From: Fervidobacterium pennivorans
GTDB lineage: Bacteria > Thermotogota > Thermotogae > Thermotogales > Fervidobacteriaceae
Direction: 5' to 3'
Length of the DNA: 64,000 nt
Assembly (NCBI RefSeq): GCF_001644665.1
Contig: NZ_CP011393.1
Coordinates: 310,001 to 374,000 of the forward strand
In this document: positions 1-64,000 of the stretch, piece by piece
How positions within the stretch are numbered: position 1 is the first letter of the stretch
Layout of the letters: every line of letters starts with the position of its first letter
Notes under the pieces: generated by a model
The model's input: the letters and a program-made list of their open reading frames with translations, nothing else
What the model was told of the DNA's origin: nothing
Database searches by the model: none
Program-made: the position numbers and the translations under genes

Positions 1-722
1 TTCACACCTGCAAGTTTAACACTCCAATTAAATAGGTGTTGCCCATTTTTCCTTAACCAACTTTTGTGCAACTTGTAATCCGGGCAAAACGTTGCAACAT
101 ACTTCCAAAAATACTTACTGTGGTTCGGATGGACAATATGTGCAAGTTCATGGATTAACACATAGTCTATCACTTCAGAAGGTGCCATTATCAACCTCCA
201 ATTCAACGAGATAGTCCCTTTTGAAGAACAACTCCCCCAGCGTGATTTCACATCCTTAACTTGCACCTTCTTGTATCTCACACCAAGCTTTTGTGCAAGT
301 TCCTTCAGCCTTTTCGGTAAGTACTCTTCAGCCTTTTTAATCAACCACCGCTGAGCAAGTGTATTTACATTATCAGCGTACCTTGGGTTCAAAATAAAGT
401 GGTCCGCGTCAAACTTGAAAGGCACAAGAACAGAACTATCAAGGACGATTTTTCTTGGCACGCCTAAGTAGAGTAAAGTATCGCTACCGTTAGAAACGAA
501 CTGCTCACTGAACCCTTGAACCGATGATTTAATCTTTCTCAGATTATCTCTCACAAACTGGAGCGCTTCTTTTTCGCTAATTCTCCAGGGAAACGTCAAA
601 ACCACACGCCCATCTCCGTCAATCCGTAGAGAGACCTTCTTCAAATACCGCTTGCTCTTCTCGATTCTGAACTCAAAGCCATCAATTGTATAAACGCCAA
701 CCTTAGAATCTTGCTTTTTCAA
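1..722 (-). CDS. YgjP/DUF45-type zinc metallopeptidase (3' end beyond window)
   Basis: Reads from a TTG at 722 (preceded by GGAGGAAAGAGG) through the window edge with no stop, so the C-terminus is missing; about 240 residues are visible. The signature is HELAHIVHPNHSKYFW near residues 191-206: an HExxH zinc site followed by a third ligand in the HxxxFW segment. Just upstream is SRWGSCSSKGTISLNWRL, the other hallmark of the YgjP/DUF45 family (SprT-like, M48-related fold). Members are predicted soluble zinc proteases, sometimes linked to restriction or repair genes, with substrates mostly unknown. The gene has no ATG start, so ATG-only gene callers will miss it. Next gene in the same direction starts about 1.1 kb upstream (1850). 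Family is secure; function is not. Confidence 0.88.
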   Translation of the reverse strand, partial: MKKQDSKVGVYTIDGFEFRIEKSKRYLKKVSLRIDGDGRVVLTFPWRISEKEALQFVRDNLRKIKSSVQGFSEQFVSNGSDTLLYLGVPRKIVLDSSVLVPFKFDADHFILNPRYADNVNTLAQRWLIKKAEEYLPKRLKELAQKLGVRYKKVQVKDVKSRWGSCSSKGTISLNWRLIMAPSEVIDYVLIHELAHIVHPNHSKYFWKYVATFCPDYKLHKSWLRKNGQHLFNWSVKLAGV

Positions 723-761
723 CCTCTTTCCTCCCAAAAATCTCAGCACTATCAATTCCGT

Positions 762-1850
762 TCAATTCTGGCTAAAGCTCACCGTCCATACAAAAAAGTC
801 CTTTCCATTAAAAGTAAAAATGTATATATACGAGTAGTCGTAACTTACGCTTGTTAGATTAAGTTTAAACATAGCTTCTTGCATAGCGCTCGACAAATAC
901 TTTGTTACAAAACTTATAGATGACACAAACCTTACTTCAGGTTTACTGGTAATATTTTTCAAAGCATCCGTTAGGTATATTACGAATTCGTCGTACTTTT
1001 CTATCAAGGTTCCATACAGCAAATCAAACAAATTGCGCGACCGGATATTCCCAGCGACTATCTCTTCGTAGAGTTTTTCTGCATAGCTCTTTGTTGAAAC
1101 AGTAACCGAGACTTTTGTTGTAGGATAGTGAGAATAACGTGCTTGGTTCTTACCGAAAAGAAAGTACGCATTGGTTCGTGTGCTATCGTTCCATGTAGTG
1201 TCTATGTAATACCAACTATCTTCAATTTTTACTATATTCCAAGCATGCGACTGCAATTTATCAGCCGAAGCTTCTGCAGGTTTCGCTTGTCCACTGACAA
1301 GGTAAACATCGAGCCCTGCTGCCTTCGCAAGTTTGTAGAACAAAAGAGCATATCCTTGACAAACCCCGGTTCTATCTTTTAAAGTTGCATAAACACTCTT
1401 GTGCGAGTAGGACTCGTCATACGTAATATACGTCTTTATCCATTCGTTAATTGCAAAAACTTTCTCTAAGTCACTTTTCGCATTACCAACAATTTTAGGT
1501 AGATTTTTAGATATAAAATCATCGACTGCTTTTCGTTCTGCTGAGGTTTCCGTATAGATATATGTAATCGTTGTTTCAACATTGCCTAATTGCTCAAGTG
1601 ATTTTGCCTCCCAACGCTCAATAAACAGCTTTTCCGGAAGGCTTTCTATTATCGTACCTATTACCTTGAGCATTGAAGCATTGTTAATCCCTTTTGCTCT
1701 AAGCACCGTTGCCTGCTCGTAATTCAATATATCTGTAGCTATAGCCTTCTCGATATCATCAACTGAGTAAACTTGATAGACTTTTGCGAAAATCATACTA
1801 CATAGCAGTACCCAAACAATAAGAACAAACATTCGAAACCTTTCTTCCAT
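762..1850 (-). CDS. Secreted transglutaminase-like (cysteine protease fold) protein
   Basis: The transglutaminase-core triad is visible: Cys in GVCQGYALLFYK, His in SHAWNIVK and Asp in YYIDTTWND, in the usual order and spacing. The chosen start is ATG 1850, which follows GGAAGGGG and opens with MEERFRMFVLIVWVLLC, a signal peptide or N-terminal membrane anchor. The frame extends back to ATG 1955, but that extension is a Cys-rich stretch ahead of a good signal sequence and is probably untranslated. Such bacterial proteins are extracytoplasmic and usually act as cysteine peptidases or amidases rather than true transglutaminases. The last 100 residues match nothing I recognise. Function inferred from fold only. 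Confidence 0.82.
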   Translation of the reverse strand: MEERFRMFVLIVWVLLCSMIFAKVYQVYSVDDIEKAIATDILNYEQATVLRAKGINNASMLKVIGTIIESLPEKLFIERWEAKSLEQLGNVETTITYIYTETSAERKAVDDFISKNLPKIVGNAKSDLEKVFAINEWIKTYITYDESYSHKSVYATLKDRTGVCQGYALLFYKLAKAAGLDVYLVSGQAKPAEASADKLQSHAWNIVKIEDSWYYIDTTWNDSTRTNAYFLFGKNQARYSHYPTTKVSVTVSTKSYAEKLYEEIVAGNIRSRNLFDLLYGTLIEKYDEFVIYLTDALKNITSKPEVRFVSSISFVTKYLSSAMQEAMFKLNLTSVSYDYSYIYIFTFNGKDFFVWTVSFSQN

Positions 1851-2056
1851 CCACGCGTTCCCCTTCCCAAAACAAGCCATCTGCTCGACATCGTCGACAC
1901 ACTCGACACACATTGGACAGGCTCGACAACTTATGGATAAACAATTTTCGCACATTTCACCCTTTATTCCGCAAATCTGAATTTTTGACTGAATTGATCT
2001 GCTTTAAAGGTTGGATAGTACTCTGTGCACCTGCCACCTGGCTATCCTACTATACG

Positions 2057-2806
2057 TTATCCTTTATAATACACCTGGTTCTCCAACAATTGTTCTGGTG
2101 GTACATCTTTGTATTCCCTTGCGGGAACACCCATATAAATCTTTCTTGGCTTCGTATCCTTTGTGACAACCGAACCTGCAGCAACAAGTGTGTCTTCGGC
2201 AATAACGATGCCGGGAAGTATTGTAGAGTTCGCACCGATGCGTGCACCCTTCTTCAAAGTAGGTCCTTTGAAATACTTTTTCCTTTCTTCCGTCCTTCCG
2301 AGGAAATTATCGTTTGTAAACGTCACATTCGGTGCTATAAAACAATAATCCTCAATTGTCGATAACGCAGTTATATATGCATTCGTCTCTATCTTTACAT
2401 ACTTTCCAATCTTCGTCTTATTCTCAACGGCTGCTCCTCTACCGACAATCGTGTATTCGCCAATCACGACATCCTCACGTATGCTTGCTAAATCACCAAC
2501 GAAGACAAAATCATGCAAAATAGCTCCCCTATAAACGACGCAGTTAGCTCCTATAGTTACGTACTTTCCAAGCACTAAGGCTGGTAGTTCCTTTTCATCC
2601 GTTGTTGCTGAAGCCGATGCCTTGAATGGTTTTTTTCCGAGCACTGTATTGTCTCCAATAACACATCCTTCACCAATTACCGTATCTTTCCTAATAACCA
2701 CGTTATGACCTATAACAACATTGTCACCGATGACTACATTGTCTTCAATTACAACATTCTCTCCCAACACAACGCCCTTACCCAACCTTGCTGATGAAGA
2801 AATCAT
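2057..2806 (-). CDS. Left-handed beta-helix (hexapeptide repeat) sugar N-acyltransferase, WbpD-like
   Basis: About 250 residues. The N-terminal half is an almost uninterrupted series of hexapeptide repeats (VVLGENVVIEDNVVIGDNVV and onward), and a second block near residues 170-215 contains GARIGANSTILPGIVI and VAAGSVVTKD, the typical acyl-CoA-binding coils. This matches trimeric left-handed beta-helix acyltransferases, closest in layout to WbpD/PglD-type N-acetyltransferases acting on UDP-amino sugars. ATG 2806 is preferred over ATG 2812 because the GAGGGG ribosome site is only 3 bases from the latter. Related enzymes help make diacetamido sugars, which would fit the WecB/WbpI-like epimerase at 7.2 kb, but the aminotransferase and dehydrogenase of that pathway are not in the window. 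Substrate uncertain. Confidence 0.8.
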   Translation of the reverse strand: MISSSARLGKGVVLGENVVIEDNVVIGDNVVIGHNVVIRKDTVIGEGCVIGDNTVLGKKPFKASASATTDEKELPALVLGKYVTIGANCVVYRGAILHDFVFVGDLASIREDVVIGEYTIVGRGAAVENKTKIGKYVKIETNAYITALSTIEDYCFIAPNVTFTNDNFLGRTEERKKYFKGPTLKKGARIGANSTILPGIVIAEDTLVAAGSVVTKDTKPRKIYMGVPAREYKDVPPEQLLENQVYYKG

Positions 2807-2872
2807 ACCCATTCACCCCTCTTCACATTTTATCTCAACATCGCAAACAGACTCTACAAAAATCCAAACATT

Positions 2873-3784
2873 TCAAAATAAATCTTTTGGAATTCTCAGT
2901 TTTTCGAGAATATCGAGTGGTATTCTGAATCTTGCCGTTACAAGCGGATCTACAACTTGCGAAATCTCCGTATGTCCAACTATGCTAAACAGCATCGTCA
3001 ACTCTTCAAGGTTTATATTGGCATACCTCAGTACAAACTCTGCCATATCATTCACTGCTGATTTCATTGCTTCATCCAATGTTTTTCCAGAAGCTAAAGT
3101 GAACAAACTACCTCCAGAAATTACCATTGGGTTTCTAAGTTCCATGCCCTTTTTGACAAAAACTCTTGCTGTAACCTTCCCAGCTACTTCAATTCCTGTA
3201 CCGCAAATCTCACCATCTCCCATTAATGCGTGCAAATCTCCTAATGCAAGTAAACCCCCTTCAACAAATACTGGTAAGAGTACCTTCGCGCCCTTCTTGA
3301 TGTACTTTGTATCCAAATTTCCTCCATGTGGTCCCGGAGTGCCACAATTGATAGTTCCATCTTTCGGCGCTACTCCAATCACACCTATCATCGGGTCAAT
3401 AGGCAATTCCAAATCATTGAACATCGCACATCCATCTTTTATTTTCACAATCTTTGTATGAAATCCATCAAACTTTTCTCCAAGAGGTCCCAACTCTTTG
3501 CCTGCAACCATAACACCTTGATTTGCAACTTCAATATCGAGTATCTCAACTACCAACGCATCCCCAGGCTTTGCACCTTTTACAAAAACAGGACCAGTTG
3601 CTGGGTTGACTTCCGCCCAATTGAGATTCTCCAACCTATCTTCTGCTGTTCTTATTTGATTTGAAAAACAATCCATTGTTTCAAAGACAACCTCAGCACC
3701 ATCTTCGACAACTAACGCAGGCTTCATATCCGAACTAAATGCGAAGATTCTGTTGTTAGAAGAGACCGAATAACTACTTCCCAT
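2873..3784 (-). CDS. Acetamidase/formamidase family protein
   Basis: 303 residues matching the FmdA/AmdA family along its length: NWAEVNPATGPVFVKGAKPG (residues ~55-75), then GVIGVAPKDG and CGTPGPHGGNLDTKYI, then LGDLHALMGDGEICGTGIE, all family signatures around the metal site. Family members hydrolyse short amides (formamide, acetamide) to ammonia and the acid in the cytoplasm. Start is the ATG at 3784 behind a purine-rich GGGGATAGGG. It lies 60 bases upstream of the acyltransferase in the same direction and may be co-transcribed with it, though no functional tie is evident. Family call is secure, natural substrate is not. Confidence 0.9.
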   Translation of the reverse strand: MGSSYSVSSNNRIFAFSSDMKPALVVEDGAEVVFETMDCFSNQIRTAEDRLENLNWAEVNPATGPVFVKGAKPGDALVVEILDIEVANQGVMVAGKELGPLGEKFDGFHTKIVKIKDGCAMFNDLELPIDPMIGVIGVAPKDGTINCGTPGPHGGNLDTKYIKKGAKVLLPVFVEGGLLALGDLHALMGDGEICGTGIEVAGKVTARVFVKKGMELRNPMVISGGSLFTLASGKTLDEAMKSAVNDMAEFVLRYANINLEELTMLFSIVGHTEISQVVDPLVTARFRIPLDILEKLRIPKDLF

Positions 3785-3852
3785 ATTCCCTATCCCCCTT
3801 TCCTATCTTTCCAGCACATTACCACCGCTACCCTTTTCACGTATATTAAGCC

Positions 3853-4479
3853 TCATCCATCGAGACTTATTTTAAGTAACTCTTCAAGCTTTTCTTTGAG
3901 TTTTGCATGTTCTGTTAAGTGTATAACACCAAATCCAAGCCTCTTTGCAGTCTCTATATTATCAGCCCTATCGTCGATAAATACAGCACTCGATGGTCTA
4001 ACACCGCATCGCTCCATTAATTCATAGAAAATATCTTCATTGGGTTTTATCTTTTTAACATGGCTTGAGATAACCATACAATCGAAATACTTGAAAAACT
4101 CGAACGTATTGTAAACATACTCAAACGCCTTGTAGCTAAAATTTGAAAGCACACACAGGCGATACCCATGAGCTTTCAGAATAGGCAACAACCTTGTGTT
4201 TTCCTCTATCGGCTTAAGCAAATTCAACACCGAATTCTTCATATGTTGTATATACCGTGCATCTTCTGGATACCTTTCCTCCATCATCTTCCAAAGCTGT
4301 GCCTCGGATATATCACCTTTGTCCATCAAATTCCATTCAGGGGCACTGAAGACCCTCTCAACCAATCGCTTAGCAACCTCTTCGCCAAACTCTCCAACCA
4401 TATACCCGTACGGGTCCCAGTGTATTAAAACTCTGCCAAGGTCAAAAACCAATGTATCTATCTCTTTAGTTTCAACCAT
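3853..4479 (-). CDS. HAD-superfamily (HAD-IA) hydrolase
   Basis: About 208 residues. Motif I is VFDLGRVLIHW near residue 11, in which the second Asp of the usual DxD is replaced by Gly-Arg (DLGR), as in the YihX and haloacid-dehalogenase-like branch. Motif II is LCVLSNFS, and motif III/IV is KPNEDIFYE followed by AVFIDDRADNIETAKRLG. Likely a small-molecule phosphatase or dehalogenase in the cytoplasm. ATG 4479 sits 7 bases after GGAGGTGG; a TTG one codon earlier is possible. It lies 69 bases upstream of the acetamidase. Substrate cannot be judged from sequence. Confidence 0.87.
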   Translation of the reverse strand: MVETKEIDTLVFDLGRVLIHWDPYGYMVGEFGEEVAKRLVERVFSAPEWNLMDKGDISEAQLWKMMEERYPEDARYIQHMKNSVLNLLKPIEENTRLLPILKAHGYRLCVLSNFSYKAFEYVYNTFEFFKYFDCMVISSHVKKIKPNEDIFYELMERCGVRPSSAVFIDDRADNIETAKRLGFGVIHLTEHAKLKEKLEELLKISLDG

Positions 4480-4615
4480 CAAACCACCTCCTGTTCATCC
4501 TTTATCTATCTTTCGTTATAGATTTTACCATTTATATATGAAATCGTTAACTGGATAAGATAAAAGTTCCTATGCCTTATGTAAATATATTCCCTCTCAT
4601 TAAATGCGAGGTCTA

Positions 4616-4624
4616 TGGTATAAT
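4616..4624 (+). promoter_or_regulatory. Extended -10 promoter element for the MNT gene
   Basis: TGGTATAAT, an extended -10 (TGn-TATAAT) 34 bases before the ATG at 4658 in the divergent gap between the HAD gene and the MNT gene. No convincing -35 is visible, as expected for extended -10 promoters. The same TGn-TATAAT form recurs at 14418, 30169 and 60584. Confidence 0.45.
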
Positions 4625-4657
4625 AATTTTTGAATACTCTGCTCGGTGGTGGTGTAT

Positions 4658-4954
4658 ATGAAAAGGCAAGAAGATATTCTCAAAATACTAACTGAACAAA
4701 AACAATACCTTGTTCAAAATTTTGGTGTAGAAGAAATTGCACTCTTTGGTCCGTACGCGAGAGGTGAGGAGAACGAAGAGAGTGATATTGACATTTTGAT
4801 TCAATTTAAAGAAGGCTATAAAACATTCGATAACTACATGGAACTAAAATTCTACCTTGAAGAACTTTTCGGAAAAACCGTCGACCTTGTTATCAAATCT
4901 GCTATAAAACCCCGACTTAAACCATACATTTTGGAGGAAGCAAAGTATGTCTAA
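4658..4954 (+). CDS. MNT-type minimal nucleotidyltransferase, apparently without HEPN partner
   Basis: About 98 residues. The pol-beta nucleotidyltransferase motif is GPYARGEENEESDIDILIQF (usual GSxARGxxxxxSDxDxxV), giving the paired metal-binding Asp residues, with a third Asp in KTVDLVIK. This is the MntA/MNT family, usually the antitoxin that AMPylates a neighbouring HEPN RNase. The ATG at 4658 is preferred over three tandem GTG codons just before it. The downstream space carries only a 34-codon frame (starting 4946) with no HEPN features before the next promoter at 5051, so the toxin seems lost or elsewhere. The Gly-Pro in place of Gly-Ser in the first motif is slightly atypical. Confidence 0.86.
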   Translation: MKRQEDILKILTEQKQYLVQNFGVEEIALFGPYARGEENEESDIDILIQFKEGYKTFDNYMELKFYLEELFGKTVDLVIKSAIKPRLKPYILEEAKYV

Positions 4955-5050
4955 AAGACGACTTTCAAACAGCGCTGCAAACCCATCCCGAGTTTTGACT
5001 CCACTACATTTACCTTCTCACTTATTCTTGCCGTTTATCCCCTTTTGTAG

Positions 5051-5078
5051 TTGAAAATACAATCAAATGAGATATACT
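5051..5078 (+). promoter_or_regulatory. Promoter for the GT2-LCP pair
   Basis: -35 TTGAAA (5051-5056), 16-base spacer, -10 TATACT (5073-5078), about 40 bases before the ATG at 5119, with ribosome site GGAGGA at 5107. Read by eye from consensus; not tested. Confidence 0.45.
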
Positions 5079-5118
5079 TTCAAATGGAACAATTCTAAAA
5101 AACATTGGAGGAATTTAC

Positions 5119-6129
5119 ATGTCTGCCATAAATTCTCAAAACAAAGTATCGATAATTATCCCAGTTTACAACGAAGAAAAGACCATTTCAAAAACCATTG
5201 AAAGCCTACTCAACAATGATTATAAAGACATCGAATTCATCGTCATAGATGGAATGAGCACTGACAAAACGAAGGAAGTTGCCAAAGAATATGCTTCAAA
5301 ATATCCTACAAAAATAAAGATACTCGAAAATCCTAAAAAGTACACGCCTGCCGGCTTGAATATCGGGATACAAAACGCTTCTGGAAAGTATATAATGATA
5401 GCAAGTGGGCATGCAACTTACTCAGAGAACTATATATCTGCCTGCGTTGAAGCTCTTGAATCAAATCTTTGTGATGTTGCGGGCGGAATAATGGAAACAC
5501 TTCCGCGAGATAAAACAGATAGGGCTATAGCAATAAGCGAAGTACTAAAACACCCATTCGGCATAGGTGGGGCAAAGTACAGAACAGGTGTTAAAAACAA
5601 CGAGTATGTCGATACCGTTGCATACGGAATATACAAAAAAGAAATTTTCGAAAACATTGGGCTATTTGATGAACGGTTGATAAGAAACCAAGACATAGAG
5701 TTCAACTTGCGTTTAAAACGCGCAGGCTACAGGATTATGCTCATTCCTCAAGCAAAATCATATTACTATGCAAGAGATACTTTCAAAAAACTCTGGCAAA
5801 ACAACTATTCAAACGGATTTTGGGTAACTTATAGCTCAAAGTACGTAAAAGGAGCCTACCGATTGCGTCATTTAATACCTTTGTTTTTTGTGGTATATTT
5901 ATTAACCCTCTTAATAATATGCTCTATTCCTGTAATTCCAACATTTCTGAAAGCAGTCTATTCAATCCCTTTTTTGCTTTATCTATCACTTTCTACAATC
6001 CACTCATTCAAAATAGCTAGCAGATGCGGGAATTTTAAGCTGTTTTTCTACTCTTTCATAGCATTTTTAACGTTGCACGTGTCGTATGGAATTGGTTCAC
6101 TTGCCGGTATCATCAAAAAAACGAATTAG
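5119..6129 (+). CDS. Membrane-anchored GT2 glycosyltransferase (ExoA-like)
   Basis: 336 residues. The N-terminal GT-A domain starts VSIIIPVYNEEKTISKTIES, with the nucleotide-binding region IEFIVIDGMSTDKT (Asp-Gly-x-Ser) and NQDIEFNLRLKRAGY as the acceptor-side ED-type motif near residues 193-207. Two or three hydrophobic helices follow from about residue 250, typical of membrane-associated polysaccharide transferases such as ExoA of succinoglycan synthesis. It would act on the cytoplasmic face, adding a sugar to a lipid-linked or polymeric acceptor. It lies 34 bases before the LCP gene, so the two probably share a transcript and a role in making and attaching a surface glycan. Donor and acceptor unknown. 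Confidence 0.88.
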   Translation: MSAINSQNKVSIIIPVYNEEKTISKTIESLLNNDYKDIEFIVIDGMSTDKTKEVAKEYASKYPTKIKILENPKKYTPAGLNIGIQNASGKYIMIASGHATYSENYISACVEALESNLCDVAGGIMETLPRDKTDRAIAISEVLKHPFGIGGAKYRTGVKNNEYVDTVAYGIYKKEIFENIGLFDERLIRNQDIEFNLRLKRAGYRIMLIPQAKSYYYARDTFKKLWQNNYSNGFWVTYSSKYVKGAYRLRHLIPLFFVVYLLTLLIICSIPVIPTFLKAVYSIPFLLYLSLSTIHSFKIASRCGNFKLFFYSFIAFLTLHVSYGIGSLAGIIKKTN

Positions 6130-6163
6130 TTGTTGAGTTCGAAAAAAGGAGGTACATACGCTG

Positions 6164-7114
6164 ATGTCCTTTCTAAAAACCTTACTTTCCGTTCTATTAA
6201 CAGTTACAATCACAGGTTTAATTATTTGGATTTACTTCGAAACAAAAATCTCAAAAATCACATTCACACCTGAATTTACTGCTCAAGATGTGAATGTTCA
6301 TGACACCACCCAAATTGCAAACTCACCGCGTTCGAAGGTCGCGATCGCACTCTTCGGACTTGATGCAAGATACGAAGGCGAGCATGCAAGAAGCGACACT
6401 ATTATGCTTCTTCTAATAGACCACTCAAGAAAGAAAATTAAGATTGCCTCAATAATGAGAGACCTATATGTTGATGTTCCAGGCCACGGTAAACGAAAAA
6501 TCAACAGCGCTTACGAACTCGGTGGACCAAAATTGGCACTTTCCACTCTAAATCTGACATTCGAACTTCCCTTAACAAAGTATGTTACCGTCGATTTCCG
6601 CGGCTTTGAGAAAATAATCGACGCTGTTGGCGGAGTTGACATAGAAGTCAAGGACTATGAAGTGGAGCATATAAATATAAATATGAGAGAAGTGAGAAAC
6701 CTCATAGGTGGGGAGGTACCTGAAGTAAAACGTCCTGGTTTGCAACATCTCAATGGAAGGCAAGCTCTTGGGTATGCGAGAATAAGATACGTAGGTAACG
6801 GTGACTACGAAAGAGTCCAAAGACAACAACGCGTCCTCGAACAAGTTTTTGAAAAAGTGAAAAGCGCATCACTTGGAACAAAACTGCGTATAATTGACAT
6901 GGTGCTACCGTACGTTGAGACAAACCTAACCAGAAACGATCTCATTTCTCTTGCGATGAAAAACTATTCGAAATACACACTTGAGCGAATCAGAATTCCT
7001 ATCGATGGTTCGTATAGAGAAGGGTATGCAACAATTGATGGAATAAAACAGTGGATATTCATTACTGATATAGAAAAAAACAAACAAGCACTGCATGAGT
7101 TCTTGGAAAGATAA
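6164..7114 (+). CDS. LytR-CpsA-Psr (LCP) family glycopolymer ligase
   Basis: 316 residues. An N-terminal transmembrane helix (residues ~4-25) is followed by the LCP catalytic domain: ALFGLDAR, RSDTIMLLLID, ASIMRDLYVDVPG, KINSAYELGG, then YVTVDFRGFEKIIDAVGGVD and later RQALGYARIRYVGNGDYERVQRQQ. The conserved Arg and Asp residues that bind the lipid pyrophosphate in LCP proteins are present. In Gram-positives these enzymes move undecaprenyl-linked polymers onto peptidoglycan outside the membrane. Here it probably attaches or processes the polymer made by this locus. Start ATG 6164 follows AAAGGAGGT. It is followed by the bidirectional terminator at 7119. Confidence 0.92.
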   Translation: MSFLKTLLSVLLTVTITGLIIWIYFETKISKITFTPEFTAQDVNVHDTTQIANSPRSKVAIALFGLDARYEGEHARSDTIMLLLIDHSRKKIKIASIMRDLYVDVPGHGKRKINSAYELGGPKLALSTLNLTFELPLTKYVTVDFRGFEKIIDAVGGVDIEVKDYEVEHININMREVRNLIGGEVPEVKRPGLQHLNGRQALGYARIRYVGNGDYERVQRQQRVLEQVFEKVKSASLGTKLRIIDMVLPYVETNLTRNDLISLAMKNYSKYTLERIRIPIDGSYREGYATIDGIKQWIFITDIEKNKQALHEFLER

Positions 7115-7118
7115 AAAC

Positions 7119-7143
7119 AATAGCTGCCTATATGGCAGCTATT
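7119..7143. terminator. Bidirectional intrinsic terminator between convergent genes
   Basis: A 10-base perfect stem AATAGCTGCC / GGCAGCTATT with a 5-base loop, A-rich on one side and T-rich on the other. It lies between the stop of the LCP gene (plus) and the stop of the epimerase gene (minus), so it can end both transcripts. Confidence 0.75.
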
Positions 7144-7161
7144 TGTTAAGTTTAATTCATA

Positions 7162-8214
7162 TTACTTAGTTAAAATCTCAACCATCCTCTTCCCTGCATC
7201 GCCATTTCCATATAGTCCTGTTGGATATCGCTTTTCTTCGCTGCTAAACACCGCATCGTATATCCCTTCACCATCAGCTAATATGTTCCATCCTGTTTCC
7301 ACCAATTCACGCCATCCAGAGTCTGGCATCACAACTACTGCACGCTTACCAGCAAAATACGCCTCCTTTTGCAACCCACCGCTGTCAGTTATCACTTTCC
7401 ACGACTTTTCAACTAAGCCCATCAAATTCAGATAATCGATAGGTTCTATAACCAAGATGTCCTTCAAATATTCATCGAGTCCAAATTCTGAGATTCTCTT
7501 CCTTGTCCTTGGATGAACCGGAAACACAACTTTAACTTTTTCGGCAACCTTGGCAACTTCCTTCAAAATCTTTTCGAACTTCTCCTTGTTGTCTACATTA
7601 AAATCCCTGTGAAGGGTCATAACTATGTACTTTCCTTCCTCAAGACTTGCCGACTCATATACGTCGTACTTAAACAACGGTTTCATCATCAAAAACAAAT
7701 CGTACATCACATCTCCGACAAAATAAACTCCTTGCTCTATACCTTCTTTTTTCAAATTCTCAACAGCCAGTTGAGTCGGACAGAACAGGTACTTAGAAAC
7801 TCTATCTGTGAGCACTCGGTTTATCTCTTCAGGCATATCTTTCGGCTCTTGCCTTAAGCCAGCTTCAACGTGTGCAACGGGTATCTTGAGCTTTGCTCCC
7901 ACAATCGCCCCTGCAAGTGTTGTGTTTGTATCGCCGTAGACAAGTATCACATCAGGTTTCTCTTCAAGCACGATCTTCTCAAACTCGATCATAATCTTGC
8001 CGGTCATCTCACCGTGCAGTCCAGAACCCACGCTGAGGTAATAATCGGGCTTTCTAATTTCGAGCACTTGGAAAAACACATCGCTCATGTTGAAATCATA
8101 GTGCTGACCAGAGTGGACGAGAATTTCTTGAATGCCTGCTTTTTCAAACTCTTTGTGTAAAACAGCTTCCTTAATAAACTGCGGCCTTGCACCGACCAAG
8201 GATAGGACTTTCAT
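7162..8214 (-). CDS. UDP-GlcNAc 2-epimerase family enzyme (WecB/WbpI-like)
   Basis: 350 residues from ATG 8214 (GGGAGGTTGTCCG before it; the frame runs back to 8319 without support). Non-hydrolysing epimerase signatures: GARPQFIKEAVLHKEF, HSGQHYD, YGDTNTTLAGAIVGAK, HVEAGLR, MPEEINRVLTDR and TDSGGLQKEAYFAGK. These enzymes invert C2 of UDP-GlcNAc-type sugars through an anti-elimination intermediate. The MSDVFF and FCPTQLAVENL stretches resemble WbpI, which uses UDP-diacetamido-glucuronate, as much as WecB. It is the last gene of a three-gene operon with another epimerase and a glycosyltransferase. Substrate choice between UDP-GlcNAc and a diacetamido sugar is open. Confidence 0.9.
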   Translation of the reverse strand: MKVLSLVGARPQFIKEAVLHKEFEKAGIQEILVHSGQHYDFNMSDVFFQVLEIRKPDYYLSVGSGLHGEMTGKIMIEFEKIVLEEKPDVILVYGDTNTTLAGAIVGAKLKIPVAHVEAGLRQEPKDMPEEINRVLTDRVSKYLFCPTQLAVENLKKEGIEQGVYFVGDVMYDLFLMMKPLFKYDVYESASLEEGKYIVMTLHRDFNVDNKEKFEKILKEVAKVAEKVKVVFPVHPRTRKRISEFGLDEYLKDILVIEPIDYLNLMGLVEKSWKVITDSGGLQKEAYFAGKRAVVVMPDSGWRELVETGWNILADGEGIYDAVFSSEEKRYPTGLYGNGDAGKRMVEILTK

Positions 8215-8242
8215 CGGACAACCTCCCCTGAATTCTATATTC

Positions 8243-9331
8243 TTATCCAAGAACGAACTCAATGAACTCTTTCTCTTTTCTTTCATCCCAAACGAATCTA
8301 TCTTTGTACCTCTCAACATCCGCTAAAAGCTTATCGTATTCTTTATACGCTTCCAGTATCTTCCTCACTGAGCCATCAACATCTTTTGGATTAATCACCA
8401 CACCTACGCCAAGTTCCTCAACAACTCGTCTCAAGGAAACAAATCTATCGCTCACAATCACCGGAGTGCTTGCGGCAAGCGAGTCGAAAAATTTATGCGG
8501 CAACGACCATAAATCATTCTTGTAATCTTCTCTCCCAGTAGTTTTAAAGGACACGAGCGAAAATGAAGCCTTCGATATCTCTTTCATCATTTCCTCATAC
8601 GGAAGAAAGCCAGTACAAATATGATTAATGTTCGAGAAAGCTTTTGAATCCATACCTACTATTTTGAAAATAAAACCTTGTCTGATAAGTTCTTTTACAA
8701 CCTGTTCCTCTTCACCAAGGGCTCTTGTTATCTTCCCAACAAAGACAATTGACTTTTCCTTTTCGGTACTCGATAACACGATACTCGCATAATTTGGAAC
8801 AACCAAGCATTCTTTTTTTCTTCCTCTCAACGAATACTCCATCTGTTCGTAAGACACAAACACAAGCTTATCAGACAACTCAATTTGCCGTTCAAATATA
8901 CTTCTCATAATCGCAGTCTTCAATTTTCCAATTATTCCAGAAAAATTCGATAGAAAATTCTCTGGATGGTACTCATGCACATCGTAAACTATTCTTTTCC
9001 CCTTCTTTTTTGCATACACAAAAGGTTCAATTGGTTTTGAAGGCAAAAAGTGGTGCATGTAAAGAATATCATAGTCCGAATTCTCTATTAAGTCCACTAT
9101 CTTTTTATCGAGCTTTCGCCTCTTCCAAAGCTTAACGAAAGCGTTTGCATTCACATTCTCGTGCCATTCGATGGGAAGATAATGTATGTTCCCATCTCTG
9201 TATTCTTTCTCAGGCATATCGGTCAAGTACTGATAGAACACGTGTGCAACTTTTGAGAGTGCTTTCACCGTTCTGTGCACACGCTTATCATCTTTTGGAT
9301 GCATGTAGCCTATTACAAGTACCTTCTTCAT
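8243..9331 (-). CDS. GT-B glycosyltransferase
   Basis: 362 residues. N-terminal Rossmann half begins MKKVLVIGYMHPKDDKRVHR, followed by DILYMHHFLPSKP and RIVYDVHEYHPENF. The C-terminal half has IVFVGKITR, a GFLPYEEMMKEISKASFSLV segment and LPHKFFDSLAASTPVIVSDR, the donor-binding region of GT4-like retaining enzymes. Its start overlaps the stop of the upstream epimerase by 4 bases (ATGA), and the downstream epimerase follows after 28 bases, so the three are translationally coupled. It probably transfers the ManNAc-type sugar made by its neighbours. Acceptor unknown. Confidence 0.85.
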   Translation of the reverse strand: MKKVLVIGYMHPKDDKRVHRTVKALSKVAHVFYQYLTDMPEKEYRDGNIHYLPIEWHENVNANAFVKLWKRRKLDKKIVDLIENSDYDILYMHHFLPSKPIEPFVYAKKKGKRIVYDVHEYHPENFLSNFSGIIGKLKTAIMRSIFERQIELSDKLVFVSYEQMEYSLRGRKKECLVVPNYASIVLSSTEKEKSIVFVGKITRALGEEEQVVKELIRQGFIFKIVGMDSKAFSNINHICTGFLPYEEMMKEISKASFSLVSFKTTGREDYKNDLWSLPHKFFDSLAASTPVIVSDRFVSLRRVVEELGVGVVINPKDVDGSVRKILEAYKEYDKLLADVERYKDRFVWDERKEKEFIEFVLG

Positions 9332-10416
9332 CTATTTTCCTCCATGAGCGATTTGAGTATCCTCTCGGATGCTTTCCCATCACCAAACGGATTTCTCAAA
9401 TCGTGTGGCTCAAAATCAACCGCTTTGTAGAGTGCATCCAACACGCTCTCTTCCTGCGTGCCAGCCAGAACACCAAATCCGCTCTCTATCAGCTCCGGTC
9501 TTTCCGTTGTCTTTCTACACACAACGACGAACTTTCCAAACGTTGGTGCTTCCTCTTGTATGCCACCACTATCCGTAGCAACAAACCTTGCACCTTTAAG
9601 CAAAGCGGTAAGCTCCACATAATCAACGGGTTCTATCAAATGCGCATTTTTACAGCCATCTAATTCAGTATATACAATATCTCTAACTTTTGGATTCTTG
9701 TGCACTGGAAAGACGATTTCTATCCCCTCTTTTTCAGAGAATTTTCTTAACGCCCTCAATATATTTCTCATTCGTTGACCTATGTTCTCTCTTCTGTGCA
9801 AAGTCACAAGAAAGTAATTCTCATGGTCTATTATCTTCTTTCTCACGCTCTCAAGGTCAAAATGATTTACAACGTACATCTGAGCATCGATTACGGTATT
9901 GCCTGTAACGATGATTCTTTTCTCATCAAACCCTTCTTTTAAAAGCGTCTCCTTAGCTCTCTGCGTTGGTGCAAACATTTTCTCGGAAACTTGATCGATA
10001 ACCCTCCTATTCATCTCTTCTGGAAACGGGTCATACAAATTCCCACTTCTAAGACCTGCCTCAATATGCCCAACTTTCACACCTCTATTGAACGCAGCAA
10101 GTGCTGCTGCCATTGCCGTAGTTGTATCGCCCTGAACAAAAATCCAATCATAGTGCCTTTCTTTTAACAACTCCTCGAATCCACGAACGACCTTATACAT
10201 CACCTCATTGAGCGTTTGATTTGCTGTCATGATATTCATATCGATATCCGCTTCAACGTTGAAAATCCCCTTCATCATATCGACCATTTCCCTGTGCTGA
10301 CCAGTGCAGATAAAATCAGCCTCAATGCCATCTTTTTCCATTTCCTTTGCTTTCAAATATACAGGTGCAACTTTAATAATCTCTGGTCTTGTACCAAAAA
10401 CAATACCTATTCTCAC
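9328..10416 (-). CDS. wecB: UDP-N-acetylglucosamine 2-epimerase (non-hydrolysing)
   Basis: 362 residues with the full WecB pattern: GTRPEIIKVAPVYL, CTGQHREMV, VQGDTTTAMAAALAAF, GHIEAGLRSGNLYDPFPEEM, RRENIGQRMRNI and TDSGGIQEEAPTFGKFV. The catalytic acids and His expected of the family are in place. It converts UDP-GlcNAc to UDP-ManNAc in the cytoplasm. It is first in a three-gene operon with a glycosyltransferase and a second epimerase. No UDP-ManNAc dehydrogenase is seen nearby, so either ManNAc itself is used or oxidation is encoded elsewhere. One of three epimerases of this superfamily in the window; this one is the most WecB-like. Confidence 0.93.
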   Translation of the reverse strand: MRIGIVFGTRPEIIKVAPVYLKAKEMEKDGIEADFICTGQHREMVDMMKGIFNVEADIDMNIMTANQTLNEVMYKVVRGFEELLKERHYDWIFVQGDTTTAMAAALAAFNRGVKVGHIEAGLRSGNLYDPFPEEMNRRVIDQVSEKMFAPTQRAKETLLKEGFDEKRIIVTGNTVIDAQMYVVNHFDLESVRKKIIDHENYFLVTLHRRENIGQRMRNILRALRKFSEKEGIEIVFPVHKNPKVRDIVYTELDGCKNAHLIEPVDYVELTALLKGARFVATDSGGIQEEAPTFGKFVVVCRKTTERPELIESGFGVLAGTQEESVLDALYKAVDFEPHDLRNPFGDGKASERILKSLMEENR

Positions 10417-10463
10417 AAAGGCACCTCCAAACTATTGATTGTAAATTTTCCATCGGTCATTTA

Positions 10464-10645
10464 TCAGAAACCCTTTAGTCTTTTGGCGACAACTTCTTCG
10501 TAAATTTTTTCCATCTCCACATTATTCTCCCAAGTATTTGAGCCTCTCAATAAATCATTGGTGCGTCATATCCATTTAATAGCATATCAACAACTTTTTT
10601 GGCAACTCTACCTTCAAACTTTGGCCCTTTTTCAACCACAAACTC
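10464..10645 (-). pseudogene. Remnant of a GT4 glycosyltransferase C-terminus
   Basis: Minus-strand translation gives EFVVEKGPKFEGRVAKKVVD, then after one frame change TWENNVEMEKIYEEVV and a stop at 10464. This matches the C-termini of the GT4 genes ending at 16666 and 19134 (EGPDFEERFAKKVVEVL and TWEYIVKMEKQVYEAV). Only the last ~60 codons survive, with at least one frameshift. It fills most of the gap between wecB and the ATPase gene and suggests a GT gene once stood here and was cut by the incoming ATPase module. Confidence 0.7.
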
Positions 10646-10711
10646 TGTTACTCACATATGGGCAGAAATATGTAAGCAGTAAAACTTTCATAAAGCACCT
10701 GCAAAATTTTG

Positions 10712-11830
10712 TCATTCCATTCTCACCATCACATACCTTTCAAACAACGGATCAATTATTTGGTATTTTCCCCTACCGAACTTTTCGATTATTCCACGCT
10801 CGGTAAGCTTCTTAAGCAAGTTATTTAACGTAGTAGCATTCGGGATTTTATATTTCTGAAGGTTAGCAATACTAAAATAACCATCTGTTTGCTCACTAAT
10901 TAATTTTAGCACATTTTTTAAATATTTGTACTCAAGAGTTTCAATTATTAACTCATACCCATACGATTCCCTTTCACAAAGGCTATCAAAAATAACATCT
11001 ATTTCTTCCTCGCTTATCAGCTCCCCTGCCTTATCCCACAGCTCATAGCACAGAAGTTGGAGAAAATATGGGTGTCCTTTCGTAAGCCTATATATCCTCT
11101 TTGCATCCTCCAATATTATCTTTTTTCCAGTGCTATTAAAGTTTTCAACGATATACTCAATACTTTCATCTTCAGGAAGCGTCTTTCCAATATCTACTCG
11201 CAAAGACGAATGATACAACACCCCTGACTTTTCAAAGAATAACTCTTCAATCATGTGCCTCATCGAACCTGAGAAAACAAACACTACATCTTTTTGCGTC
11301 TGGTAGAAACTTCTCAAACTCTCCGGTAGCTTCTCACTAATAGATTTATAAGCCTGAAACTCATCGAGCACAACAACTAACTTCTTCTTTAAATCTTTTT
11401 GCACACCTTCCAATAGTTCATACATCTGCTCAATGAGTAACTCATCGCTTAAATCGTTATCTATCGAAAACGAAATCCCACCAACATCAAAAGAAAAACT
11501 CACATGCTTTGCAATATGCTTAAGATACCTACCCACAAAGCTCATAGGGTTTTTACCTTTCAGCAACTCGTATGCCTGCTTCATCATCTTTTGCACAAAA
11601 CCTTTCAACGAAAAACAACCAAACAAATCAAGATAGATTACCGGATACCCACCTTCAGCTATGAACTTTTGCAAAAGCCATGTCTTACCAAACCTTCGTG
11701 GACCAACAACCACAACATTGTTCCCACTCTCAACTGCATTGCACAAATAACTATATTCTTCCTTTCTATCAATAAAATTCTCTGGAGTGTACGTCTTGCC
11801 AATCTTAAACGGATTAACAAAACTCCCCAT
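10712..11830 (-). CDS. AAA-type ATPase with C-terminal winged helix, copy 1
   Basis: 372 residues from ATG 11830 (GGAGGTGGTTGT before it). Walker A GPRRFGKT (residues 43-50), Walker B LVVVLDE (~151-157), a sensor-like FVFSGSMRHM (~183) and a C-terminal winged-helix segment (FSIANLQKYKIPNATTLNNL) from about residue 305. This layout matches the archaeal-type ATPase/STAND-related P-loop family that is often duplicated in thermophiles; cellular roles are mostly unknown. It is nearly identical to the gene at 24413-25531, differing mainly in the last few residues. It diverges from the small sigma-like gene at 12054 across a shared 222-base region. A bare IstB-type transposition ATPase is unlikely because of the winged helix and absence of an IS21 transposase. 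Confidence 0.88.
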   Translation of the reverse strand: MGSFVNPFKIGKTYTPENFIDRKEEYSYLCNAVESGNNVVVVGPRRFGKTWLLQKFIAEGGYPVIYLDLFGCFSLKGFVQKMMKQAYELLKGKNPMSFVGRYLKHIAKHVSFSFDVGGISFSIDNDLSDELLIEQMYELLEGVQKDLKKKLVVVLDEFQAYKSISEKLPESLRSFYQTQKDVVFVFSGSMRHMIEELFFEKSGVLYHSSLRVDIGKTLPEDESIEYIVENFNSTGKKIILEDAKRIYRLTKGHPYFLQLLCYELWDKAGELISEEEIDVIFDSLCERESYGYELIIETLEYKYLKNVLKLISEQTDGYFSIANLQKYKIPNATTLNNLLKKLTERGIIEKFGRGKYQIIDPLFERYVMVRME

Positions 11831-11950
11831 ACAACCACCTCCAATTAGTTGTATCCGTCCTTGTGACAAAAAATTTTCCAAAAATAGTGCAAAATTGGTA
11901 GATACATCTAATTGACGAGTGGTTTTATAATTTTGCAACATATCTCCCCC

Positions 11951-12000
11951 TTGACACAGGGGCTTAAATTTTGGTATTATATGTATACATTAGTATACAT
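11951..12000 (+). promoter_or_regulatory. Strong promoter with overlapping 8-4-8 palindromic operator, copy 1
   Basis: -35 TTGACA (11951-11956), 18-base spacer and extended -10 TGGTATTAT (ends 11980), followed at once by the perfect palindrome ATGTATAC-ATTA-GTATACAT (11981-12000), which would cover the transcription start. It drives the sigma-like gene at 12054 (ribosome site AAGGAGG). A palindrome in this place is a classic repressor operator. An identical copy lies at 25650-25699. What binds it is unknown; the winged-helix ATPase encoded divergently is one candidate. Confidence 0.7.
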
Positions 12001-12053
12001 ATCCCCCACTGGTAACCATCCTCAAAAAAACTCTCTGCAAGGAGGTTTTTCCA

Positions 12054-12491
12054 ATGGAACAACAAAACGAGCAAAAGCACGTTCAAAAACAATTTGCGGA
12101 TGGGGCAGCAGAAGAAGAACTCCCGGCAGAAAAATGCTCGGAAGACATCAACCAATGGCACAATAAGGTTCTTAGCTACAAACATCTTGTCCGTCGTTGG
12201 ACTGCTTACTTTTGGGGTATCAACAAAGCCTTCCTTTATTCTTACGAAGACCTTGAACAAACAATCTGGTATATTCTCATGGTAGGCTTACAAGAATTTG
12301 ACGGAAGGGGTGATGAAGAACAATTTCTCAATTGGTACATACGAAACAAGGTTGTATCGATAATGATGTACGGCAAAAAACCCCCAAAATGCACACACTT
12401 GCCATTCACACCCATTCGCTTTGACTACGTCTCTCCTGACGAGTTGGCAGAAGTCAATGAACTATTTTACTCTGATGGAGAAGATGACTAA
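12054..12491 (+). CDS. Small protein resembling sigma-70 region 2 only (intact copy)
   Basis: 145 residues. Residues ~44-105 read like sigma region 2: LVRRWTAYFWG, SYEDLEQTIWYILMVGLQEF (63-82), then DGRGDEEQFLNWYIRNKVVS. This parallels [18 protein letters not shown] and [13 protein letters not shown] of the RpoD at the window end. No region 3 or 4 follows; instead there is a conserved tail KPPKCTHLPFTPIRFDYVS and NELFYSDGEDD. The start ATG follows AAGGAGGTTTTTCC. Three broken copies occur at 25753, 29862 and 34058. Comparison with copy 2 over the second half shows about twenty base changes and one amino-acid change (Gln to Lys), so the protein was under selection. Sigma relationship is inferred from pattern; it could be an anti-sigma-like mimic or a DNA-binding regulator. 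Confidence 0.75.
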   Translation: MEQQNEQKHVQKQFADGAAEEELPAEKCSEDINQWHNKVLSYKHLVRRWTAYFWGINKAFLYSYEDLEQTIWYILMVGLQEFDGRGDEEQFLNWYIRNKVVSIMMYGKKPPKCTHLPFTPIRFDYVSPDELAEVNELFYSDGEDD

Positions 12492-12509
12492 GCAGAAAAT
12501 ACCAAAAAA

Positions 12510-12533
12510 CCGACCGGGGTATCCCTGGTCGGC
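12510..12533 (+). terminator. Intrinsic terminator after the sigma-like gene
   Basis: Stem CCGACC...GGTCGG with inner GGG/CCC pairing, preceded by an A-run and followed by CTATTTTAA, 19 bases after the stop codon. Sister copies have a different stem in the same place (GCCAGG/CCTGGC). Confidence 0.65.
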
Positions 12534-12540
12534 TATTTTA

Positions 12541-12748
12541 ATTCAGGCATGGAACTGGTCATTTACAACATTGTTGGATGAACACCTTCCAAAAAGTACA
12601 GTTGCTTTTCTCTTAGGTGTTTATGAGCATAGTGTTCAAACTTGGATCAAAAACTTTCTAATTTCTGGCATTGTTGAACATAAGAAAGGTAGACCAAAGA
12701 AACATAATACCTCTTCTCGACGTCCTTTTATCAAGAGCCAATATTCAT
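12541..12748 (+). pseudogene. Fragment of a transposase N-terminal helix-turn-helix
   Basis: In the frame starting at 12541 the translation gives HLPKSTVAFLLGVYEHSVQT, then WIKNFLISGIVEHKKGRPKK. This is the HTH plus Gly-Arg-Pro-Lys-Lys linker typical of transposase N-termini. There is no start of its own and the frame runs into the TnpB debris at 12749, so only a 60-70 codon fragment survives. IS family not determinable. Confidence 0.5.
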
Positions 12749-13079
12749 TTGACACTCCCAATTCCCTAAAGGGGGTGGGATTCTTAGCTGCTCATTTAGG
12801 CTGCCTTCCATGGAGCGTTTTTAACTCCATGGCCACAGAGGTGTGGTTTAAACCTCACTCCTCTGACGGGTGCCAATCCCGCTACTACTTGGAATTTTTT
12901 TCCAAGATACCTTTGCAAAATGTTTATCGCGCCTACTCCGTCCCTGTGATATCTAAATCCGCAACTCTTGCATTCATAGTTCCGACCATCTGCATGATTC
13001 TTGTCGCCACATACTGGGCAGATCGGGCTCGTATATTCTTCTGGGACAAGTTTCACTTCACTCCCCAGTACCTGTGCTT
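12749..13079 (-). mobile_element. IS200/IS605-type remnant: TnpB C-terminus and right end
   Basis: The minus strand encodes KLVPEEYTSPICPVCGDKNH, then YECKSCGFRYHRDGVGAINI, the C-terminal zinc ribbon (CPxCG...CxxC) and final RuvC Asp segment of TnpB, ending at 12796. Downstream is the usual right-end hairpin region (CCCACCCCCTTTAGGG) finishing in a GTGTCAA-type terminus at 12749. The N-terminal three quarters of TnpB and the left end are gone, cut by the 340-bp element that begins at 13080. In intact elements this 3' region also encodes the omega RNA, so the guide-proximal scaffold may persist here without an effector. Confidence 0.82.
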
Positions 13080-13419
13080 GATAATGTTAACTAAAAGTAT
13101 TGAAACTTTCCAAAAACCGCATTATCCTTTAAAGAGGGGACACCCCTCAACCAACTCTTGACAAAAGCAGGTCCCCCAAGATGAATAACTCAATGCTTTC
13201 TTGGCCAAGCAGTATCATTTGGTAAAAACATGTGTGAATCCAAGTTTTCATTGCTGAAAGACTTTTTCCGACTCAAGCGAGGACTGAAGAATAAGAAGAA
13301 TTTAGCGAGACATATTCGAGGTTTTTGTGTAGTGAAGAATCTTTGGAAAACGCACAATGGTAATATCAATCTCATTCTTTCACACTTACACTCTTTCATC
13401 ACTATAAGTTAACACTATC
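13080..13419 (+). mobile_element. 340-bp non-autonomous derivative of the zinc-ribbon IS, copy A
   Basis: Left end GATAATGTTAACTAAAAGTA and right end (read inward) GATAGTGTTAACTTATAGTG form imperfect terminal inverted repeats matching the full IS at 17932. Internally it keeps the first few transposase codons and the last ~60 (CESKFSLLKDFFRLKRGLKN to the stop), with the middle deleted. A copy of the same length, identical wherever I compared it, lies at 39181-39520. The matching length and deletion joint show that the shortened form itself moved. It inserted into the TnpB remnant. Confidence 0.88.
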
Positions 13420-13692
13420 TGTTTTTCCGAAATACTTCTCGATTTTTTTCATCATCAGCACATCATTCTTTTTCATTTTTCCGGGAGATAGTATAAGATT
13501 CGAGATTTTCGTAGAACTTGTCGTTTGTGTATAACTTTTTCTTTTACAATAATATCCCCTATAGTGAATTGAATTATTTCAATAAGCCAACACAACCAAT
13601 AAAAACACACCAAGAACGATTGCCCTTCAGCTAGTAGGAACTACAGCAATATCAGACGTCCCCAGTGAGCTTTCTGACTATCAGAAACGATG

Positions 13693-14115
13693 CTACTTTA
13701 GAAAAACGGCTGCTTCAAATATTTTCACGCCTAATCTTGCAAAATGTTTCTTGTCAAAAGTTATTACTCCATCTGCATCTGAGCTTAGAGCATGTTGCGC
13801 AAGGTATGCGTCAATAAAATCCACGTTCCTTGACTTGTAGCCCTCAAGAGCCAAGAGCACGTTGTCCCTTTCCTCACATTCTATACCTCTTGATGACACA
13901 AATACCGACAAAGTATCTGCGATTTGGGATTTTGCAATTTCATAAAACGATTCTAATACCCATACAACCTCAGCAATGGTTATCACAGATACTAATAGTG
14001 CAATTTCTCCCTTATCCGCCATATCCATTACATGCTTTGCTTTTGGTGACAATTCATCGTTATCGTTGAGCAAGTATCTTAGGATGATGTTTGCATCAAT
14101 CCAGTATTTTTTCAT
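13693..14115 (-). CDS. vapC: PIN-domain toxin of a VapBC pair
   Basis: 140 residues. The PIN-fold acidic residues are visible: Asp in YWIDANIILRYLL (residue 7), Glu in TIAEVVWVLE (~50), Asp in NVDFIDAYLAQHA (~102) and Asp in DGVITFDKKHFARL (~120). VapC toxins are Mg-dependent RNases that cleave tRNA or rRNA loops when freed from VapB. Its ATG overlaps the stop of vapB (ATGA), the usual coupling. All catalytic positions look intact, so the toxin could be active. The 270 bases downstream to the 340-bp element hold nothing recognisable. Confidence 0.92.
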   Translation of the reverse strand: MKKYWIDANIILRYLLNDNDELSPKAKHVMDMADKGEIALLVSVITIAEVVWVLESFYEIAKSQIADTLSVFVSSRGIECEERDNVLLALEGYKSRNVDFIDAYLAQHALSSDADGVITFDKKHFARLGVKIFEAAVFLK

Positions 14116-14393
14116 CTCTTCATCCTCTCACTTTCCCTCTTAGCCGTCCACATCTTTTTGGTGTTCTCTGTCTCATCTTCCAAACTTGAAAACTTCACAC
14201 CTGATTTTAAAGAGCCGTACAACTCAGAAAGTCTTTTCCTTTTCACTATTTTCATCAGAATAGTTCCATCATCAAGCATACGGAAGATGACCAAATCTCC
14301 CGTCTGGGCACCTATTGCCTTTCGTATTTTTGCTGGAATCTGCACCTGACCTCTACTTGAAATAATAGCGGAAGACTGTACAATTTCATGCAT
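14112..14393 (-). CDS. vapB: AbrB/SpoVT-type antitoxin of a VapBC pair
   Basis: About 93 residues from ATG 14393, which lies 8 bases after GGAGG (a GTG three codons earlier is too close). The swapped-hairpin AbrB domain is at residues ~3-50: SSAIISSRGQVQIPAKIRKA then IGAQTGDLVIFRMLDDGTI. The basic C-terminal half would wrap the VapC active site. It probably also represses its own promoter, found just upstream at 14418. It is four bases overlapped with vapC. Confidence 0.9.
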   Translation of the reverse strand: MHEIVQSSAIISSRGQVQIPAKIRKAIGAQTGDLVIFRMLDDGTILMKIVKRKRLSELYGSLKSGVKFSSLEDETENTKKMWTAKRESERMKR

Positions 14394-14417
14394 TACTATC
14401 ACCTCCTGGATAATTAT

Positions 14418-14426
14418 ATTATATCA
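14418..14426 (-). promoter_or_regulatory. Extended -10 promoter of vapBC
   Basis: On the minus strand TGATATAAT, an extended -10, lies about 25 bases before the vapB ATG. The surrounding A/T palindromic stretch (TATATTATATC) could be the VapB operator. No clear -35. Confidence 0.4.
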
Positions 14427-14649
14427 TGTTATTCTAGCTTTATTATGCAAAATCTATAATGACATTAAAAATTTGGAAAGGTGTTTCTAGCAAAGACAAC
14501 TTGCAAATACTAAGAAAATCGCTCAGAAGAGAAATGTAAAAACGATCTAGGATCACGAAAGTCTGGGCAAATTACAGACTGGCAATTTACAAACCAGCAG
14601 TAGGAAGGAAATTTTACTGAGAGAAAACCTCCCTAGAAAATGCATAAAT

Positions 14650-15086
14650 GTTTGTATGATTTGCTGGGAAACTCACTGAAAACCGTCAAAGCAATAGTCA
14701 ACATTAACGTCGAGACCATGTGCAAAGACTGGGCTATGAGCAAACAAAAACTCTACCAAGTTCTCTATGCAATGCCGCAAGTCGGTTTAATTACAATTAC
14801 TTAAAATCACCGGCTGAAAAGCCAAGCTCTAAAGGTTCAAAGATATTCTTTGCTGACCCTGTTATTTACAATGTCTTAGAAGCAGGATGTCTTCGCATTG
14901 AAAAATCGCGGGACACCATTTGCTGAAAAAGACGAAACAAAAGCAGATTTAGTTTTCAACGGGATTCACCTGGAATTCGGAGGAGCAAACAAAAACCCAA
15001 AACTGGCAGATTTTGTCATCCGAGACGATATAGACCTGCCTGTTAGAAATTGTATCCCGATGTGGGTGCTTGGGATGGGGTGGTAA
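14650..15086 (+). pseudogene. C-terminal remnant of an AAA/DUF4143-type ATPase
   Basis: Translation pieces in changing frames give INVETMCKDWAMSKQKLYQV, then GSKIFFADPVIYNVLEAG, then EKDETKADLVFNGIHLEF and VIRDDIDLPVRN, ending GMGW. They match in order the last third of the intact ATPase at 28667-29836 (INVESMCKEWRLSKEKLYQL ... VIRDDIDLPVRNAIPMW ... GMGW). At least two frameshifts and a small deletion are present, and the P-loop half is absent. 14427-14650 holds no readable gene and may be the decayed front of the same gene. Confidence 0.82.
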
Positions 15087-15200
15087 GGAGCTGTTTGTGG
15101 TCTTTGTATTCATGGGGTATACCAAAACCTTGCAAAATCGGACTACTTGCCTACAAAAGAATATCTCCAGAAGTCCTGGTCTAACTCAGGTTTCATACGA

Positions 15201-16631
15201 TTACCTCAAAAGTCGCGCCTTTAGAACATCCAAAAACTCTTTTTTTACTAGCGTAAAAGGTTCTTTGTAAACAATTATCGTAATTATTATCCCCAATGCT
15301 CCCAAAACCATATTCACCGCAACGTTGTTTTGAAACGTCTCAATTAACGCAACAGTTGACATCAAAACAGTTACCAATGTAACTTTCTTCAAATTGTATC
15401 CTGCTTCCGGATGCAACTTCATCGCAACCAAAGTCCTCATCCAGAAAAATACAATATACGATATCCCGGTTGATATTGCCGCACCTCTGGCTCCGTAAAT
15501 CGGAACTAATACTGTATTGCCGATGTAGTTTGTTAAAGCGGAAACCGTCGCTATCAACATATGCCAATAACTTTTTTTCTTAAAGTTTATCCACACTACC
15601 GTTGTTTCAGAAATAGAATACATTATTGGCAAGAATGCTAAGAATGGAAACACCATACTACTTTCTCTATATGACTTTGCCAACAACAAAAACAATATAT
15701 CTTTAAAACCCAAAAGAAGAAAACCAACCGAAAACATAACAAAACTTACCATTTCATTGGCTCTCACAAAGAATGATGTATCCTGATTATCCTTTGAGTA
15801 TCTTTCATACGCTGTTGGTACCCAGAATGTGGTAAAACCACTTTGTACTAAGGTTAGTACTTGTACAACCTTGAAAGCCGCACTGTAAATTCCTATCTGC
15901 ACAAATGTGCTATATTGCCTTAGGCTTATTCGATCTATTGAACTAAACAACCAAAACAACAACATGGTTGGCACAAATGGAGCGCTATACTTAAGAACTT
16001 CTTTTAACTCTTCTTTCCTTGGTTTCGTTACCCTCCAATAGCTCTTCCCTTGAGAAATACCTACTAAAAGTGCAAGCAGTGTTCCAACAAATCCTCCCAA
16101 AATTACCGAGTAAAATGTGCGACTGATTAGTGCAAAGATTATCGTAAAAACTGTTGTTGAAATGGCGGCAACTATATCTATCAAAGAATAGAGCATCCCT
16201 TTCTTTAACATCCTTACTATCAATTGATTGTACCTTTGGAACAATGACAGGTATATATTTACAACGAGCATGAGGTTTATAAAATCATATCTCTGACCAT
16301 ACAACACTACGCTGATTCTGTCCGACAGAACTAGGACAAACAGCGAGAGAATAGTAGCAATAAAAACAGAAGGCAAAAGACACGACCATAGAAGTTCATT
16401 TTTCCTGTCTTCTTCGTAGTCATAAAAAAATCTTACGAAAGCCTGGTCGGTTCCAAAAAGCACAGTTGTGTTAATTACACCAAAAGCTGTTGCATACATC
16501 GCACTTTTACCAAATTCTTCAGGATTTATCAAGTAAGTGATTATTGGTGTTGTGAAAACAGAAATAAACGCACGCAACCACGTGCCAATTGAAAAGGAAA
16601 GAAAAGATTTAAAGTATTTTCTCGTGCTCAT
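15201..16631 (-). CDS. Wzx-type polysaccharide flippase, 1
   Basis: 476 residues, highly hydrophobic, with about 12-14 predicted membrane helices in the MOP/PST pattern. It opens FKSFLSFSIGTWLRAFISVF and contains PIITYLINPEEFGKSAMYAT, which corresponds to the conserved TxxLTPxEyG block of flippases. It also has LREYSTF-like RISLRQYSTFVQIGIYSAAF near residue 240. Such proteins move undecaprenyl-PP-linked repeat units across the inner membrane. It lies 34 bases downstream of a GT4 gene on the same strand. One of three flippases in the window (also 20429 and 34443); their repeat units probably differ or only one is used. Confidence 0.88.
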   Translation of the reverse strand: MSTRKYFKSFLSFSIGTWLRAFISVFTTPIITYLINPEEFGKSAMYATAFGVINTTVLFGTDQAFVRFFYDYEEDRKNELLWSCLLPSVFIATILSLFVLVLSDRISVVLYGQRYDFINLMLVVNIYLSLFQRYNQLIVRMLKKGMLYSLIDIVAAISTTVFTIIFALISRTFYSVILGGFVGTLLALLVGISQGKSYWRVTKPRKEELKEVLKYSAPFVPTMLLFWLFSSIDRISLRQYSTFVQIGIYSAAFKVVQVLTLVQSGFTTFWVPTAYERYSKDNQDTSFFVRANEMVSFVMFSVGFLLLGFKDILFLLLAKSYRESSMVFPFLAFLPIMYSISETTVVWINFKKKSYWHMLIATVSALTNYIGNTVLVPIYGARGAAISTGISYIVFFWMRTLVAMKLHPEAGYNLKKVTLVTVLMSTVALIETFQNNVAVNMVLGALGIIITIIVYKEPFTLVKKEFLDVLKARLLR

Positions 16632-16665
16632 TTATGGCTCTCCTTCGAAAGGGTATAACCTTGTT

Positions 16666-17907
16666 TCAGTCTATCGTTATACATTCTTCTTTCTTTTCTT
16701 GCAGTACAGCTTCATAGACCTGTTTCTCCATCTTCACAATGTACTCCCAGGTGTATTTCTGGGCTCTTTGAACAATCTTCTGCCTATCATATCCACTTCG
16801 TAGTACTTCAACGACTTTCTTTGCGAACCTTTCCTCAAAATCTGGTCCTTCTTCAACCACGTATTCTTGAAACCCAATCGCTTCTGGAATCCCCCCGTTG
16901 CTGCTCCCCACCACACATGTTCCACATACTTGGGCTTCCAAGACAACACATCCCCAGCCTTCATTTCTACTTGGTAAAACCATAACATCCATTGCATTCA
17001 TGTATTTCGCTACCTCAGATTGGTCTAACCTTCCTGTGAACAAAACCTCCAACCCTTTATCTTCCGCTTCCTGCTCCATCTTATCCCTCAAATGTCCAAC
17101 TCCAACTACAATAAACTTAACTTTTGGATATCCTTTTCTAATCATGTCAAATATCTCAACAAGTTTATCAGCTCGCTTTATCTCTATCAAATTTCCCACG
17201 AACCCAACGTACTTGTACCCTTCGGTGTATATTCCAAGCTGTCTTCTCACTTGGTCTTTGTCGAGCGATCTGAAAATCTGTGGATCGTACCCGTTTGGAA
17301 TGACGACAGCGTTTTTACCTGAGTAACCAAAAGATCTTGCTTTCTCCAGAAGTGCGTTGCTGACAAAAATCACCGCTTGAGCCGACTCGAAAACGTCCAA
17401 GTAGACCTTCTTTCTTTTCTCCATGAGAATATTAACATCGCTTCCATGAACAGTCAAAACGTATGGTTTTGAATACTTTTCAGATAGAATCTGTGCGATT
17501 AAACCTGCTGGTGGTGTGTACATTCCATGGGCATGGATCAAGTCGAAACTGGATAAGTCAAAACGTGACTCCACACAGCGTGCAAAACTTTCGGCTTGCT
17601 TTGCTATTATGTGCTCTTCAGTGATCAGATTTATCTTTCTAATCAATCTCCACACCAACCAGGTGGCCTTTCTTTTGCAATCCACCCGCGAGTACTGAAC
17701 CCCGTTGAATTCTTTAACCGGGTTAATCTGCTCTTTTCTGAGTAAGCGTCTTGCAAGGCTGTCTAGCCAACCATCTTTGAACCAAACCGGCACCGCTGTA
17801 TAATCAATGCCGAGTTTAACGCATTGTTCGATCCTCCTTGTTATGAATACTCCATTTGCCAAATTCCCCTCACGTGGAAAAAGGTTCGTCAGGACGAAAA
17901 CTTTCAT
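16666..17907 (-). CDS. GT4 family glycosyltransferase
   Basis: 413 residues from ATG 17907 (GAGGTGGATTCAC before it). Typical GT-B architecture: MKVFVLTNLFPREGNLANGV, IHAHGMYTPPAGLIAQIL, LTVHGSDVNILMEKRKK, VIPNGYDPQIF, then VGFVGNLIEIKRADKLVEI and LPSRNEGWGCVVLEAQVCGT, whose Glu-x7-Glu motif binds the nucleotide sugar. It is a retaining, cytoplasmic transferase for polysaccharide assembly. The last 57 codons are almost identical in DNA to those of the GT gene ending at 19134, suggesting local gene conversion. An IS begins 25 bases upstream of its start, so its original promoter may have been displaced. Confidence 0.9.
   Translation of the reverse strand: MKVFVLTNLFPREGNLANGVFITRRIEQCVKLGIDYTAVPVWFKDGWLDSLARRLLRKEQINPVKEFNGVQYSRVDCKRKATWLVWRLIRKINLITEEHIIAKQAESFARCVESRFDLSSFDLIHAHGMYTPPAGLIAQILSEKYSKPYVLTVHGSDVNILMEKRKKVYLDVFESAQAVIFVSNALLEKARSFGYSGKNAVVIPNGYDPQIFRSLDKDQVRRQLGIYTEGYKYVGFVGNLIEIKRADKLVEIFDMIRKGYPKVKFIVVGVGHLRDKMEQEAEDKGLEVLFTGRLDQSEVAKYMNAMDVMVLPSRNEGWGCVVLEAQVCGTCVVGSSNGGIPEAIGFQEYVVEEGPDFEERFAKKVVEVLRSGYDRQKIVQRAQKYTWEYIVKMEKQVYEAVLQEKKEECITID
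16690..16862 (-). repeat. 173-bp direct repeat, copy 1 (GT4 C-terminus)
   Basis: Matches 19152-19324 with about two mismatches by hand alignment. Both copies encode the same C-terminal residues (GPDFEERF to VYEAVLQEKK) of two otherwise clearly different GT4 genes. A third, decayed relative lies at 10464. Confidence 0.85.
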
Positions 17908-17931
17908 GTGAATCCACCTCTTTAACAAAGT

Positions 17932-18990
17932 GATAATGTTAACTAAAAGTATTGAAACTTTCCAAAAACCGTATTATCCTTATAAATAGGGGACACCCCC
18001 CAACCATCTCTTGACAAAGCAGGTTCCCCGATATGAACAACTCAACACTCTCTTGTCCAAAATGCGGTTCCACCAACTTATACAAAAACGGTCATGACAA
18101 ATACGGTAACCAACAATTCCTTTGCAAAGTCTGCAATCATTCTTTCAAACTTTCCCATTCTCACAAACGCAAAAACTTCTCTTTCCTTTATCCCAAATGC
18201 ACTTCTTGTGGTAAAGCTATGGAAATTTACAAAGTCCGTCGCTCTTTCGTTGTCTTCCGTTGTAGAACTTGTCGTACCAAAGATAGAGTACCTTTTAACC
18301 TCCCCGAACCAGTCACCCTTATTCCTGAGAAATTTAAATATTTCCGCTTCCCTATCTTTTTCGTCTTAAAGGCTTTTGTTTTGTATATGAAACACAATAT
18401 GTCTTATCGCTCTCTTGCTCATTCTCTTAATATCAAAGTATCTCATGTCACCATATACAAATGGGTTATTAAATTGTGTACTTTATTCTCTGTACTTTTT
18501 CCAACATTTACCATCGAAAATGTTTTCTCAGTTCATGCTGATGAAACTGTTCTTGTGTTCAAAGAACAAAAGTACTATGTTTGGCTATTAGTTGATCACG
18601 AAACTAACTTAATTCTTTGTTGGCATGTCTCAAAGTATCGTGATATGGGACAAGTCAAAGTATTGCTCGAGAAGTTCTTTGGTAATTCAAAACCTAGAAA
18701 CATTGAACTTATTACTGATGGACTTGGTGCATATGAAAGTGCAGTAAAGCTGTTGTTCAGAAATATCAATCACGTAGTGGTACCGCTCGGTAAAAACAAT
18801 CAATGTGAATCTAAGTTTTCATTGTTGAAAGACTTTTTCCGACTCAAGCGAGGGCTGAAGAATACGAAGAATTTAGCGAAATATATTCAAGGCTTTTGTG
18901 TAGTGAAGAATCTTTGGAAAACGCACAATGGTAATATCAATCACATTCTTTCACACTTACACTCTTTCATCACTACAAGTTAACACTATC
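17932..18990 (+). mobile_element. Complete zinc-ribbon DDE insertion sequence
   Basis: 1059 bp with imperfect terminal inverted repeats: left GATAATGTTAACTAAAAGTA, right (read inward) GATAGTGTTAACTTGTAGTG. It holds one intact transposase (18033-18983). It is the only full-length, unbroken copy in the window and the likely source of mobility for the 340-bp derivatives at 13080 and 39181. It sits between two GT4 genes that share identical 3' ends. No clear target duplication was visible. Confidence 0.88.
18033..18983 (+). CDS. DDE transposase with N-terminal zinc ribbons (IS6/IS240-like core)
   Basis: 316 residues. Two zinc ribbons: CPKCGSTNLYKNGHDKYGNQ with CKVC (residues 8-34) and CTSCGKAMEIYK with CRTC (~55-80). 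A helix-turn-helix follows (SYRSLAHSLNIKVSHVTIYK, ~128-150). The catalytic acids appear as HADET (Asp ~171), ITDGLGAY (Asp ~228) and NNQCESKFS (Glu ~259). The core resembles the DDE_Tnp_IS240 (IS6-type) domain; the double ribbon front is reminiscent of IS1 InsA. All three acids are present, so it looks functional. Exact family needs a database match. Confidence 0.88.
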   Translation: MNNSTLSCPKCGSTNLYKNGHDKYGNQQFLCKVCNHSFKLSHSHKRKNFSFLYPKCTSCGKAMEIYKVRRSFVVFRCRTCRTKDRVPFNLPEPVTLIPEKFKYFRFPIFFVLKAFVLYMKHNMSYRSLAHSLNIKVSHVTIYKWVIKLCTLFSVLFPTFTIENVFSVHADETVLVFKEQKYYVWLLVDHETNLILCWHVSKYRDMGQVKVLLEKFFGNSKPRNIELITDGLGAYESAVKLLFRNINHVVVPLGKNNQCESKFSLLKDFFRLKRGLKNTKNLAKYIQGFCVVKNLWKTHNGNINHILSHLHSFITTS

Positions 18991-19133
18991 TTGTGATTTT
19001 CGAAGGTTTACTCAGAGGTTGTGGTCACTTTTTAATTCATCCCCACACACGTTTTCCGAAACTACCTGATTTGTGAATAAAATTGACCTTAGGCTTATTA
19101 ATCCAATTTGATATTTTAGGTATTTCCTTGTGT

Positions 19134-20347
19134 TCATACATTAAACTCCTTTTTCTTTTCTTGCAGTACAGCTTCATAGACCTGTTTCTCCATCTTCACA
19201 ATGTACTCCCAGGTGTATTTCTGGGCTCTTTGAACAATCTTCTGCCTATCATACCCACTTCGTAGTACTTCAACGACTTTCTTTGTGAACCTTTCCTCAA
19301 AATCTGGTCCTTCTTCAACCACGTGTTCTTCAAATCCAATTGCTTCTGGAATTCCTCCATTGTTACTTCCCACAACACATGTTCCGCATGCCTGAGCTTC
19401 AATGACAACCGCTCCAAAACCTTCATTTCTGCTTGGGAGTATCATAACATCCATTGCGTTCATATACTTTGCCACATCTACTTGACTGACGCGACCAATC
19501 AAAACGGCTTCGAGATTTTCATCACGTAAAGATTTTTCAAGCTTTCTCCTAAGTTGTCCATCGCCTACAACTATAAACTTCACATGACCGATGCTTTTTG
19601 CGATTTTCAGAAAGATTTCGGTCAATTTATCAGCTCGCTTTACATAATTTAAATTCCCAACGAACCCGACGTATTTATAACCGGGACTATAAATCCCCAA
19701 CTCTTTTCTAATTAATTCCTTTTCAAGAGGTTTAAATATATCAGGGTCAAACCCATTTGGCACAACCATGGCGTTCTTTCCAGAATACCCAAATTGTTTA
19801 GCCCTTTCTAAAAGTGCATTACTGACAAAAATAGTTCTCGCCGCCCTTTCCAAAAAAGGAATGTATTTTTTTCTCCATTTCTTCATCATATAGTTAACAT
19901 CACTACCATGCAACGTCAATATATAAGGTTTGCGATACTTCTCCGCAATAAAAAAGGCCACTATTCCAGCTGGCACCCTAAACATACCATGAGCGTGTAT
20001 GATATCGTAACTTGAAACATCTGCGTTCTTCTCGATTTCACTAACAGCCCGAAGTGCATTTTTCAACACATACTTGAAAGAGAGTTCAGATGCAATAAAC
20101 GACGGAAGACTTCTCTTGACAATTACAGGTTCGTATCGAACACCATCAATTTCTTTAAGAACAGCAGAATATTTCCCAAGCATTTTGCCTTTAATGTACT
20201 CAATTAGCTTTGAATCCTTTTTGACAATAGCTATCGCCTTGTATGATATTCCATTAACTTCATAACGTTTGAGTCTATTTGTTATAAAATCCCACTCGAT
20301 TTGTTCTCAATGTAAGGAAAAAGGTTAGTTAGAATAAGTACTTTCAC
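19134..20347 (-). pseudogene. GT4 glycosyltransferase broken by a one-base frameshift near its start
   Basis: From a GTG at 20347 (GAGGAGGAATTATTCA before it) the frame reads VKVLILTNLFPYIENKSSGI, then hits a stop. Adding one base in the A4 run at 20286-20289 restores ITNRLKRYEVNGISYK and joins the long frame whose first ATG is at 20183. The restored protein is about 404 residues and matches the GT4 gene at 16666 from end to end, including HAHGMFRVPAGIV, LHGSDVNYMMKKW and LPSRNEGFGAVVIEAQACGT. Either the gene is recently inactivated or the base is a sequencing miss in a homopolymer. Translation from 20183 alone would lack the first Rossmann strand. Confidence 0.82.
19152..19324 (-). repeat. 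173-bp direct repeat, copy 2 (GT4 C-terminus)
   Basis: Partner of 16690-16862; see that entry. The offset is 2462 bases and the IS at 17932 lies between the copies, so recombination between them would remove the IS and fuse the two GT genes. Confidence 0.85.
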
Positions 20348-20428
20348 TGAATAATTCCTCCTCAAAATGTATACAAGTTGCTAATTATCAAATCGTTTTA
20401 GCATGTTGAACGTTAGCGAATGTCAATA

Positions 20429-21868
20429 CTACTTATTCATACTTTTCAATCGGTTCAAGAATTCGAAAAAGCTTTTCATTAACTTTCTGAAAACATCATT
20501 GTAAAGCAGAGTCACAACAACTATACCTGTTAAACTGCTCAGAATCCCAACATAAAATCTTTCAAAAAATGTGTTTATCGATGCAATGATAATAAGTATT
20601 AGCATCGAAACGTACGCTCGCTTCGAATTATATTTCACAGGATACAGCTTCTCAGAAGCTGCTTTTTCTATAGCAAAAACAATAATAGAAGACAAGCCAG
20701 TAGTGACTGCTGCACCTTTCGCTCCAAGTAGGGGAATTAATAAAAGATTACCGATTATGTTAAAAGCTGCTGCAACTCCGTCGCTAATAATGTACCAATA
20801 GGTTTTCTTCGCAAAATCTATTCCCCTTGCAACCACAATCGCCATAGTTATAGCCACTGGTTGTAAAAGTAAAAATGGAGCAATGTATGCTGAACTTCGA
20901 TAACTTTTTGCAAAAAGCAAAAATATTACATTCTTTGCACTCATGATCAAAAGCGCTAAAATTAATATTAAAAACGAAATATAATCAAATGTCTTTGAGA
21001 ATAGCTCTTTGTTATTAGGATTTTTCTCATATTGCTCGTAGGCAAAAGGATACCAAAATGTCGAAAAACCACTTGTGAACAAGCTCATCACTGAAACTAA
21101 TTTAAAAGCCGCTGAGTATAAGCCAATTTCTTCAAACGTTGAGTACATTCGCAAAACTATCCTATCTGTCCATCCAAACAACCACCAGACCACACCAGAT
21201 AAAAGAAATGGGTAAGAATAGGCTAATATTTCTTTAACCAAGCTTTTGTCAATCTTTATCGGAAACCAGCTTTCACGATGTAGGTAAATTCCTAAGCTTA
21301 AAGCAAGAATATTTGAAAATAATTGAGCGTAGAGAACAGCGTAGAAATTTCTGCTAATTAATAAAGCGTACAGTATAACAAACAGCACGTTACTCGCAGC
21401 ACTCACTATTTGCAATGCAGAGTAGGAAAAACCTTTTTCTTGCATTCTCAGCACTGTTTGGCTAAAAGTCTGCAACACACCGAAAAATACAGCAAAAACC
21501 AGTATTAGGTGAGCTTTCGAATTTTTCTGACCCGCCAAAAAAATGTTAACTGTATCTTTGAACAAAAGTACAAATCCGAAGAAAATCACACTAAGGAAGA
21601 CAGGCACCACCAAACTACTCCAAAGAAGTTTTCTTTTCTCTTCAACACTATGATAGAGCCTCATAAAACCGTTTGGTGTACCTATTAATACAATTAGCAA
21701 AATCATAGAGTAAATTGTTGAAAACATGGTTGCCTTACCATATTCAGCTGGTTCAATCAACCATGATGTAATGGGTACGGACAAAAATGAGATAATAGCT
21801 GAAAACCAAATTCCAACAGAGAAAGAAAAGTAGCTTTTTAGAAATCTATTTTTCAAACTGACATCCAT
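20429..21868 (-). CDS. Wzx-type polysaccharide flippase, 2
   Basis: 479 residues with 12-14 hydrophobic helices. Opening FLKSYFSFSVGIWFSAIISF and PITSWLIEPAEYGKATMFST parallel the flippase at 15201 closely, as does VLRMYSTFEEIGLYSAAFKL near residue 240, so the two are paralogues rather than unrelated flippases. Start ATG 21868 follows GGAGAGTG. Probably moves a lipid-linked oligosaccharide across the inner membrane. It follows the GT2 gene and its displaced tail on the same strand. Confidence 0.88.
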   Translation of the reverse strand: MDVSLKNRFLKSYFSFSVGIWFSAIISFLSVPITSWLIEPAEYGKATMFSTIYSMILLIVLIGTPNGFMRLYHSVEEKRKLLWSSLVVPVFLSVIFFGFVLLFKDTVNIFLAGQKNSKAHLILVFAVFFGVLQTFSQTVLRMQEKGFSYSALQIVSAASNVLFVILYALLISRNFYAVLYAQLFSNILALSLGIYLHRESWFPIKIDKSLVKEILAYSYPFLLSGVVWWLFGWTDRIVLRMYSTFEEIGLYSAAFKLVSVMSLFTSGFSTFWYPFAYEQYEKNPNNKELFSKTFDYISFLILILALLIMSAKNVIFLLFAKSYRSSAYIAPFLLLQPVAITMAIVVARGIDFAKKTYWYIISDGVAAAFNIIGNLLLIPLLGAKGAAVTTGLSSIIVFAIEKAASEKLYPVKYNSKRAYVSMLILIIIASINTFFERFYVGILSSLTGIVVVTLLYNDVFRKLMKSFFEFLNRLKSMNK

Positions 21869-21885
21869 CGTGCCACACTCTCCAT

Positions 21886-22047
21886 TTACCCTTCAATTCT
21901 TACCTTTGTTGCAATGTTCAAAAACCTCAAAATAGTATTCAAGACTTCTAACTTCTCTACACTTGTCACCACCTCAAAATAACCTTTTTGAGCTTCATCA
22001 AGAAGGTATTTAAATATATCAGGCAGTTTCTTGTCATGGTTAATGCG
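21886..22047 (-). pseudogene. Displaced C-terminal tail of the GT2 gene
   Basis: Immediately after the stop of the GT2 gene and in the same frame the sequence reads DKKLPDIFKYLLDEAQKGYF, then VTSVEKLEVLNTILRFLNIA, ending at a stop at 21886. The first ten residues repeat those just before the GT2 stop. This is the original end of the GT2 protein, cut off by a 66-bp insertion that brings one in-frame TAA. Confidence 0.75.
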
Positions 22048-22101
22048 TTAGATATGACTGCTAAGGCTTCGGTATTTAAATATATCAGGCAGTTTCTTGT
22101 C
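22005..22101 (-). repeat. 31-bp direct repeat pair flanking a 35-bp insert with a stop codon
   Basis: The 31-base unit at 22005-22035 recurs exactly at 22071-22101, separated by 35 bases of unrelated sequence. The repeat period is 66 bases, a multiple of three, so the reading frame is kept and only the TAA at 22048-22050 interrupts the GT2 protein. Slippage or recombination between the repeats would restore the gene. Confidence 0.85.
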
Positions 22102-23109
22102 CCGCAAATCCTTGTAAAATAAGTTCACATCCTTACCTAGATACACGTGAGTATCCGAAATATTCTTGATGTAAAGTACTCTTGGATTATCCGTTCTCTT
22201 ACTTTCATAAAATGAAAAAATTGCCCTGTAGTATTCATTTTCGTCTCTCTCAAAACCATATTCTTTGCTAACAATCCTCAGCAATTCCCAAACTTGTCGA
22301 CGGTATTTTTCTGAACTTACACTAATTTCCCTAAACCTTCCTGTAACCCTCCACAACTTCCTTTTCAAACGTGGATCAAGAAAATAGAAATTCGGCAGGT
22401 GTACGAATTTAGACAGTGTCACAATCGTTCTAAAAACGCCGTTTGCTGCAACGAATCTTCCAATTTCCGACCTTACGTAATTCTCTTCGCTCAATCTATA
22501 GGCATACCAAGGACGTTTAACATACTTTATATTCCCTACTCTGAAACTTTCTTCATTTACACAGAACCAGTATGGCATATTCCATTTTATGTAGTTTTCA
22601 ACAACATAATTGAAAAAGAATTTTCTAGTCACAAAGAAAGGATCGGGTATAGGGTTCCCCCCGGCATTTGCCAAAAGGTGTATTAACGTTTTATTTGAAA
22701 CATCCCTTCTTGCCTTAATTCTACCAATTATCTCCCCTTTTGAATTTATTGTTATTAAATCTGAATAGATACCATCAACATTCTCTCTTTCACAAATATC
22801 AACATATTCATGAATACATCGGTCATCTAATAGTCTGTCATCACCATGGAAAAGCGCAACATAGTCAGCTTCAACATAACTTGCAGCTGTTAGTAACGCT
22901 TCCAACTGCCCCTTATTGGCCGAATGCCGAATATAAAGTATTTTTTCACTATGAAACTGCCTAACTATATCCGGAGTTGAATCAGTAGAACCATCGTCTA
23001 CAATAACCAACCTTAAATTAACACCCTTCTGAGAAAGAACACTTTCGATTGCTTCTTTCAGGTAGGTTTGGTCATTGTATACCGGCATAAGAATATCTAC
23101 TTTAGCCAT
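22048..23109 (-). CDS. GT2 family glycosyltransferase (C-terminus truncated by insertion)
   Basis: About 353 residues from ATG 23109 (GGGGTGAAAATA before it). GT-A signatures: VDILMPVYNDQTYLKEAIES, LVIVDDGSTDSTPDIV and FHGDDRLL, the last being the metal-binding Asp motif near residue 90. The C-terminal half carries no recognised domain. The protein ends prematurely in DIFKYRSLSSHI; the likely original ending of about 46 more residues lies directly downstream in the same frame (21886-22047). The start overlaps the preceding GT4 gene closely (its stop is at 23115), so both are translated from one message. The catalytic domain is intact, so activity may remain. Confidence 0.85.
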   Translation of the reverse strand: MAKVDILMPVYNDQTYLKEAIESVLSQKGVNLRLVIVDDGSTDSTPDIVRQFHSEKILYIRHSANKGQLEALLTAASYVEADYVALFHGDDRLLDDRCIHEYVDICERENVDGIYSDLITINSKGEIIGRIKARRDVSNKTLIHLLANAGGNPIPDPFFVTRKFFFNYVVENYIKWNMPYWFCVNEESFRVGNIKYVKRPWYAYRLSEENYVRSEIGRFVAANGVFRTIVTLSKFVHLPNFYFLDPRLKRKLWRVTGRFREISVSSEKYRRQVWELLRIVSKEYGFERDENEYYRAIFSFYESKRTDNPRVLYIKNISDTHVYLGKDVNLFYKDLRDKKLPDIFKYRSLSSHI

Positions 23110-23114
23110 TATTT

Positions 23115-24314
23115 TCACCCCATGTTCAACACCTTTTCGTATACCTCGAGAACTTTTTTCGCATGCTCAATATATCCGTGATTTTGAATTACGTATTCTC
23201 TTGCCATCTTACGAATTTCTTCTAACTTGTCATAGTTATCTTTTACGTAAACCAACTTTTCAATTATTGCTTCCTCACTCTTTTGCTCAATCAAAAAACC
23301 GTTCTTTCCATCTTTTATAACCTCTTTCATCCCTCCGACATTAGAACATATGACTATCTTCCCACACGCCATTCCCTCCAGCATAGTCAAAGACGTGGCT
23401 TCTTCAACCCCTTCCTTTGAAGTTATACTTGGCACAAGTATTACGTCACTGGCTTGATAATATCTATGAACTTCTGTGTTTGGAATTCCGCCCATAACTT
23501 TTACATTCTGCTTCCCTTTTAGAGTTTCCTCAATAAGACCTTTCAAAGGACCTTCACCAGCGAAAATGAAATAAAAATCACTGTCTTCCATCCTTGCAAA
23601 AGCTCTCGCTGCGTATTGAACCCCATTTTTATCCACATACCTGCGGGGTACCAGAACTATTAACTTTTCTAACGGCAATCCCAACTCTTTGCGGATTAGA
23701 GCCTTTTCTTTCTCACTTACTGGAGAAAACCTTTCCGTATCAACTGCATTGTAAATTACCGCTATCTTTTCAGAAGGATAGCTGAATTCACTAACAATGT
23801 AGTCTTTTATCCTGGAGTCTACTGCTATTATAAAATCTGCTTTTTCTATCGCAGCTTTCTCAGTTTCATAACAGTAACTATAGATTTTCTCTCTTAACTT
23901 TTCTTTCTTGAACCTAGAACTATAATTTAACACTTCTTTTGCGAAGTAACCATGAAGCGTTAGCACTATCTTACCAAAATTCACACCTGTCGCTGAAACA
24001 ACATCATGAGCATGAACTAAATCATATTCAGAAAAATCCATTTTCCGGAAGAATCGCTCGTAATATCGAATAAGTGACTTGAATGCAAGGAAAATAGGAT
24101 CTGACCCTATGAATTCAAATGGCGCTGATGATATAGACCACAAAGCTACTTTTAACTTGCCCGCCACATTCAATCTCCATATTGGCACAGGATAAAAAAC
24201 TCCAACTTCATGTCCTAATTTTAAAAGTGCCTTTTCAAGCAGGTTCTGATGCACATGTTTCCCTCCGATTCCTTCCAACTTAGGATTGTCCGTGGATACT
24301 ATTGCAATTTTCAA
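23115..24314 (-). CDS. GT4 family glycosyltransferase
   Basis: 399 residues from a TTG at 24314, chosen because GGAGGTGCCAAC precedes it and the Rossmann strand begins there (LKIAIVSTDNPKLEGIGGKH). The frame upstream of this is not protein-like. Motifs include HAHDVVSATGVNFG, LTLHGYFAKEVL, VIYNAVDTERFSP, VLVPRRYVDKNGVQYAARAF, VPSITSKEGVEEATSLTMLE (Glu-x7-Glu region) and CSNVGGMKEVIKDGKNG. A retaining cytoplasmic glycosyltransferase. Its upstream end is only ~100 bases from the ATPase copy 2 gene, which marks the edge of the accessory island. Confidence 0.88.
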   Translation of the reverse strand: MKIAIVSTDNPKLEGIGGKHVHQNLLEKALLKLGHEVGVFYPVPIWRLNVAGKLKVALWSISSAPFEFIGSDPIFLAFKSLIRYYERFFRKMDFSEYDLVHAHDVVSATGVNFGKIVLTLHGYFAKEVLNYSSRFKKEKLREKIYSYCYETEKAAIEKADFIIAVDSRIKDYIVSEFSYPSEKIAVIYNAVDTERFSPVSEKEKALIRKELGLPLEKLIVLVPRRYVDKNGVQYAARAFARMEDSDFYFIFAGEGPLKGLIEETLKGKQNVKVMGGIPNTEVHRYYQASDVILVPSITSKEGVEEATSLTMLEGMACGKIVICSNVGGMKEVIKDGKNGFLIEQKSEEAIIEKLVYVKDNYDKLEEIRKMAREYVIQNHGYIEHAKKVLEVYEKVLNMG

Positions 24315-24412
24315 AGTTGGCACCTCCAATAAACTTTGATATTCTCCGGGAAGTGTGTTACAATGCTCCACAGTTTGTTTACAGCCTTGCTTTCTTTCCC
24401 ATTTGTCCAAAA

Positions 24413-25531
24413 TTACCAAAGCTTTTTTCCTACATACCTTTCAAACAACGGATCAATTATTTGGTATTTTCCCCTACCGAACTTTTCGATTATTCCACGC
24501 TCGGTAAGCTTCTTAAGCAAGTTATTTAACGTAGTAGCATTCGGGATTTTATATTTCTGAAGGTTAGCAATACTAAAATAACCATCTGTTTGCTCACTAA
24601 TTAATTTTAGCACATTTTTTAAATATTTGTACTCAAGAGTTTCAATTATTAACTCATACCCATACGATTCCCTTTCACAAAGGCTATCAAAAATAACATC
24701 TATTTCTTCCTCGCTTATCAGCTCCCCTGCCTTATCCCACAGCTCATAGCACAGAAGTTGGAGAAAATATGGGTGTCCTTTCGTAAGCCTATATATCCTC
24801 TTTGCATCCTCCAATATTATCTTTTTTCCAGTGCTATTAAAGTTTTCAACGATATACTCAATACTTTCATCTTCAGGAAGCGTCTTTCCAATATCTACTC
24901 GCAAACACGAATGATACAAAACCCCTGACTCTTCAAAGAATAACTCTTCAATCATGTGCCTCATCGAACCTGAGAAAACAAACACTACATCTTTTTGCGT
25001 CTGGTAGAAACTTCTCAAACTCTCCGGTAGCTTCTCACTAATAGATTTATAAGCCTGAAACTCATCGAGCACAACAACTAACTTCTTCTTTAAATCTTTT
25101 TGCACACCTTCCAATAGTTCATACATCTGCTCAATGAGTAACTCATCGCTTAAATCGTTATCTATCGAAAACGAAATCCCACCAACATCAAAAGAAAAAC
25201 TCACATGCTTTGCAATATGCTTAAGATACCTACCCACAAAGCTCATAGGGTTTTTACCTTTCAGCAACTCGTATGCCTGCTTCATCATCTTTTGCACAAA
25301 ACCTTTCAACGAAAAACAACCAAACAAATCAAGATAGATTACCGGATACCCACCTTCAGCTATGAACTTTTGCAAAAGCCATGTCTTACCAAACCTTCGT
25401 GGACCAACAACCACAACATTGTTCCCACTCTCAACTGCATTGCACAAATAACTATATTCTTCCTTTCTATCAATAAAATTCTCTGGAGTGTACGTCTTGC
25501 CAATCTTAAACGGATTAACAAAACTCCCCAT
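24413..25531 (-). CDS. AAA-type ATPase with C-terminal winged helix, copy 2
   Basis: Near-duplicate of the gene at 10712-11830 with the same start context (ATG 25531 after GGAGGTGGTTGT), the same Walker A GPRRFGKT and Walker B LVVVLDE. Differences seen: Lys to Glu and Ser to Cys in the FFEESGVLYHSCLRVD stretch, and the last residues (RYVGKKLW instead of RYVMVRME), where the two copies lose homology at 10733/24434. Near-identity continues through the intergenic region into the first half of the sigma-like gene. A recent duplication or gene conversion of about 1.45 kb is implied. Confidence 0.88.
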   Translation of the reverse strand: MGSFVNPFKIGKTYTPENFIDRKEEYSYLCNAVESGNNVVVVGPRRFGKTWLLQKFIAEGGYPVIYLDLFGCFSLKGFVQKMMKQAYELLKGKNPMSFVGRYLKHIAKHVSFSFDVGGISFSIDNDLSDELLIEQMYELLEGVQKDLKKKLVVVLDEFQAYKSISEKLPESLRSFYQTQKDVVFVFSGSMRHMIEELFFEESGVLYHSCLRVDIGKTLPEDESIEYIVENFNSTGKKIILEDAKRIYRLTKGHPYFLQLLCYELWDKAGELISEEEIDVIFDSLCERESYGYELIIETLEYKYLKNVLKLISEQTDGYFSIANLQKYKIPNATTLNNLLKKLTERGIIEKFGRGKYQIIDPLFERYVGKKLW

Positions 25532-25649
25532 ACAACCACCTCCAATTAGTTGTATCCATCCTTGTGACAAAAAATTTTCCAAAAATAGTGCAAAATTGGT
25601 AGATACATCTAATTGACGGGTGGTTTTATAATTTTGCAACATATCCCCC

Positions 25650-25699
25650 TTGACACAGGGGCTTAAATTTTGGTATTATATGTATACATTAGTATACAT
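25650..25699 (+). promoter_or_regulatory. Promoter with palindromic operator, copy 2
   Basis: TTGACA (25650-25655), 18-base spacer, TATTAT (25674-25679) and the 8-4-8 palindrome ATGTATAC-ATTA-GTATACAT at 25680-25699. Identical to the copy at 11951-12000. It drives the frameshifted sigma-like copy at 25753. Confidence 0.7.
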
Positions 25700-25752
25700 A
25701 TCCCCCACTGGTAACCATCCTCAAAAAAACTCTCTGCAAGGAGGTTTTTCCA

Positions 25753-26189
25753 ATGGAACAACAAAACGAACAAAAGCACGTTCAAAAACAATTTGCGGAT
25801 GGGGCAGCAGAAGAAAAACTCCCGGCAGAAAAATGCTCGGAAGACATCAACCAATGGCACAATAAAGTTCTTAGCTACAAACATCTTGTGCGTAGATGGA
25901 CTGCTTACTTTTGGGGTATCAACAAAGCATTCCTCTATTCGTACGAAGACCTCGAACAGACTATTTGGTATATTCTAATGGTAGGCCTCAAAGAATTCGA
26001 CGGAAGGGGAGATGAAGAGCAGTTTTTGAATTGGTACATAAGAAACAAATAGTATCTATAATGATGTACGGCAAAAAGCCACCCAAATGTACGCACTTAC
26101 CGTTTACACCCATTCGCTTCGACTATGTTTCACCGGATGAAATGGCTGAAGTTAATGAACTATTCTATTCAGATGGTGAGGATGATTGA
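25753..26189 (+). pseudogene. Sigma-region-2-like gene, copy 2, one-base frameshift
   Basis: The frame from ATG 25753 matches copy 1 for 99 codons and stops at 26050 because one base is missing after AACAA (AACAAATAG in place of AACAAGGTTG). Past that point the other frame continues VSIMMYGKKPPKCTHLPFTP and NELFYSDGEDD to a stop at 26189, so the rest is intact. The 99-residue product would keep nearly all of the region-2-like part and lose the conserved tail. Either a recent inactivation or a single-base sequencing error. Confidence 0.78.
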
Positions 26190-26201
26190 ACGACTGAAAA
26201 A

Positions 26202-26219
26202 GCCAGGCAGGCGCCTGGC
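26202..26219 (+). terminator. Intrinsic terminator after sigma-like copy 2
   Basis: GCCAGG / CCTGGC stem followed by GTTTTTCGTTTTT, 12 bases after the stop. The same stem ends copy 4 at 34350 and is decayed after copy 3 (~30050). Confidence 0.7.
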
Positions 26220-26274
26220 GTTTTTCGTTTTTCCAATCTTCGGTGTTTTTAAAATCCACAAGGTTAAATACTTA

Positions 26275-27240
26275 TCATTCTATTGTACAATCACTCAAAA
26301 GTTGTGGATACACCAACCACCTACCCTCTGGCTTTATCGCAATTAGTTGCTTACGTTCTATCATCTTTCTCACTGCATCCGTACTCTTTCCAATCTGATT
26401 TGCAAATTCGTCGACTTTAACCAATTTATCCCTATTAGCAGAACAAATTTCCCTATCAAAAGCCTCGATTAAACTGTACGCTATCATTCTTGCAAGTGGT
26501 TTTGTATCCTCCGTTGAGAACATTGCATCTATCTTCTCTGGCGTTTGATCGTTTACTGACTCTCGGAACAACTTTCTAATCCCTTTTTCCGCACTTTCCA
26601 ACGCCTTAATATATTCCATACGCTCACTGTCATCCATACCTTTAACTACTATATTCAAATATCCATAGTAGATCAAAATAGTATTCGTCAAAATTCTCCC
26701 TATCCTGCCGTTACCATCCTCGAAAGGATGGATGCTTTCAAACAACACATGAGTTCTTGCGGTAGCTTCGTGAACCGGGTGTTTTTGATAGGCATATTCT
26801 ACATATCTGATCCACAACTTAACCCAGTCTGCAATATCGTATTCTGGTGGTTTAATTTTCGCACCGGTTATCTTTATTGGTCCATATCTAAAATTCCCAA
26901 GTCGGCTTTCATTCTGGATTAAACCATCAAACAACATTCTGTGGCATGTTCTCACTAAAGCAACAGTCAACAACTTTTCCTGCGTCTTGGAATACTCAAA
27001 AGCTAGATTGTAGAAAAATCTTGCCGTTTTAAAATAATTCACCACTTCACTTGCCGACTTGTAGTTTGTATTCAAAGCTCTGTCTAATTCATCCTCATCC
27101 ACAAAAATGCCCTCAATCATCAGGGAATTCCTTGTTTCTTCCTTAAGCATATATAACCATTCTTTATTTGTTATTTCAACAAAGATAGGTTTAAAAACTC
27201 TTCTTCTGCACTCTACTAGCCTTGTTAACATGTTATTCAT
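26275..27240 (-). CDS. Fic family AMP-transferase with N-terminal inhibitory motif
   Basis: 321 residues from ATG 27240 (GGAGGTTACAAT before it). The complete Fic motif HPFEDGNGRIGR is at 171-182. An (S/T)xxxE(G/N) inhibitory motif, SLMIEG at 39-44, lies ahead of the Fic core, which marks a class II self-inhibited Fic protein. The C-terminus (VDEFANQIGKSTDAVRKMIE) looks like a winged helix. Such proteins transfer AMP from ATP to Ser/Thr/Tyr of targets; many Fic-wHTH proteins seem to regulate their own transcription. It is convergent with the sigma-like copy 2. The similar arrangement recurs at 30411, where the catalytic His is lost. Confidence 0.92.
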   Translation of the reverse strand: MNNMLTRLVECRRRVFKPIFVEITNKEWLYMLKEETRNSLMIEGIFVDEDELDRALNTNYKSASEVVNYFKTARFFYNLAFEYSKTQEKLLTVALVRTCHRMLFDGLIQNESRLGNFRYGPIKITGAKIKPPEYDIADWVKLWIRYVEYAYQKHPVHEATARTHVLFESIHPFEDGNGRIGRILTNTILIYYGYLNIVVKGMDDSERMEYIKALESAEKGIRKLFRESVNDQTPEKIDAMFSTEDTKPLARMIAYSLIEAFDREICSANRDKLVKVDEFANQIGKSTDAVRKMIERKQLIAIKPEGRWLVYPQLLSDCTIE

Positions 27241-27668
27241 ATTGTAACCTCCGTATTTTGTCCACTTTTTTCGAGAGGCTGTATACATCTGAACCAAAGT
27301 TTCTTTATCTAAATAATTTTCGAACAGCATCCCTTTGTCCTGTTTGAAGTTAAAAAGCGATATCTGGACAAGTAGTTACACCTGTGAAATTTGTTAATAA
27401 CTTTAGTGTAATACGAAAAGACAGAACATTGTTCAATCACAGCTATCTTTATTTTATCACAAAGTCGTACTCACGATTAGCAAGAGCCTTTGAAAATGTA
27501 CTTTATTTTCTGTCGCTTACAATTTATGTGTTTTTTTGCAAAGTTCTTGGCCTCATCTGTCGCTTTAATCTCACCACACACAACTACTGCTTTGACTATT
27601 TCTTCTCACTTTTCCAGTTCACATCTAACTTAGTGATGTCTCAAGACTGTTTTTAAGTATAAAACAAA
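27241..27668. other. Non-coding gap upstream of fic
   Basis: No frame here resembles a protein. An upstream extension of the fic frame (to 27330) lacks a ribosome site and is probably 5' untranslated. The rest is A/T-rich and shows no repeat or strong hairpin. Confidence 0.4.
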
Positions 27669-27739
27669 GGGACCACCCACGCCCCAATTCAAAAGGATTT
27701 TCAAATAATCCAAACAAACGAGAGGTCAAGGGTGGTCCC
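27669..27739. repeat. Small structured repeat, copy A (10-bp perfect inverted ends)
   Basis: GGGACCACCC at 27669-27678 pairs perfectly with GGGTGGTCCC at 27730-27739. The interior (AATTCAAAAGGATTTT, AAACGAG, AGGTC) is shared with 31672-31730, where the outer arms are shorter (CCCACG/CGTGGG). A 71-base element with complementary ends could be a miniature mobile element or a structured RNA. Confidence 0.6.
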
Positions 27740-27819
27740 AAAAATTTTATACCACAAAACTTCCGCTTTCAACAGCTTTGATTCAAAAATTCTAAAGCCA
27801 AAATTTGTTAAAATAATGA

Positions 27820-28462
27820 GTGTACGAGCAAGAAAAAAGAAGGTTTGGACGCTTGAAAGGCAAAAACGAAAAAACTCTCAGCAGCTCTCAATTAAACAAC
27901 AAGTTCTACATCTTCAGAGTCACCCTCGCAAAATCTTGGATACGTGCGCCATTTTTGGAAAAAGTTGATGAGCCATCGTACCCAGTCATCGCAGCTCTGG
28001 GCAAAACCACACCCTATCGACTGGGATTAACGATCATCGACGCTTTCGAATTTGATTTCGACCATCTCTTCGACTTTTTTGACAACACAAAAAACTGGAT
28101 CAACTCAAAAGTACGATACGAACTCAAAATAGACTTGGAAGGTGATGAAGGCATAGTGGACCTTAAAAAAATTATTCTCAGACCTGCCCCCCGAGAAGTA
28201 CAAATTAGTGGAGCGTATAATCAAGAACCTACCGACAAAGAAAGGTGTAAAAAAGTCAAAGTCTGCCAAGTTTTCACAAACCCCGCCAAAAAATGCTATT
28301 CCTATTTGACTACGGCGATGAGTGGCAGTTCATTGCCGAACTAAAGAAAATCACCGAACCAGAACCGAACAAGAAATCCCCTTCAATCCTTGAAAGCTTT
28401 GGGAGCCACCAAAGCAGTATCCTGATTACGAAGAAGAGCTGGAAGAAGAACCTGAAGAGTGA
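27820..28462 (+). pseudogene. pRiA4b ORF-3-like protein gene with two frameshifts
   Basis: The first frame gives FYIFRVTLAKSWIRAPFLEK and FDHLFDFFDNTKNW, matching the start of the plasmid pRiA4b ORF-3-like family. After a one-base shift in the A6 run at 28288-28293 the second frame gives FLFDYGDEWQFIAELKKI, the family hallmark YDFGDxWxHxIxLE. A second missing base near 28400 moves to a third frame ending PPKQYPDYEEELEEEPEE and a stop at 28462. The restored protein would be about 215 residues. Function of the family is unknown; members ride on plasmids and IS-rich regions. Confidence 0.78.
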
Positions 28463-28511
28463 GCACGCTCAAACACTATCTATCCTTAATCTTGTAAGCA
28501 TAAGCTCCAAA

Positions 28512-28629
28512 TCGTTCTACCGATTCGTTTCCATAGAGAACGAATTTCAAACAAAATCGTTCTGTTAGAGAACGGTTTTTAAATTTTTTGCATTTTTCGT
28601 TTTGAAAAAGAACGAAAATGATGTATAAT
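28512..28629 (+). promoter_or_regulatory. Promoter with cluster of TTCGTTnT/AGAACGAA operators
   Basis: Three inverted repeats of one motif: TTCGTT...AACGAA at 28524-28544, CGTTCT-GTTAG-AGAACG at 28558-28574 and TTCGTT...AACGAA at 28596-28616; an extra half site TCGTTCT is at 28512. The third overlaps the -35 TTGAAA (28602-28607) of a promoter with a 16-base spacer and -10 TATAAT (28624-28629). A start about 30 bases before the ATPase ATG (28667) is implied. The layout indicates tight control by a dimeric repressor. Confidence 0.65.
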
Positions 28630-28666
28630 AGTTCTGAAACTTGCACAACACTTGGAGGTGTAGGTC

Positions 28667-29836
28667 ATGAACATCGAGAATGTGCTGGAACTACTTGAAT
28701 TGAGAATGAAAAGGTCTATATCTTTTCTTCCAGCAAAGCGAAGATTGTACTTTGAGGAATTGAAAAAGCGCTTCGTAAGCAGAGGAATATTATTATGTGG
28801 ACCTCGTGGTAGTGGAAAAACGACATTCCTGCTCTCAATCGCGCAGGAAGAAAACATGTTCTACATATCCGCAGACGACCCGCTTGTTGGTGTTGTCCCG
28901 TTCTACGAGCTGAGCCAACATATCCTTTCATCCTATGACGGAATAATCATCGATGAAATACATTTTCTAAAAGATTGGGGAATCCAACTCAAAAGTCTTT
29001 ACGATTCATTTCCGAACAAAAAAATATGGATTAGTGATAGTAGTTCGATAATGCTGCACAAAAGCATCGCGGAACTCTCGCGAAGATTCGTTATCATCTC
29101 ACTTCCCCTCATGTCTTTACGAGAGTTCATACACTTTGAGACAGGAAAAATACTGCCTGTTATTACCGACCCGTTTAGTAGCGAGCTATCGGATATATCG
29201 ATGAAAATACTCCGAGAGGTCGATGTGATGAAATACTTCAAATTCTACAAAGACCACGGCACAAGACCATTCTACACTGAACCAAACTTCAAAGACCGCA
29301 TCATGAACATCATCCAAAAATCCATCTACTACGATATCCCTCACATCGTTGGTACACTAAGTGAGAACCATTTCGGAGTCATGAACGCCATCGTTAGCTA
29401 TTTGGCATACTCGAAAATACCGACAATAAACGTAGAAAGCATGTGCAAAGAATGGAGACTGAGCAAAGAAAAGCTCTATCAACTTCTAAATGCCATGGGC
29501 CAAGTCGGGCTCGTAACCATCGTTCAAAAATCTCTCATCGAAAGCCCATACTCAAAAGGTGCGAAAATATTCTTCTCAGACCCAGTTATCTACAGCGCAT
29601 TGGATGGAGAAATCGGCAACTTCCGTGAAGCATTTGTCGTCTTTGCACTGAAAGACAGAGGAACTCTGTTGGCCCAAAAAGACGAAACAAAAGGTGATTA
29701 CATCTTCAACAACATAACCTTAGAAATAGGAGGGGCTAACAAGAAAAGAAAACAAGCACAATACGTAATTAGAGACGATATAGACCTCCCAGTGAGGAAC
29801 GCCATTCCCATGTGGACTCTCGGAATGGGGTGGTGA
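28667..29836 (+). CDS. AAA_14/DUF4143-type ATPase
   Basis: 389 residues. Walker A GPRGSGKT (45-52), Walker B GIIIDE (92-97) followed by IHFLKDWGIQLKSLYD, a sensor-like IWISDSSSIML, then LMSLREFIHFETGK, a segment typical of AAA_14 domains. The C-terminal part (from ~250) is DUF4143-like, with SKEKLYQLLNAMGQVGLVTI, KIFFSDPVIYSALDG and VIRDDIDLPVRNAIPMW. These ATPases are abundant in archaea and thermophilic bacteria and their roles are unknown. A decayed relative is at 14650. It is under an operator-rich promoter (28512) and is followed after 25 bases by the 3' end of a sigma-like copy. Confidence 0.9.
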   Translation: MNIENVLELLELRMKRSISFLPAKRRLYFEELKKRFVSRGILLCGPRGSGKTTFLLSIAQEENMFYISADDPLVGVVPFYELSQHILSSYDGIIIDEIHFLKDWGIQLKSLYDSFPNKKIWISDSSSIMLHKSIAELSRRFVIISLPLMSLREFIHFETGKILPVITDPFSSELSDISMKILREVDVMKYFKFYKDHGTRPFYTEPNFKDRIMNIIQKSIYYDIPHIVGTLSENHFGVMNAIVSYLAYSKIPTINVESMCKEWRLSKEKLYQLLNAMGQVGLVTIVQKSLIESPYSKGAKIFFSDPVIYSALDGEIGNFREAFVVFALKDRGTLLAQKDETKGDYIFNNITLEIGGANKKRKQAQYVIRDDIDLPVRNAIPMWTLGMGW

Positions 29837-29861
29837 AAATGTATAATTTAACGTAAGAAGA

Positions 29862-30041
29862 GGAAAAGAACAGTTTTTGAATTGGTACATCAGAAACAAA
29901 GCTGTATCTATAATGATGTACGGCAAAAAGCCTCCAAAATGCACACACCTGCCGTTCATATTCATTCGCTTCGACTACGTTTCTCCAGACGAGCTTGCAG
30001 AACCAAATGAACTATTCTACTCCGATGGCGAGGATGATTGA
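29862..30041 (+). pseudogene. Sigma-region-2-like gene, copy 3 (3' half only)
   Basis: Reads EQFLNWYIRNKAVSIMMYGK, KPPKCTHLPF and VSPDELAEPNELFYSDGEDD to a stop at 30041, matching residues ~90-145 of copy 1. No start codon or region-2 front remains; it abuts the ATPase stop. Substitutions relative to the other copies are still mostly silent, so decay or truncation is recent. Confidence 0.8.
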
Positions 30042-30410
30042 ACGATTGAAAATGCCAGGTAGGAGCTTGTCTTTTTTCGTTTTTCACTTTCCCCAATTTC
30101 CAGTGCTTTTAAAATCTACTGATCCCACGTACTCAAAACCTTCAACTTGTTTTGAGATTGACGCATCATGGTATAATAGTGATGCATCACAAAGGTATAT
30201 TGACGCATCAGCAACGCATCGTGACGCATCATTTTGGTAAGCTGATGCAACAGCCAAATCTTGACCTACCTATAGGTCAAAAAAATTAAAAATTGACCTT
30301 TCGATAGGTCATATTTTGCATCAAAGTATTCTTGCCGGCCCACTTTTAATCACTTCTTCTTTCGTACAGCTTTGAATGGTATAATCCTGAACCTGCAAAT
30401 GAATTAAAAA
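30042..30410. promoter_or_regulatory. Gene-free control-like region with two operator families
   Basis: An extended -10 TGGTATAAT (30169-30177, plus) is surrounded by copies of TGACGCATCA or near variants at 30159, 30180, 30201, 30212 and 30222, with a partial one at 30243. Then come two palindromes of a second type: TTGACCTA-CCTA-TAGGTCAA at 30261-30280 and a weaker TTGACCT...AGGTCA at 30293-30312. No frame follows on the plus strand before the convergent fic-like stop at 30411. It may control a lost gene, a small RNA, or be a multi-repressor landing site. Confidence 0.55.
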
Positions 30411-31577
30411 CTATTTCTTGTTCTTCTTTTTTGCCCCATCATTTTGCTTGGATTCTTTCTCAACGGTTTTCATCCTACCATAGCCAAGAAATTCCTCGAG
30501 TGATTTTGGTGCAATTTCAGGATACACATACCATTCTCCGTCTACCTTTTTGCGAATCAGCTTTCTACTTCGCACCAACCGCTGAACTTCAGAAAGCTTC
30601 TTCCCACTCTGCTTAACAAACTCGCTCAATGGAACAAGCTTGTCCTTCAGATAGTTATTTAACAAAATATCATACGAATCAGCCAAACCGTACATAATGC
30701 TTTTTATTAAGTCGCTACTTCTTCGCATTTGGTATAGAATTGCCAACTGCATTGGAAGTGTTTGGTCTGATACAAACTGTTCGTGGAATACCCTTGCCCC
30801 TCTCTCAAGTCCTCTGAAGTACATCTTCTTTTCCTCTTCTTCTGATGAAATAATTGCATTCCCGTACTTAGCCATCAAAAGAAGCATGTTCACGATAATC
30901 CGACCAACTCGACCATTTCCGTACTCGAAAGGTAGGATGCTCATGAACAGCGAATGGGAAAACTCTACGTTGTCCAATGTATAATTCCATCTTTGCGTAA
31001 ACAAAAGCCTCGTAAATTCAGACCAAATTTTCATAAACTCTTCGATATTATCCTTTGGGGTGAGTTCTTTCAGCAAAGATGGCACACCGGCATCTTCGAT
31101 ACTTGATGTCTTTCTATACTCTCCGCTCTTCTCCTTCCCAGGGATACCATAGAACAGACTTCTGTGAATCAACCTTGGCAGTTTTGGAAGTAAAAACAAC
31201 ACATTTTCGCGCATCTCCAGTGCCATACCATACATTGCCAGAGCAACTTCGTAGTACCTTATCACTTCCGCCCAGCTTGGTTTTACCTTATCCAACGAAT
31301 AACTCAAAACATCCGACAACTTCTTCTCACTAATCTTGCCTTTCAACACTTTCTCAATTATCTCTTCTGAATACTCTAACCTCTTAGCAGCGATTTCTTT
31401 AACTGCATCCATTTCTTCAAATGGCACTACAACACCATCAAGCGCACACGAATGCCAAGCCTCTTCCCAAAGCAATTGACCTTCGATATGCTCTAAGGTT
31501 AAATCATCAACAAAATCCATCAAAACGTCATCACGCCAGTCAACAATCAAATACAATTTGGAAAAATCTTGCGCCAT
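30411..31577 (-). CDS. Fic-like protein with catalytic His replaced by Leu
   Basis: 388 residues from ATG 31577 (GAGGTGAAGAGGT before it). The Fic loop reads LPFEYGNGRVGR at 215-226, so the catalytic His of HPFxxGNGR is Leu while the anion-binding GNGRxGR is kept. The inhibitory-type motif is SCALDG at 43-48, with Asp replacing the usual Glu. A C-terminal winged-helix-like part (PLSEFVKQSGKKLSEVQRLV) and a Lys-rich tail follow. It is a distant paralogue of the Fic at 26275 with the same order of parts. It cannot AMPylate by the known mechanism; it may bind nucleotide as a regulator, or use another chemistry. Confidence 0.86.
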   Translation of the reverse strand: MAQDFSKLYLIVDWRDDVLMDFVDDLTLEHIEGQLLWEEAWHSCALDGVVVPFEEMDAVKEIAAKRLEYSEEIIEKVLKGKISEKKLSDVLSYSLDKVKPSWAEVIRYYEVALAMYGMALEMRENVLFLLPKLPRLIHRSLFYGIPGKEKSGEYRKTSSIEDAGVPSLLKELTPKDNIEEFMKIWSEFTRLLFTQRWNYTLDNVEFSHSLFMSILPFEYGNGRVGRIIVNMLLLMAKYGNAIISSEEEEKKMYFRGLERGARVFHEQFVSDQTLPMQLAILYQMRRSSDLIKSIMYGLADSYDILLNNYLKDKLVPLSEFVKQSGKKLSEVQRLVRSRKLIRKKVDGEWYVYPEIAPKSLEEFLGYGRMKTVEKESKQNDGAKKKNKK

Positions 31578-31671
31578 ACCTCTTCACCTCATCGAATCGG
31601 TGTTTTCTATTCCAACACACACTCCCATTCCAATTCTACCGCAAAGCTGCATTCAGTCAAAACAAAAATTA

Positions 31672-31730
31672 CCCACGCTCCGAATTTTAGAAGGATTTTG
31701 AAACAACATAAACGAGGAAGAGGTCGTGGG
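31672..31730. repeat. Small structured repeat, copy B
   Basis: CCCACG (31672-31677) pairs with CGTGGG (31725-31730), and the interior resembles copy A at 27669-27739 (AATT, AAGGATTTT, AAACGAG, AGGTC in the same order). It lies 95 bases upstream of the fic-like start. Confidence 0.55.
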
Positions 31731-31753
31731 AGAATTAAAAAATTGCCTCTGCT

Positions 31754-31781
31754 CATAAGAAAATGCAAAAAATTTCTTATG
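31754..31781. terminator. Possible hairpin downstream of the nuclease gene
   Basis: CATAAGAAA (31754-31762) pairs with TTTCTTATG (31773-31781), about 60 bases past the nuclease stop. A T-run follows on the minus strand at some distance. Weak as an intrinsic terminator. Confidence 0.3.
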
Positions 31782-31840
31782 GGCTATTGTTCTATATGTT
31801 GATCGATCACCAGTGAAATCTCAAGAAACTTATCCTCACA

Positions 31841-33160
31841 TTAGCTGGCGAGAATTGTCTCAGCTAACCTATAACTTTTTCTCAAGTAGTCTAACGTATG
31901 CGGATCAGAGATTGCAATACTTTCAACATTTCCTGGTTCACCGTACAAATAGGTTCTATAAAGGACCCCGAGCCCTCGTAGTACACATGGAAAGAGAATA
32001 ACTTGTTTCAACTCTATCTTTTGTTCGTAACCATCCCTGTCAGACAAATCTACTAACCACTTTTTACCTCCTCGTATTGGAAATAGCTTATTATAGACTT
32101 CCATGGCATTTTTCACCTCTTCTACAGGTAATCCTGTTTTATCCGATAATATCTTGTATTCGTCATTCTCACGCTCTTTTAAAATGAATCCCCCAAATGC
32201 CCATAAAAACCACTGCCAAAATGTTGGATAAAGGTAGAAATATTTCTCGCTCCTAATTCGAGACATACCTTTTGAGAGAGAACCAGGAAGTTTGGCGAAA
32301 TCTTTCAGACTGCTATTTATTAAAAGTTCCGTAGCTGTCCTCAATATCGACAGCCTTGCTTTGTGTTCAACGTAAGTGGAAATCTGCAGAATGTTAAACT
32401 CGCAGTTGTAAAAGGTTTGATCAAACAATTCGTGCGGAATGCTCCTTTTTTCAGAGGTATCACGTTGCAGTCCCGCCATACACCTCTCAGAAAGTCTGTA
32501 GCCTTTTGAGGAATGATCCTTGTACAATTCGTTAAGTTTTTCCACATTATCTTCTAAAAAAAATACCTTGTTGTTCACTGTATTATAGTAATCATGTATA
32601 TCCTTTGCGCAGTTGGGAGAACTATCTTGATTGGTAAATTTACAGTTGCTTGTTCCCTTCTTCAAGGAATTTAAACACTCTATTACTTTACGCTCCAGCT
32701 TGTATGATTTTGTCCAAATTTCGATGTCATACTTACAAATTTTGTCGTTTCTCTGTAGCTTCAAAGAACTCATCGCCCTTTCCCAATCATCCAAATCATT
32801 TGATACATTCCTTAGCTCTACCCCAATCTTAGCAAGTCTTGATCTTACTTTCTCAATTCCCATTGTCTTTCCAAAATGCCTACTGTAGACCATAAGCCCT
32901 TTTTCTTTGCCTAAAAACTCCATCCAGCCCTTCAGCTTGAAAGCATCTGTTAAACCCCAATCCCCAGATTTAACCTCAACGATTGTTGTCTCACTGCTTT
33001 CTTCATTTAAAAAATTAGTTGCTACAATGTCCAACTCAAGAATATCTCCCCCACTTATGTTGCGTTCTACAAAAGCACCTGAAACTTGTAATAAGGCAGC
33101 AACATAATCTTCGAAATCCTTTCCGCTTAATACCGGAACCTCACGTTTTTTCTCTAACAT
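31841..33160 (-). CDS. PD-(D/E)XK nuclease-fold protein with unknown C-terminal domain
   Basis: 439 residues from ATG 33160 (GGGGTGAG before it). The N-terminal 100 residues carry a restriction-endonuclease-like core: Glu17 in DFEDYVAALL, Asp44 in ELDIVATNF and the Glu-Val-Lys of TIVEVKSGDWG (62-64), followed by a helix-rich LKGWMEFLGKEKGLMVYSRH. This matches the Mrr/NucS-like PD-(D/E)XK pattern with all catalytic residues. The remaining ~320 residues match nothing I know; they end in a segment around KWLVDLSDRDGYEQ. No methyltransferase or specificity subunit is nearby. Place in an accessory island between Fic-like and IS debris suggests a defence role, which is inference. Confidence 0.75.
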   Translation of the reverse strand: MLEKKREVPVLSGKDFEDYVAALLQVSGAFVERNISGGDILELDIVATNFLNEESSETTIVEVKSGDWGLTDAFKLKGWMEFLGKEKGLMVYSRHFGKTMGIEKVRSRLAKIGVELRNVSNDLDDWERAMSSLKLQRNDKICKYDIEIWTKSYKLERKVIECLNSLKKGTSNCKFTNQDSSPNCAKDIHDYYNTVNNKVFFLEDNVEKLNELYKDHSSKGYRLSERCMAGLQRDTSEKRSIPHELFDQTFYNCEFNILQISTYVEHKARLSILRTATELLINSSLKDFAKLPGSLSKGMSRIRSEKYFYLYPTFWQWFLWAFGGFILKERENDEYKILSDKTGLPVEEVKNAMEVYNKLFPIRGGKKWLVDLSDRDGYEQKIELKQVILFPCVLRGLGVLYRTYLYGEPGNVESIAISDPHTLDYLRKSYRLAETILAS

Positions 33161-33183
33161 TTTCTCACCCCGTTTCTCAGAAA

Positions 33184-33260
33184 GATGTTGTTAACTGAGA
33201 GTATTGAAAATTTCCAAAATCCGCATTATCCTCTAAGAAGCGTGCACCTCTCCATCAAAC
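33184..33260 (+). repeat. Solitary left end of the zinc-ribbon IS
   Basis: GATGTTGTTAACTGAGAGTA, then TTGAAAATTTCCAAAATCCG and CATTATCCTCT match the left end of the ISs at 17932 and 38138 for about 65 bases. No transposase or right end follows within a kilobase. Confidence 0.7.
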
Positions 33261-34057
33261 TTTTGTTTCCGTTAATTAAAACCATTGCAAAATCTTTAAA
33301 GGTGCTATTCCCTAGGAGAGGCCAATTATAACGCAACGCAACCGTGAATAAGTTCTAGGATTTGCAAGAGAAAAAGCCATCCACTGAATATAACTTTATT
33401 AGAAGTTTGTGAAGGTGGTTAACGGGGCTTAAGTAATCACCGGTAGCTCCTCCAAGCCTATAAGCACATTCCTTCGATTCTCCATTCCAAAAGTCTTAGG
33501 ATTTTTTCTTCCCATTACGAATGCTTGGTTTTCAAATAATCGCTAAAACTCTTTATTACTCAGAGAATTACAGAAACTCAAATAAGCGCCGAAGATGATC
33601 AAGAACCTGCTAATTCACGCATGTAGCTTTTGAGTACTATGGAGAGTTTGTAACAAAACGTCAATAAGATTAGGTGCGTTATCTTTGTTCAGGAGTTCAT
33701 AGCCATTTCACGAGTCCTGTTAAGATCTTTTCCGTTCCTTCACAGCAGAATTACTTTTACATTTTTTACATTCTTTCTTCCAAACTCACGTTGCTTTAAA
33801 TGTCTGTTCTAAACAAACGAATTTTTGTGTGCCAGGAGAATTAGATACATGCTTTTCAATCTCAAGGTAAAAAAGAAAGTTACCTTTATGTTACCATATG
33901 TGATGTTAATAAAAAATCGCATTTTTGTAAATTTTTTCTGCAATAAGCTGGACGATAAACCTAAAGGTGAGACTTTAGAATCACCATAATGTTTCTTGTC
34001 CAGGTTAGTTGCAATTCTTATTCGTTGCAGAAGGATTTACATATAGACGGCAAACTC
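33261..34057. other. Decayed non-coding stretch
   Basis: About 800 bases without a readable gene on either strand. A weak nested hairpin at 33947-34007 (CTGGAC...GTCCAG around GGTGA...TCACC) is the only structure noticed. Probably the remains of whatever the solitary IS end and the sigma-like copy 4 once flanked. Confidence 0.5.
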
Positions 34058-34336
34058 TAAGGGGGTCAGCAAAGCATTCCGTATTTGTGTGAAAACCTCG
34101 AGCAAACCATTTGATATATCCTTATGGTGGGAGTGCAAGAATCCGACGGAAGCGGAGACGAGGCAGAATTTCTGAATTGGTACATGAGCAACAAAGTTGT
34201 GTCAATCATAACGTACAGCAAAATGCCACCAAAGTGCACGCATCTGCCATTCACACCCATCCGCTTTGATTACGTTTCACTTGATGAAATGGCTGAAGTT
34301 AATGAATTATTTTATTCCGATGGAGAGAACGATTGA
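34058..34336 (+). pseudogene. Sigma-region-2-like gene, copy 4 (decayed)
   Basis: Reads ENLEQTI, then an in-frame TGA where the other copies have Trp, then YILMVGVQESDGSGDEAEFL and KMPPKCTHLPFTPIRFDYVS to NELFYSDGEND and a stop at 34336. The front is frameshifted or missing. This is the most diverged copy; changes such as Tyr-Gly to Tyr-Ser suggest older decay. No ATPase gene accompanies it. Confidence 0.8.
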
Positions 34337-34349
34337 GGAATTGAAAAAA

Positions 34350-34367
34350 GCCAGGCGGGTGCCTGGC
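34350..34367 (+). terminator. Intrinsic terminator after sigma-like copy 4
   Basis: Perfect 7-base stem GCCAGGC-GGGT-GCCTGGC preceded by an A-run, 13 bases after the stop. Nearly the same stem as at 26202. Confidence 0.65.
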
Positions 34368-34442
34368 TTCTATTGTAGGCCTTTCGATAGCTTTGTTTAT
34401 ATTAACCTACACGCTCGTTCAATCAATTTAACAGCACGGCAA

Positions 34443-35864
34443 TTAACCTATCATTTTTCTTTCTTTGACAAGCATCTTCGAAAAGCGCAGAGCATTCGAC
34501 AGATATTTTCGCTGTAGAAATAACATAATTAATAGGATAACTAATTGTGAAATGTAGAGTAATGAATTGACTTTTAGAGTAAGCAGAAGAATAGCCTGAA
34601 TAACTATTAAGATTGTTGAAAACACAACGTGCTTTGTATCCAGTTCAACTTGTGTCAATTTTCTTGTATGGAAAATTCTCGCAGTCCACATCGTCAAGTA
34701 CGCAACAAATGACGACAAACTTGCTGCTTGTATTCCAATCGTTTTTATCAGTAATAAAAGCACCGCAATGTTCATTCCAGCAGCCAGAACCGAGGTATTG
34801 AATGCCCCAAATGTTTTCTTTGATGCAGTATAGTTTACGCCATAAAAGCTTGCAAATGAATGGTAAACACTTGCAAGTATCAGCATAGGAGTATACTTCC
34901 AGCTCTCACTAAAGCTTTCTCCCACATAGAATTGCATAAACGGTTTTATTATAAGGAGCAAGGCTGAGGCAAGTAAGAACATTAGACTTGAGAAAGTACG
35001 AAAAGTGTTCTTGAAAAATTGACTATAGCCTTCTTTTCCAAACTCCTCCATAGCAGATAGCTGCCATGCTTCAAAAAATATACCTGTGACGAGTGTTAGC
35101 AAAGCTGGAAACCTTGCCGCAACGGAGTATATGCCAGTAGCTTCGTACCCAAGAAAATAGCTCAGAAAATAACGGTCGGACGCCGTAACTATCCACCACA
35201 TAATCCCATTGGGAATAAGAGGGATCGAGTAAGACAACATGTTTTTCAGCAGTTTGAAGTCAATTCTAAGTTCTAAATACCTCCATAGAGAAGCTGCGTA
35301 AAAAAGAAATACTATACAGAAAGTTTGGGCAAAAACAGTGGATAGCAGATATGCTTTGACCCCAAGCTTAAGCCCCACCAAAAGCACCGTGTTTGAAAGC
35401 GCAAAAACCACTGAAAAGATTATATCGCTTACTGCATACAGCTTGACCAACCCGAGCCCGCGAACAAACTGTTTTATCGCACCGTTTAATAGCCCAACTA
35501 GGTACATGCCATAGAAGTAGTATTTATACTCTCTGAAAATTCCTATTATACTCAAAAGTGGATAAAGTGCTAATGCGAAGAGGAAAGAAAGGAAGGAAAA
35601 CACTACTAAATTTGACAAAACATTCCTAGCATGAGTTTCATCTCGGAAATCAACAGCAAACCTGAAAACTGCTTCAATCAGTTGTAGCGATAATATTGGC
35701 CTCAGCAAGGAAATCGTGGTATTTATGATATCCAACTTTCCATAGTCTGATGGCAGCATGTATCTTGTGAAAACAGGAAGCAACAAGAATGTAATACTTT
35801 TGGAACCTATATTCCCTAAGGCAAAAATGACGGTATTAAAAGCCAGTTTTTTGTATTGATTCAA
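34443..35864 (-). CDS. Wzx-type polysaccharide flippase, 3
   Basis: 473 residues with about 14 hydrophobic helices. It opens YKKLAFNTVIFALGNIGSKS with ITFLLLPVFTRYMLPSDYGK, the standard Wzx/MOP N-terminal pattern, and later MWWIVTASDRYFLSYFLGYE. It is only distantly like the flippases at 15201 and 20429, so it came from a different module. It probably flips a lipid-linked repeat unit. It is the gene nearest the accessory island on this side and sits 8 bases after the decayed pyruvyltransferase frame. Confidence 0.88.
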   Translation of the reverse strand: MNQYKKLAFNTVIFALGNIGSKSITFLLLPVFTRYMLPSDYGKLDIINTTISLLRPILSLQLIEAVFRFAVDFRDETHARNVLSNLVVFSFLSFLFALALYPLLSIIGIFREYKYYFYGMYLVGLLNGAIKQFVRGLGLVKLYAVSDIIFSVVFALSNTVLLVGLKLGVKAYLLSTVFAQTFCIVFLFYAASLWRYLELRIDFKLLKNMLSYSIPLIPNGIMWWIVTASDRYFLSYFLGYEATGIYSVAARFPALLTLVTGIFFEAWQLSAMEEFGKEGYSQFFKNTFRTFSSLMFLLASALLLIIKPFMQFYVGESFSESWKYTPMLILASVYHSFASFYGVNYTASKKTFGAFNTSVLAAGMNIAVLLLLIKTIGIQAASLSSFVAYLTMWTARIFHTRKLTQVELDTKHVVFSTILIVIQAILLLTLKVNSLLYISQLVILLIMLFLQRKYLSNALRFSKMLVKERKMIG

Positions 35865-35871
35865 GACACTT

Positions 35872-38115
35872 TCACCTCTTTAACAATCTTCGTACTACAC
35901 GTTTTGCAAAACTCAACCCTTTTCTAATAACCCCCCTGAGTCCTTTAGGTGGTTTTATGTACTTCCTTTCTATGTATTTCCAGCTCTTGTTAGGATATTC
36001 TTTCAGTGTTTTCTCCCGTTCCTCTGGCATTTCCATGTAACCAGAGTAAATCCTAGGATTACTTTTCGTAGCCGTTTCAAACGGCACTGTTCACAAGTAC
36101 TACTGAGACACCTCATTCATCTTTGTACTTTTCTGGTACACCCCAAAAGTCTCCAAGTGTTATATCCCCCTGTCTTGGCAATGTATTAAACGGACGCTCT
36201 TAGCAGGTTGAACGTAAGTAAAGCTTTCTTGAAAAACCATAATAAAATCCATTCTTAGAATGATATTCTAACACCCACGATCCATCGCTTTTGACTATCT
36301 TAAATGAAGATCTGCTCCACCCTTTATCTTTGCTTCTAAAATTGATTTCAAGAATCTTTTGACGATCGAAACTCTCGTCCAAGTATTTCCTAAACAAGAA
36401 CGACGAGCTTACACCAAAGCAAACAAGATCAACGGGAGTTACCTTCTTCATTGCCTCAAGAGATAGTTTTTTGCTGTGTATGTTCTTTAGCCCAGCGATC
36501 TGGCAGGGAGCACGAACAAACAGCACATTACGACCTTGTTTTGCATAGTTGACAACTCTTTCATAAGACCTTCCAACATTACTCTGTAAATATTTAGAGC
36601 TTAGAGTCTTTCTGATATCATCAGTGGCTTCTATCTCTTCGTGTACCGGGAGCCAGTCTTTATCCCAACCAACTACAATTACAACGCCACCTTTTTCTAC
36701 TGTTGCTTTTGCCAATTCTAAGTAGATTCCACCAGATGCGGATGATTACCTTGTTGGTTCGTCCAGCGACCACGCGGCATATGCTTTCGGCCTTTCCAAA
36801 TTCTCGTTCTTCGGGAAATTAGGAGCAGGACAAACATCTACACACAAGCCGTATTTTGTGCACAAGTTGGCATTTACTCTTTCAGAATAGAGTCCTTCCT
36901 CGTCAAGAACCATTTCTATCGCATTTTGAGGACAAATGTTGTAACATGCAAAACAACCGTAGCGATCGTGCACTGCTGAGACATTCTCGTGTTTTCTTGG
37001 ACTTTCCTTCTCTTTTAGTGCCTCCGAAATGGCATCTAACATCCACTCAGCTGACTCTTGCTTCAACTTCTCAAGTTTTTCATAAACTTGCTCGCAGTCT
37101 ATGTTTTCATCCAATGCTCGTTTCAAAATCTCTTCTGGGTCAGTAAAGGCTCTGTCTTGAAGTCCGAGTTTTGAGAGGATGTCTACTATTCTGTCGTTTT
37201 GTCTGATATTATCTTTTCTGTCCCAAAGAATTGCGTAAAATGGCTTACGGAATATGATAGAAAAAACCACGCCATGAAATGAGGATTTAATCACAAATTT
37301 TGAGTTCTGTACTAACCACAAAGATTCCCCAGGTCCGTACTTGTAGAAATTTAGCAAGAGATTTCTGTGCTTATCCTTTTTAAGAAGAACTTGAGGATCA
37401 TGGTTAACATACTTAATCTTGCACCTTTTAGCTGTCTCTTCAACGACTGGAACAATTTCTTTGCCCGGTATATATCGTACACAAAGATGAACTGCTCATG
37501 GATATTCTCTGCAGGACGTTTAGCGTAATTTAACCAGTCTTTAGAGGACAGAAGAAGCGTTGGTTCCAACACAACAGGCAGTTTATAACCAAGTGCTTTG
37601 AGCAGTTCCTTTGCGCTTACTTCCTCCCTAACCGAGATTCTAAAACTTGATAAGTATTTCTTATATGGACCTATTCGATCGTTTGGAATCTCCGAAGCTA
37701 CGCTCGATGTGTATGAAATCTTTGAACCTTGCTTTACAAAGCCGAGAAAGTAGACTTTCAATAACTGTGTATCATGAAAATTTTCTCGAATGAACAGTAG
37801 GTTTCTTCGCTAAAATGATGTATCCATTTCTAAATTCTGTAAAAGCCTTTTCTTGTTCTCGGTTCAGTGCACTTACTTGCCCCTTCGAGAGCAACCTGAG
37901 CAACCTGACATATATGCTTTGACGAAGATAACCTTTTTTCAAAACTTTCACAACTCTTGCTAGAAAAGGTGGTCGTTGCCCCAAGGGATTGTAGTCGAGT
38001 ATTTGGGAATCGTGTCCATGTTTCCTAAGAAATGCTTGAAGAGCCAGACCCTGAAGAAAGCGCCATGATTATAATTGTACTTTCTACCTAAAAGTGTTAT
38101 AATCAGAAAATTCAT
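35872..38115 (-). pseudogene. Polysaccharide pyruvyltransferase fused to ferredoxin/FrhB-type domain, multiply frameshifted
   Basis: Starts at ATG 38115 (GGAGGGATTCT before it). Pieces in different frames give, in order: LQGLALQAFLRKHGHDSQIL and a VLEPTLLLSSKDW stretch, then GPGESLWLVQNSKFVIKSSF (pyruvyltransferase domain); CFACYNICPQNAIEM and CTKYGLCVDVCPAP (two 4Fe-4S sites); then APCQIAGLKNIHSKKL and GDITLGDFWGVPEKY (FrhB-like domain). The restored protein would be about 745 residues, the right size for this known fusion type. At least five frame changes are needed, one of them a missing T at the run 38057-38059. The IS at 38138 sits directly upstream of the ribosome site. Confidence 0.85.
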
Positions 38116-38137
38116 AGAATCCCTCCAACGTTTTCGA

Positions 38138-39173
38138 GATGCTGTTAACTAAAAGTACTGAAAATTTCAAAAAAAAAAAACGCATTATCCTTTAAAAGGG
38201 GGCCCCCCTCAATAATCTTCAAAAGGAGGTATCCCATCATGCAAGACCAAAAACCTTCCTGCCCTAAGTGCGGTTCTCCCAACATCTACAAAAACGGTCA
38301 TGATAAGTACCACAATCAACAGTATTTCTGCAAAGACTGCAAACACTCATTCAAACTTACTTACTGCGAAAAGCACAAACTCTTCCCTTTCCCTTATCCT
38401 AAATGCCCTAAGTGCGGTAAGTCCATGGAAGTCTACAAAATTCGTCACGCCTTCGTCGTCTTCCGTTGTAAACCTTGCCATACCAAAGATAGACTTCCCC
38501 TTAACTTACCTCAGCCTGTTCTTCTTGCCTTTGATTCCTTCAAATTCTTCCGCTTCCCTATCTTCATCGTCGTCAAGGCTTTCGTGTTGTACAACAGATA
38601 CCATCTTTCTTTCCGTGCCCTCAGAGACTCACTCAATATCAAAGTATCTCATGTCGCTATTTTGGATCCTTAAGTTATCCTCTTTCTTTTCCATCCTCGT
38701 TCCTGAGAACGTCTTCAAAGTTCATGGTGATGAAACTGTCGTTTTGTTTAAATCCAAAAAGTACTACGTTTGGTTCTTAGTTGAGCACAATTCGAATCTT
38801 ATTGTTGCTTGGCATGTATCCAAATATCGCGATATGGGTCAGGTGAAGATATTGTTAGAGAAGTTCTTTGGTAACAACGAAAGAGAAATCGAACTAATCA
38901 CTGATGGACTTGGTGCATATGGTGCAGTGAAGATACTATACAAGAATATCAATCATATTGTTGTGAGACTTGGGCAAAACAATCAATGTGAATCGAAGTT
39001 TTCGTTATTCCAAGACTTTGTACGAGCCAAGCGTGGATTTAAGAATATTGAGAATCTTCCAATGTACGTAAATAGCTTTTGTGTAGTGAGAAATCTCTTG
39101 AAACTGAACGACAACGATATTGCGCGTGTTATCTGTGTTCTATTGTCTTCCATCACTACAAGTTAACAGCATC
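38138..39173 (+). mobile_element. Zinc-ribbon IS, diverged copy with broken transposase
   Basis: 1036 bp, ends GATGCTGTTAACTAAAAGTA and (inward) GATGCTGTTAACTTGTAGTG, sharing 13 terminal bases exactly. A related but distinct member of the same group as 17932. Left flank is the 5' end of the pyruvyltransferase pseudogene; right flank leads after 7 bases into the 340-bp derivative at 39181. Confidence 0.86.
38239..39166 (+). pseudogene. Transposase of the diverged IS, frameshifted
   Basis: The first frame (MQDQKPSCPKCGSPNIYKNG, ribbons and HTH) ends at 38673 just after SHVAI. A 5-base deletion there, compared with a restored VAIYKWILKL reading, moves the rest to another frame. That frame holds FKVHGDETVVLF, LITDGLGAYGAVK and NNQCESKFS, i.e. 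all three catalytic acids. Without frameshifting it makes no active enzyme. Ribosome site AAAGGAGGT precedes the start. Confidence 0.82.
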
Positions 39174-39180
39174 TTCCATG

Positions 39181-39520
39181 GATAATGTTAACTAAAAGTA
39201 TTGAAACTTTCCAAAAACCGCATTATCCTTTAAAGAGGGGACACCCCTCAACCAACTCTTGACAAAAGCAGGTCCCCCAAGATGAATAACTCAATGCTTT
39301 CTTGGCCAAGCAGTATCATTTGGTAAAAACATGTGTGAATCCAAGTTTTCATTGCTGAAAGACTTTTTCCGACTCAAGCGAGGACTGAAGAATAAGAAGA
39401 ATTTAGCGAGACATATTCGAGGTTTTTGTGTAGTGAAGAATCTTTGGAAAACGCACAATGGTAATATCAATCTCATTCTTTCACACTTACACTCTTTCAT
39501 CACTATAAGTTAACACTATC
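39181..39520 (+). mobile_element. 340-bp non-autonomous derivative, copy B
   Basis: Same length and same internal deletion joint as 13080-13419, with no difference found on reading through. Flanking bases are TTCCATG on the left and ATTCCATG on the right, a probable 7-8 base target duplication. It sits 7 bases from the diverged IS and interrupts a decayed glycan gene. Confidence 0.88.
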
Positions 39521-40080
39521 ATTCCATGGCGTTCTCTTATTGCTTTTCTAACACCAGGATCCATTGCTTTCAGAACTTCTCTCATCTGCTCCCATCAGCA
39601 ACAGTTCAATCTTTTTATCCAGCAATTTGTAGACTTTCTTCAGGAAATCCATCCTAACAGGCAAGACCCCGTAAAATTTCGTTGTATAAGGTCCTACCAG
39701 GTTTGAAAAGGAATGCCGAATAATTTTGTGCAAGATGTTAGGGATAGCCTGTTCGTAGCACTATTGTAAACGTCTGTGCGGCTGTCAATAAAAAGCTTCA
39801 CATTGGGTGTTTTTTCACATACCTCACAATATCTCAAAATTATTCTGATATACACACCCGTCCGTTGCATTCACACATAGCTATAAGTGCGTGATTTTCG
39901 CAGCTATCATCGACTTTCGGATAGCTATTTCTCGAGACTGAAGAAATTCTCTTGTTAGTTTTCAAATAACTGCAAACAGAAATATGGCTTATACCTGGCA
40001 TGTTTCTAAGCCGCGTGATACAACACAATAAACATTTCTCAGCGCTTATAGTACAATTAACAAGAACTTCAAAGGTTACA
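39521..40080 (-). pseudogene. Unidentified decayed gene, probably of the polysaccharide module
   Basis: Minus-strand fragments in different frames read VKLFIDSRTDVYNSATNRLS, then FYGVLPVRMDFLKKVYKLLD and EVLKAMDPGVRKAIRERHGM, the last broken by the 340-bp element. The order and strand fit one gene of the glycan locus, but I do not recognise the family. No intact frame is present. Confidence 0.45.
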
Positions 40081-41235
40081 TCATACGTTGTACTGTTCTT
40101 TAGCTTGTATCCCACTATATAAGCCGGCCATTGTCCATAACATAAAGCATCTCGTGTCTGGACCAAAGGGAGAAAGTTCCTCAAATACCCCAACTACCCA
40201 CATGAATAGTCCTAGTATAACGATCAGTTTTTCGATCTTCTCAGATTGGTCTAGAACAGTTCTTTTTAGACGTTTCAGAAATGGATAAGTCGAGAGCATA
40301 AAAACAGGAATAGAACCAAGTATTCCGTAGCTGGCTAGACTGACTAGAGGGAAAGAGTCTATGGAGAATCCGCCATGTCCTACGAGTGGAGCTAGTGGAA
40401 AGATGTTCTTAGACATTTTAATCTGCGAAATCCTTCCGGAAGCGATTTCATCTAAATCTGCGTTGTAACGATTAATAAGTATTATTCGGTTTATTACCAG
40501 GTCATATAAGTAGCTATTCGTGAAAACTAGGAAAACAGTAGCGAAGATGACAGCGGCATAAACAAACTTCTTTCTGTCTCCTTTTACCCCCACAAATGAG
40601 TAATAAAGGATAGAGACAAATAAACCCGTGATAGATGAGCGAGCTTTCATCATAAAAACTAAAACTATCAGAAATGTCATCACTGCCGTTTTGAGTATTT
40701 TGCTTCGGAACAAGTCAAAGATAATTATCAATAAGGCTCCAACAACGATTATTGGTGCTGCCGAGTTCTTTGCCCCGTATAGGTAGTAAGCGCTGTTTAG
40801 CCAATCCCTTCCATGAAAAGCGTTAATATAGATAAAAACTGATAGCAAAATGACAGAAGCAACGTAATATTTCGCGGCTCTCTGAAATATGGAAATTCTG
40901 CTGACTTTCCCCACGTTATATGCTACCATATAGACGTAGGCACTTAAATGTATTGGTATCACCAAATTCGAGGACAAATACTCCTTGCCGGTAGTGATTT
41001 GTGCAATCAACAAAAACAAGTCAAATAAAAAAAGCACAGCAAAAAACTTGATATCTAGGTCTAAATTTCGTCGCTTGACGAATACTGTTAATAATAGCAG
41101 GAACCATATGATATGTGGCATAGCTTCAAATGCAACATTATTCCACATAACTTTAGCTTGAGATATAACGGTGAAAAAAACTCCTAGTCCTGTCAGCATT
41201 TCCACATCAACTTTCGTAGCATTTCGTTCTGCCAT
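40081..41235 (-). CDS. Wzy-like polysaccharide polymerase/ligase, 1
   Basis: About 384 residues, nearly all hydrophobic, with 10-11 predicted membrane helices and a periplasmic loop of ~40 residues around NRYNADLDEIASGRISQIKM. The APLVGHGGFSIDSFPLVSLA stretch (Gly-His-Gly plus following Asp) resembles the periplasmic loop of O-antigen polymerases. Low sequence conservation is normal for Wzy, so the call rests on topology and context. It would join repeat units on the outer face of the membrane. ATG 41235 is preferred over 41241 because AAGGGGTA is nearly adjacent to the latter. Confidence 0.75.
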   Translation of the reverse strand: MAERNATKVDVEMLTGLGVFFTVISQAKVMWNNVAFEAMPHIIWFLLLLTVFVKRRNLDLDIKFFAVLFLFDLFLLIAQITTGKEYLSSNLVIPIHLSAYVYMVAYNVGKVSRISIFQRAAKYYVASVILLSVFIYINAFHGRDWLNSAYYLYGAKNSAAPIIVVGALLIIIFDLFRSKILKTAVMTFLIVLVFMMKARSSITGLFVSILYYSFVGVKGDRKKFVYAAVIFATVFLVFTNSYLYDLVINRIILINRYNADLDEIASGRISQIKMSKNIFPLAPLVGHGGFSIDSFPLVSLASYGILGSIPVFMLSTYPFLKRLKRTVLDQSEKIEKLIVILGLFMWVVGVFEELSPFGPDTRCFMLWTMAGLYSGIQAKEQYNV

Positions 41236-41241
41236 AAACAT

Positions 41242-41886
41242 TACCCCTTTAAGATTCTGTTCTGCCTTCTTTGCGATGAGTTAAAATTCAGCGAAAAATG
41301 CCATTACATCTAATTTTTATTAGCCCGTGGTACTCCTTAGAATATATTAAGCTACATTTCAAAAACTCTTCGATTCGTATGGTTTTTGAACTTCTGTAAG
41401 TTTATCTCAAAAATTATTTGTGCCTAAGTCAAACTGATAAGATAGTTTCCCGTCTTCTGGTTATCTACACTTCGATTTGTACGTTTAGTACAAGGTTCCT
41501 ACGCTGGCTCTCCTATAAAGCTTGATATGTTGAATAGGAATAGAACGCCATTACAATTTCCTTTCATCCTGGTTTACAAACTAATTAAGGAATTCATTGC
41601 CTGCCTCAGGCTAAGATTAGTTCCTTAGACTCTAAGTTCTTGCCAACACATAGGACCAGTTCTGCCGGCTTTCGGGTATCAATCTTGAAAAGGTCAAGTG
41701 CATAAGAAAACGGTAGTGCCCGCGGTACAGAAGGTATTAAGAACATTGTATACAATGCTGGAAAAGAAGAATCGATACCGACTATACGCTTTCGCGTTCC
41801 AGAAAAATGTAGTTTTGCGTGGTTGAGTCTTGATTTCATACACGTTTGTTTTAATTTGCACGCCTTGTAGTTTTTGAAAAAACTTT
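41242..41886 (-). pseudogene. Decayed gene between polymerase and glycosyltransferase
   Basis: Only 41606-41906 is protein-like: one frame reads GIDSSFPALYTMFLIPSVPR then ALDLFKIDTRKPAELVLCVG, and another supplies the preceding VYEIKTQPRKTTFF. A frame change links them. Not recognised. 41242-41605 shows nothing readable. Confidence 0.4.
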
Positions 41887-42999
41887 CTAGCGTTTTGAGA
41901 TTTCATTAAAGAAATCGTAAATTTCGTTTACAATACTTCTCCAGAGATAGTTTTCTCTGACGTATTGTCTTGCCAACTTCGATCGTTTCTCCTGTTCCTG
42001 AGGGTTGTTAAAGATGTAGAGGATTATTTTGGCAATGCTTTCTGGATGAATATCATCCACTACAAACGCAATATCATCAAATCTTGGATCCTCAATAACT
42101 CTTGTTGACAGAACTGGTATTCCACTATACAAATACTGTATCAACTTTGAAGGAAAAGCGAATTTGTTCACAAAATGGCGCGTATCTCTCAAGTTAAGCA
42201 GTAAATCAGCACTCAGTATTATTTCATCAACTTTTTCTTTGGGCAATAACCCCATGTAAAGAATTCTAGGATCATTTTTTGAGCATTCTATCACATAATC
42301 TCTTAGTGGTCCATCCCCACATATCGTTAATGTGATGTTTCTTTTGTCTAAATATCGCATAGAACCTAACATTTCCTTTATCCCATTGTATTTTATCAGA
42401 GTTCCGGCGTAGACAATTCTGAAGGTTCCATGATCGTTTCTCTTGTACTCAACGCACTTGTGATTGCTACTACTTATACCTACTCTGGTAAGCAAGTAGG
42501 GGATTCTAAGCCTCAATTCCTTATATGCTTCTTCTCTAAACAACAGTACTCCATCAATTTTGTTTAGTTTTCTCATTCCGAGCCTGAAATAAAAATCGAC
42601 AGCTATTCTTCGAAGCAATCTCTTGTGTTCAATGGCTGCTTTATGTGTATCAAACACATAAGAAAACAGCTTTGCTTTGAACTTCCTGCTTATAGCTTTT
42701 AAAATATTTAGTGTAAGGTAATCGTATCCGAAAAACATTATAATGCTTTGCCCGTCATTCAGTAATCTGTTGTTAACTATTATCTCTTCTATTGTACGTT
42801 TAGTTGCTCGTACCCGGCCTAAGGGGTACAGAGACAAGTTACCTATGCTTTGCTTTTCCGTTACCTGAAAAGATAATATTGTTACTTTAGCTAAAGCAGA
42901 GAGTTCCATTGAAAGTTCCAGCTCGAACAGTTCACTTGAAGTAGTCGCTTTATTAACATCAAGGCACTTGATGGATTTAGAAACAATTAGGATTTCCAC
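41887..42999 (-). CDS. GT4-like glycosyltransferase
   Basis: 370 residues from a GTG at 42999 (GGGGGAAG before it). N-terminal half is diverged (MEILIVSKSIKCLDVNKATT; IIMFFGYDYLTLNILKAI). The C-terminal half has FRIVYAGTLIKYNGIKEMLG, LTICGDGPLRDYVIECSKND, ILYMGLLPKEKVDEIILSAD and AFPSKLIQYLYSGIPVLSTR, a clear GT-B donor domain. The Glu of the usual ExxxxxxxE donor motif is not obvious (FPSKLIQYL), as in some GT4 branches. Isolated between two decayed stretches; probably still active. Confidence 0.82.
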   Translation of the reverse strand: MEILIVSKSIKCLDVNKATTSSELFELELSMELSALAKVTILSFQVTEKQSIGNLSLYPLGRVRATKRTIEEIIVNNRLLNDGQSIIMFFGYDYLTLNILKAISRKFKAKLFSYVFDTHKAAIEHKRLLRRIAVDFYFRLGMRKLNKIDGVLLFREEAYKELRLRIPYLLTRVGISSSNHKCVEYKRNDHGTFRIVYAGTLIKYNGIKEMLGSMRYLDKRNITLTICGDGPLRDYVIECSKNDPRILYMGLLPKEKVDEIILSADLLLNLRDTRHFVNKFAFPSKLIQYLYSGIPVLSTRVIEDPRFDDIAFVVDDIHPESIAKIILYIFNNPQEQEKRSKLARQYVRENYLWRSIVNEIYDFFNEISKR

Positions 43000-44183
43000 A
43001 GTACACTTCCCCCAATCATACCTTCATAATGGCTTTCAGTCTAAATACATAGGCGCGAGATTAAGTATGTGTAGGACCATATTTAAACACAATTTGGATC
43101 AAGGGAAACCATCTTTCATCATGTTCGCCAGGACAGTGTAGTGATAGATATAATCAACAGCTCAGACACCCCTGCTTCCTTGCATCTTAGAAATATCAAA
43201 AGACGTGCAACAAAACGGACAAGGTAAAGATCCTCCTTACAAAGTCACACTCAGAAAGGTTAACATCGCTACGCGCCCCAGAGGGACTGATGTGTCTACA
43301 TCTACAATTCACTTTTTGAGATTGGTGTTATCGTACGGTCGCATATGTTAGTCATGAATAATACTTTCATTCCAGTTCCACCTCTTAAGCTTTTTGTTGT
43401 TATCTATGCTTTTGCACATCAGGCATACTTATCTGCGAACCGTATTTATTATTAGGTTAAAAGCGTTAATATATTTTTGTACTAGCTCCTCTAAGTTGAT
43501 TTCTTTCTTAATGTACTCTATAGATCTTTCAACCATATCATCATACTCTTTGCTGTCCATTTGTAAAACTTCATTGAGCGCTTCGTACCAACTGGTAATT
43601 TTTCCATCATAACTGACACCTCCACTTTCTAGAAGTCCAGTAAATTCACTACAATCTCTTGTGTTTAGTAGAGGGTAGGTCATCCAACTGTTCCTGACAG
43701 TTTCTTTCATATTATTAATAAAAATTTTCCCTCTTTTGAAAGAAATCGCTTATAATAAATCAACGGAGGACCTTCGCTATTCACGATGTGAACTTGACCT
43801 ACGAAGTAACTGTCTCGCACAGTGTTTAGCTCGAATTATCAGGTCTAAGATTCTTAAAATTTGCTGAGGTTCAAACATCTTTTCCGGGTTGTGCATCGTT
43901 TCCTAACATCTTTTGTCTTCTCTCTGTGTTTGAATTCTACCCCATATCGAATTCAAGCTTCTGCCAGCAGTCCAGCGAACGGTTCCGGATCGTTTAAACT
44001 CAAGTTTTTGTTCAGAATTCTGAGCCTACTTTCTCTGAAATCGTATTGCCAAGTTCTTAACTTTCCTGAGTTGCTGCTAACATTCTCGACATCTTTAAAT
44101 CTTGAAGTTCTACCTAGTATTCATGAAAAAAAAAAAGTAAACAGGCAGATACAATCTTGAATAGTGTTCTTGAAACTTTCACT
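43000..44183 (-). pseudogene. Scrambled stretch with a partial glycosyltransferase copy
   Basis: 43344-43581 is a near copy of 46597-46834 (see repeat entries). In-frame with it, 43429-43710 encodes SYDGKITSWYEALNEVLQMD ... LVQKYINAFNLIINTVRR, the end of a GT4 protein with an unrelated front, so it is a fragment. 43711-44160 contains short minus-strand frames (RTWQYDFRESRLRILNKNLS) without a complete gene. 43000-43343 is not interpretable. Confidence 0.6.
43344..43581 (-). repeat. 238-bp direct repeat, copy 1
   Basis: Matches 46597-46834 with about three mismatches over 238 bases. It carries the last ~50 codons of one GT gene, the intergenic ribosome site and the first codons (MKVLFMTNI... 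begins) of the next, so an operon junction was copied. Confidence 0.85.
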
Positions 44184-45488
44184 TCACAACCATATGTACA
44201 ATGCCAAGCACATGTACAACCAAATCCCAATATTGTTCGTGCTGAAGAAAACCATCTCCCCCATACTTACCAAAATCGTTGACAGAGGTAGCAGAAAAAG
44301 TTTTCTTGCTTTATGTTTGTTGGAACTTATGATTTTCCACAGATACCAAGTCAATAATGTCAGGCCGATTATCCCAGAATACGACAAAACTGCTAATACG
44401 AGGTTCCCGGGCTCGACTATGAATTCATGGCTGAATGCAAATGATCTGTAAGGTAAAACTGGCACCGCAAAGCCGTTGCCAATTATTGGGCTTCTTTTAA
44501 AATTGGCTATAAGCGTGGAAATTTGCTCCTGTCTTGAGTACAGAATGTCGACGTCCCCTTGTTTATAAAGCACACCACGTACGAAAACGGTAAATCCTCC
44601 CGAAAAGTAAACGAAAATCACTAAAATAGCACTGGTTACACTAATAAGCGCAAATTTGTATTTGCTTTTGGCATCCATAAATAACATGAATAGGATTAAC
44701 AATGTAAATACGGTCATAATTGAGGTTCTGGACCTGGTCAAAAACAACATGTATATGTACAGGGATGTAAATGAGAGAAAACTAATCGTAGTCTTCCTAG
44801 TATGAAAGATATAATTGGTAAGGTGTATCGCCATTGCTATTGCTAAAACAATTCCCAGCATGTTGGGCTGGTTAGTAATACCTTGAAAGGAAATACCGTT
44901 CCTTACTCTACCTATAGGGGACGGTATTAAAAACACCGATAAGATAACAATCGATTTAAATAAAATATCCACCCAGTTTAGCCAGTCAATTTTACCTTTT
45001 GTATAAGCCACCCCTATTATGATTGCAAGGAAAACATACACATAGCTTACAAGCTTACCAATTGCGACGAGTGGTAGAGAACTAACAAAAAAAGACACTA
45101 GTAGATTGTACGCAAAAAACAAGAATATTGGTAGCATGATCCTATTAACCTTTTTTTGTAACAAGCCTCCCAATTTGAAATAGCTAAGAATAAGATACGT
45201 CGATAAGGCAAATATATAAATCCACTTTATTCCTTGAAGAATGCCAATGTCGGTTGCTAAAGCAGGGTTTAATATGGTACGGTAAGTGATAATGTTCAGC
45301 GCCTTGATTGCGCCAACTTCTTTTTGCTTTAAAAATGCCAAAAGAAGAGCGAAAAACAAATAGAGCGTAGACTTGTTGTACAAGCTTAAACCTAACAAAA
45401 ATACTATCAGAATCCATTCAAGATAAGTACCTACGCGTATTTGTTCGATCTTGGCCCTTTTGAAGCGGATACTGTTGCGCAGTGGCAT
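44184..45488 (-). CDS. Wzy/O-antigen-ligase-type polymerase, 2
   Basis: 434 residues with about 12 predicted membrane helices. The hallmark of the Wzy_C/WaaL group is visible: FLTRSRTSIMTVFTLLILFM in the middle and, in the large periplasmic loop, LYSRQEQISTLIANFKRSPI then IGNGFAVPVLPY and HEFIVEPGNLVLAVLSYSG. These place conserved Arg and a His-Glu segment outside. It polymerises repeat units or ligates the glycan to an acceptor. Start ATG 45488 follows AGAGGG. The second polymerase-like gene in the window, so one may be a ligase. Confidence 0.82.
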   Translation of the reverse strand: MPLRNSIRFKRAKIEQIRVGTYLEWILIVFLLGLSLYNKSTLYLFFALLLAFLKQKEVGAIKALNIITYRTILNPALATDIGILQGIKWIYIFALSTYLILSYFKLGGLLQKKVNRIMLPIFLFFAYNLLVSFFVSSLPLVAIGKLVSYVYVFLAIIIGVAYTKGKIDWLNWVDILFKSIVILSVFLIPSPIGRVRNGISFQGITNQPNMLGIVLAIAMAIHLTNYIFHTRKTTISFLSFTSLYIYMLFLTRSRTSIMTVFTLLILFMLFMDAKSKYKFALISVTSAILVIFVYFSGGFTVFVRGVLYKQGDVDILYSRQEQISTLIANFKRSPIIGNGFAVPVLPYRSFAFSHEFIVEPGNLVLAVLSYSGIIGLTLLTWYLWKIISSNKHKARKLFLLPLSTILVSMGEMVFFSTNNIGIWLYMCLALYIWL

Positions 45489-45504
45489 ATTCTGATCCCT
45501 CTGT

Positions 45505-46623
45505 CTAATTGTTTTCCCTTTTAATTATTTTGAAAATCTCAGCATGTTTTTCTGCCATCATTTCGATGGTATACCCCCGTATCTTTTCAAGATTTCTTAT
45601 TGACATGTTTCTTTGCAAAGCTTCGTTTTCCAGAATTAGATTAATCTTTTGAGAGAGGCTCAACTCATCATCTACAGGAACGATAAATCCATTTTCGTAA
45701 TCAGTCACTAACTCCAACCCTGCTATGCATCTATTCGTCGTAATTACTGGGAGCCCATTAGCCATAGCTTCATTAATGACCAATCCCCAAACATCTGACC
45801 TAGTTGGCAGAACAAAGAGGTCGCTTGCCATGTAGTACTTTCTCAATTCTGGTTTGAGTTTAAAATCAACAAAGTGCACGTTTTCTTCCAACCTTAACTG
45901 CTTTCGTAATTCAATATATTCTTGCGGCGGTTTTCCACCAACGATATATATTCCGTAGTTCCTCGGCAGGTATGCAGCTGATTTTAAGAGCACGTCAAAG
46001 CCTTTGGAAGGTATGAACCGTCCTACAGAGAGAATAACTTTATCTTCGCTTATATTAAGCTCGTTTCGCAGGTTTTCCTTTTCTTCTTGGCTCAGCGGTC
46101 TGTCTAAAACTTCATTTGACCTTACTGATGTAAACGGATATGTAAATATTCGCTCCCTTTTAGCACCGTAGTATATTAAGTATTCCGTGGTATGTTTCCC
46201 AGAGCTTAGCCACCATGTTGCACTTCTTATAAAGAGTTTTTTGACAATTTTGGTTAACCTGCTTTCACTAGCTCTAATAAATCCACCGTCTGCATTTAGT
46301 ATGAATGGAATTCTTTTCATCTTCATGTGTAAAATAGCTAGCATCGCAGTTGGAGTTGCATACCCACCAACTACGATTAGGTCGTATTTCTTTTTGTTTA
46401 GGTATTTTAGAACGTCTTTGCATAGTACATTGTTGTGCCCGATTCTCTTGCAGTTTAAGAATATTGATTTGAAACTTCTAATGTTAAAATTAAACCATTC
46501 CTTTCTTCTGTACTTGTCATTATCTCTTTCAAATAAGACTGTTAGATCACAATACTTTCCAAGTTCATTAAAAAACTCTACTCTATATGGGGACGGTATG
46601 TTAGTCATGAATAATACTTTCAT
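45505..46623 (-). CDS. GT4 family glycosyltransferase
   Basis: 372 residues. MKVLFMTNIPSPYRVEFFNE at the start is typical of WbpZ/WcfS-like enzymes; then ILNADGGFIRASESRLTKIV, ILSVGRFIPSKGFDVLLKSA, YIVGGKPPQEY, VLPTRSDVWGLVINEAMANG (Glu-x7-Glu donor motif region) and GLELVTDYENGFIVPVDDE. Ribosome site AGAGGTGG. It is 16 bases upstream of the polymerase gene and 58 bases downstream of another GT4, one operon. Donor sugar not predictable. Confidence 0.9.
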   Translation of the reverse strand: MKVLFMTNIPSPYRVEFFNELGKYCDLTVLFERDNDKYRRKEWFNFNIRSFKSIFLNCKRIGHNNVLCKDVLKYLNKKKYDLIVVGGYATPTAMLAILHMKMKRIPFILNADGGFIRASESRLTKIVKKLFIRSATWWLSSGKHTTEYLIYYGAKRERIFTYPFTSVRSNEVLDRPLSQEEKENLRNELNISEDKVILSVGRFIPSKGFDVLLKSAAYLPRNYGIYIVGGKPPQEYIELRKQLRLEENVHFVDFKLKPELRKYYMASDLFVLPTRSDVWGLVINEAMANGLPVITTNRCIAGLELVTDYENGFIVPVDDELSLSQKINLILENEALQRNMSIRNLEKIRGYTIEMMAEKHAEIFKIIKRENN

Positions 46624-46834
46624 TCCAGTTCCACCTCTTAAGCTTTTTGTTGTTATCTATGCTTTTGCACATCAGGCATACTTATCTGCGAACCGTATTT
46701 ATTATTAGGTTAAAAGCGTTAATATATTTTTGTACCAGCTCCTCTAAGTTGATTCCTTTCTTAATGTACTCTATAGATCTTTCAACCATATCATCATACT
46801 CTTTGTTGTCCATTTGTAAAACTTCATTGAGCGC
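46597..46834 (-). repeat. 238-bp direct repeat, copy 2
   Basis: The intact-context partner of 43344-43581; spans the junction between the GT4 genes at 45505 and 46682. Direct orientation, 3253 bases apart, enclosing the polymerase and one GT gene. Confidence 0.85.
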
Positions 46835-47833
46835 CTCCGCATACCTTTGTATATTCTTTCCATCGATTACATAACCTGCGCGATAATCTTTTGCAGAAGA
46901 CCATGGAGTGTTATTACTGATGATCACTACAATCCCTGATAGCAAAGCTTCGACAATTGCATGACCGTAATTCTCCGTTTCTGACGGTAGTATAAATGCA
47001 TGATATCTTGAGAGGACTTCCGGAACATCAGAATAGTCCAAAATGCCTCTATACGTAATCTTGACATTTGGAGGGCTATTCTTTATCAGATCCTCACATT
47101 TCTGCCAGTAGATTTTGTCCTCAACAGGTCCATATATGTCAAATTCTACATTCCCACCAAGTTTCTGTGCAGCTTGTATTGCGATATGCAGATTCTTTAT
47201 TGGATGGATTCTTGAAATAAATAATAGTTTCAAGTGACCCTGTTTTTTTTCTTTTTTGTTTTGCCACTGTATTGTCCTTGGTAGATTATCCAGTCTTAGT
47301 ATCCTTTCATCTGATACACCAAACCATTTTTTTATTGATAGCGTCTCTTTTTCGCATGTTGACTGCCAGTATATATGCTTATTGTTAAATAGCAGCCGCA
47401 TCAGAAAAATGTAAGGAATTTTTTTCAATCTTTTCCTTCTTATAGCATTTTCAAGCAGCTGCCCCCTAGGTGCTATAAGAACCGGTGTTTCGCGCTTTCT
47501 TGTAAAGAATAACGTAGGGAGTAACCATTTAGTATAGAATAAGGAGTTTAAATAGATCATGTCTGGATCCTCAGCGTTTATGATATTGAATACAGAACTA
47601 TAACTTATCTTTCTATAAGGAACGTATAATACGTCGGCTTTGCCAACCCTATTCCAACCTTCTTTTACTCCGTCTAAAGGTTTTGTGTCGTTTTTCTCGT
47701 GATTCACTGTTATAACTCTGAAGTTGTATAAGTCACCTAAAAACTCAATTATGTTGCTAATAGAAATAACTGGCCCACCGTATGTCTTCGCAGGTAGGTA
47801 CCCTTCAGCAAATAGTAGAATTTTCGGCTTCAT
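46682..47833 (-). CDS. GT4 family glycosyltransferase
   Basis: 383 residues from ATG 47833 (GGAGGATAGCAG before it). Motifs: KILLFAEGYLPAKTYGGPVI, VLIAPRGQLLENAIRRKRLK (acceptor-side loop), LKLLFISRIHPIKNLHIAIQ, FDIYGPVEDKIYWQKCEDLI and FILPSETENYGHAIVEALLS, whose EnxGHaivEAL carries the donor-binding Glu pair. The pattern is the WcaA/CapM-like branch of GT4. In an operon with the next GT4 and the polymerase. Confidence 0.9.
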   Translation of the reverse strand: MKPKILLFAEGYLPAKTYGGPVISISNIIEFLGDLYNFRVITVNHEKNDTKPLDGVKEGWNRVGKADVLYVPYRKISYSSVFNIINAEDPDMIYLNSLFYTKWLLPTLFFTRKRETPVLIAPRGQLLENAIRRKRLKKIPYIFLMRLLFNNKHIYWQSTCEKETLSIKKWFGVSDERILRLDNLPRTIQWQNKKEKKQGHLKLLFISRIHPIKNLHIAIQAAQKLGGNVEFDIYGPVEDKIYWQKCEDLIKNSPPNVKITYRGILDYSDVPEVLSRYHAFILPSETENYGHAIVEALLSGIVVIISNNTPWSSAKDYRAGYVIDGKNIQRYAEALNEVLQMDNKEYDDMVERSIEYIKKGINLEELVQKYINAFNLIINTVRR

Positions 47834-47870
47834 ATCTGCTATCCTCCTAACGGTAGTTGTTCAAAAACAA

Positions 47871-48077
47871 CTATATCTTACCCTCATTCTTTCTTCTCTC
47901 ATAAATCATTGCATCCACTAGGAACCTATACCAAAAAGCTTGGAGAAAATGGAATATTAGCCCTTCTTTTCCATCTAAGAAACCAAGTCTAATGAAATAT
48001 CTATAGCAGAAGTAAAGAAACGGCCTCACAAATAGAGGCATTTTATTGTACAATTTGTATTTCAGTATCCGCTTCAT
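47871..48077 (-). CDS. C-terminal part of a WaaE-like GT2 glycosyltransferase
   Basis: 68 residues, KYKLYNKMPLFVRPFLYFCY, then RYFIRLGFLDGKEGLIFHFL and YRFLVDAMIYE. This is the standard C-terminal tail of WaaE/KdtX-like GT2 enzymes, normally joined to the catalytic domain. Here it is in a different frame from the GT2 domain at 48074-48706, overlapping it by 4 bases. A one-base frameshift is more likely than a true two-subunit enzyme, but ATGA coupling could in principle produce both halves. Confidence 0.7.
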   Translation of the reverse strand: MKRILKYKLYNKMPLFVRPFLYFCYRYFIRLGFLDGKEGLIFHFLQAFWYRFLVDAMIYERRKNEGKI

Positions 48078-48706
48078 TCTCGTTTCGTGTCCAAGTAACC
48101 AATCCTTTCTTCTCTTTTCTCAAAATAATCTTGAACCTCTTTTCTGGCATATTCGTTATGCTTTGCAATCCGACTATGCAAATCCTTAAAATCAAAGTGA
48201 AGTAAATCATTTTCAAGCTCTAAATATCTGCCCTCTAGTAATACGATGTGCTCATCCATATTTCTGTCTTCAACGTCTGCCTTTCCATGCTTAAAGGGTC
48301 TTAAAAATTTCAAAGGGTACATCCCGCCATGTCTTATGAAACGGCCCAGAAAATAATTTCTTCTCTTGATGAGGAACCCATTAACATTGTCATTTTCGTG
48401 TGCTTTGGTTTTTTCTTCTATCTCTATTGCTGTTTCTGGCGTAAGCCTTTCGTCTGCATCAATTCTCAATACCCATTTGGTTCTTATATTTGTGTTTTCC
48501 AACGCCCACTTAAACTGTTTGGAATGGTTTATAAACTCGTGCTGATATACATCAGCTTCCATTCTCTTTGCTATATCAACGGTATTATCAGTACTAAAAC
48601 TATCGACAACAACTACTCTTTTTGCGATGCTTTTCACGGACTCAATACATTGAGGGATGTTTAATTCTTCGTTTTTAGTTAGGATTATAACAGTAAGGTC
48701 AGCCAC
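48074..48706 (-). CDS. GT2 glycosyltransferase catalytic domain, WaaE-like (separated from its tail)
   Basis: About 210 residues from a GTG at 48706, where the domain begins (VADLTVIILTKNEELNIPQC); upstream sequence in this frame is not protein-like. Motifs: VVVVDSFSTDNTVDIAKRME, WVLRIDADERLTPET (metal-binding DxD) and FLGRFIRHGGMYPLKFLRPF. Members add heptose or glucose to LPS cores or capsule units in the cytoplasm. It ends in DTKRE then stop, while the matching tail continues in another frame at 48077, so the gene was probably frameshifted at 48074-48080. Confidence 0.82.
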   Translation of the reverse strand: MADLTVIILTKNEELNIPQCIESVKSIAKRVVVVDSFSTDNTVDIAKRMEADVYQHEFINHSKQFKWALENTNIRTKWVLRIDADERLTPETAIEIEEKTKAHENDNVNGFLIKRRNYFLGRFIRHGGMYPLKFLRPFKHGKADVEDRNMDEHIVLLEGRYLELENDLLHFDFKDLHSRIAKHNEYARKEVQDYFEKREERIGYLDTKRE

Positions 48707-48766
48707 TAAACCACCCTTTCTTCTCAGGTAGATGCTGGTATGTAAAACTGATAAAACGCCAAACAT

Positions 48767-49079
48767 TCATTATTCTCTAAGAAGATACTCCTTTATTGCA
48801 CTATTGCGAAAAGTATGTTTAAGTGTCCTCTTGCTTTGAACGAGTCTACAGTGATCCTCAAAAGAGTTGTCACAACAAACACCGCATACAACAGCTTTAG
48901 CGCAATAAATATGAGTGATATCTCGAGCTTGCTATTCCACAACTTAGAAAGACACCCCGATATCCCTAGCGTCTACCGGCAAAACCTCCTTAATTCTTAT
49001 CATGCAGAGCTTATTGAATGATGGAGTGGACTCTTTCCTGAACTACCGACCATGCATACTGAGTTACTTTGTAAAACTC
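48767..49079. other. Decayed gap between FucNAc genes and glycosyltransferases
   Basis: No intact frame. On the minus strand near 49021-49079 the reading QYAWSVVQERVHSI resembles the last helix of a GT4 enzyme, so a lost GT gene may have stood here. An AAGGAGG-like ribosome site near 48990 leads to no long frame. Confidence 0.4.
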
Positions 49080-50210
49080 TCACCAACCTCTCCCCCAAAC
49101 AACTCTGTTTACGTAGTCAGTGTAAGAAAGTATTATCCTAAGCACCTTTTCTGATACGTTAGGGACGAAGTAATCCCTTACTATTCTCAACGTATCCTTC
49201 TTTTGCGTTTCCAAAACCTCAAGCCCTTGCAGAATCCTTTCCTTCTTTAATCCAACCATCATAACAGCTGTTTCTTCCATTGCTTCTGGTCGTTCATGTG
49301 CTTGCCTTATGTTTAATGCCCTTAGACCTAGAATTGAGGCTTCCTCGCTTATTGTGCCGCTGTCGCTTAAAACAGCCTTTGCTTTTATCTGGAGCTTAAC
49401 GTAGTCGGTAAAACCAAGAGGTTTAAGTGTTCGTATTAGGGGATTGAATTTAACTCCTTTTGCTTCTATCATTTTCCTTGTTCTCGGGTGCGTGCTGAAT
49501 ATGAGAGGCAATTTGTACTTTTCTGCAACGGCATTCAAACTTTCAACCAAATCCATAAAGTTTTCTTCTGAGTTTATATTTTCCTCTCTATGAGCCGAAA
49601 CGACAAAATATTTTCCTTCCTCAAGTCCAAGCCTTTCAAGAATGTCGGATTTTTCAATATCATTCATTTTTGCTTGAATAACTTCATACATGGGACTACC
49701 CGTCTTGATTACTCTGTCTGGTGGAAAACCTTCCCTTATCAGGTATTCTCTTGAGATGTCGCTGTACGTTAAATTTATATCAGCTATATGGTCGACTATC
49801 CTTCTGTTAGTTTCCTCAGGCACCCTTTGGTCAAAGCACCTGTTTCCGGCTTCCATGTGAAATATTGGTATATGTCTTCTTTTGGCTGCTATTGCGGAAA
49901 GGCAACTATTCGTGTCGCCCAGCACTAAGAATGCATCTGGTTTTTCTTTTTCCAAAATAGGATCTATCTTTATGAGTATATTACCTATCGTTTCTACTGC
50001 TGAACCTGTTGCAGCATCCAAAAAGTAATCCGGTTTCCTTAATTCCAAATCTTTAAAAAATACCTCGTTTAATTCGTAGTCGTAATTTTGGCCGGTGTGT
50101 ACTAATATATGTTCGATTGCTTCTGACTGGTCGAGTTTTTTAATAACTTGAGAAAGCCTAATGATTTCTGGTCTGGTTCCGACAACTGTCATAACCTTAA
50201 GCTTTTTCAT
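49080..50210 (-). CDS. fnlC: UDP-GlcNAc 2-epimerase family, UDP-L-FucNAc-forming (FnlC/CapG)
   Basis: 376 residues. GTRPEIIRLSQVIKKLDQS, HTGQNYDYELNEVFFKDLEL, LGDTNSCLSAIAAKRRHIPI, HMEAGNRCFDQRVPEETNRR and SDSGTISEEASILGLRALNI. The MEAGNRCFDQRVPEE form, with Asn in place of the WecB Leu-Arg, distinguishes FnlC/CapG from WecB. The enzyme converts UDP-N-acetyl-L-talosamine type product to UDP-L-FucNAc. It directly follows fnlB (3-base gap) and fnlA. Strong pathway context. Confidence 0.93.
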   Translation of the reverse strand: MKKLKVMTVVGTRPEIIRLSQVIKKLDQSEAIEHILVHTGQNYDYELNEVFFKDLELRKPDYFLDAATGSAVETIGNILIKIDPILEKEKPDAFLVLGDTNSCLSAIAAKRRHIPIFHMEAGNRCFDQRVPEETNRRIVDHIADINLTYSDISREYLIREGFPPDRVIKTGSPMYEVIQAKMNDIEKSDILERLGLEEGKYFVVSAHREENINSEENFMDLVESLNAVAEKYKLPLIFSTHPRTRKMIEAKGVKFNPLIRTLKPLGFTDYVKLQIKAKAVLSDSGTISEEASILGLRALNIRQAHERPEAMEETAVMMVGLKKERILQGLEVLETQKKDTLRIVRDYFVPNVSEKVLRIILSYTDYVNRVVWGRGW

Positions 50211-50213
50211 ATT

Positions 50214-51326
50214 CTATACCTCCAGGTAGTACGTGTCCGGTTTTTCTTTATCAAATGGTTCATTTGCCCACATGACTACGACCATATCAGTGTCGCCTAG
50301 ATTTTGTATGTTATGTGTGTAGCCAGGGGGTATATCGACCACTTGCAATTTATCACCACTGACATAGTACTCGATTACTTCATCAGAATGTATGTTTCTA
50401 AATCTGATTACACCTCTTCCACTTACCACAAGGAATTTCTCAGTCTTCGTGTGGTGCCAGTGGTTTCCTTTGGTAATTCCAGGCTTTATTACGTTAACGG
50501 AAACCTGGCCTCTGTCAGGAGTTCTAATGAATTCAGTAAAAGAGCCCCTGTTGTCAACATTCATCTTTAGGTCATAGCCGAACTTATCCTTTGGCAAGTA
50601 GCTAAGATAGGTGCTGTAGAGTTTTTTTGTAAATTCATCACTCATATCTGGAATCGAAAGGTCTTCTCTGCTCTTCTTGAATGAGTATATTAAATCTGCG
50701 AGATCCCCGAGTTTTATTTTATACGTTTTTCTTATCTCACAAAAGTCTCCTACTCTGTTCTCTTTTTCCTCTAGCGCATTTATGAATTCTTCAACCACAT
50801 CGTCAATGTATGCCAACGTCAGAACGACATTTGGATCGTTTATTTTTATAGGCAAATCGTTGGCTATGTTGTAGCAAAACGTTGCAACAACGCTATTGTA
50901 GTTTGGCCTACACCATTTACCAAACAGATTTGGAAGTCTGTAGATTAAGGTTTTGTTGCCATTTTCCCTTCCAAAAGCAAAAACCAAATCTTCTGCGGCT
51001 TTTTTGCTTCTTCCATAAGGATTGTCAAGTGCTGCTTGTATAGATGAACTCACAAGTATTGGAGATTTGTTATTGTACTTTTTTAATAGCCCCAGGAGTT
51101 CACTTGTAAAGCCGAAGTTCCCTTGCATGTACTCTTCCTCGCTCTGGGGCCTATTGACACCTGCTAAGTGGTATACAAAGTCACATTCCTTGACATACTC
51201 TTCTAAGAGGTTTTTGTCGGTATCTTTGTCGTATTCAAATATCTCTTTGTATCCCCTATTTCTAAGCTCCGCTATAAGATTTTTCCCGACAAATCCCTTG
51301 GCACCTGTAACGAGGATTTTCATCAT
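50214..51326 (-). CDS. fnlB: CapF/FnlB bifunctional reductase-epimerase
   Basis: 370 residues. N-terminal extended SDR domain: KILVTGAKGFVGKNLIAELR (Gly-x2-Gly-x2-Gly type site), YHLAGVNRPQSEEEY, VSSSIQAALDNPYGRSKKAA (Tyr-x3-Lys). C-terminal cupin domain from ~255: SFTEFIRTPDRGQVSVNVIK, GNHWHHTKTEKFLVVSGRG (metal-binding His pair) and VDIPPGYTHNIQNLGDTDMV. This two-domain layout is unique to CapF/FnlB, which acts after FnlA on the way to UDP-L-FucNAc. ATG 51326 or the next codon 51323 both fit GTGGGGTGGA. Confidence 0.94.
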   Translation of the reverse strand: MMKILVTGAKGFVGKNLIAELRNRGYKEIFEYDKDTDKNLLEEYVKECDFVYHLAGVNRPQSEEEYMQGNFGFTSELLGLLKKYNNKSPILVSSSIQAALDNPYGRSKKAAEDLVFAFGRENGNKTLIYRLPNLFGKWCRPNYNSVVATFCYNIANDLPIKINDPNVVLTLAYIDDVVEEFINALEEKENRVGDFCEIRKTYKIKLGDLADLIYSFKKSREDLSIPDMSDEFTKKLYSTYLSYLPKDKFGYDLKMNVDNRGSFTEFIRTPDRGQVSVNVIKPGITKGNHWHHTKTEKFLVVSGRGVIRFRNIHSDEVIEYYVSGDKLQVVDIPPGYTHNIQNLGDTDMVVVMWANEPFDKEKPDTYYLEV

Positions 51327-51342
51327 TCCACCCCACTACGTC

Positions 51343-52407
51343 TTAGAACGAAGGCTCATTGTACGTAGGGCTTTCCAGCTCTCTTCTTACGTACTCTAAC
51401 GTGAGAAGCTTTTCTTTAACCTCTTCAACAGTTAGTCTCCTTGTGTTTTCTGAGGTGTAATCGTAGTACTTGCTCAAGTCAGGCTCTCCAGTGTCGAAGT
51501 ACTTCTCGTAGTATAAGTCTCTTGTGTCCATTGGAACTCTGAAAAAGTCACCCAAATCTTCTGCGATCATATGCTCCTCTTTACTCAACAAGGTTTCGTG
51601 CATTTTTTCACCGTGCCTGATACCTATTATACGTATTTCGTTATTCGCATTGAAGAGCTCAAGTAAAGCTTTCGCAAGATCACCAATCGTTGATGCTGGA
51701 GATTTCCGAACGAAGATGTCACCAGGATTTCCATTTTGGAATGCATAAAGAACAAGGTCAACCGCTTCGTCTATGCTCATGAGAAAGCGAGTCATGTTTG
51801 GATTCGTGATTGTGATAGGTTGACCAGTCTTGATTTGACGTATGAAGTGCGGAATGACGGAGCCTCGTGATGCCATGACATTACCGTACCTTGTCCCACA
51901 AATTAATGTCTTTTCTGGGTCTGCTTGTCGCGACTTGGCTCTTACTACTTTTTCCATGAGAGCTTTCGACATTCCCATTGCGTTTATGGGATACACCGCT
52001 TTGTCTGTCGAAAGGCATACCACCTTTCGAACACCAAATTCGATTGCTGCCGTGAGTACGTTGTCGGTCCCGATTATGTTCGTCTTAACTGCTTCCATAG
52101 GGAAAAATTCGCAAGAAGGGACTTGTTTCAGTGCCGCTGCGTGAAATACAAAGTCGACGCCTCGCATAGCTTTTCTTATGCTTTCTAAGTCCCGAACATC
52201 ACCTATGTAGAATTTGATTTTGTCGTTTTTATAGAATCTCCTCATGTCATCTTGCTTTTTTTCATCGCGCGAGAATATTCTTATCTCTCGTATGTCTGTA
52301 TCAAGAAACCTTTTCAAGACGGCGTTACCAAACGTACCGGTTCCACCTGTAATTAGCAAGACTTTGTCTTTGAATATGCTCATCCCTGGTAAACTGTTCG
52401 GTCCCAT
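51343..52407 (-). CDS. fnlA: UDP-GlcNAc 4,6-dehydratase/5-epimerase (FnlA/CapE)
   Basis: 354 residues from ATG 52407 (GGAGGGAGCAAC before it). LLITGGTGTFGNAVLKRFLD (NAD site), EIRIFSRDEKKQDDMR, YIGDVRDLESIRKAMRGVDF, HAAALKQVPSCEFFPMEAVK, CLSTDKAVYPINAMGMSKAL (Lys/Met in the SDR site as in CapE) and RYGNVMASRGSVIPHF. First step in UDP-L-FucNAc synthesis from UDP-GlcNAc. Followed by fnlB after 16 bases. The residues and order match FnlA/CapE better than the PseB or FlaA1 relatives because fnlB and fnlC follow. Confidence 0.93.
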   Translation of the reverse strand: MGPNSLPGMSIFKDKVLLITGGTGTFGNAVLKRFLDTDIREIRIFSRDEKKQDDMRRFYKNDKIKFYIGDVRDLESIRKAMRGVDFVFHAAALKQVPSCEFFPMEAVKTNIIGTDNVLTAAIEFGVRKVVCLSTDKAVYPINAMGMSKALMEKVVRAKSRQADPEKTLICGTRYGNVMASRGSVIPHFIRQIKTGQPITITNPNMTRFLMSIDEAVDLVLYAFQNGNPGDIFVRKSPASTIGDLAKALLELFNANNEIRIIGIRHGEKMHETLLSKEEHMIAEDLGDFFRVPMDTRDLYYEKYFDTGEPDLSKYYDYTSENTRRLTVEEVKEKLLTLEYVRRELESPTYNEPSF

Positions 52408-52443
52408 GTTGCTCCCTCCAAAATTGAAGATTTATTTTGCTTC

Positions 52444-53655
52444 TTATGTAAAATACCTGTCTACTCTATCTAACAACTCCTCTTTATTAAAGTTCTTACA
52501 ATAATACTCGCGGGCATTATTCCCCAGTCGTTTTAGTTCATTGCTGGTCATATTGACCATTCTTACTATGTTCTCCGCTAGGCTATCAGCATCCCCGGCT
52601 GGTGAACATAGTCCTGCATTTGCTTCACTGACTATTTTAGCTGTTTCTCCATCCGCCGAGACCAGGATGGGGACCCCGCAAGCCATATAAGATTGGAGCT
52701 TTGCTGGTATTGTCATTGTGAAAATTGGATTATTTGTCAAGCATATCAAAGCTGCATCACATGCAGCCAGGAACTCTGGGATCCGCATTGCAGGCTGTTT
52801 ATCAATAAAATTGAACATATCAGAAACCCCAAATGAATGTACCATATTGACTAATGTCTCTTTGTACCTTCCATCACCAACGATGTTAAAGCGCACTTGT
52901 CTCCCCTGCAGTTTATCTTTTAGTATCAGCGCTGCCTTTGGCAATATGTCCAGTCCTTGTGCAAGACCAATGTTACCGGCAAATATTATATTAAACGCAC
53001 CATCATCCGGAATTTCTCTTATGCCTTTCTTCGGTAACGGTTTGTAAAAGTCCTCGGCATACTGAGGCCAGTATTCAATTTTCTCCTTTGGAACGCTTCG
53101 ATTTGAAATTGCCTCAACGAAACTTCTCGAAGTCACAAAGATTCTTGTGCATCGATTATAAATGTAATCAACCACCTTACCTATGGCACCGATAATGTAC
53201 TTATTACTTATACCAGTAACCGCTTGGAAGTTCTCAGGCCATAAATCCTGCACATATATGTAGCACGGAATTCTCCTTTTTCTTGCATACCATATTCCGG
53301 GTAAAGCCTGCATTATCGGTGATGTGGCAAATACGAATACATAATCTGCTTTAATCCTCGTAAATAGATTCCAAAAAAACCCGGATACAATGAATGATAA
53401 ATAGTTGAAAGAAAGTGTTAGATGGTTCTTTCCTCTGGGAAATATGGGTAGCCGAATAATTTCCACACCTTCGTAGTTTTCTCTTCTTTTTTTGAACGGC
53501 CCATATCCAGTATAAAATTTGCCTTGAGGATAATTTGGTATACCCGTAATTACGGTTACTCTGTATCCCCGTTTAACCCATTCCACACATAGATCATTGA
53601 TCCTAAATTGTTCAGGATAAAAGTGCTGAGAAATTACTAAGATGTGTCTTTTCAT
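52444..53655 (-). CDS. GT4 glycosyltransferase, WbuB-like (probable L-FucNAc transferase)
   Basis: 403 residues. LVISQHFYPEQFRINDLCVE, VTVITGIPNYPQGKFYTGYG, VFVFATSPIMQALPGIWYAR, YIYVQDLWPENFQAVTGISN, IIFAGNIGLAQGLDILPKAA and CLTNNPIFTMTIPAKLQSYM. These are the signatures of the WbuB/CapM group that transfers L-FucNAc or similar from its UDP form to the lipid-linked acceptor. It lies directly upstream of fnlABC in the same direction (37-base gap), as in known FucNAc clusters. The RBS GGAGG is unusually far (15 bases) from the ATG. Confidence 0.88.
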   Translation of the reverse strand: MKRHILVISQHFYPEQFRINDLCVEWVKRGYRVTVITGIPNYPQGKFYTGYGPFKKRRENYEGVEIIRLPIFPRGKNHLTLSFNYLSFIVSGFFWNLFTRIKADYVFVFATSPIMQALPGIWYARKRRIPCYIYVQDLWPENFQAVTGISNKYIIGAIGKVVDYIYNRCTRIFVTSRSFVEAISNRSVPKEKIEYWPQYAEDFYKPLPKKGIREIPDDGAFNIIFAGNIGLAQGLDILPKAALILKDKLQGRQVRFNIVGDGRYKETLVNMVHSFGVSDMFNFIDKQPAMRIPEFLAACDAALICLTNNPIFTMTIPAKLQSYMACGVPILVSADGETAKIVSEANAGLCSPAGDADSLAENIVRMVNMTSNELKRLGNNAREYYCKNFNKEELLDRVDRYFT

Positions 53656-53709
53656 AAATGCGCTTGATTACCTCCACAAAGGCCTTGAACATCTAACTTT
53701 CAATCACTA

Positions 53710-53738
53710 ATTGTACTTGAACGATATAAATCAGACAA
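53710..53738 (-). promoter_or_regulatory. Possible promoter for the FucNAc operon
   Basis: Minus strand TTGTCT (53733-53738), 17-base spacer, TACAAT (53710-53715), about 55 bases before the GT start at 53655, in a 253-base gap. Only moderate match to consensus. Confidence 0.35.
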
Positions 53739-53908
53739 CTTTATCGTGCTTTACTCTGAAGAATGGGCTAGGGTTGTGTTTGATTAACATTTATTTAGAG
53801 CGGTTTTGAATTCTTCTGCTCTTAATACCAGTTTTTCAATGACTTTTAGACAAAAGACTCAAATTATAAATGACATAGGTGTTCAGCTTTCTTACGCTTA
53901 GAACGACC

Positions 53909-55168
53909 TCACTTCGCCCCTTTTCTAAAAATCAGCGTCTCAAGAGTAAGTAAAAAAATCTTTAAGTCCATAAATACATTTCTGTTCTTCACATAATACA
54001 AATCATACTCCGTCTTTATTTTGTACTCTTCCAAACTCGAAGAATGTTTGTAATTTATCTGCGCCCAGCCGGTGAGGCCTGGTTTGACTAAGAGGCGATA
54101 AGAATAGTACGGGATGTTAGGCTCCATCATTTTGTGATACTCTATCATCTCCGGACGAGGCCCTACAAGGCTCATTTCTCCTTTTAGTATGTTCCAGAAC
54201 TGGATCGATTCGTCTATCCTTGTTTTGCGGATTATTTTGCCTATTTTGAGTGCTCTCTGTTCAATGTTTTTGTTAGGATTTGATACATCAATAGGTTCGT
54301 TCTTCAGTGAGCGAAGCTTTACCATTGTTAAGATTTTTCCATCTTTTCCTACTCTTGGCTGTCGGAAGAAAATTGGACGTCCGTCCTCTATCGCTATCCA
54401 AATTGCCGATACTAATATAACTGGCGAATACACCACTAACCCGATTATCGAAAGTACAATATCCATTACTCTTTTAGCCGGTGATTCTTGAACGTTGCTG
54501 AAGTAGACTTTGTAGTAGTCTTCGAATTTCTGCATCACTTCCAGCGGGATTCTTTTCAGTACTTTTTCAGCCAAGTTCGGTAGGTATTCAACTTTGTGCG
54601 TTTTTTTGATGTTATCTAATTCTTCTTCTATTTCTTTTTCCAGTTCCGGATCTGCGATGAGAACGCTGTCGTATTGGAGAACTTTTTCTTTGAACACAAC
54701 AGGTGTTGGATTGATGAAATCAGCGAACTGGTATTTTCCTTTGGATTTTTCTTCTATTTCTTTAAGTATGTGGTATATTTCGGATTTTCTACCAACTACA
54801 AGGTATCGTATTGGTTTTCTTGTTTTAGCAGTTATTTTTTCAATAGCGTAGTTGATGAATGGCACAATGAAAGCAAGTGTGAATTGAGATATCATCAAGT
54901 TTCGGGAGCTGAATGATAGCTCAAATGCTTTGCAAACGCCCAACAGAAAGAGTGATGCAAATGTGGTTCCAAGAACGCTTCTAACCAAAGATTCGTTTAT
55001 GTCTTCTGCGTGTTCGTAAAATCTAAATGCGTAAAGTGCCAGTACTGTAATGATTGGGAATAAAAGTGATGCAAGGATGCTATTTGTGGTGATATAGGTC
55101 ATTACAAGAAACGTAAGATAACTTGCCAGTATTTGTGGTGCCAAGGGCTCGCCCCCTTGTCTGCTCAT
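53909..55168 (-). CDS. Undecaprenyl-phosphate sugar phosphotransferase (WbaP/WcaJ-type)
   Basis: 419 residues from ATG 55168 (GAGGTAAAATAT before it). The N-terminal ~120 residues hold four membrane helices, then a Rossmann-like cytosolic domain (RYLVVGRKSEIYHILKEIEE), then the C-terminal bacterial sugar-transferase domain from ~230: RVMDIVLSIIGLVVYSPVIL, PIFFRQPRVGKDGKILTMVK, KIGKIIRKTRIDESIQFWNI (Asp-Glu pair) and LVGPRPEMIEYHK. It starts the repeat unit by moving sugar-1-phosphate to undecaprenyl phosphate. With UDP-FucNAc genes beside it, a HexNAc-type start is plausible. Sugar unconfirmed. Confidence 0.93.
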   Translation of the reverse strand: MSRQGGEPLAPQILASYLTFLVMTYITTNSILASLLFPIITVLALYAFRFYEHAEDINESLVRSVLGTTFASLFLLGVCKAFELSFSSRNLMISQFTLAFIVPFINYAIEKITAKTRKPIRYLVVGRKSEIYHILKEIEEKSKGKYQFADFINPTPVVFKEKVLQYDSVLIADPELEKEIEEELDNIKKTHKVEYLPNLAEKVLKRIPLEVMQKFEDYYKVYFSNVQESPAKRVMDIVLSIIGLVVYSPVILVSAIWIAIEDGRPIFFRQPRVGKDGKILTMVKLRSLKNEPIDVSNPNKNIEQRALKIGKIIRKTRIDESIQFWNILKGEMSLVGPRPEMIEYHKMMEPNIPYYSYRLLVKPGLTGWAQINYKHSSSLEEYKIKTEYDLYYVKNRNVFMDLKIFLLTLETLIFRKGAK

Positions 55169-55239
55169 ATATTTTACCTCATTAAAACAATTAAGGCAAG
55201 ATTGTATGAATATCACGAGAGATATAGTTTTTTTCAGTT

Positions 55240-57246
55240 TCAGTCCTTGCTAACCCAGAGTAAGTTAAGTTCTTTCATTGTGTAAGCTGTTAGTAAATCT
55301 TTCTTCGTTGAGATTTTTGGTTTAGCTACTAAGAAGTTCTTTGCCGAGAATTCGGCTGTGTACTTTGCTTCAGCAGATGAGACGTCTAGTGTTATTATGA
55401 AAATTGTATCATATTCTCCGTTAAGATTTACTAATTTTTCTTTAAATTTCGGGCTGAGTGTCAGATAATCGCTGTCGTCTTCAGTTTTTAAAACGATCCA
55501 AAGGTTTTCACTGTATTCGGGTAAGTTCTTATCCGATTTCTCTGATACGAATTTGGATATACTTATCGCCTTTTCTTTGCTGACGTTCAGGCCCAGTTCA
55601 CCGGCGGTATCGATAAGGACTGTTCGTCTTCCAAGTGCTGCTGAAAGTTTTGCAAGTTCAAAAGCAATTTGGTTTTTTTCTGGTATTTTGCCTGCGGAGG
55701 TAATGTGTGTGATTTTGTTTGAATCACTGGTTTCAAAGGTATGAACTAGTGTGTTTTTGAGTGCTTCTGAGTTCTTTTTGGCATCGAAAGGATTGGTGTA
55801 GTCTATGGTTTCCTGTCCAAGTAAGCTAACAACTTGTTGTTTGTCCAAAATTCTTTGGTCTGTTGCTTCGCGCAGGAATGCCGCAAGTATGCCAAGGAAT
55901 ATGCCAAGAACTCCTCCGACGGCGAGTGTGAGCTTTTTGTTCGGCTTGGCTGGTTTTTCTGGGATGTACGGTTCGTCGATAACAACAGGTACGTTGAAAT
56001 TCATTCCCGCTGTTGAGAGGCGGAGTTCTTCTTGTTTGGCTTTTAGTGTTGCATAAACTTGCTGTTTTATTGTTTGCTCGCGCTGCAAAGCAACGTATTC
56101 ACGCTGTATTTCCGGGAATTTTTCGAGTTTCTTATCAAGTTCTTCCTTGGCTTTTTGAAGTCCTTGGAGCGTTGCTTTTAAGCTTTCCCTTTCTGTAATT
56201 GCTTTGGAAAGGGAAGCGTACAACTCACTGAGAGCTGGATCCTGCGTCTCAAGCTTTGCGTTTGTTATTCTTGAGAGTTCATCGTTGATCATCTTTTTTA
56301 CAACCTCTATTTTTTCTGTTACTTCTTTAACAGCGGGTGCTTCTTCTGTGTATTTTAGCAGTAGTGAGTTGCGTTCTATTTCGAGCTTTGATAGTTGTTG
56401 TTTCAGTTCTTCAAGCTGTCTACTCGATGGAGTGTACGACTGTGTTGAAGCCATTCCTTTGACTTCTGAAATTCTCTTATTAAGTGAAGCGATAACCTCT
56501 TCCGTGGACTTTATATTAAGCTCAGTGTTGACGATGTTCTTGCTTATATCACTATAGGTAGTCATGAGCTGCTTTACTTCTTCAGTTGGCACAAGAGATT
56601 TCTCCTTTTGGAATTTCTGAAGTTTTTCTTCAATCTCCGCAAGTTCTTTCTCAACTATTGGAAGCTGCTGTTGAACAAAGTCATACAGGTATGAGTTTTC
56701 GTCTTTGTTGAGTTCTTTTGCGATGTCAATATAGTTCTTTATTATTGACTGTACGATGTTGTAAGCAAGCTGTTTATCATCAAGTTCAACTGTAATTTGA
56801 ATGAGTGAGGTGTTTTTTTGCGAAGATGCCTTTACGATATCTTTGTACAGCTTTTCAATAACTTGGTTTTCTGATAGCTCGTCTTTGGCTTTGTCTTTTG
56901 TTTTGCTTTTAAAGTAGTCTAAAAGGTTTAGCTCATTAACAACGTTTTTTAAGACCCTTCTGCTTTTTATTATTTCAATCTGCTCATCAACTCCCGGAGC
57001 ACTCGTTGAACCGCCAAGCAACACTGCAGCAGCGCCCAAGTTGATTCCAGAAGCACTCTTCGCAGGTATTTTAATCGTTGCGCTGATGCTGTATATTGGT
57101 TTTGCGATAAAGAGCAGGTAGAACAGCGTAATCAGACCCGTGATCACTGTTACAAAGACTATTATGCCTATACGTCGTCTTAGAATCTGGAACAAGTCGC
57201 TAAGTGTTATTTCTTCGCTGGTTTGAATTATTTGTTTATCTTCCAT
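55240..57246 (-). CDS. Wzz/GumC-type polysaccharide co-polymerase with degenerate kinase domain
   Basis: 668 residues. Membrane helix near residues 30-52 (IIVFVTVITGLITLFYLLFI), Wzz domain (ATIKIPAKSASGINLG), two long coiled-coil segments (~190-420), then LTLAVGGVLGIFLGILAAFL as the second helix near 445. The C-terminal 155 residues resemble a BY-kinase, but the P-loop reads SAGKIPEKNQIAFELAKLSA without the GKST, and the Walker A' is VLIDTAGELG rather than LIDxDxR. No tyrosine cluster is at the end (LNLLWVSKD). So it probably controls chain length or links to the export pore without kinase activity. Between the sugar transferase and the SLBB export gene. Confidence 0.88.
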   Translation of the reverse strand: MEDKQIIQTSEEITLSDLFQILRRRIGIIVFVTVITGLITLFYLLFIAKPIYSISATIKIPAKSASGINLGAAAVLLGGSTSAPGVDEQIEIIKSRRVLKNVVNELNLLDYFKSKTKDKAKDELSENQVIEKLYKDIVKASSQKNTSLIQITVELDDKQLAYNIVQSIIKNYIDIAKELNKDENSYLYDFVQQQLPIVEKELAEIEEKLQKFQKEKSLVPTEEVKQLMTTYSDISKNIVNTELNIKSTEEVIASLNKRISEVKGMASTQSYTPSSRQLEELKQQLSKLEIERNSLLLKYTEEAPAVKEVTEKIEVVKKMINDELSRITNAKLETQDPALSELYASLSKAITERESLKATLQGLQKAKEELDKKLEKFPEIQREYVALQREQTIKQQVYATLKAKQEELRLSTAGMNFNVPVVIDEPYIPEKPAKPNKKLTLAVGGVLGIFLGILAAFLREATDQRILDKQQVVSLLGQETIDYTNPFDAKKNSEALKNTLVHTFETSDSNKITHITSAGKIPEKNQIAFELAKLSAALGRRTVLIDTAGELGLNVSKEKAISISKFVSEKSDKNLPEYSENLWIVLKTEDDSDYLTLSPKFKEKLVNLNGEYDTIFIITLDVSSAEAKYTAEFSAKNFLVAKPKISTKKDLLTAYTMKELNLLWVSKD

Positions 57247-57313
57247 CTAACCATTCCTCCCCTATTCGACCCGTGTGAAGATCTGGTTTTTGCAATAGTG
57301 CTATTCCAATTTT

Positions 57314-60300
57314 CTACTTTCCACCAAATAGATTCGTTGTGTAAGTATAGAATCCTATTAAGCTTGTTATTACAGGTAACCAATCGAGTGCAGTCTTCCA
57401 AGGATCAGAAGGTACAAAGACAATGTCCCCGCTCTCAAGTACTGGATTGTTCTTGATTACTCCACCAGTCAATGCAGCTGAAAGATCCACACGTATTGGG
57501 TTACCTTCAACACCGCCTTTGTATAACCACACGCTTGATGGAGCTGCTTTTTGTGTGAACGACCCTGCTTGCAGTACAGCTTGTAAGACCGTTGTCCCAT
57601 CGGTTAGCCTGACTATACCGGGCTGATTGACCTCACCGAAGACGAAGACGTAGTTTTGAAGAACGTCTAATACTTTGATGACGTCTCCCGGTCTAACGTT
57701 GTAGCCTCTTGCTTGTGCGAGGTCTTTTAGTTCAATAACCTGTTTTTCTCCACCACGTGTCAACTCAAATTTCCTGTAGTTCTTGTCAACACCAACTTTG
57801 GTGAGCACTTCGTACAGTGTTGTAGTTCTGTCAAGGTACATCATTTCAGGTCTGCCATCCTGACGTATTATGTAAACGTAGTTCTCTTTATCGACATCGA
57901 ACAGAAGGATGCTGTTATTTGTCAGTTTGAGATTCGTGTATTCGTCCCATTTGACCTGCTCGACTTTTTCCCCACTCACTATGGTTATATTCCTGCTCAC
58001 ACCTTCTTTGATTCCACCAAGTTTTCCGATGAGCGTTCTCATGTCGAATTCTTCGCTCTGTTTGAATGTAAAGAGTCCGTTCGGTACACCTTTTCCAAAA
58101 ACATACACTCGATTCGGTTCTTTTTCGGTCACGTAGACGAAGTCACCATCTTCGAGTTGCGCGTTTTCAATACCTCTGAAGATGTTTGCTGCGTCGTATT
58201 GAGCTAACAATTTGCCGTCGCGGATGATTAGGACTTTGTCTGATATGTAGTATGCCTCTGGATCAACTATCAGCCCGCCGAGTTTGGCAAATAGTGTTTT
58301 TAAATCAGGTGTTTCGTAGTAATCAAATTGCACTCTGCCGGTGTTTCTGATGTATCCCATTGCCGTTACAAAGACTGGCTTCTTGAGTTGGACGTTAAGA
58401 ATTGCACCTTTTGGTATTGATATATCGGATGTGAAGTTCACATTTGTTCCATCAAGGGTTATGCTTTCGATTCTTCTAAAATCACTCAAGCCAACCTTAG
58501 CAAGGATCCTTTGGATTGTTATTGGTTCGTTAAGTGCGAACGTAACATACGAAGATATATCGCCAATAAGGTAGACGGCGTTGACGTCTGCTTGTTTGAA
58601 GACGACAGTGTCGTTTCTTTCAATTACTGAGTCTTTGAGGCCGTAGAGTAAGTCGTTTGATGAATAGACAGTTTCTTTGCCATTGCGTACAAGTGTAACC
58701 TGTTCGATGTTTTCTGGCGTGTTAACAAGCTTTTTGAAGATGTAGCTAAGAGTTTTTGGCTCATAGTAAGACAATTGAACAACACCGGGCATGCCAGAAC
58801 CTGTTACGTAAACTAGGAACGGTTCGTATGAAATAAGAACGGTATCACCGAGTGAAAGTGGAATATCTTTATTAGAATAAACAACATCTTTGAGTGCAAC
58901 AGTCGTGGCGTTATTAATTATTGCTTGACCTTCATTTTCCACATCTGGAGATGAAAGTCCGATTTTGTTAATAAGGGTTTTTAGTGTCTTTGGTTCCTGT
59001 GGTTCAAATACGATTTTTCCTTTTGCATTTGCATATCCTTGGACATAGACGTAGAATTCTGCATACCTTCTTATCTCTACCTTATCACCATTGTTCAACA
59101 TATAGCTTGCAGCTTTCGATATGTCAGCTGGTTGTCCATTTATCGTTACACTCTCTATCCATTTTTGTTCATTTACTGGTATTCCACCAAGTTTTGTCAA
59201 CAGCCCTTCGAGTGTCTTTGGTTCATCTGGTTCGAATGATACTATGCCCGGTTTGTAATCACCTGTGACATACACTCTGAATTCTGGGTATTTCTTGATT
59301 TCGACACTGTCGTTGTTTGAAAGTGTGTAATCATCGAGCTTTGCCAGGTCCACAAGTTTGTTATTTATCTTTATCCATTCTATCCATTTGAGCTGGTCTG
59401 TCTTTAAGCCACCTACTTTCGTAAGTAATGTTTTAAGTGTCTTTGGTTCAGTTGGTTCAAAGACAATCACACCTGTAGAGAAATCTCCTGTTAGGTATAC
59501 TTTAAATTCTGGGTACTTTACAACGTTCACGATAGAACCCGTTTGCAACAGGAGATTTTCTGATGATTTAATGATATCTGGTTTGTATTCTCGTGTTTTC
59601 CCATCAGGGGTTGTTATTGTGATTTTTTCTATCCATTTTTCGTTATCTGGAGAGATGCCACCAGATTTGGCAAGTGCGTATGCAAGAGTTAGAGGTTCTG
59701 TTGAAAGGAAAGTTTTTGGACCAGGAGAAGGCACAAAGCCAACAACGTAAATGAATCGTTCTTCACGCTTTGGGATGTATAGTGATGAACCAGACAAAAT
59801 TGGGTAATCGATTTTTCCACTAATAACATCCTCGAGGTTTACAACTATTGTCTTTCCTGAAATCGTAAGGTATGAACTTTCGAGGACCGCTTTTTCTTTA
59901 TCAAGTGTTCCGAGACGTAAAATTAATGTTTTTAAAGTCATGCCAGGCTCGTATCTGCCAATGTAAGTGTAAGCACCGCTGACTTGGATTGTTTGGTTAT
60001 ATTTCAAAGGCGGGAAGTAAATTACGTCACCTTCTTGGAGCTTCGGGTCGTCTGTGATGGTCCCATCGTAAAAACACGAAAGCATATTCAGCGTTTGCGT
60101 TTTTCCTGCTCGTCTCAGTTGAATTGTTTCAAAGTCTATCTCAGACGACGGGGATAGCCCCAAGAGTGCGAACAGCTGGGTTAGAGTGACTTCTTTGTAG
60201 TTCGAAATATCAAATATACGGTTGATAGCTCCTTGGAGGTATACGTACATAGGTCCGTAGTCGACAACGTAAACGGTAACAACGGGGTCTTTTATAAACC

Positions 60301-60532
60301 TGCGCACTGTCTGTTCGATTATCGATTTGATTTGGTCTGTAGTAAGTCCCACAACTTTCACATTCCCGGCGTATGGATAAGGAATCGTTCCATCAAAAGC
60401 TACCTTAACCGTCCTACTGAATTCGGTTTGACCAAAAACTTCGATAGCAATAGTATCTCCTACCCGAACGGCGTAGGCAAAAATAGTAGTTAGTGTGAGC
60501 AGTAAGATTGTACCAATGAAGACTTTTTTCAT
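57314..60532 (-). CDS. Giant Wza-like polysaccharide export protein with about twelve SLBB-type repeats
   Basis: 1072 residues. Signal peptide at 1-20 (MKKVFIGTILLLTLTTIFAY), Poly_export domain (VRVGDTIAIEVFGQTEFSRT; DPVVTVYVVDYGPMYVYLQG), then a long series of SLBB-like units each opening VYVxGxxxPGxVxFEPxEP-KTLxxLLxKxGG. I count about twelve, the best being VYLTGDFSTGVIVFEPTEPK, VYVTGDYKPGIVSFEPDEPK and VFVFGEVNQPGIVRLTDGTT. Wza normally has two to four. Ends LPVITSLIGFYTYTTNLFGG, a short hydrophobic helix that may span the outer envelope. Likely the exporter for the polymer of this locus. Confidence 0.92.
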   Translation of the reverse strand: MKKVFIGTILLLTLTTIFAYAVRVGDTIAIEVFGQTEFSRTVKVAFDGTIPYPYAGNVKVVGLTTDQIKSIIEQTVRRFIKDPVVTVYVVDYGPMYVYLQGAINRIFDISNYKEVTLTQLFALLGLSPSSEIDFETIQLRRAGKTQTLNMLSCFYDGTITDDPKLQEGDVIYFPPLKYNQTIQVSGAYTYIGRYEPGMTLKTLILRLGTLDKEKAVLESSYLTISGKTIVVNLEDVISGKIDYPILSGSSLYIPKREERFIYVVGFVPSPGPKTFLSTEPLTLAYALAKSGGISPDNEKWIEKITITTPDGKTREYKPDIIKSSENLLLQTGSIVNVVKYPEFKVYLTGDFSTGVIVFEPTEPKTLKTLLTKVGGLKTDQLKWIEWIKINNKLVDLAKLDDYTLSNNDSVEIKKYPEFRVYVTGDYKPGIVSFEPDEPKTLEGLLTKLGGIPVNEQKWIESVTINGQPADISKAASYMLNNGDKVEIRRYAEFYVYVQGYANAKGKIVFEPQEPKTLKTLINKIGLSSPDVENEGQAIINNATTVALKDVVYSNKDIPLSLGDTVLISYEPFLVYVTGSGMPGVVQLSYYEPKTLSYIFKKLVNTPENIEQVTLVRNGKETVYSSNDLLYGLKDSVIERNDTVVFKQADVNAVYLIGDISSYVTFALNEPITIQRILAKVGLSDFRRIESITLDGTNVNFTSDISIPKGAILNVQLKKPVFVTAMGYIRNTGRVQFDYYETPDLKTLFAKLGGLIVDPEAYYISDKVLIIRDGKLLAQYDAANIFRGIENAQLEDGDFVYVTEKEPNRVYVFGKGVPNGLFTFKQSEEFDMRTLIGKLGGIKEGVSRNITIVSGEKVEQVKWDEYTNLKLTNNSILLFDVDKENYVYIIRQDGRPEMMYLDRTTTLYEVLTKVGVDKNYRKFELTRGGEKQVIELKDLAQARGYNVRPGDVIKVLDVLQNYVFVFGEVNQPGIVRLTDGTTVLQAVLQAGSFTQKAAPSSVWLYKGGVEGNPIRVDLSAALTGGVIKNNPVLESGDIVFVPSDPWKTALDWLPVITSLIGFYTYTTNLFGGK

Positions 60533-60583
60533 GCCTTGTGTACACCCCTTTTTATGTTTAATTTTAAACTACTATACCATTAG

Positions 60584-60611
60584 ATTATACCATGTCCAAA
60601 CAAACTTCCAA
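60584..60611 (-). promoter_or_regulatory. Promoter of the polysaccharide export operon
   Basis: Minus strand TTGGAA (60606-60611), 16-base spacer and extended -10 TGGTATAAT ending at 60584, 52 bases before the ATG at 60532, with AAGGGGTG as ribosome site. It is the most upstream recognisable promoter of the minus-strand polysaccharide genes. Confidence 0.55.
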
Positions 60612-60619
60612 AGAATTTT

Positions 60620-63265
60620 TCAATCAAACACCCTCAACGCCTCTGAGGGTGGAATCTTCTGCGATATACTCGCAGGAAGTGAGACAAATATTATTGTAAT
60701 TCCAAAAACGCCAGCTAAGGTTACAAATACTTTCCAAAACGGTATCACTACCTTGAATGAACTGAGCAAAGGTTGGACAAAGGCAACGAGGTCTTTGACA
60801 ACGAATATGCTTGCGAGTATCGCAACGATTGTTGCAATGAGTACTATAGCCACTGCTTCGTAGATGAACATTCGATAAACTACTTTGCTATCCGCCCCTA
60901 TGGCTCTTAGCATACCGATTTCTTTCTTACGCGCATAAACGTTTCTAAAGGTAATTATTGCCAAGCCGGCAAAACCAGCGATAAAGCCGAGTTGGAAAAG
61001 CTGCAAAGATAAGTCAACAAGGTTGTTGATAGATGCGTATAGTTTTTCGATTTCTCCGGTTATATAAAACGCACCGTCAAGCTTTCTTGTGACAAATTCT
61101 TGGGCTTCGAGTGCCTTTTGTGGGTCCTTGATAACACCTGCGTAACCGCTGATGGCACCGAAGAATTTTTTGTTTCTCCAGATGAGAACGCCGTCCATGG
61201 GGAGCAAGGTTTCCTGGGGGTCGTAGACACCTTTTATGTAAAGCGTTTCAACAATTTTTGGTGAGATGCCAGGCAAAACACCTTTTAAAACCATTGTGAC
61301 TTCTACGCCAGGAGTTTTTAGGATTTTGTTTGACAGGTACAATGTTTTATCTGGTACTTTTGACCAGTTTTCTTTTCGGATATCGTTCATTAACTTTTCA
61401 CTCGGGAGCTTTAGGTGTTGGAATATTCTCTCGTCTGAAACGATTATTGTGTACTTCTTTTTGTCATTTGGGAACGATGCTTGGACAAGTTGGATAGGAA
61501 CAAGTGCTTGGAATTTTGAGACGAATTGTTCATCGTTGAGGTATTTGTAGGAACCGAAGAATGTTTTAATGGGGTTTTCAACGATGATGAAGTTGTAACC
61601 AAACGCGCCTTCTTCCTTCTTTTCTTTTATGTATTCAGAAATGCTCGTTGGAACTATTGCACTCACAAGAATTAAAATAAGTGTGACGGCGTATATTACA
61701 AACATCGCAAAGTTGCGCATTTTGTGTTTGTCGATGTAAGATAACGCCAAAACAACGGACACATTTTTGAAGCGTTCGAAAAACACTTTGGCATATGGGA
61801 TGAAAGCAAAGATAGAGTATATACTTCCAACAAGCACAAAACCTGAGCGGATAAGTAAATCTTTCGCTCCACCAGAGCCTACAAGAGGGTAGACCGAAGC
61901 AAGGATGGAAAGTCCGTATATAAATGTGACTAAGGAATTGCGGTAGAATAGAGGAACGATGGAAAGTAATCCCAAAAGTGCGTAGACGTACGATGTACGC
62001 AAAAGAAAGAGGAAAAGAAGAATTCCTGCAATCGCAACGAAAACTTTCTTTACTTTTCCTTTCTTTTTCCTTTTTTCAACAGGTCTATCACCATACAGTT
62101 CGGATGGGGAAATTTGGGAAAATTCCATGCTACGGTAGGCAAGGATAATGATAGGAACAATCATGGCAATAAGGATACCAAGGACGATGGTTGAGAGCGA
62201 TATGCTGAAAGGTATTCTATCCTGGACAAATGCAAAGAGCTGGTCTTCTCTTCTGAATGAGTTGATTTTATCAAGTAGGTAGATACCGAAAAATATCCCA
62301 GCAACTGCACCAACGATTTCTGAAGATATCAGGTAAAGCAATCCTTCAACAAATAGGACTGAGAACATGCGAAGACTTGTGTAACCCAACGCCCTTAATA
62401 CACCAAGTGAACGTTTGCGTTCCTCAACGATAATGCCAAAGAACGAGGAGACGAAAAGAAAGCTTGAAATAACTGTGAACCCGGAAAATCCAATGAAGAG
62501 ATAGCCGATAATTTTATTCAACGGGGAAGTTGATAATCTGTATTTGCCAGCGGTGATTCGTATTGAGCCTTCTTTCCCTTCCAATTCTTTAGCAAATGTT
62601 TTGTGTTGTTCGACGAGCAAATTCGTGGAGACAAAATAGACGTTCGGGTCTTTCAATGGATAAACGCCGTATTCTTCAAAATAACTTTCTGGCAAAAAGA
62701 TAGTCCCGTTTGCCGAGGCTGTTTCGCCACGAAAATTGAGTATACCTTTACCAAAGGCTCCAATTTTGATGTTGAAAGAGGTTTTCGCCGTGATTATCTC
62801 TATCTCATCACCGATGTTAATTCCAAATGCTTTTGCTGTATCTTCACTGATGGTGAACGGCTGAACCTTCTGCCCAAGAAATTTTTCAAAGTTCTTGTTA
62901 ATCGCTATTGCAAATAGGTCAACGTATTTTCCTTTTATTCTAGCAGTTACTTGGGCAAGTTTGACAGGGACGTATTTTTTTACTTGAGGGTATTGCTTGA
63001 GCAATGACTCGACAGATTCTGCATTAACAGCCTTTGGCAAGAATATCGTGTCCGCCTTATCTTTGATTATTAAATCAACTTCCCCGAAGTTTTTCGTAAG
63101 TTTTTCATGCAAATAAGCGGAAACAGAATCATTAAGAGAAAGGCCACCAACAAGGAGCATGGTGGCCACCATCGTGCCAAGGATTGCAAGTAAGCCTACT
63201 TTCCAGTGTTTGATGAAGTTTCTGAAGGAGATTTTTAATATCGTGTCGTAAATTTGTCTTATCAT
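60620..63265 (-). CDS. FtsX-like ABC transporter permease, 881 residues
   Basis: Two FtsX domains: the first helix FLKHWKVGLLAILGTMVATM-like segment (~14-38), a periplasmic MacB-type domain, three helices around 265-375 (FIGFSGFTVISSFLFVSSFF; IVGAVAGIFFGIYLLDKINS), a middle helical block (~400-540), then a second periplasmic stretch and three C-terminal helices (LGFIAGFAGLAIITFRNVYA; EVAVVLIATIVAILASI-like; VTLAGVFGITIIFVSLPASI). KEIGMLRAIGADSKVVYRMF is the FtsX signature. The ATPase partner is not in the window. Probably exports a lipid or lipoprotein, or resists an antimicrobial. It is 20 bases downstream of rpoD, so likely co-transcribed with it. Confidence 0.85.
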   Translation of the reverse strand: MIRQIYDTILKISFRNFIKHWKVGLLAILGTMVATMLLVGGLSLNDSVSAYLHEKLTKNFGEVDLIIKDKADTIFLPKAVNAESVESLLKQYPQVKKYVPVKLAQVTARIKGKYVDLFAIAINKNFEKFLGQKVQPFTISEDTAKAFGINIGDEIEIITAKTSFNIKIGAFGKGILNFRGETASANGTIFLPESYFEEYGVYPLKDPNVYFVSTNLLVEQHKTFAKELEGKEGSIRITAGKYRLSTSPLNKIIGYLFIGFSGFTVISSFLFVSSFFGIIVEERKRSLGVLRALGYTSLRMFSVLFVEGLLYLISSEIVGAVAGIFFGIYLLDKINSFRREDQLFAFVQDRIPFSISLSTIVLGILIAMIVPIIILAYRSMEFSQISPSELYGDRPVEKRKKKGKVKKVFVAIAGILLFLFLLRTSYVYALLGLLSIVPLFYRNSLVTFIYGLSILASVYPLVGSGGAKDLLIRSGFVLVGSIYSIFAFIPYAKVFFERFKNVSVVLALSYIDKHKMRNFAMFVIYAVTLILILVSAIVPTSISEYIKEKKEEGAFGYNFIIVENPIKTFFGSYKYLNDEQFVSKFQALVPIQLVQASFPNDKKKYTIIVSDERIFQHLKLPSEKLMNDIRKENWSKVPDKTLYLSNKILKTPGVEVTMVLKGVLPGISPKIVETLYIKGVYDPQETLLPMDGVLIWRNKKFFGAISGYAGVIKDPQKALEAQEFVTRKLDGAFYITGEIEKLYASINNLVDLSLQLFQLGFIAGFAGLAIITFRNVYARKKEIGMLRAIGADSKVVYRMFIYEAVAIVLIATIVAILASIFVVKDLVAFVQPLLSSFKVVIPFWKVFVTLAGVFGITIIFVSLPASISQKIPPSEALRVFD

Positions 63266-63285
63266 GGTCTCATTCCTTAATATTT

Positions 63286-64000
63286 TTAGTCTTCTTCGGC
63301 GAGTTTCTGGAGTAACCTTAAGTATCTGCTACGTGAAGGATGTCTGAGTTTTCTTAGCGCTTTGACTTCTATCTGCCTTATCCTTTCACGAGTGACACCG
63401 AAGTACTGACCGACTTCTTCAAGTGTTTTGGGCTTCCCATCGAGTATACCGTACCTCATCTTTAAAACCATCTTTTCTCTGTCGTTGAGTGTTTCCAATA
63501 ATTTATCGATTTCTTCTTTCATGAGCGTTCTTATTGCTTCTTTCTTAGGTGAACCAACGGATTCGTCGGCAACAAAATCAGCCATAGAAGAGTCTTCTTC
63601 TTCGCCTACAGGTGTTTCCAAAGAGAGTGTTTCAGGAGTTGATTGCAAGATTTCCTCTATTTTTTCAACCGGTTTTCCAACCTGTTCGGCGATGTATTCT
63701 AGAGGTGGTTCTTCTCCATGCTCTTGCATGTATTCTCTTTTTATTTTTTGTATTTTGTTTATTGTTTCAACCATGTGGACGGGTACCCTGATTGTTCTTG
63801 CTTGGTCAGCTATAGCCCTTGTTATCGCCTGTCTAATCCACCAGGTTGCGTATGTGGAAAATTTGTAACCTTTTGACCAGTCGAATTTTTCAACTGCTTT
63901 TATCAATCCCAAGCTACCTTCTTGGATAAGGTCGAGGAAAGAAAGTCCCTTACCGAGGTATCTTTTTGCCATACTGACAACAAGTCTAAGGTTTGAGATG
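63286..64000 (-). CDS. rpoD: RNA polymerase primary sigma factor RpoD (5' end beyond window)
   Basis: The visible 237 codons cover regions 2 to 4. Region 2 begins [20 protein letters not shown], then [20 protein letters not shown] and [20 protein letters not shown] (2.3-2.4, promoter melting and -10 contact); region 3 [20 protein letters not shown]; region 4 [20 protein letters not shown] and [20 protein letters not shown] (4.2 HTH, -35 contact). It directs transcription from housekeeping promoters. The N-terminal region 1 lies outside the window. This is the reference for judging the small sigma-like protein at 12054. Stop TAA at 63286. Confidence 0.96.

Follow-up and report, generated by a model that had tools for sequence, protein, structure and literature searches.

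The gene at the centre of this analysis, referred to as D, lies at positions 12054-12491 (+) of the window, i.e. of the whole stretch of 64,000 nucleotides that was analysed (G000:C1:310001-374000), which belongs to the complete 2.06 Mb genome of Fervidobacterium pennivorans. D encodes a protein of 145 amino acids. It is preceded by the Shine-Dalgarno sequence AGGAGG at 12040-12045 (+) and followed at 12510-12539 (+) by a probable terminator, recognized by eye and unscored, consisting of the hairpin CCGACCGGGG..CCCTGGTCGG and a T-rich run. The initial annotation had described the product as a sigma region 2 that lacks region 4. Sigma factors dock on the beta' clamp helices with region 2.2 and use regions 2.3/2.4 to read and melt the -10 element.

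Compared on its own with Pfam Sigma70_r2 (PF04542), the D protein reaches 18.1 bits (E=0.0023), which is below the 24-bit cut-off, and phmmer searches with the single protein against PDB, PHROGs and NCBIfam were uninformative, so that a family profile was required. Region 2 is reached via the homologues and this profile. PF04542 is matched by 24 of the 28 aligned homologues with a best E of 8e-9, one of them (L024) exceeding the cut-off, and the profile of the family alignment finds sigma28/FliA in the PDB with an E of 7e-6. In the alignment to FliA the D-L-x-Q motif of region 2.2 is in register, and the 'KPPKC' part of D faces the 'DWAPRS' end of FliA region 2. The AlphaFold2 model of D shows a confident helical core (pLDDT about 85-97, residues 31-110). 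Nearly all of the 50 rows returned by VIA-align are sigma region 2, the best being sigma28 with a Z of 8.7 over 82 residues, and the structure alignment of the D model with FliA of P. aeruginosa gives an rmsd of 2.2 over 76 residues. As a Z of 8.7 is modest and not decisive for a helical bundle, we counted the fold jointly with the profile result; from both together the assignment of D to sigma region 2 is safe, and the annotated reading frame with its region 2 stands.

Across the family S63, D66, L67, Q69, T70, Y73, K99, P111 and F118 are invariant. Among these, D66, L67 and Q69 are unchanged in the 28 homologues and align with the same residues in the D-L-x-Q face of FliA region 2.2. The conserved 'KPPKC..PF' tail emphasized in the initial annotation is retained in the Fervidobacterium/Thermosipho branch. 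The aromatic residues that melt the -10 element in sigma-A are kept only in part; D has W94/Y95, which are substituted in other members.

Four copies of the gene had been listed in the window, starting at 12054, 25753, 29862 and 34058. We found one intact gene and three remains. The second copy at 25753-26185 (+) is an approximately 97% identical duplicate that is frameshifted by a 1-bp deletion near 26048. The other two are 5'-truncated fragments recognized by sequence comparison, which have lost their 5' half: 29845-30037 (+) is 82% identical to D, and 34066-34326 (+) is 77% identical and carries an indel. The duplication comprises 1757 bp (24432-26185 versus 10731-12487, 96.7% identical) and includes the promoter and the divergent gene next to D, an ATPase_2-type AAA ATPase at 10712-11941 (-) (PF01637, E 1.7e-13) whose true start is probably near 11830. 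The window therefore holds two nearly identical AAA ATPases, at 10712-11941 and 24413-25642 (-). Members of this ATPase family also neighbour D, or lie close to it, in several Fervidobacterium loci and genomes; we do not claim them as part of the mechanism proposed below. Fragments of D also adjoin the D gene in two related genomes (G068 and G060), indicating that duplication and decay recur in the polysaccharide region. The multiple copies are thus due to local duplication and decay and not to expansion of the family.

An open reading frame at 12421-13161 (+) was considered as a split second half or partner of D and rejected: in a different frame it overlaps both the 3' end of D and the terminator, G070 alone shares it, and its helix-turn-helix match is at chance level. 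Further neighbours in the window are a PIN-domain toxin with a MazE/AbrB-type antitoxin adjoining D (13693-14402, -), a C-terminal fragment of a TnpB/Cas12f-like nuclease comprising only the zinc-ribbon end (12796-13056, -; probably the remains of an IS200/IS605-type element) and two Fic-domain proteins beside the dead copies of D (26275-27330 and 30411-31577, -). In G068 and G067, too, relatives of the Fic proteins neighbour D or fragments of it. An Rfam search of window positions 10000-35000 gave no match.

Distribution, descent and domain architecture

Relatives of D were detected by profile in 58 of 103 Thermotogota genomes, representing 23 of 38 genera. A search of genome contigs yielded no hits with the D protein alone and eight records with the family alignment, all of them from Thermotogota. 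No relative was found by tblastn against 72,556 plasmids and 50,697 phages. In a maximum-likelihood tree of 52 members the branching mostly follows the taxonomic families, with family f2 splitting into two groups. Judged from these sequences, D is an old, phylum-wide gene of the Thermotogota that has been inherited vertically. The suggestion that it might be a stripped sigma factor of a mobile element is contradicted by its absence from the plasmids and phages searched, by the vertical tree and by the syntenic operon in which it is found.

The lack of region 4 was confirmed. In 44 of the 52 members the tail following region 2 does not exceed 33 amino acids and leaves no room for region 4. The remaining eight (L024, L034, L109 and L142-L146), from the Mesoaciditoga-like family f8 and from family f11, carry a tail of 45-55 residues with a C-terminal helix-turn-helix. 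AlphaFold models of these two-domain members show, at moderate confidence, the three helices of region 2, a loose linker and a three-helix tail, which is the layout of ECF sigma factors, and Foldseek ranked ECF sigmas at the top with weak scores. Since the two-domain form is the common form of a sigma factor, loss of region 4 in the region-2-only members is a simpler reading than its gain in f8 and f11.

A shared upstream box and a putative second control layer

Outside Fervidobacterium and its sister genus D is usually the last of four genes in an operon DUF1659-DUF2922-ORF C-D. ORF A of this operon corresponds to PF07872 (DUF1659) and ORF B to PF11148 (DUF2922); ORF C belongs to no Pfam family. 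Its weak resemblance to holins (holin_LLH, E 0.044; a PHROG holin, E 0.027) is not significant. Leaving aside the two Fervidobacterium-like genera, DUF2922 is located within 1.5 kb of D on the same strand in 50 of 58 loci. Within these two genera this applies to none of nine loci, and A-B-C is found elsewhere; in the genome studied here it lies at about 51.9-52.5 kb, unlinked to D.

A box consisting of GTAGATAYAT, five bases and TG is found upstream both of D and of the A-B-C operon, to which D is not linked here. At D the box reads GTAGATACATCTAATTG and is located at 11898-11914 (+), where we propose it as a -10-like element read by D itself, forming the first of two promoters; a second copy at 25599-25615 (+), found by pattern search, precedes the broken duplicate. 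Exact matches to GTAGATAYATnnnnnTG occur 21 times in nine Fervidobacterium genomes, compared to three matches of the reversed pattern used as control. All but two of the 21 are upstream of and codirectional with D or its duplicate, the A-B-C operon or the gene for an endolysin-like peptidase (PHROG endolysin, E 1e-13), which is the third type of gene preceded by the box, the three being unlinked; the other two fall inside other reading frames.

The endolysin gene fixes the position of the box within the promoter. The main endolysin gene is present in six species belonging to the genus proper (G067-G071 and G074), and in all of them the start codon comes 27-30 nt after the first base of the box, with the Shine-Dalgarno sequence directly behind the box. 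Transcription must therefore start just behind the box, which can thus be a -10 element and not a -35 element. Second endolysin paralogues in G068 and G070 are without a box. When 24 box sites were aligned, no column between -60 and -1 exceeded 0.6 bits, i.e. there is no -35-like conservation. For ten columns of the box, conservation follows from the way in which the sites were searched; the TTG at +14 to +16 is conserved without having been selected for, with T at +15 in 83% and G at +16 in 92% of the sites.

Related boxes were found beyond Fervidobacterium. In Thermosipho-like genera GTAGATATATTTATATG stands before the whole A-B-C-D operon, and the box of the DUF1659 operon of T. maritima reads TATAAnATATGG; a Thermotoga-specific pattern matched only the two operons from which it had been built. 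In families f2, f3, f8 and f11 the corresponding position is occupied by a related box with the pattern GTA..TATAT..TGG. The region-2-only relatives of f2 and f3 have a further GTATAC half immediately preceding the box, where a second contact is possible. In most species the space between the box and ORF A holds, directly behind the box, a perfect 8-16 bp palindrome (L094-L101, L015, L020, L023-L034, L107-L111 and L142-L161). It is self-complementary in nearly every genus, each genus having its own sequence (TGCCTGCGCAGGCA, GGAAGGCCTTCC, TTGAGCCGGCTCAA, TGGACGTCCA and others), and it is absent from the D and endolysin boxes of Fervidobacterium. The palindrome may be the operator of a dimeric protein, an RNA stem or a feature of the start site.

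The box was also seen in some other settings. In each of two Thermosipho-like genomes the exact 17-mer GTAGATATATTTATATG lies 120-150 nt upstream of two distinct permease genes of the TSUP (TauE/SafE-like) type (L130, L131, L133 and L134). The f2 genome G064 contains a dispersed non-coding repeat with the exact box in 14 copies (L176, L184-L188 and L191-L198). In this repeat CGTATACTATATAATGG is followed by either of two palindromic inserts and then by a common end; the whole resembles a mobile element or small-RNA unit into which the box promoter has been incorporated. At the A-B-C locus of the genome studied here (L119, G000:C1:51000-56500) the box is at G000:C1:53639-53655 (-), and a fragment of an insertion sequence, identical in sequence to the IS end at window positions 13190-13402, separates the box and its palindrome from DUF1659-DUF2922-C, whereas the two are adjacent in congeners. 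The operon has therefore probably lost its box promoter in this genome.

D is additionally preceded by a sigma-A promoter read from the sequence at 11951-11980 (+), consisting of TTGACA (11951-11956) and TATTAT (11975-11980) separated by 18 nt, and similar hexamers precede D in most congeners. The operator-like dyad GTATACATTAGTATAC (11983-11998, +) lies at the expected transcription start. Its pattern matched ten times in 20 genomes of the family, nine times upstream of a D gene or copy and once (G084) upstream of a DUF1659-DUF2922-C-D operon; the reversed control matched once. The dyad GTATACATnnGTATAC is thus nearly exclusive to promoters of the sigma2 gene or its operon. As it is found before D or the operon holding D, the basal level of D is probably under the control of a repressor.

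With respect to its wider surroundings, D in Fervidobacterium is detached from the DUF operon and lies within a polysaccharide cluster. A PF02397 sugar transferase is encoded within 5 kb of D in all seven f10 loci, all six loci of genus g13 (family f3) and 6 of 11 Thermosipho-like loci, and within 50 kb in six of seven Fervidobacterium loci; close linkage was not seen in families f2, f8 and f11. Since no box was found upstream of the polysaccharide genes in the window, the link between D and these genes is positional only. In Thermotoga-like genomes a FlgJ-like glucosaminidase follows directly behind D. Many f9 genomes have DUF2922 and no D, and the 98% complete draft G075 has kept the DUF operon with its box, with no D found. 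Beside D neither a known anti-sigma gene nor a small DNA-binding gene is conserved; the conserved neighbours are DUF1659, DUF2922 and ORF C, and ORF C or one of the DUF proteins could be an unrecognised anti-sigma factor.

Proposed mechanism and alternative explanations

We consider it fairly probable that D is an alternative sigma factor of which region 2 alone has remained, and that it reads a single -10-like box, is autoregulated and drives the DUF operon and the hydrolase. D would bind core RNA polymerase at the beta' clamp helices via the conserved D-L-x-Q face, like region 2.2 elsewhere, and its 2.3/2.4 part would read and melt the box as a contiguous -10/start-site element. Being devoid of region 4 it should need no -35 box, and none is conserved. 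D would first be switched on from the sigma-A promoter with its GTATAC dyad operator and then feed itself through the box in a positive autoregulation; it would further turn on the small DUF proteins, the possibly holin-like ORF C and the peptidoglycan hydrolase. With such targets, a role in the cell envelope or in lysis is most likely. Against this reading stand the genomes that keep DUF genes and have no D (G075 with its box, many of f9), the second endolysin paralogues lacking a box, the partial retention of the aromatic residues and the possible second contact in f2 and f3. The initial annotation had suggested that the protein may hijack or modulate RNA polymerase. Its core, a region-2-only protein, is supported by profile and fold and, indirectly, by the promoter-like box, from which we infer the action of D on the polymerase. 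More tentatively, D may direct the polymerase to the contiguous 17-bp -10/start-site box alone, without a region-4 partner, which would make it the smallest sigma factor in nature, while deep relatives still have a two-domain form; we regard this as quite possible, though short of probable.

The function could alternatively be shared between two subunits, D supplying region 2 and a separate protein recognizing a -35 element, both being needed at box promoters as in SigO-RsoA. RsoA is exactly such a subunit (PMC8103513), and a GTATAC half precedes the box in f2 and f3. As the deep relatives (L024, L034, L109 and L142-L146) still carry the helix-turn-helix on the same chain, a split into two subunits would be a short step. 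However, Sigma70_r4 matches above the cut-off in the genome studied here belong to RpoD, FliA and an ECF-type sigma only, i.e. to parts of complete sigma factors, and the lone small match (61 aa, E 0.003) consists of just a helix-turn-helix without sigma character. Moreover, there is no -35-like conservation in Fervidobacterium, and neither a region-4 partner nor a conserved small DNA-binding gene was found beside D. A diverged partner could escape such a search; overall, we judge a two-subunit factor to be rather unlikely. If D were instead a clamp-binding modulator or anti-factor, the box would be bound by another regulator or sigma factor, such as RpoD with an activator or an ECF sigma. Sigma mimics that do not initiate transcription exist, as exemplified by PhyR (PMC8103513), and G075 and other genomes without D keep the DUF operon. 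Yet the box precedes D itself, its old operon partners and almost nothing else, occupies the -10 position in the endolysin promoter and is unlike the extended -10 element of T. maritima RpoD, TGn plus a sigma70-like hexamer (PMC3636130). We therefore hold a modulator to be improbable.

Two further explanations differ in what D is thought to control. Its main task could be to switch the surrounding polysaccharide cluster, the DUF operon and the lysin being secondary. This would agree with the close linkage to PF02397 in f10, g13 and Thermosipho-like loci and with the looser one in Fervidobacterium, where D lost its link to the DUF operon and remained in the cluster. The absence of the box before any polysaccharide gene of the window and the missing linkage in f2, f8 and f11 speak against it and make it decidedly improbable. 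D could also belong to a domesticated phage or bacteriocin-like lysis module and act as late-gene activator of ORF C and the endolysin, in the manner of TcdR/UviA/Xpf-type factors. The endolysin-like peptidase in the putative regulon, the glucosaminidase behind D in Thermotoga-like genomes and the faint likeness of ORF C to LLH holins (E 0.04 and 0.027) fit this explanation, but D has no relative in phages or plasmids and has descended vertically, no structural phage genes lie beside it and the holin match is not significant, so that the probability of such a module appears low. Finally, the D copy in the window might be a decaying, nonfunctional relic like its three dead neighbours, all the more as an insertion sequence parts the box from the DUF operon in the same genome. 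Against this, D has an intact frame, a Shine-Dalgarno sequence and a promoter and is 99% identical to the intact copy of G070 and 85% identical to that of G068; we regard a relic as very improbable.

The preferred reading, a sigma factor reduced to region 2, relates D to several known groups. With ECF sigmas (group IV) it shares the homology of region 2 and, in its deep relatives with a helix-turn-helix, the sigma2-linker-sigma4 layout, but 44 of the 52 members have no region 4, no known anti-sigma gene is a conserved neighbour and there is no conserved -35 element. FliA/sigma28 (group III) is the best match to D among solved structures by both profile and fold; D differs by the lack of regions 3 and 4, and the genome has a complete FliA-like sigma gene at another locus. 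The group V sigmas TcdR, UviA, BotR and TetR have a divergent region 2 and genes beside holin-like and lysis genes. They differ from D in that they keep region 4 and control toxins or bacteriocins, and the holin match of ORF C is weak here. Closest in architecture is RsoA of B. subtilis, the region-2-only subunit of SigO-RsoA, a small protein which carries only sigma region 2 on its own chain (PMC8103513); the earlier statement that no family of this kind has been described thus has to be corrected. As is proposed for D, SigO-RsoA is an alternative sigma system, and it directs transcription of the operon that encodes it (PMC8103513). However, RsoA needs SigO for region 4 and no such partner was found for D, and SigO-RsoA drives oxalate decarboxylase genes, whereas the targets of D would be the DUF1659/DUF2922 genes and a peptidoglycan hydrolase. 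Since a SigO-like partner was not found, D was not assigned to this system; the likeness is one of architecture.

Most alternative sigma factors are held to need region 4 for finding their promoters. If our reading is true, the existence in nature of a factor made of sigma2 only, with a defined box, would reveal the minimal initiation factor and offer a compact tool for thermophiles. T. maritima has been described as having only four sigma factors, RpoD, RpoE, SigH and FliA, of which RpoD mostly uses an extended -10 element; no motif was found for the alternative ones (PMC3636130). A further, unrecognised sigma factor may therefore exist in the phylum, and one of the D type in T. maritima would be new. 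In the literature searched we found no papers explaining DUF1659 or DUF2922, and the reading of D as their sigma factor gives both a testable role.

What the first reader, a model, noticed from the sequence alone, without database searches (positions are those of the whole stretch)
26275..31577. Paired Fic proteins, one self-inhibited and one lacking the catalytic His
The Fic at 26275 has HPFEDGNGR and an inhibitory SLMIEG motif. The larger relative at 30411 has LPFEYGNGR (His to Leu) and SCALDG. Both end in winged-helix-like parts and both are convergent to a sigma-like 3' end. The dead copy keeps the phosphate-binding loop, so it may act as a nucleotide-binding regulator of the first or use other chemistry.
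Basis: partly seen in the sequence, partly recalled or inferred. Interest (0 to 1): 0.65.

Follow-up and report, generated by a model that had tools for sequence, protein, structure and literature searches.

The report
Doubly dead Fic protein with DNA-binding tail
Next to an ordinary Fic toxin-type enzyme, this bacterium keeps a second, clearly selected Fic protein that has lost both key catalytic residues but kept its phosphate-binding loop and DNA-binding tail, so it probably works as a regulator rather than an enzyme.

Summary
The 26275-27330(-) protein is a canonical self-inhibited Fic-HTH protein (SLMIEG, HPFEDGNGR). The 30411-31577(-) protein is a Fic-HTH homologue reading LPFEYGNGR. It is not a local mutation: all three His-less copies found (this one, a 94-95% orthologue and a 53% paralogue in a sister genome) share LPFEYGNGR and SCALDG. 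They form one clade, and 35 of 38 Fic matches in 103 related genomes keep the His. The window/sister-genome pair is under purifying selection (dN/dS 0.19). The parts kept best between the two diverged forms are the inhibitory helix (16/16), the anion loop (22/26) and the HTH (33/44); the substrate-docking flap drifts (14/31). An ~80-bp element lies upstream of both the active and the dead Fic gene; a model of it finds two copies in each of the two genomes, those two. Best reading: a pseudo-Fic DNA-binding regulator, like the catalysis-independent repressor function of CccR, perhaps controlling both Fic genes. DNA binding, ligand and target are inferred. Rivals: heteromeric antitoxin, sensor for a nearby nuclease, other chemistry. 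New variant of a known kind.

The parts
30411..31577 (-). His-less Fic-HTH protein (388 aa), the 'dead' Fic
   Evidence: PF02661 29.1 bits, cut-off 24; AF2 model pLDDT 73, best PDB matches are Fic proteins, Z about 22
30909..30935 (-). LPFEYGNGR: degenerate Fic loop (His->Leu, acid->Tyr, GNGR kept)
   Evidence: translation; invariant in 3 of 3 His-less copies
31434..31451 (-). SCALDG: relic of the inhibitory motif (Glu->Asp), in a 16/16 conserved helix
30507..30638 (-). C-terminal HTH with beta wing
   Evidence: AF2 secondary structure; homologous to the HTH of the active Fic; 33/44 conserved between the diverged dead forms
26275..27330 (-). canonical class-II-like Fic-HTH protein (351 aa), SoFic-like
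   Evidence: PF02661 54.2 bits; PADLOC SoFic E=1.3e-27
26704..26730 (-). HPFEDGNGR catalytic motif
   Evidence: translation
27109..27126 (-). SLMIEG inhibitory motif
   Evidence: translation
31640..31750 (-). upstream element of the dead Fic gene, homologous to the one before the active Fic
   Evidence: single-sequence nhmmer E=9.4e-4 with the active copy as query
27652..27755 (-). upstream element of the active Fic gene; strong hairpin
   Evidence: fold -35.2 kcal/mol, z -6.15
31633..31660 (-). promoter-like site TTGACT-16-TAGAAT directly 3' of the element, before the dead Fic
   Evidence: consensus scan, no more than chance expects; a like site follows the element in G002
31841..33160 (-). 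PD-(D/E)XK (Mrr_cat-like) protein upstream of the dead Fic
   Evidence: PF04471 18.8 bits, below the cut-off of 21; D...ExK kept in 3 relatives
29847..30038 (+). C-terminal fragment of a sigma-70-region-2-like gene, convergent to the dead Fic
25759..26186 (+). frame-broken copy of the same sigma-like gene, convergent to the active Fic

Best explanation
The 30411-31577 protein is a stable, selected Fic pseudoenzyme that works as a DNA-binding regulator. Shown: it descends from the same HTH-bearing Fic subfamily as its neighbour; it lost the catalytic His and the metal-binding acid before the known copies diverged; it has been kept under purifying selection since; and it keeps three things above all, the inhibitory helix, the anion-binding GNGR loop and the C-terminal HTH, while the substrate-docking flap drifts. 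Inferred: the HTH binds DNA, most likely the ~80-bp element upstream of its own gene and of the active Fic gene, holding both low. Inferred more weakly: the retained helix/loop pocket binds a phosphate-bearing ligand or is locked by the Asp of SCALDG, and this sets whether the HTH binds. It would then be a natural counterpart of the catalysis-dead CccR mutant, which still regulates in trans.
For: Three of three His-less copies share LPFEYGNGR and SCALDG despite 53% identity. 35 of 38 PF02661 matches in 103 genomes keep the His. Single clade, support 100/100, stem 2.07 changes per column, sister (support 92/83) to the group holding the active neighbour. dN/dS 0.19 for the orthologue pair against 0.12 for the active pair. 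Between the diverged dead forms: inhibitory helix 16/16 (best of 373 windows), loop 22/26 (3 of 363 as good), HTH 33/44 (2 of 345), flap 14/31; between two active orthologues the flap is 21/30. Model: Fic core plus HTH with wing. Shared upstream element: the active copy as sole query finds the two dead-gene copies next best (E 3.9e-5 and 9.4e-4 in 92 kb; next hit 4.6); a model of it finds two copies in each of G000 and G002, at the two Fic genes, and nothing significant near active relatives in genomes without a dead copy. Precedent: CccR represses its own promoter through its HTH; the H192A allele still represses in recipients (PMC9755527, abstract and passages).
Against: DNA binding and regulation are untested. 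The element lies about 320-430 bp upstream of the active start, far for an operator, and about 60-170 bp upstream of the dead start. Hairpin folding is significant only for the active copy (z -6.15; -1.30 and 0.41 for the others). Its T-rich 3' edge also looks like a terminator. Both genomes are close relatives with homologous loci, so the shared element may be one event or a trace of cassette recombination. dead2 of G002 lacks the element. Only three His-less sequences are known, two nearly identical.
Confidence: 0.5

Rival explanations
1. Antitoxin-like partner: the dead Fic forms heteromers with the active Fic and blocks it, supplying its inhibitory helix or occupying the dimer interface.
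For: Fic-Fic neutralisation is known: Campylobacter Fic1 (with inhibitory motif) neutralises Fic2 (PMC5651007, abstract and passages). Here the two genes are 3 kb apart and the inhibitory helix is the best conserved part of the dead protein.
Against: The active Fic has its own inhibitory motif, and intact relatives live without a dead partner (G001, G016, G078, G062). The genes are not an operon: separate upstream elements and an oppositely directed ATPase gene lie between. The inhibitory Glu is Asp. G002 holds two dead forms for one active Fic.
Confidence: 0.2
2. Sensor or adaptor of a defence module: the dead Fic works with the neighbouring PD-(D/E)XK nuclease-like protein (in G002 also an OLD-type ATPase) rather than with the active Fic.
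For: In the family the full-length nuclease-like protein occurs only in the two genomes with dead Fic, and nuclease pair and dead pair have diverged in parallel (50% and 53%). Neighbours are OLD/Gabija-like and other defence-type genes.
Against: Same two related genomes, so one event. Spacing and order differ: nuclease->dead1 in the window, OLD->dead1 and nuclease2 convergent with dead2 in G002. Relatives of the nuclease in G102 and in the two Streptomyces plasmids examined (of four found) stand without an annotated or visible Fic in the held stretch.
Confidence: 0.17
3. Still an enzyme, using metal-independent or non-His chemistry on another substrate.
For: Non-canonical Fic motifs can change chemistry (PMC8401265, passages); a Doc-type clade with Gln for His was proposed to be possibly active (PMC4454073, passages). 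The pocket is conserved.
Against: Both the base and the metal ligand are lost, replaced by Leu and Tyr, and the docking flap is unconstrained.
Confidence: 0.08
4. Decaying gene: a pseudogene on its way out.
For: The locus holds broken genes (sigma-like copies, split PRiA4-like gene), and active-type Fic genes do decay in G004 and G013.
Against: Intact in 3 of 3 copies, dN/dS 0.19, dN 0.35 with saturated dS between dead1 and dead2, fixed motifs.
Confidence: 0.04

Closest known systems
CccR of Yersinia pseudotuberculosis (PMC9755527)
   Same: Fic domain with N-terminal inhibitory motif plus C-terminal HTH; HTH represses its own promoter; the H192A allele still represses in trans
   Different: CccR keeps the His and AMPylates FtsZ; here His and acid are naturally lost and an intact Fic sits nearby
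CbFic2 of Coxiella burnetii (PMC10628234, abstract and outline)
   Same: Fic plus C-terminal HTH, activity tied to DNA binding; model match 8cil Z 17.6 over 276 residues, rmsd 10.8
   Different: catalytically active
SoFic (PMC12249575, abstract and outline; 3eqx/3zcn)
   Same: Fic plus C-terminal winged helix; the active neighbour hits the PADLOC SoFic model; dead model Z 19.2 to 3eqx
   Different: SoFic is an active toxin; NCBIfam SoFic equivalog cut-off (550 bits) not reached by either window protein (39.4 and 19.4 bits)
Campylobacter fetus Fic1/Fic2 pair (PMC5651007)
   Same: two Fic proteins in one locus, one with degenerate motif
   Different: there the degenerate one (HPFREGNTR) keeps the His and is the toxin, and the genes overlap by 1 bp
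BepC and Bep8 of Bartonella (PMC8401265, passages)
   Same: non-canonical Fic loops kept in a clade; BepC binds GEF-H1 with no enzymatic activity found
   Different: host-targeted effectors; BepC keeps the His and has Lys for the acid
Doc clade D2, His->Gln (PMC4454073, passages)
   Same: clade-wide loss of the catalytic His
   Different: Doc-type single-domain proteins with GNKR-type loop; here Leu, GNGR and an HTH

Membership tests
Fic (PF02661 / Fido fold) | sequence match over the curated cut-off | tested here: met
   29.1 bits, cut-off 24
Fic (PF02661 / Fido fold) | Fido fold | tested here: met
   AF2 model pLDDT 73; 3cuc Z 22.5, rmsd 3.1, 241 aligned; FICD 6i7g Z 22.2
Fic (PF02661 / Fido fold) | catalytic His of HPFx(D/E)GN(G/K)R | tested here: not met
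   Leu in 3 of 3 copies
Fic (PF02661 / Fido fold) | acidic metal ligand of the motif | tested here: not met
   Tyr in 3 of 3 copies
Fic (PF02661 / Fido fold) | anion-binding GNGR and following Arg | tested here: met
   GNGRVGR / GNGRVSR
Class II Fic | (S/T)xxxE(G/N) inhibitory motif | tested here: not met
   SCALDG: Ser and Gly kept, Glu is Asp
Fic-HTH regulators (CccR type) | C-terminal HTH joined to a Fic domain | tested here: met
   homology to the active neighbour through residue 355; HTH with wing in the model; but no Pfam HTH model hit for the dead protein
Fic-HTH regulators (CccR type) | binds its own promoter and represses | not testable with these tools
   only a shared upstream element
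FicTA-type toxin-antitoxin pair | adjacent or overlapping genes in one operon | tested here: not met
   3 kb apart, an oppositely directed ATPase gene between
FicTA-type toxin-antitoxin pair | physical neutralisation | not testable with these tools
   none
Doc clade with Gln for His (PMC4454073) | Qx(F/Y)x(D/E)(G/V)NKR | tested here: not met
   LPFEYGNGR

The most novel reading that the evidence does not exclude
A toxin-control circuit in which a Fic pseudoenzyme paralogue is the regulator: its dead pocket senses a phosphate-bearing signal (for instance a nucleotide change during phage attack) and its HTH then releases a shared upstream element that governs both the active Fic toxin and its own gene, and with it the neighbouring nuclease cassette.
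Probability: 0.18. Interest if true: 0.75.

Novelty: new variant of a known kind. Interest (0 to 1): 0.5.

Why it matters
Pseudoenzymes are well known among kinases (recalled), but selected Fic domains that lack both catalytic residues are hardly described; the seven searches I made of open-access papers listed none of this kind. If it is a regulator, it shows a route from a self-inhibited toxin enzyme to a transcription factor with the old active site as sensor, and gives a natural system in which DNA binding and catalysis of Fic-HTH proteins are already separated.

Tried and rejected
Local mutation: rejected, all three copies share Leu and Tyr.

Pseudogene: rejected on dN/dS and intact frames.

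Close relatives elsewhere: two scans of genome contigs and one of viral contigs with peptide patterns found none; these need exact peptide matches, so distant relatives could be missed. A DNA pattern for (L/F)PFxYGNG(R) in viral contigs gave 12 stretches; a Fic profile found no Fic in any of 462 frames from them. Fic relatives in viral contigs: 159 stretches matched, 109 relatives, 80 kept; 79 of those 80 gave a Fic frame of 150 aa or more, all 79 with His and Asp. Phages: no match. Plasmids: 4 records; I read 2 of the 4 and both keep HPF.DGNGR. Other bacterial phyla could be reached only through these scans.

Flap loss from the model: not claimed. DSSP shows no flap hairpin in either model, so the flap argument rests on sequence conservation alone. 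AvrB did not appear in the structure lists; that excludes nothing.

Rfam: no match in the window. Hairpin in dead-gene copies: not significant. Promoter-like sites: no more than chance expects. The model of the element (R1) was trained on all four copies, so its hits on them are by construction; the independent test is. Weak R1 hits in other genomes (E 0.0099 to 0.084) were taken as noise.

Counts: PF02661 38 matches in 25 of 103 genomes; motif read for all 38: 35 with His (33 of these with D/E at the metal position, one N, one Q), 3 with Leu/Tyr.
Full report
What is there. The window holds two Fic-domain proteins on the minus strand, 26275-27330 (351 aa) and 30411-31577 (388 aa), the only two PF02661 matches in the 2.06-Mb genome. 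The first carries SLMIEG and HPFEDGNGR, the second SCALDG and LPFEYGNGR. They are homologous through the C-terminal HTH (30% over 273 columns, E=3e-35). One point was missed: in the second protein the acidic metal ligand of the motif is Tyr, so two catalytic residues are gone, while GNGR and the following Arg remain. No call names the organism; size, composition and relatives make me think of Fervidobacterium (Thermotogota), from recall only.

Is the loss real and old? Yes. The sister genome G002 has an orthologue (94-95% identical) and a 53% identical paralogue, both with LPFEYGNGR and SCALDG. In 103 genomes of the phylum, 25 hold 38 PF02661 matches; I read the motif of all 38: 35 keep the His, 3 have Leu, and the three are these. 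In a tree of 25 proteins the three form one clade (100/100) on a long stem, next to the HTH-Fic group that contains the active neighbour, with moderate support for that placing (92/83). The orthologues have dN/dS 0.19, the active orthologues 0.12. Of 24 amino-acid differences between the dead orthologues, six lie in the first nine residues, where the two genomes' upstream sequences also part. Active-type Fic genes decay in two relatives: G004 has only fragments with the core deleted, and G013 has a stop inside.

What is kept. Between the two diverged dead forms, identity is 188 of 358 columns. The inhibitory helix is 16/16, the best of 373 windows of that size; the Fic loop region 22/26 (3 of 363 windows as good, itself included); the HTH 33/44 (2 of 345). 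The flap, which docks the substrate in active Fic proteins, is only 14/31 (249 of 358 windows as good). In a pair of active orthologues of similar overall identity (184/319) the flap is 21/30. So selection guards pocket and DNA-binding tail, not substrate docking. The region boundaries were chosen by me from motif and model. The model (pLDDT 73.0, pTM 0.65, from 25 sequences) gives a Fic core, the N-terminal helix with SCALDG, and an HTH with a two-stranded wing. Its best PDB matches are BT_2513 (3cuc, Z 22.5, rmsd 3.1, 241 aligned) and FICD (6i7g, Z 22.2, rmsd 2.8, 238 aligned).

A shared upstream element. Upstream of the active gene (27652-27755, -) lies an ~80-100-bp element with a strong hairpin (-35.2 kcal/mol, z -6.15). 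Used alone as a query on 92 kb (window plus the G002 region), it finds itself, its G002 orthologue, and next the regions upstream of the dead gene in G002 (E=3.9e-5) and in the window (E=9.4e-4); the next hit has E=4.6. The reverse searches agree in part. The G002 dead-gene copy finds both active copies at about 1e-5 but the window dead-gene copy only at E=2.1, behind a chance hit; the window dead-gene copy finds the active copies at 0.0019 and 0.0041. A covariance model trained on all four finds two copies in each of G000 and G002, and only weak matches (E 0.0099 or worse) in 5 of the other 18 genomes searched. In 17 partly overlapping loci (105 kb) around Fic relatives and Fic fragments of genomes without a dead copy there is no hit below E=3.2. 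The gene upstream differs at each place (divergent PRiA4-like frame, nuclease, OLD ATPase), so the Fic gene is what the places share. The paralogue dead2 lacks the element; a gene that looks TnpB-like by eye lies directly upstream of it. The 3' edge is T-rich and terminator-like in two of three regions scanned (not in 92), and hairpin folding is not significant in the dead-gene copies; function as operator is therefore inference.

Surroundings. The dead gene is preceded by a PD-(D/E)XK protein (31841-33160, -; PF04471 below its cut-off), with a relative 50% identical beside the dead genes of G002 and one 28-32% identical in G102 behind a gene that looks helicase-like by eye. In the 20 genomes of the family the full-length protein occurs only in the two with dead Fic, plus one partial weak match in G019. 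Both genomes are near relatives, so this is one event. Neighbouring genes match OLD/Gabija-type and other defence models.

Interpretation. The best reading is a Fic pseudoenzyme working as a DNA-binding regulator. The nearest tested precedent is CccR, a Fic-HTH protein that represses its own promoter through its HTH; the H192A allele restored repression in recipients and the HTH-less one did not (PMC9755527, abstract and passages). CbFic2 is also regulated by DNA through a C-terminal HTH (PMC10628234, abstract and outline), and Kinch et al. suggested that HTH domains fused to Fic may regulate expression of fic (PMC2686095, passages). Shown here: homology, loss, single clade, selection, which parts are kept, shared element. 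Inferred: DNA binding, repression, ligand. Rivals are an antitoxin-like heteromer, a sensor for the nuclease cassette, and other chemistry; each has some support but also a clear weakness, given above.

Novelty. Degenerate Fic loops are known: Campylobacter Fic2 (His kept, toxic; PMC5651007, passages), BepC with Lys for the acid and Bep8 (PMC8401265, passages), a Doc clade with Gln for His (PMC4454073, passages), AvrB without the motif (PMC2686095, passages). A selected Fic-HTH clade lacking both the His and the acid, beside an intact relative and sharing an upstream element with it, was not listed in my seven paper searches, which cover open-access papers only. I rate it a new variant of a known kind.

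Noticed in passing
window 12054-12491, 25759-26186, 29847-30038, 34061-34333 (all +): One intact and three partial or broken copies of a sigma-70-region-2-like gene, all in one orientation, lie between defence-type gene cassettes; G002 has the same pattern. Most other family genomes have one or two matches. They look like recombination repeats bounding swappable cassettes.
   Followed up: partly
window 10731-12487 and 24432-26185: A 1757-bp unit (AAA ATPase plus sigma-like gene) is duplicated at 96.7% identity.
   Followed up: no
window 27820-28568 (+); L012:16551-17300 (-): A PRiA4_ORF3-like gene is split over two frames in both genomes, so the break is shared or the frame change is real.
   Followed up: no
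L017:6582-7095 (-): G004 holds remnants of an active-type Fic gene with the catalytic core deleted but the HTH part open.
   Followed up: partly
window 31841-33160; L022:3159-4475; L169, L170: A ~440-aa PD-(D/E)XK family with a long conserved C-terminal part, also in Streptomyces plasmids as 'hypothetical protein', in G102 next to a helicase-like gene. No PDB relative by sequence.
   Followed up: partly
L012:13898-15156 (-): A gene that looks TnpB-like by eye, split over two frames, lies directly upstream of dead2 in G002.
   Followed up: no
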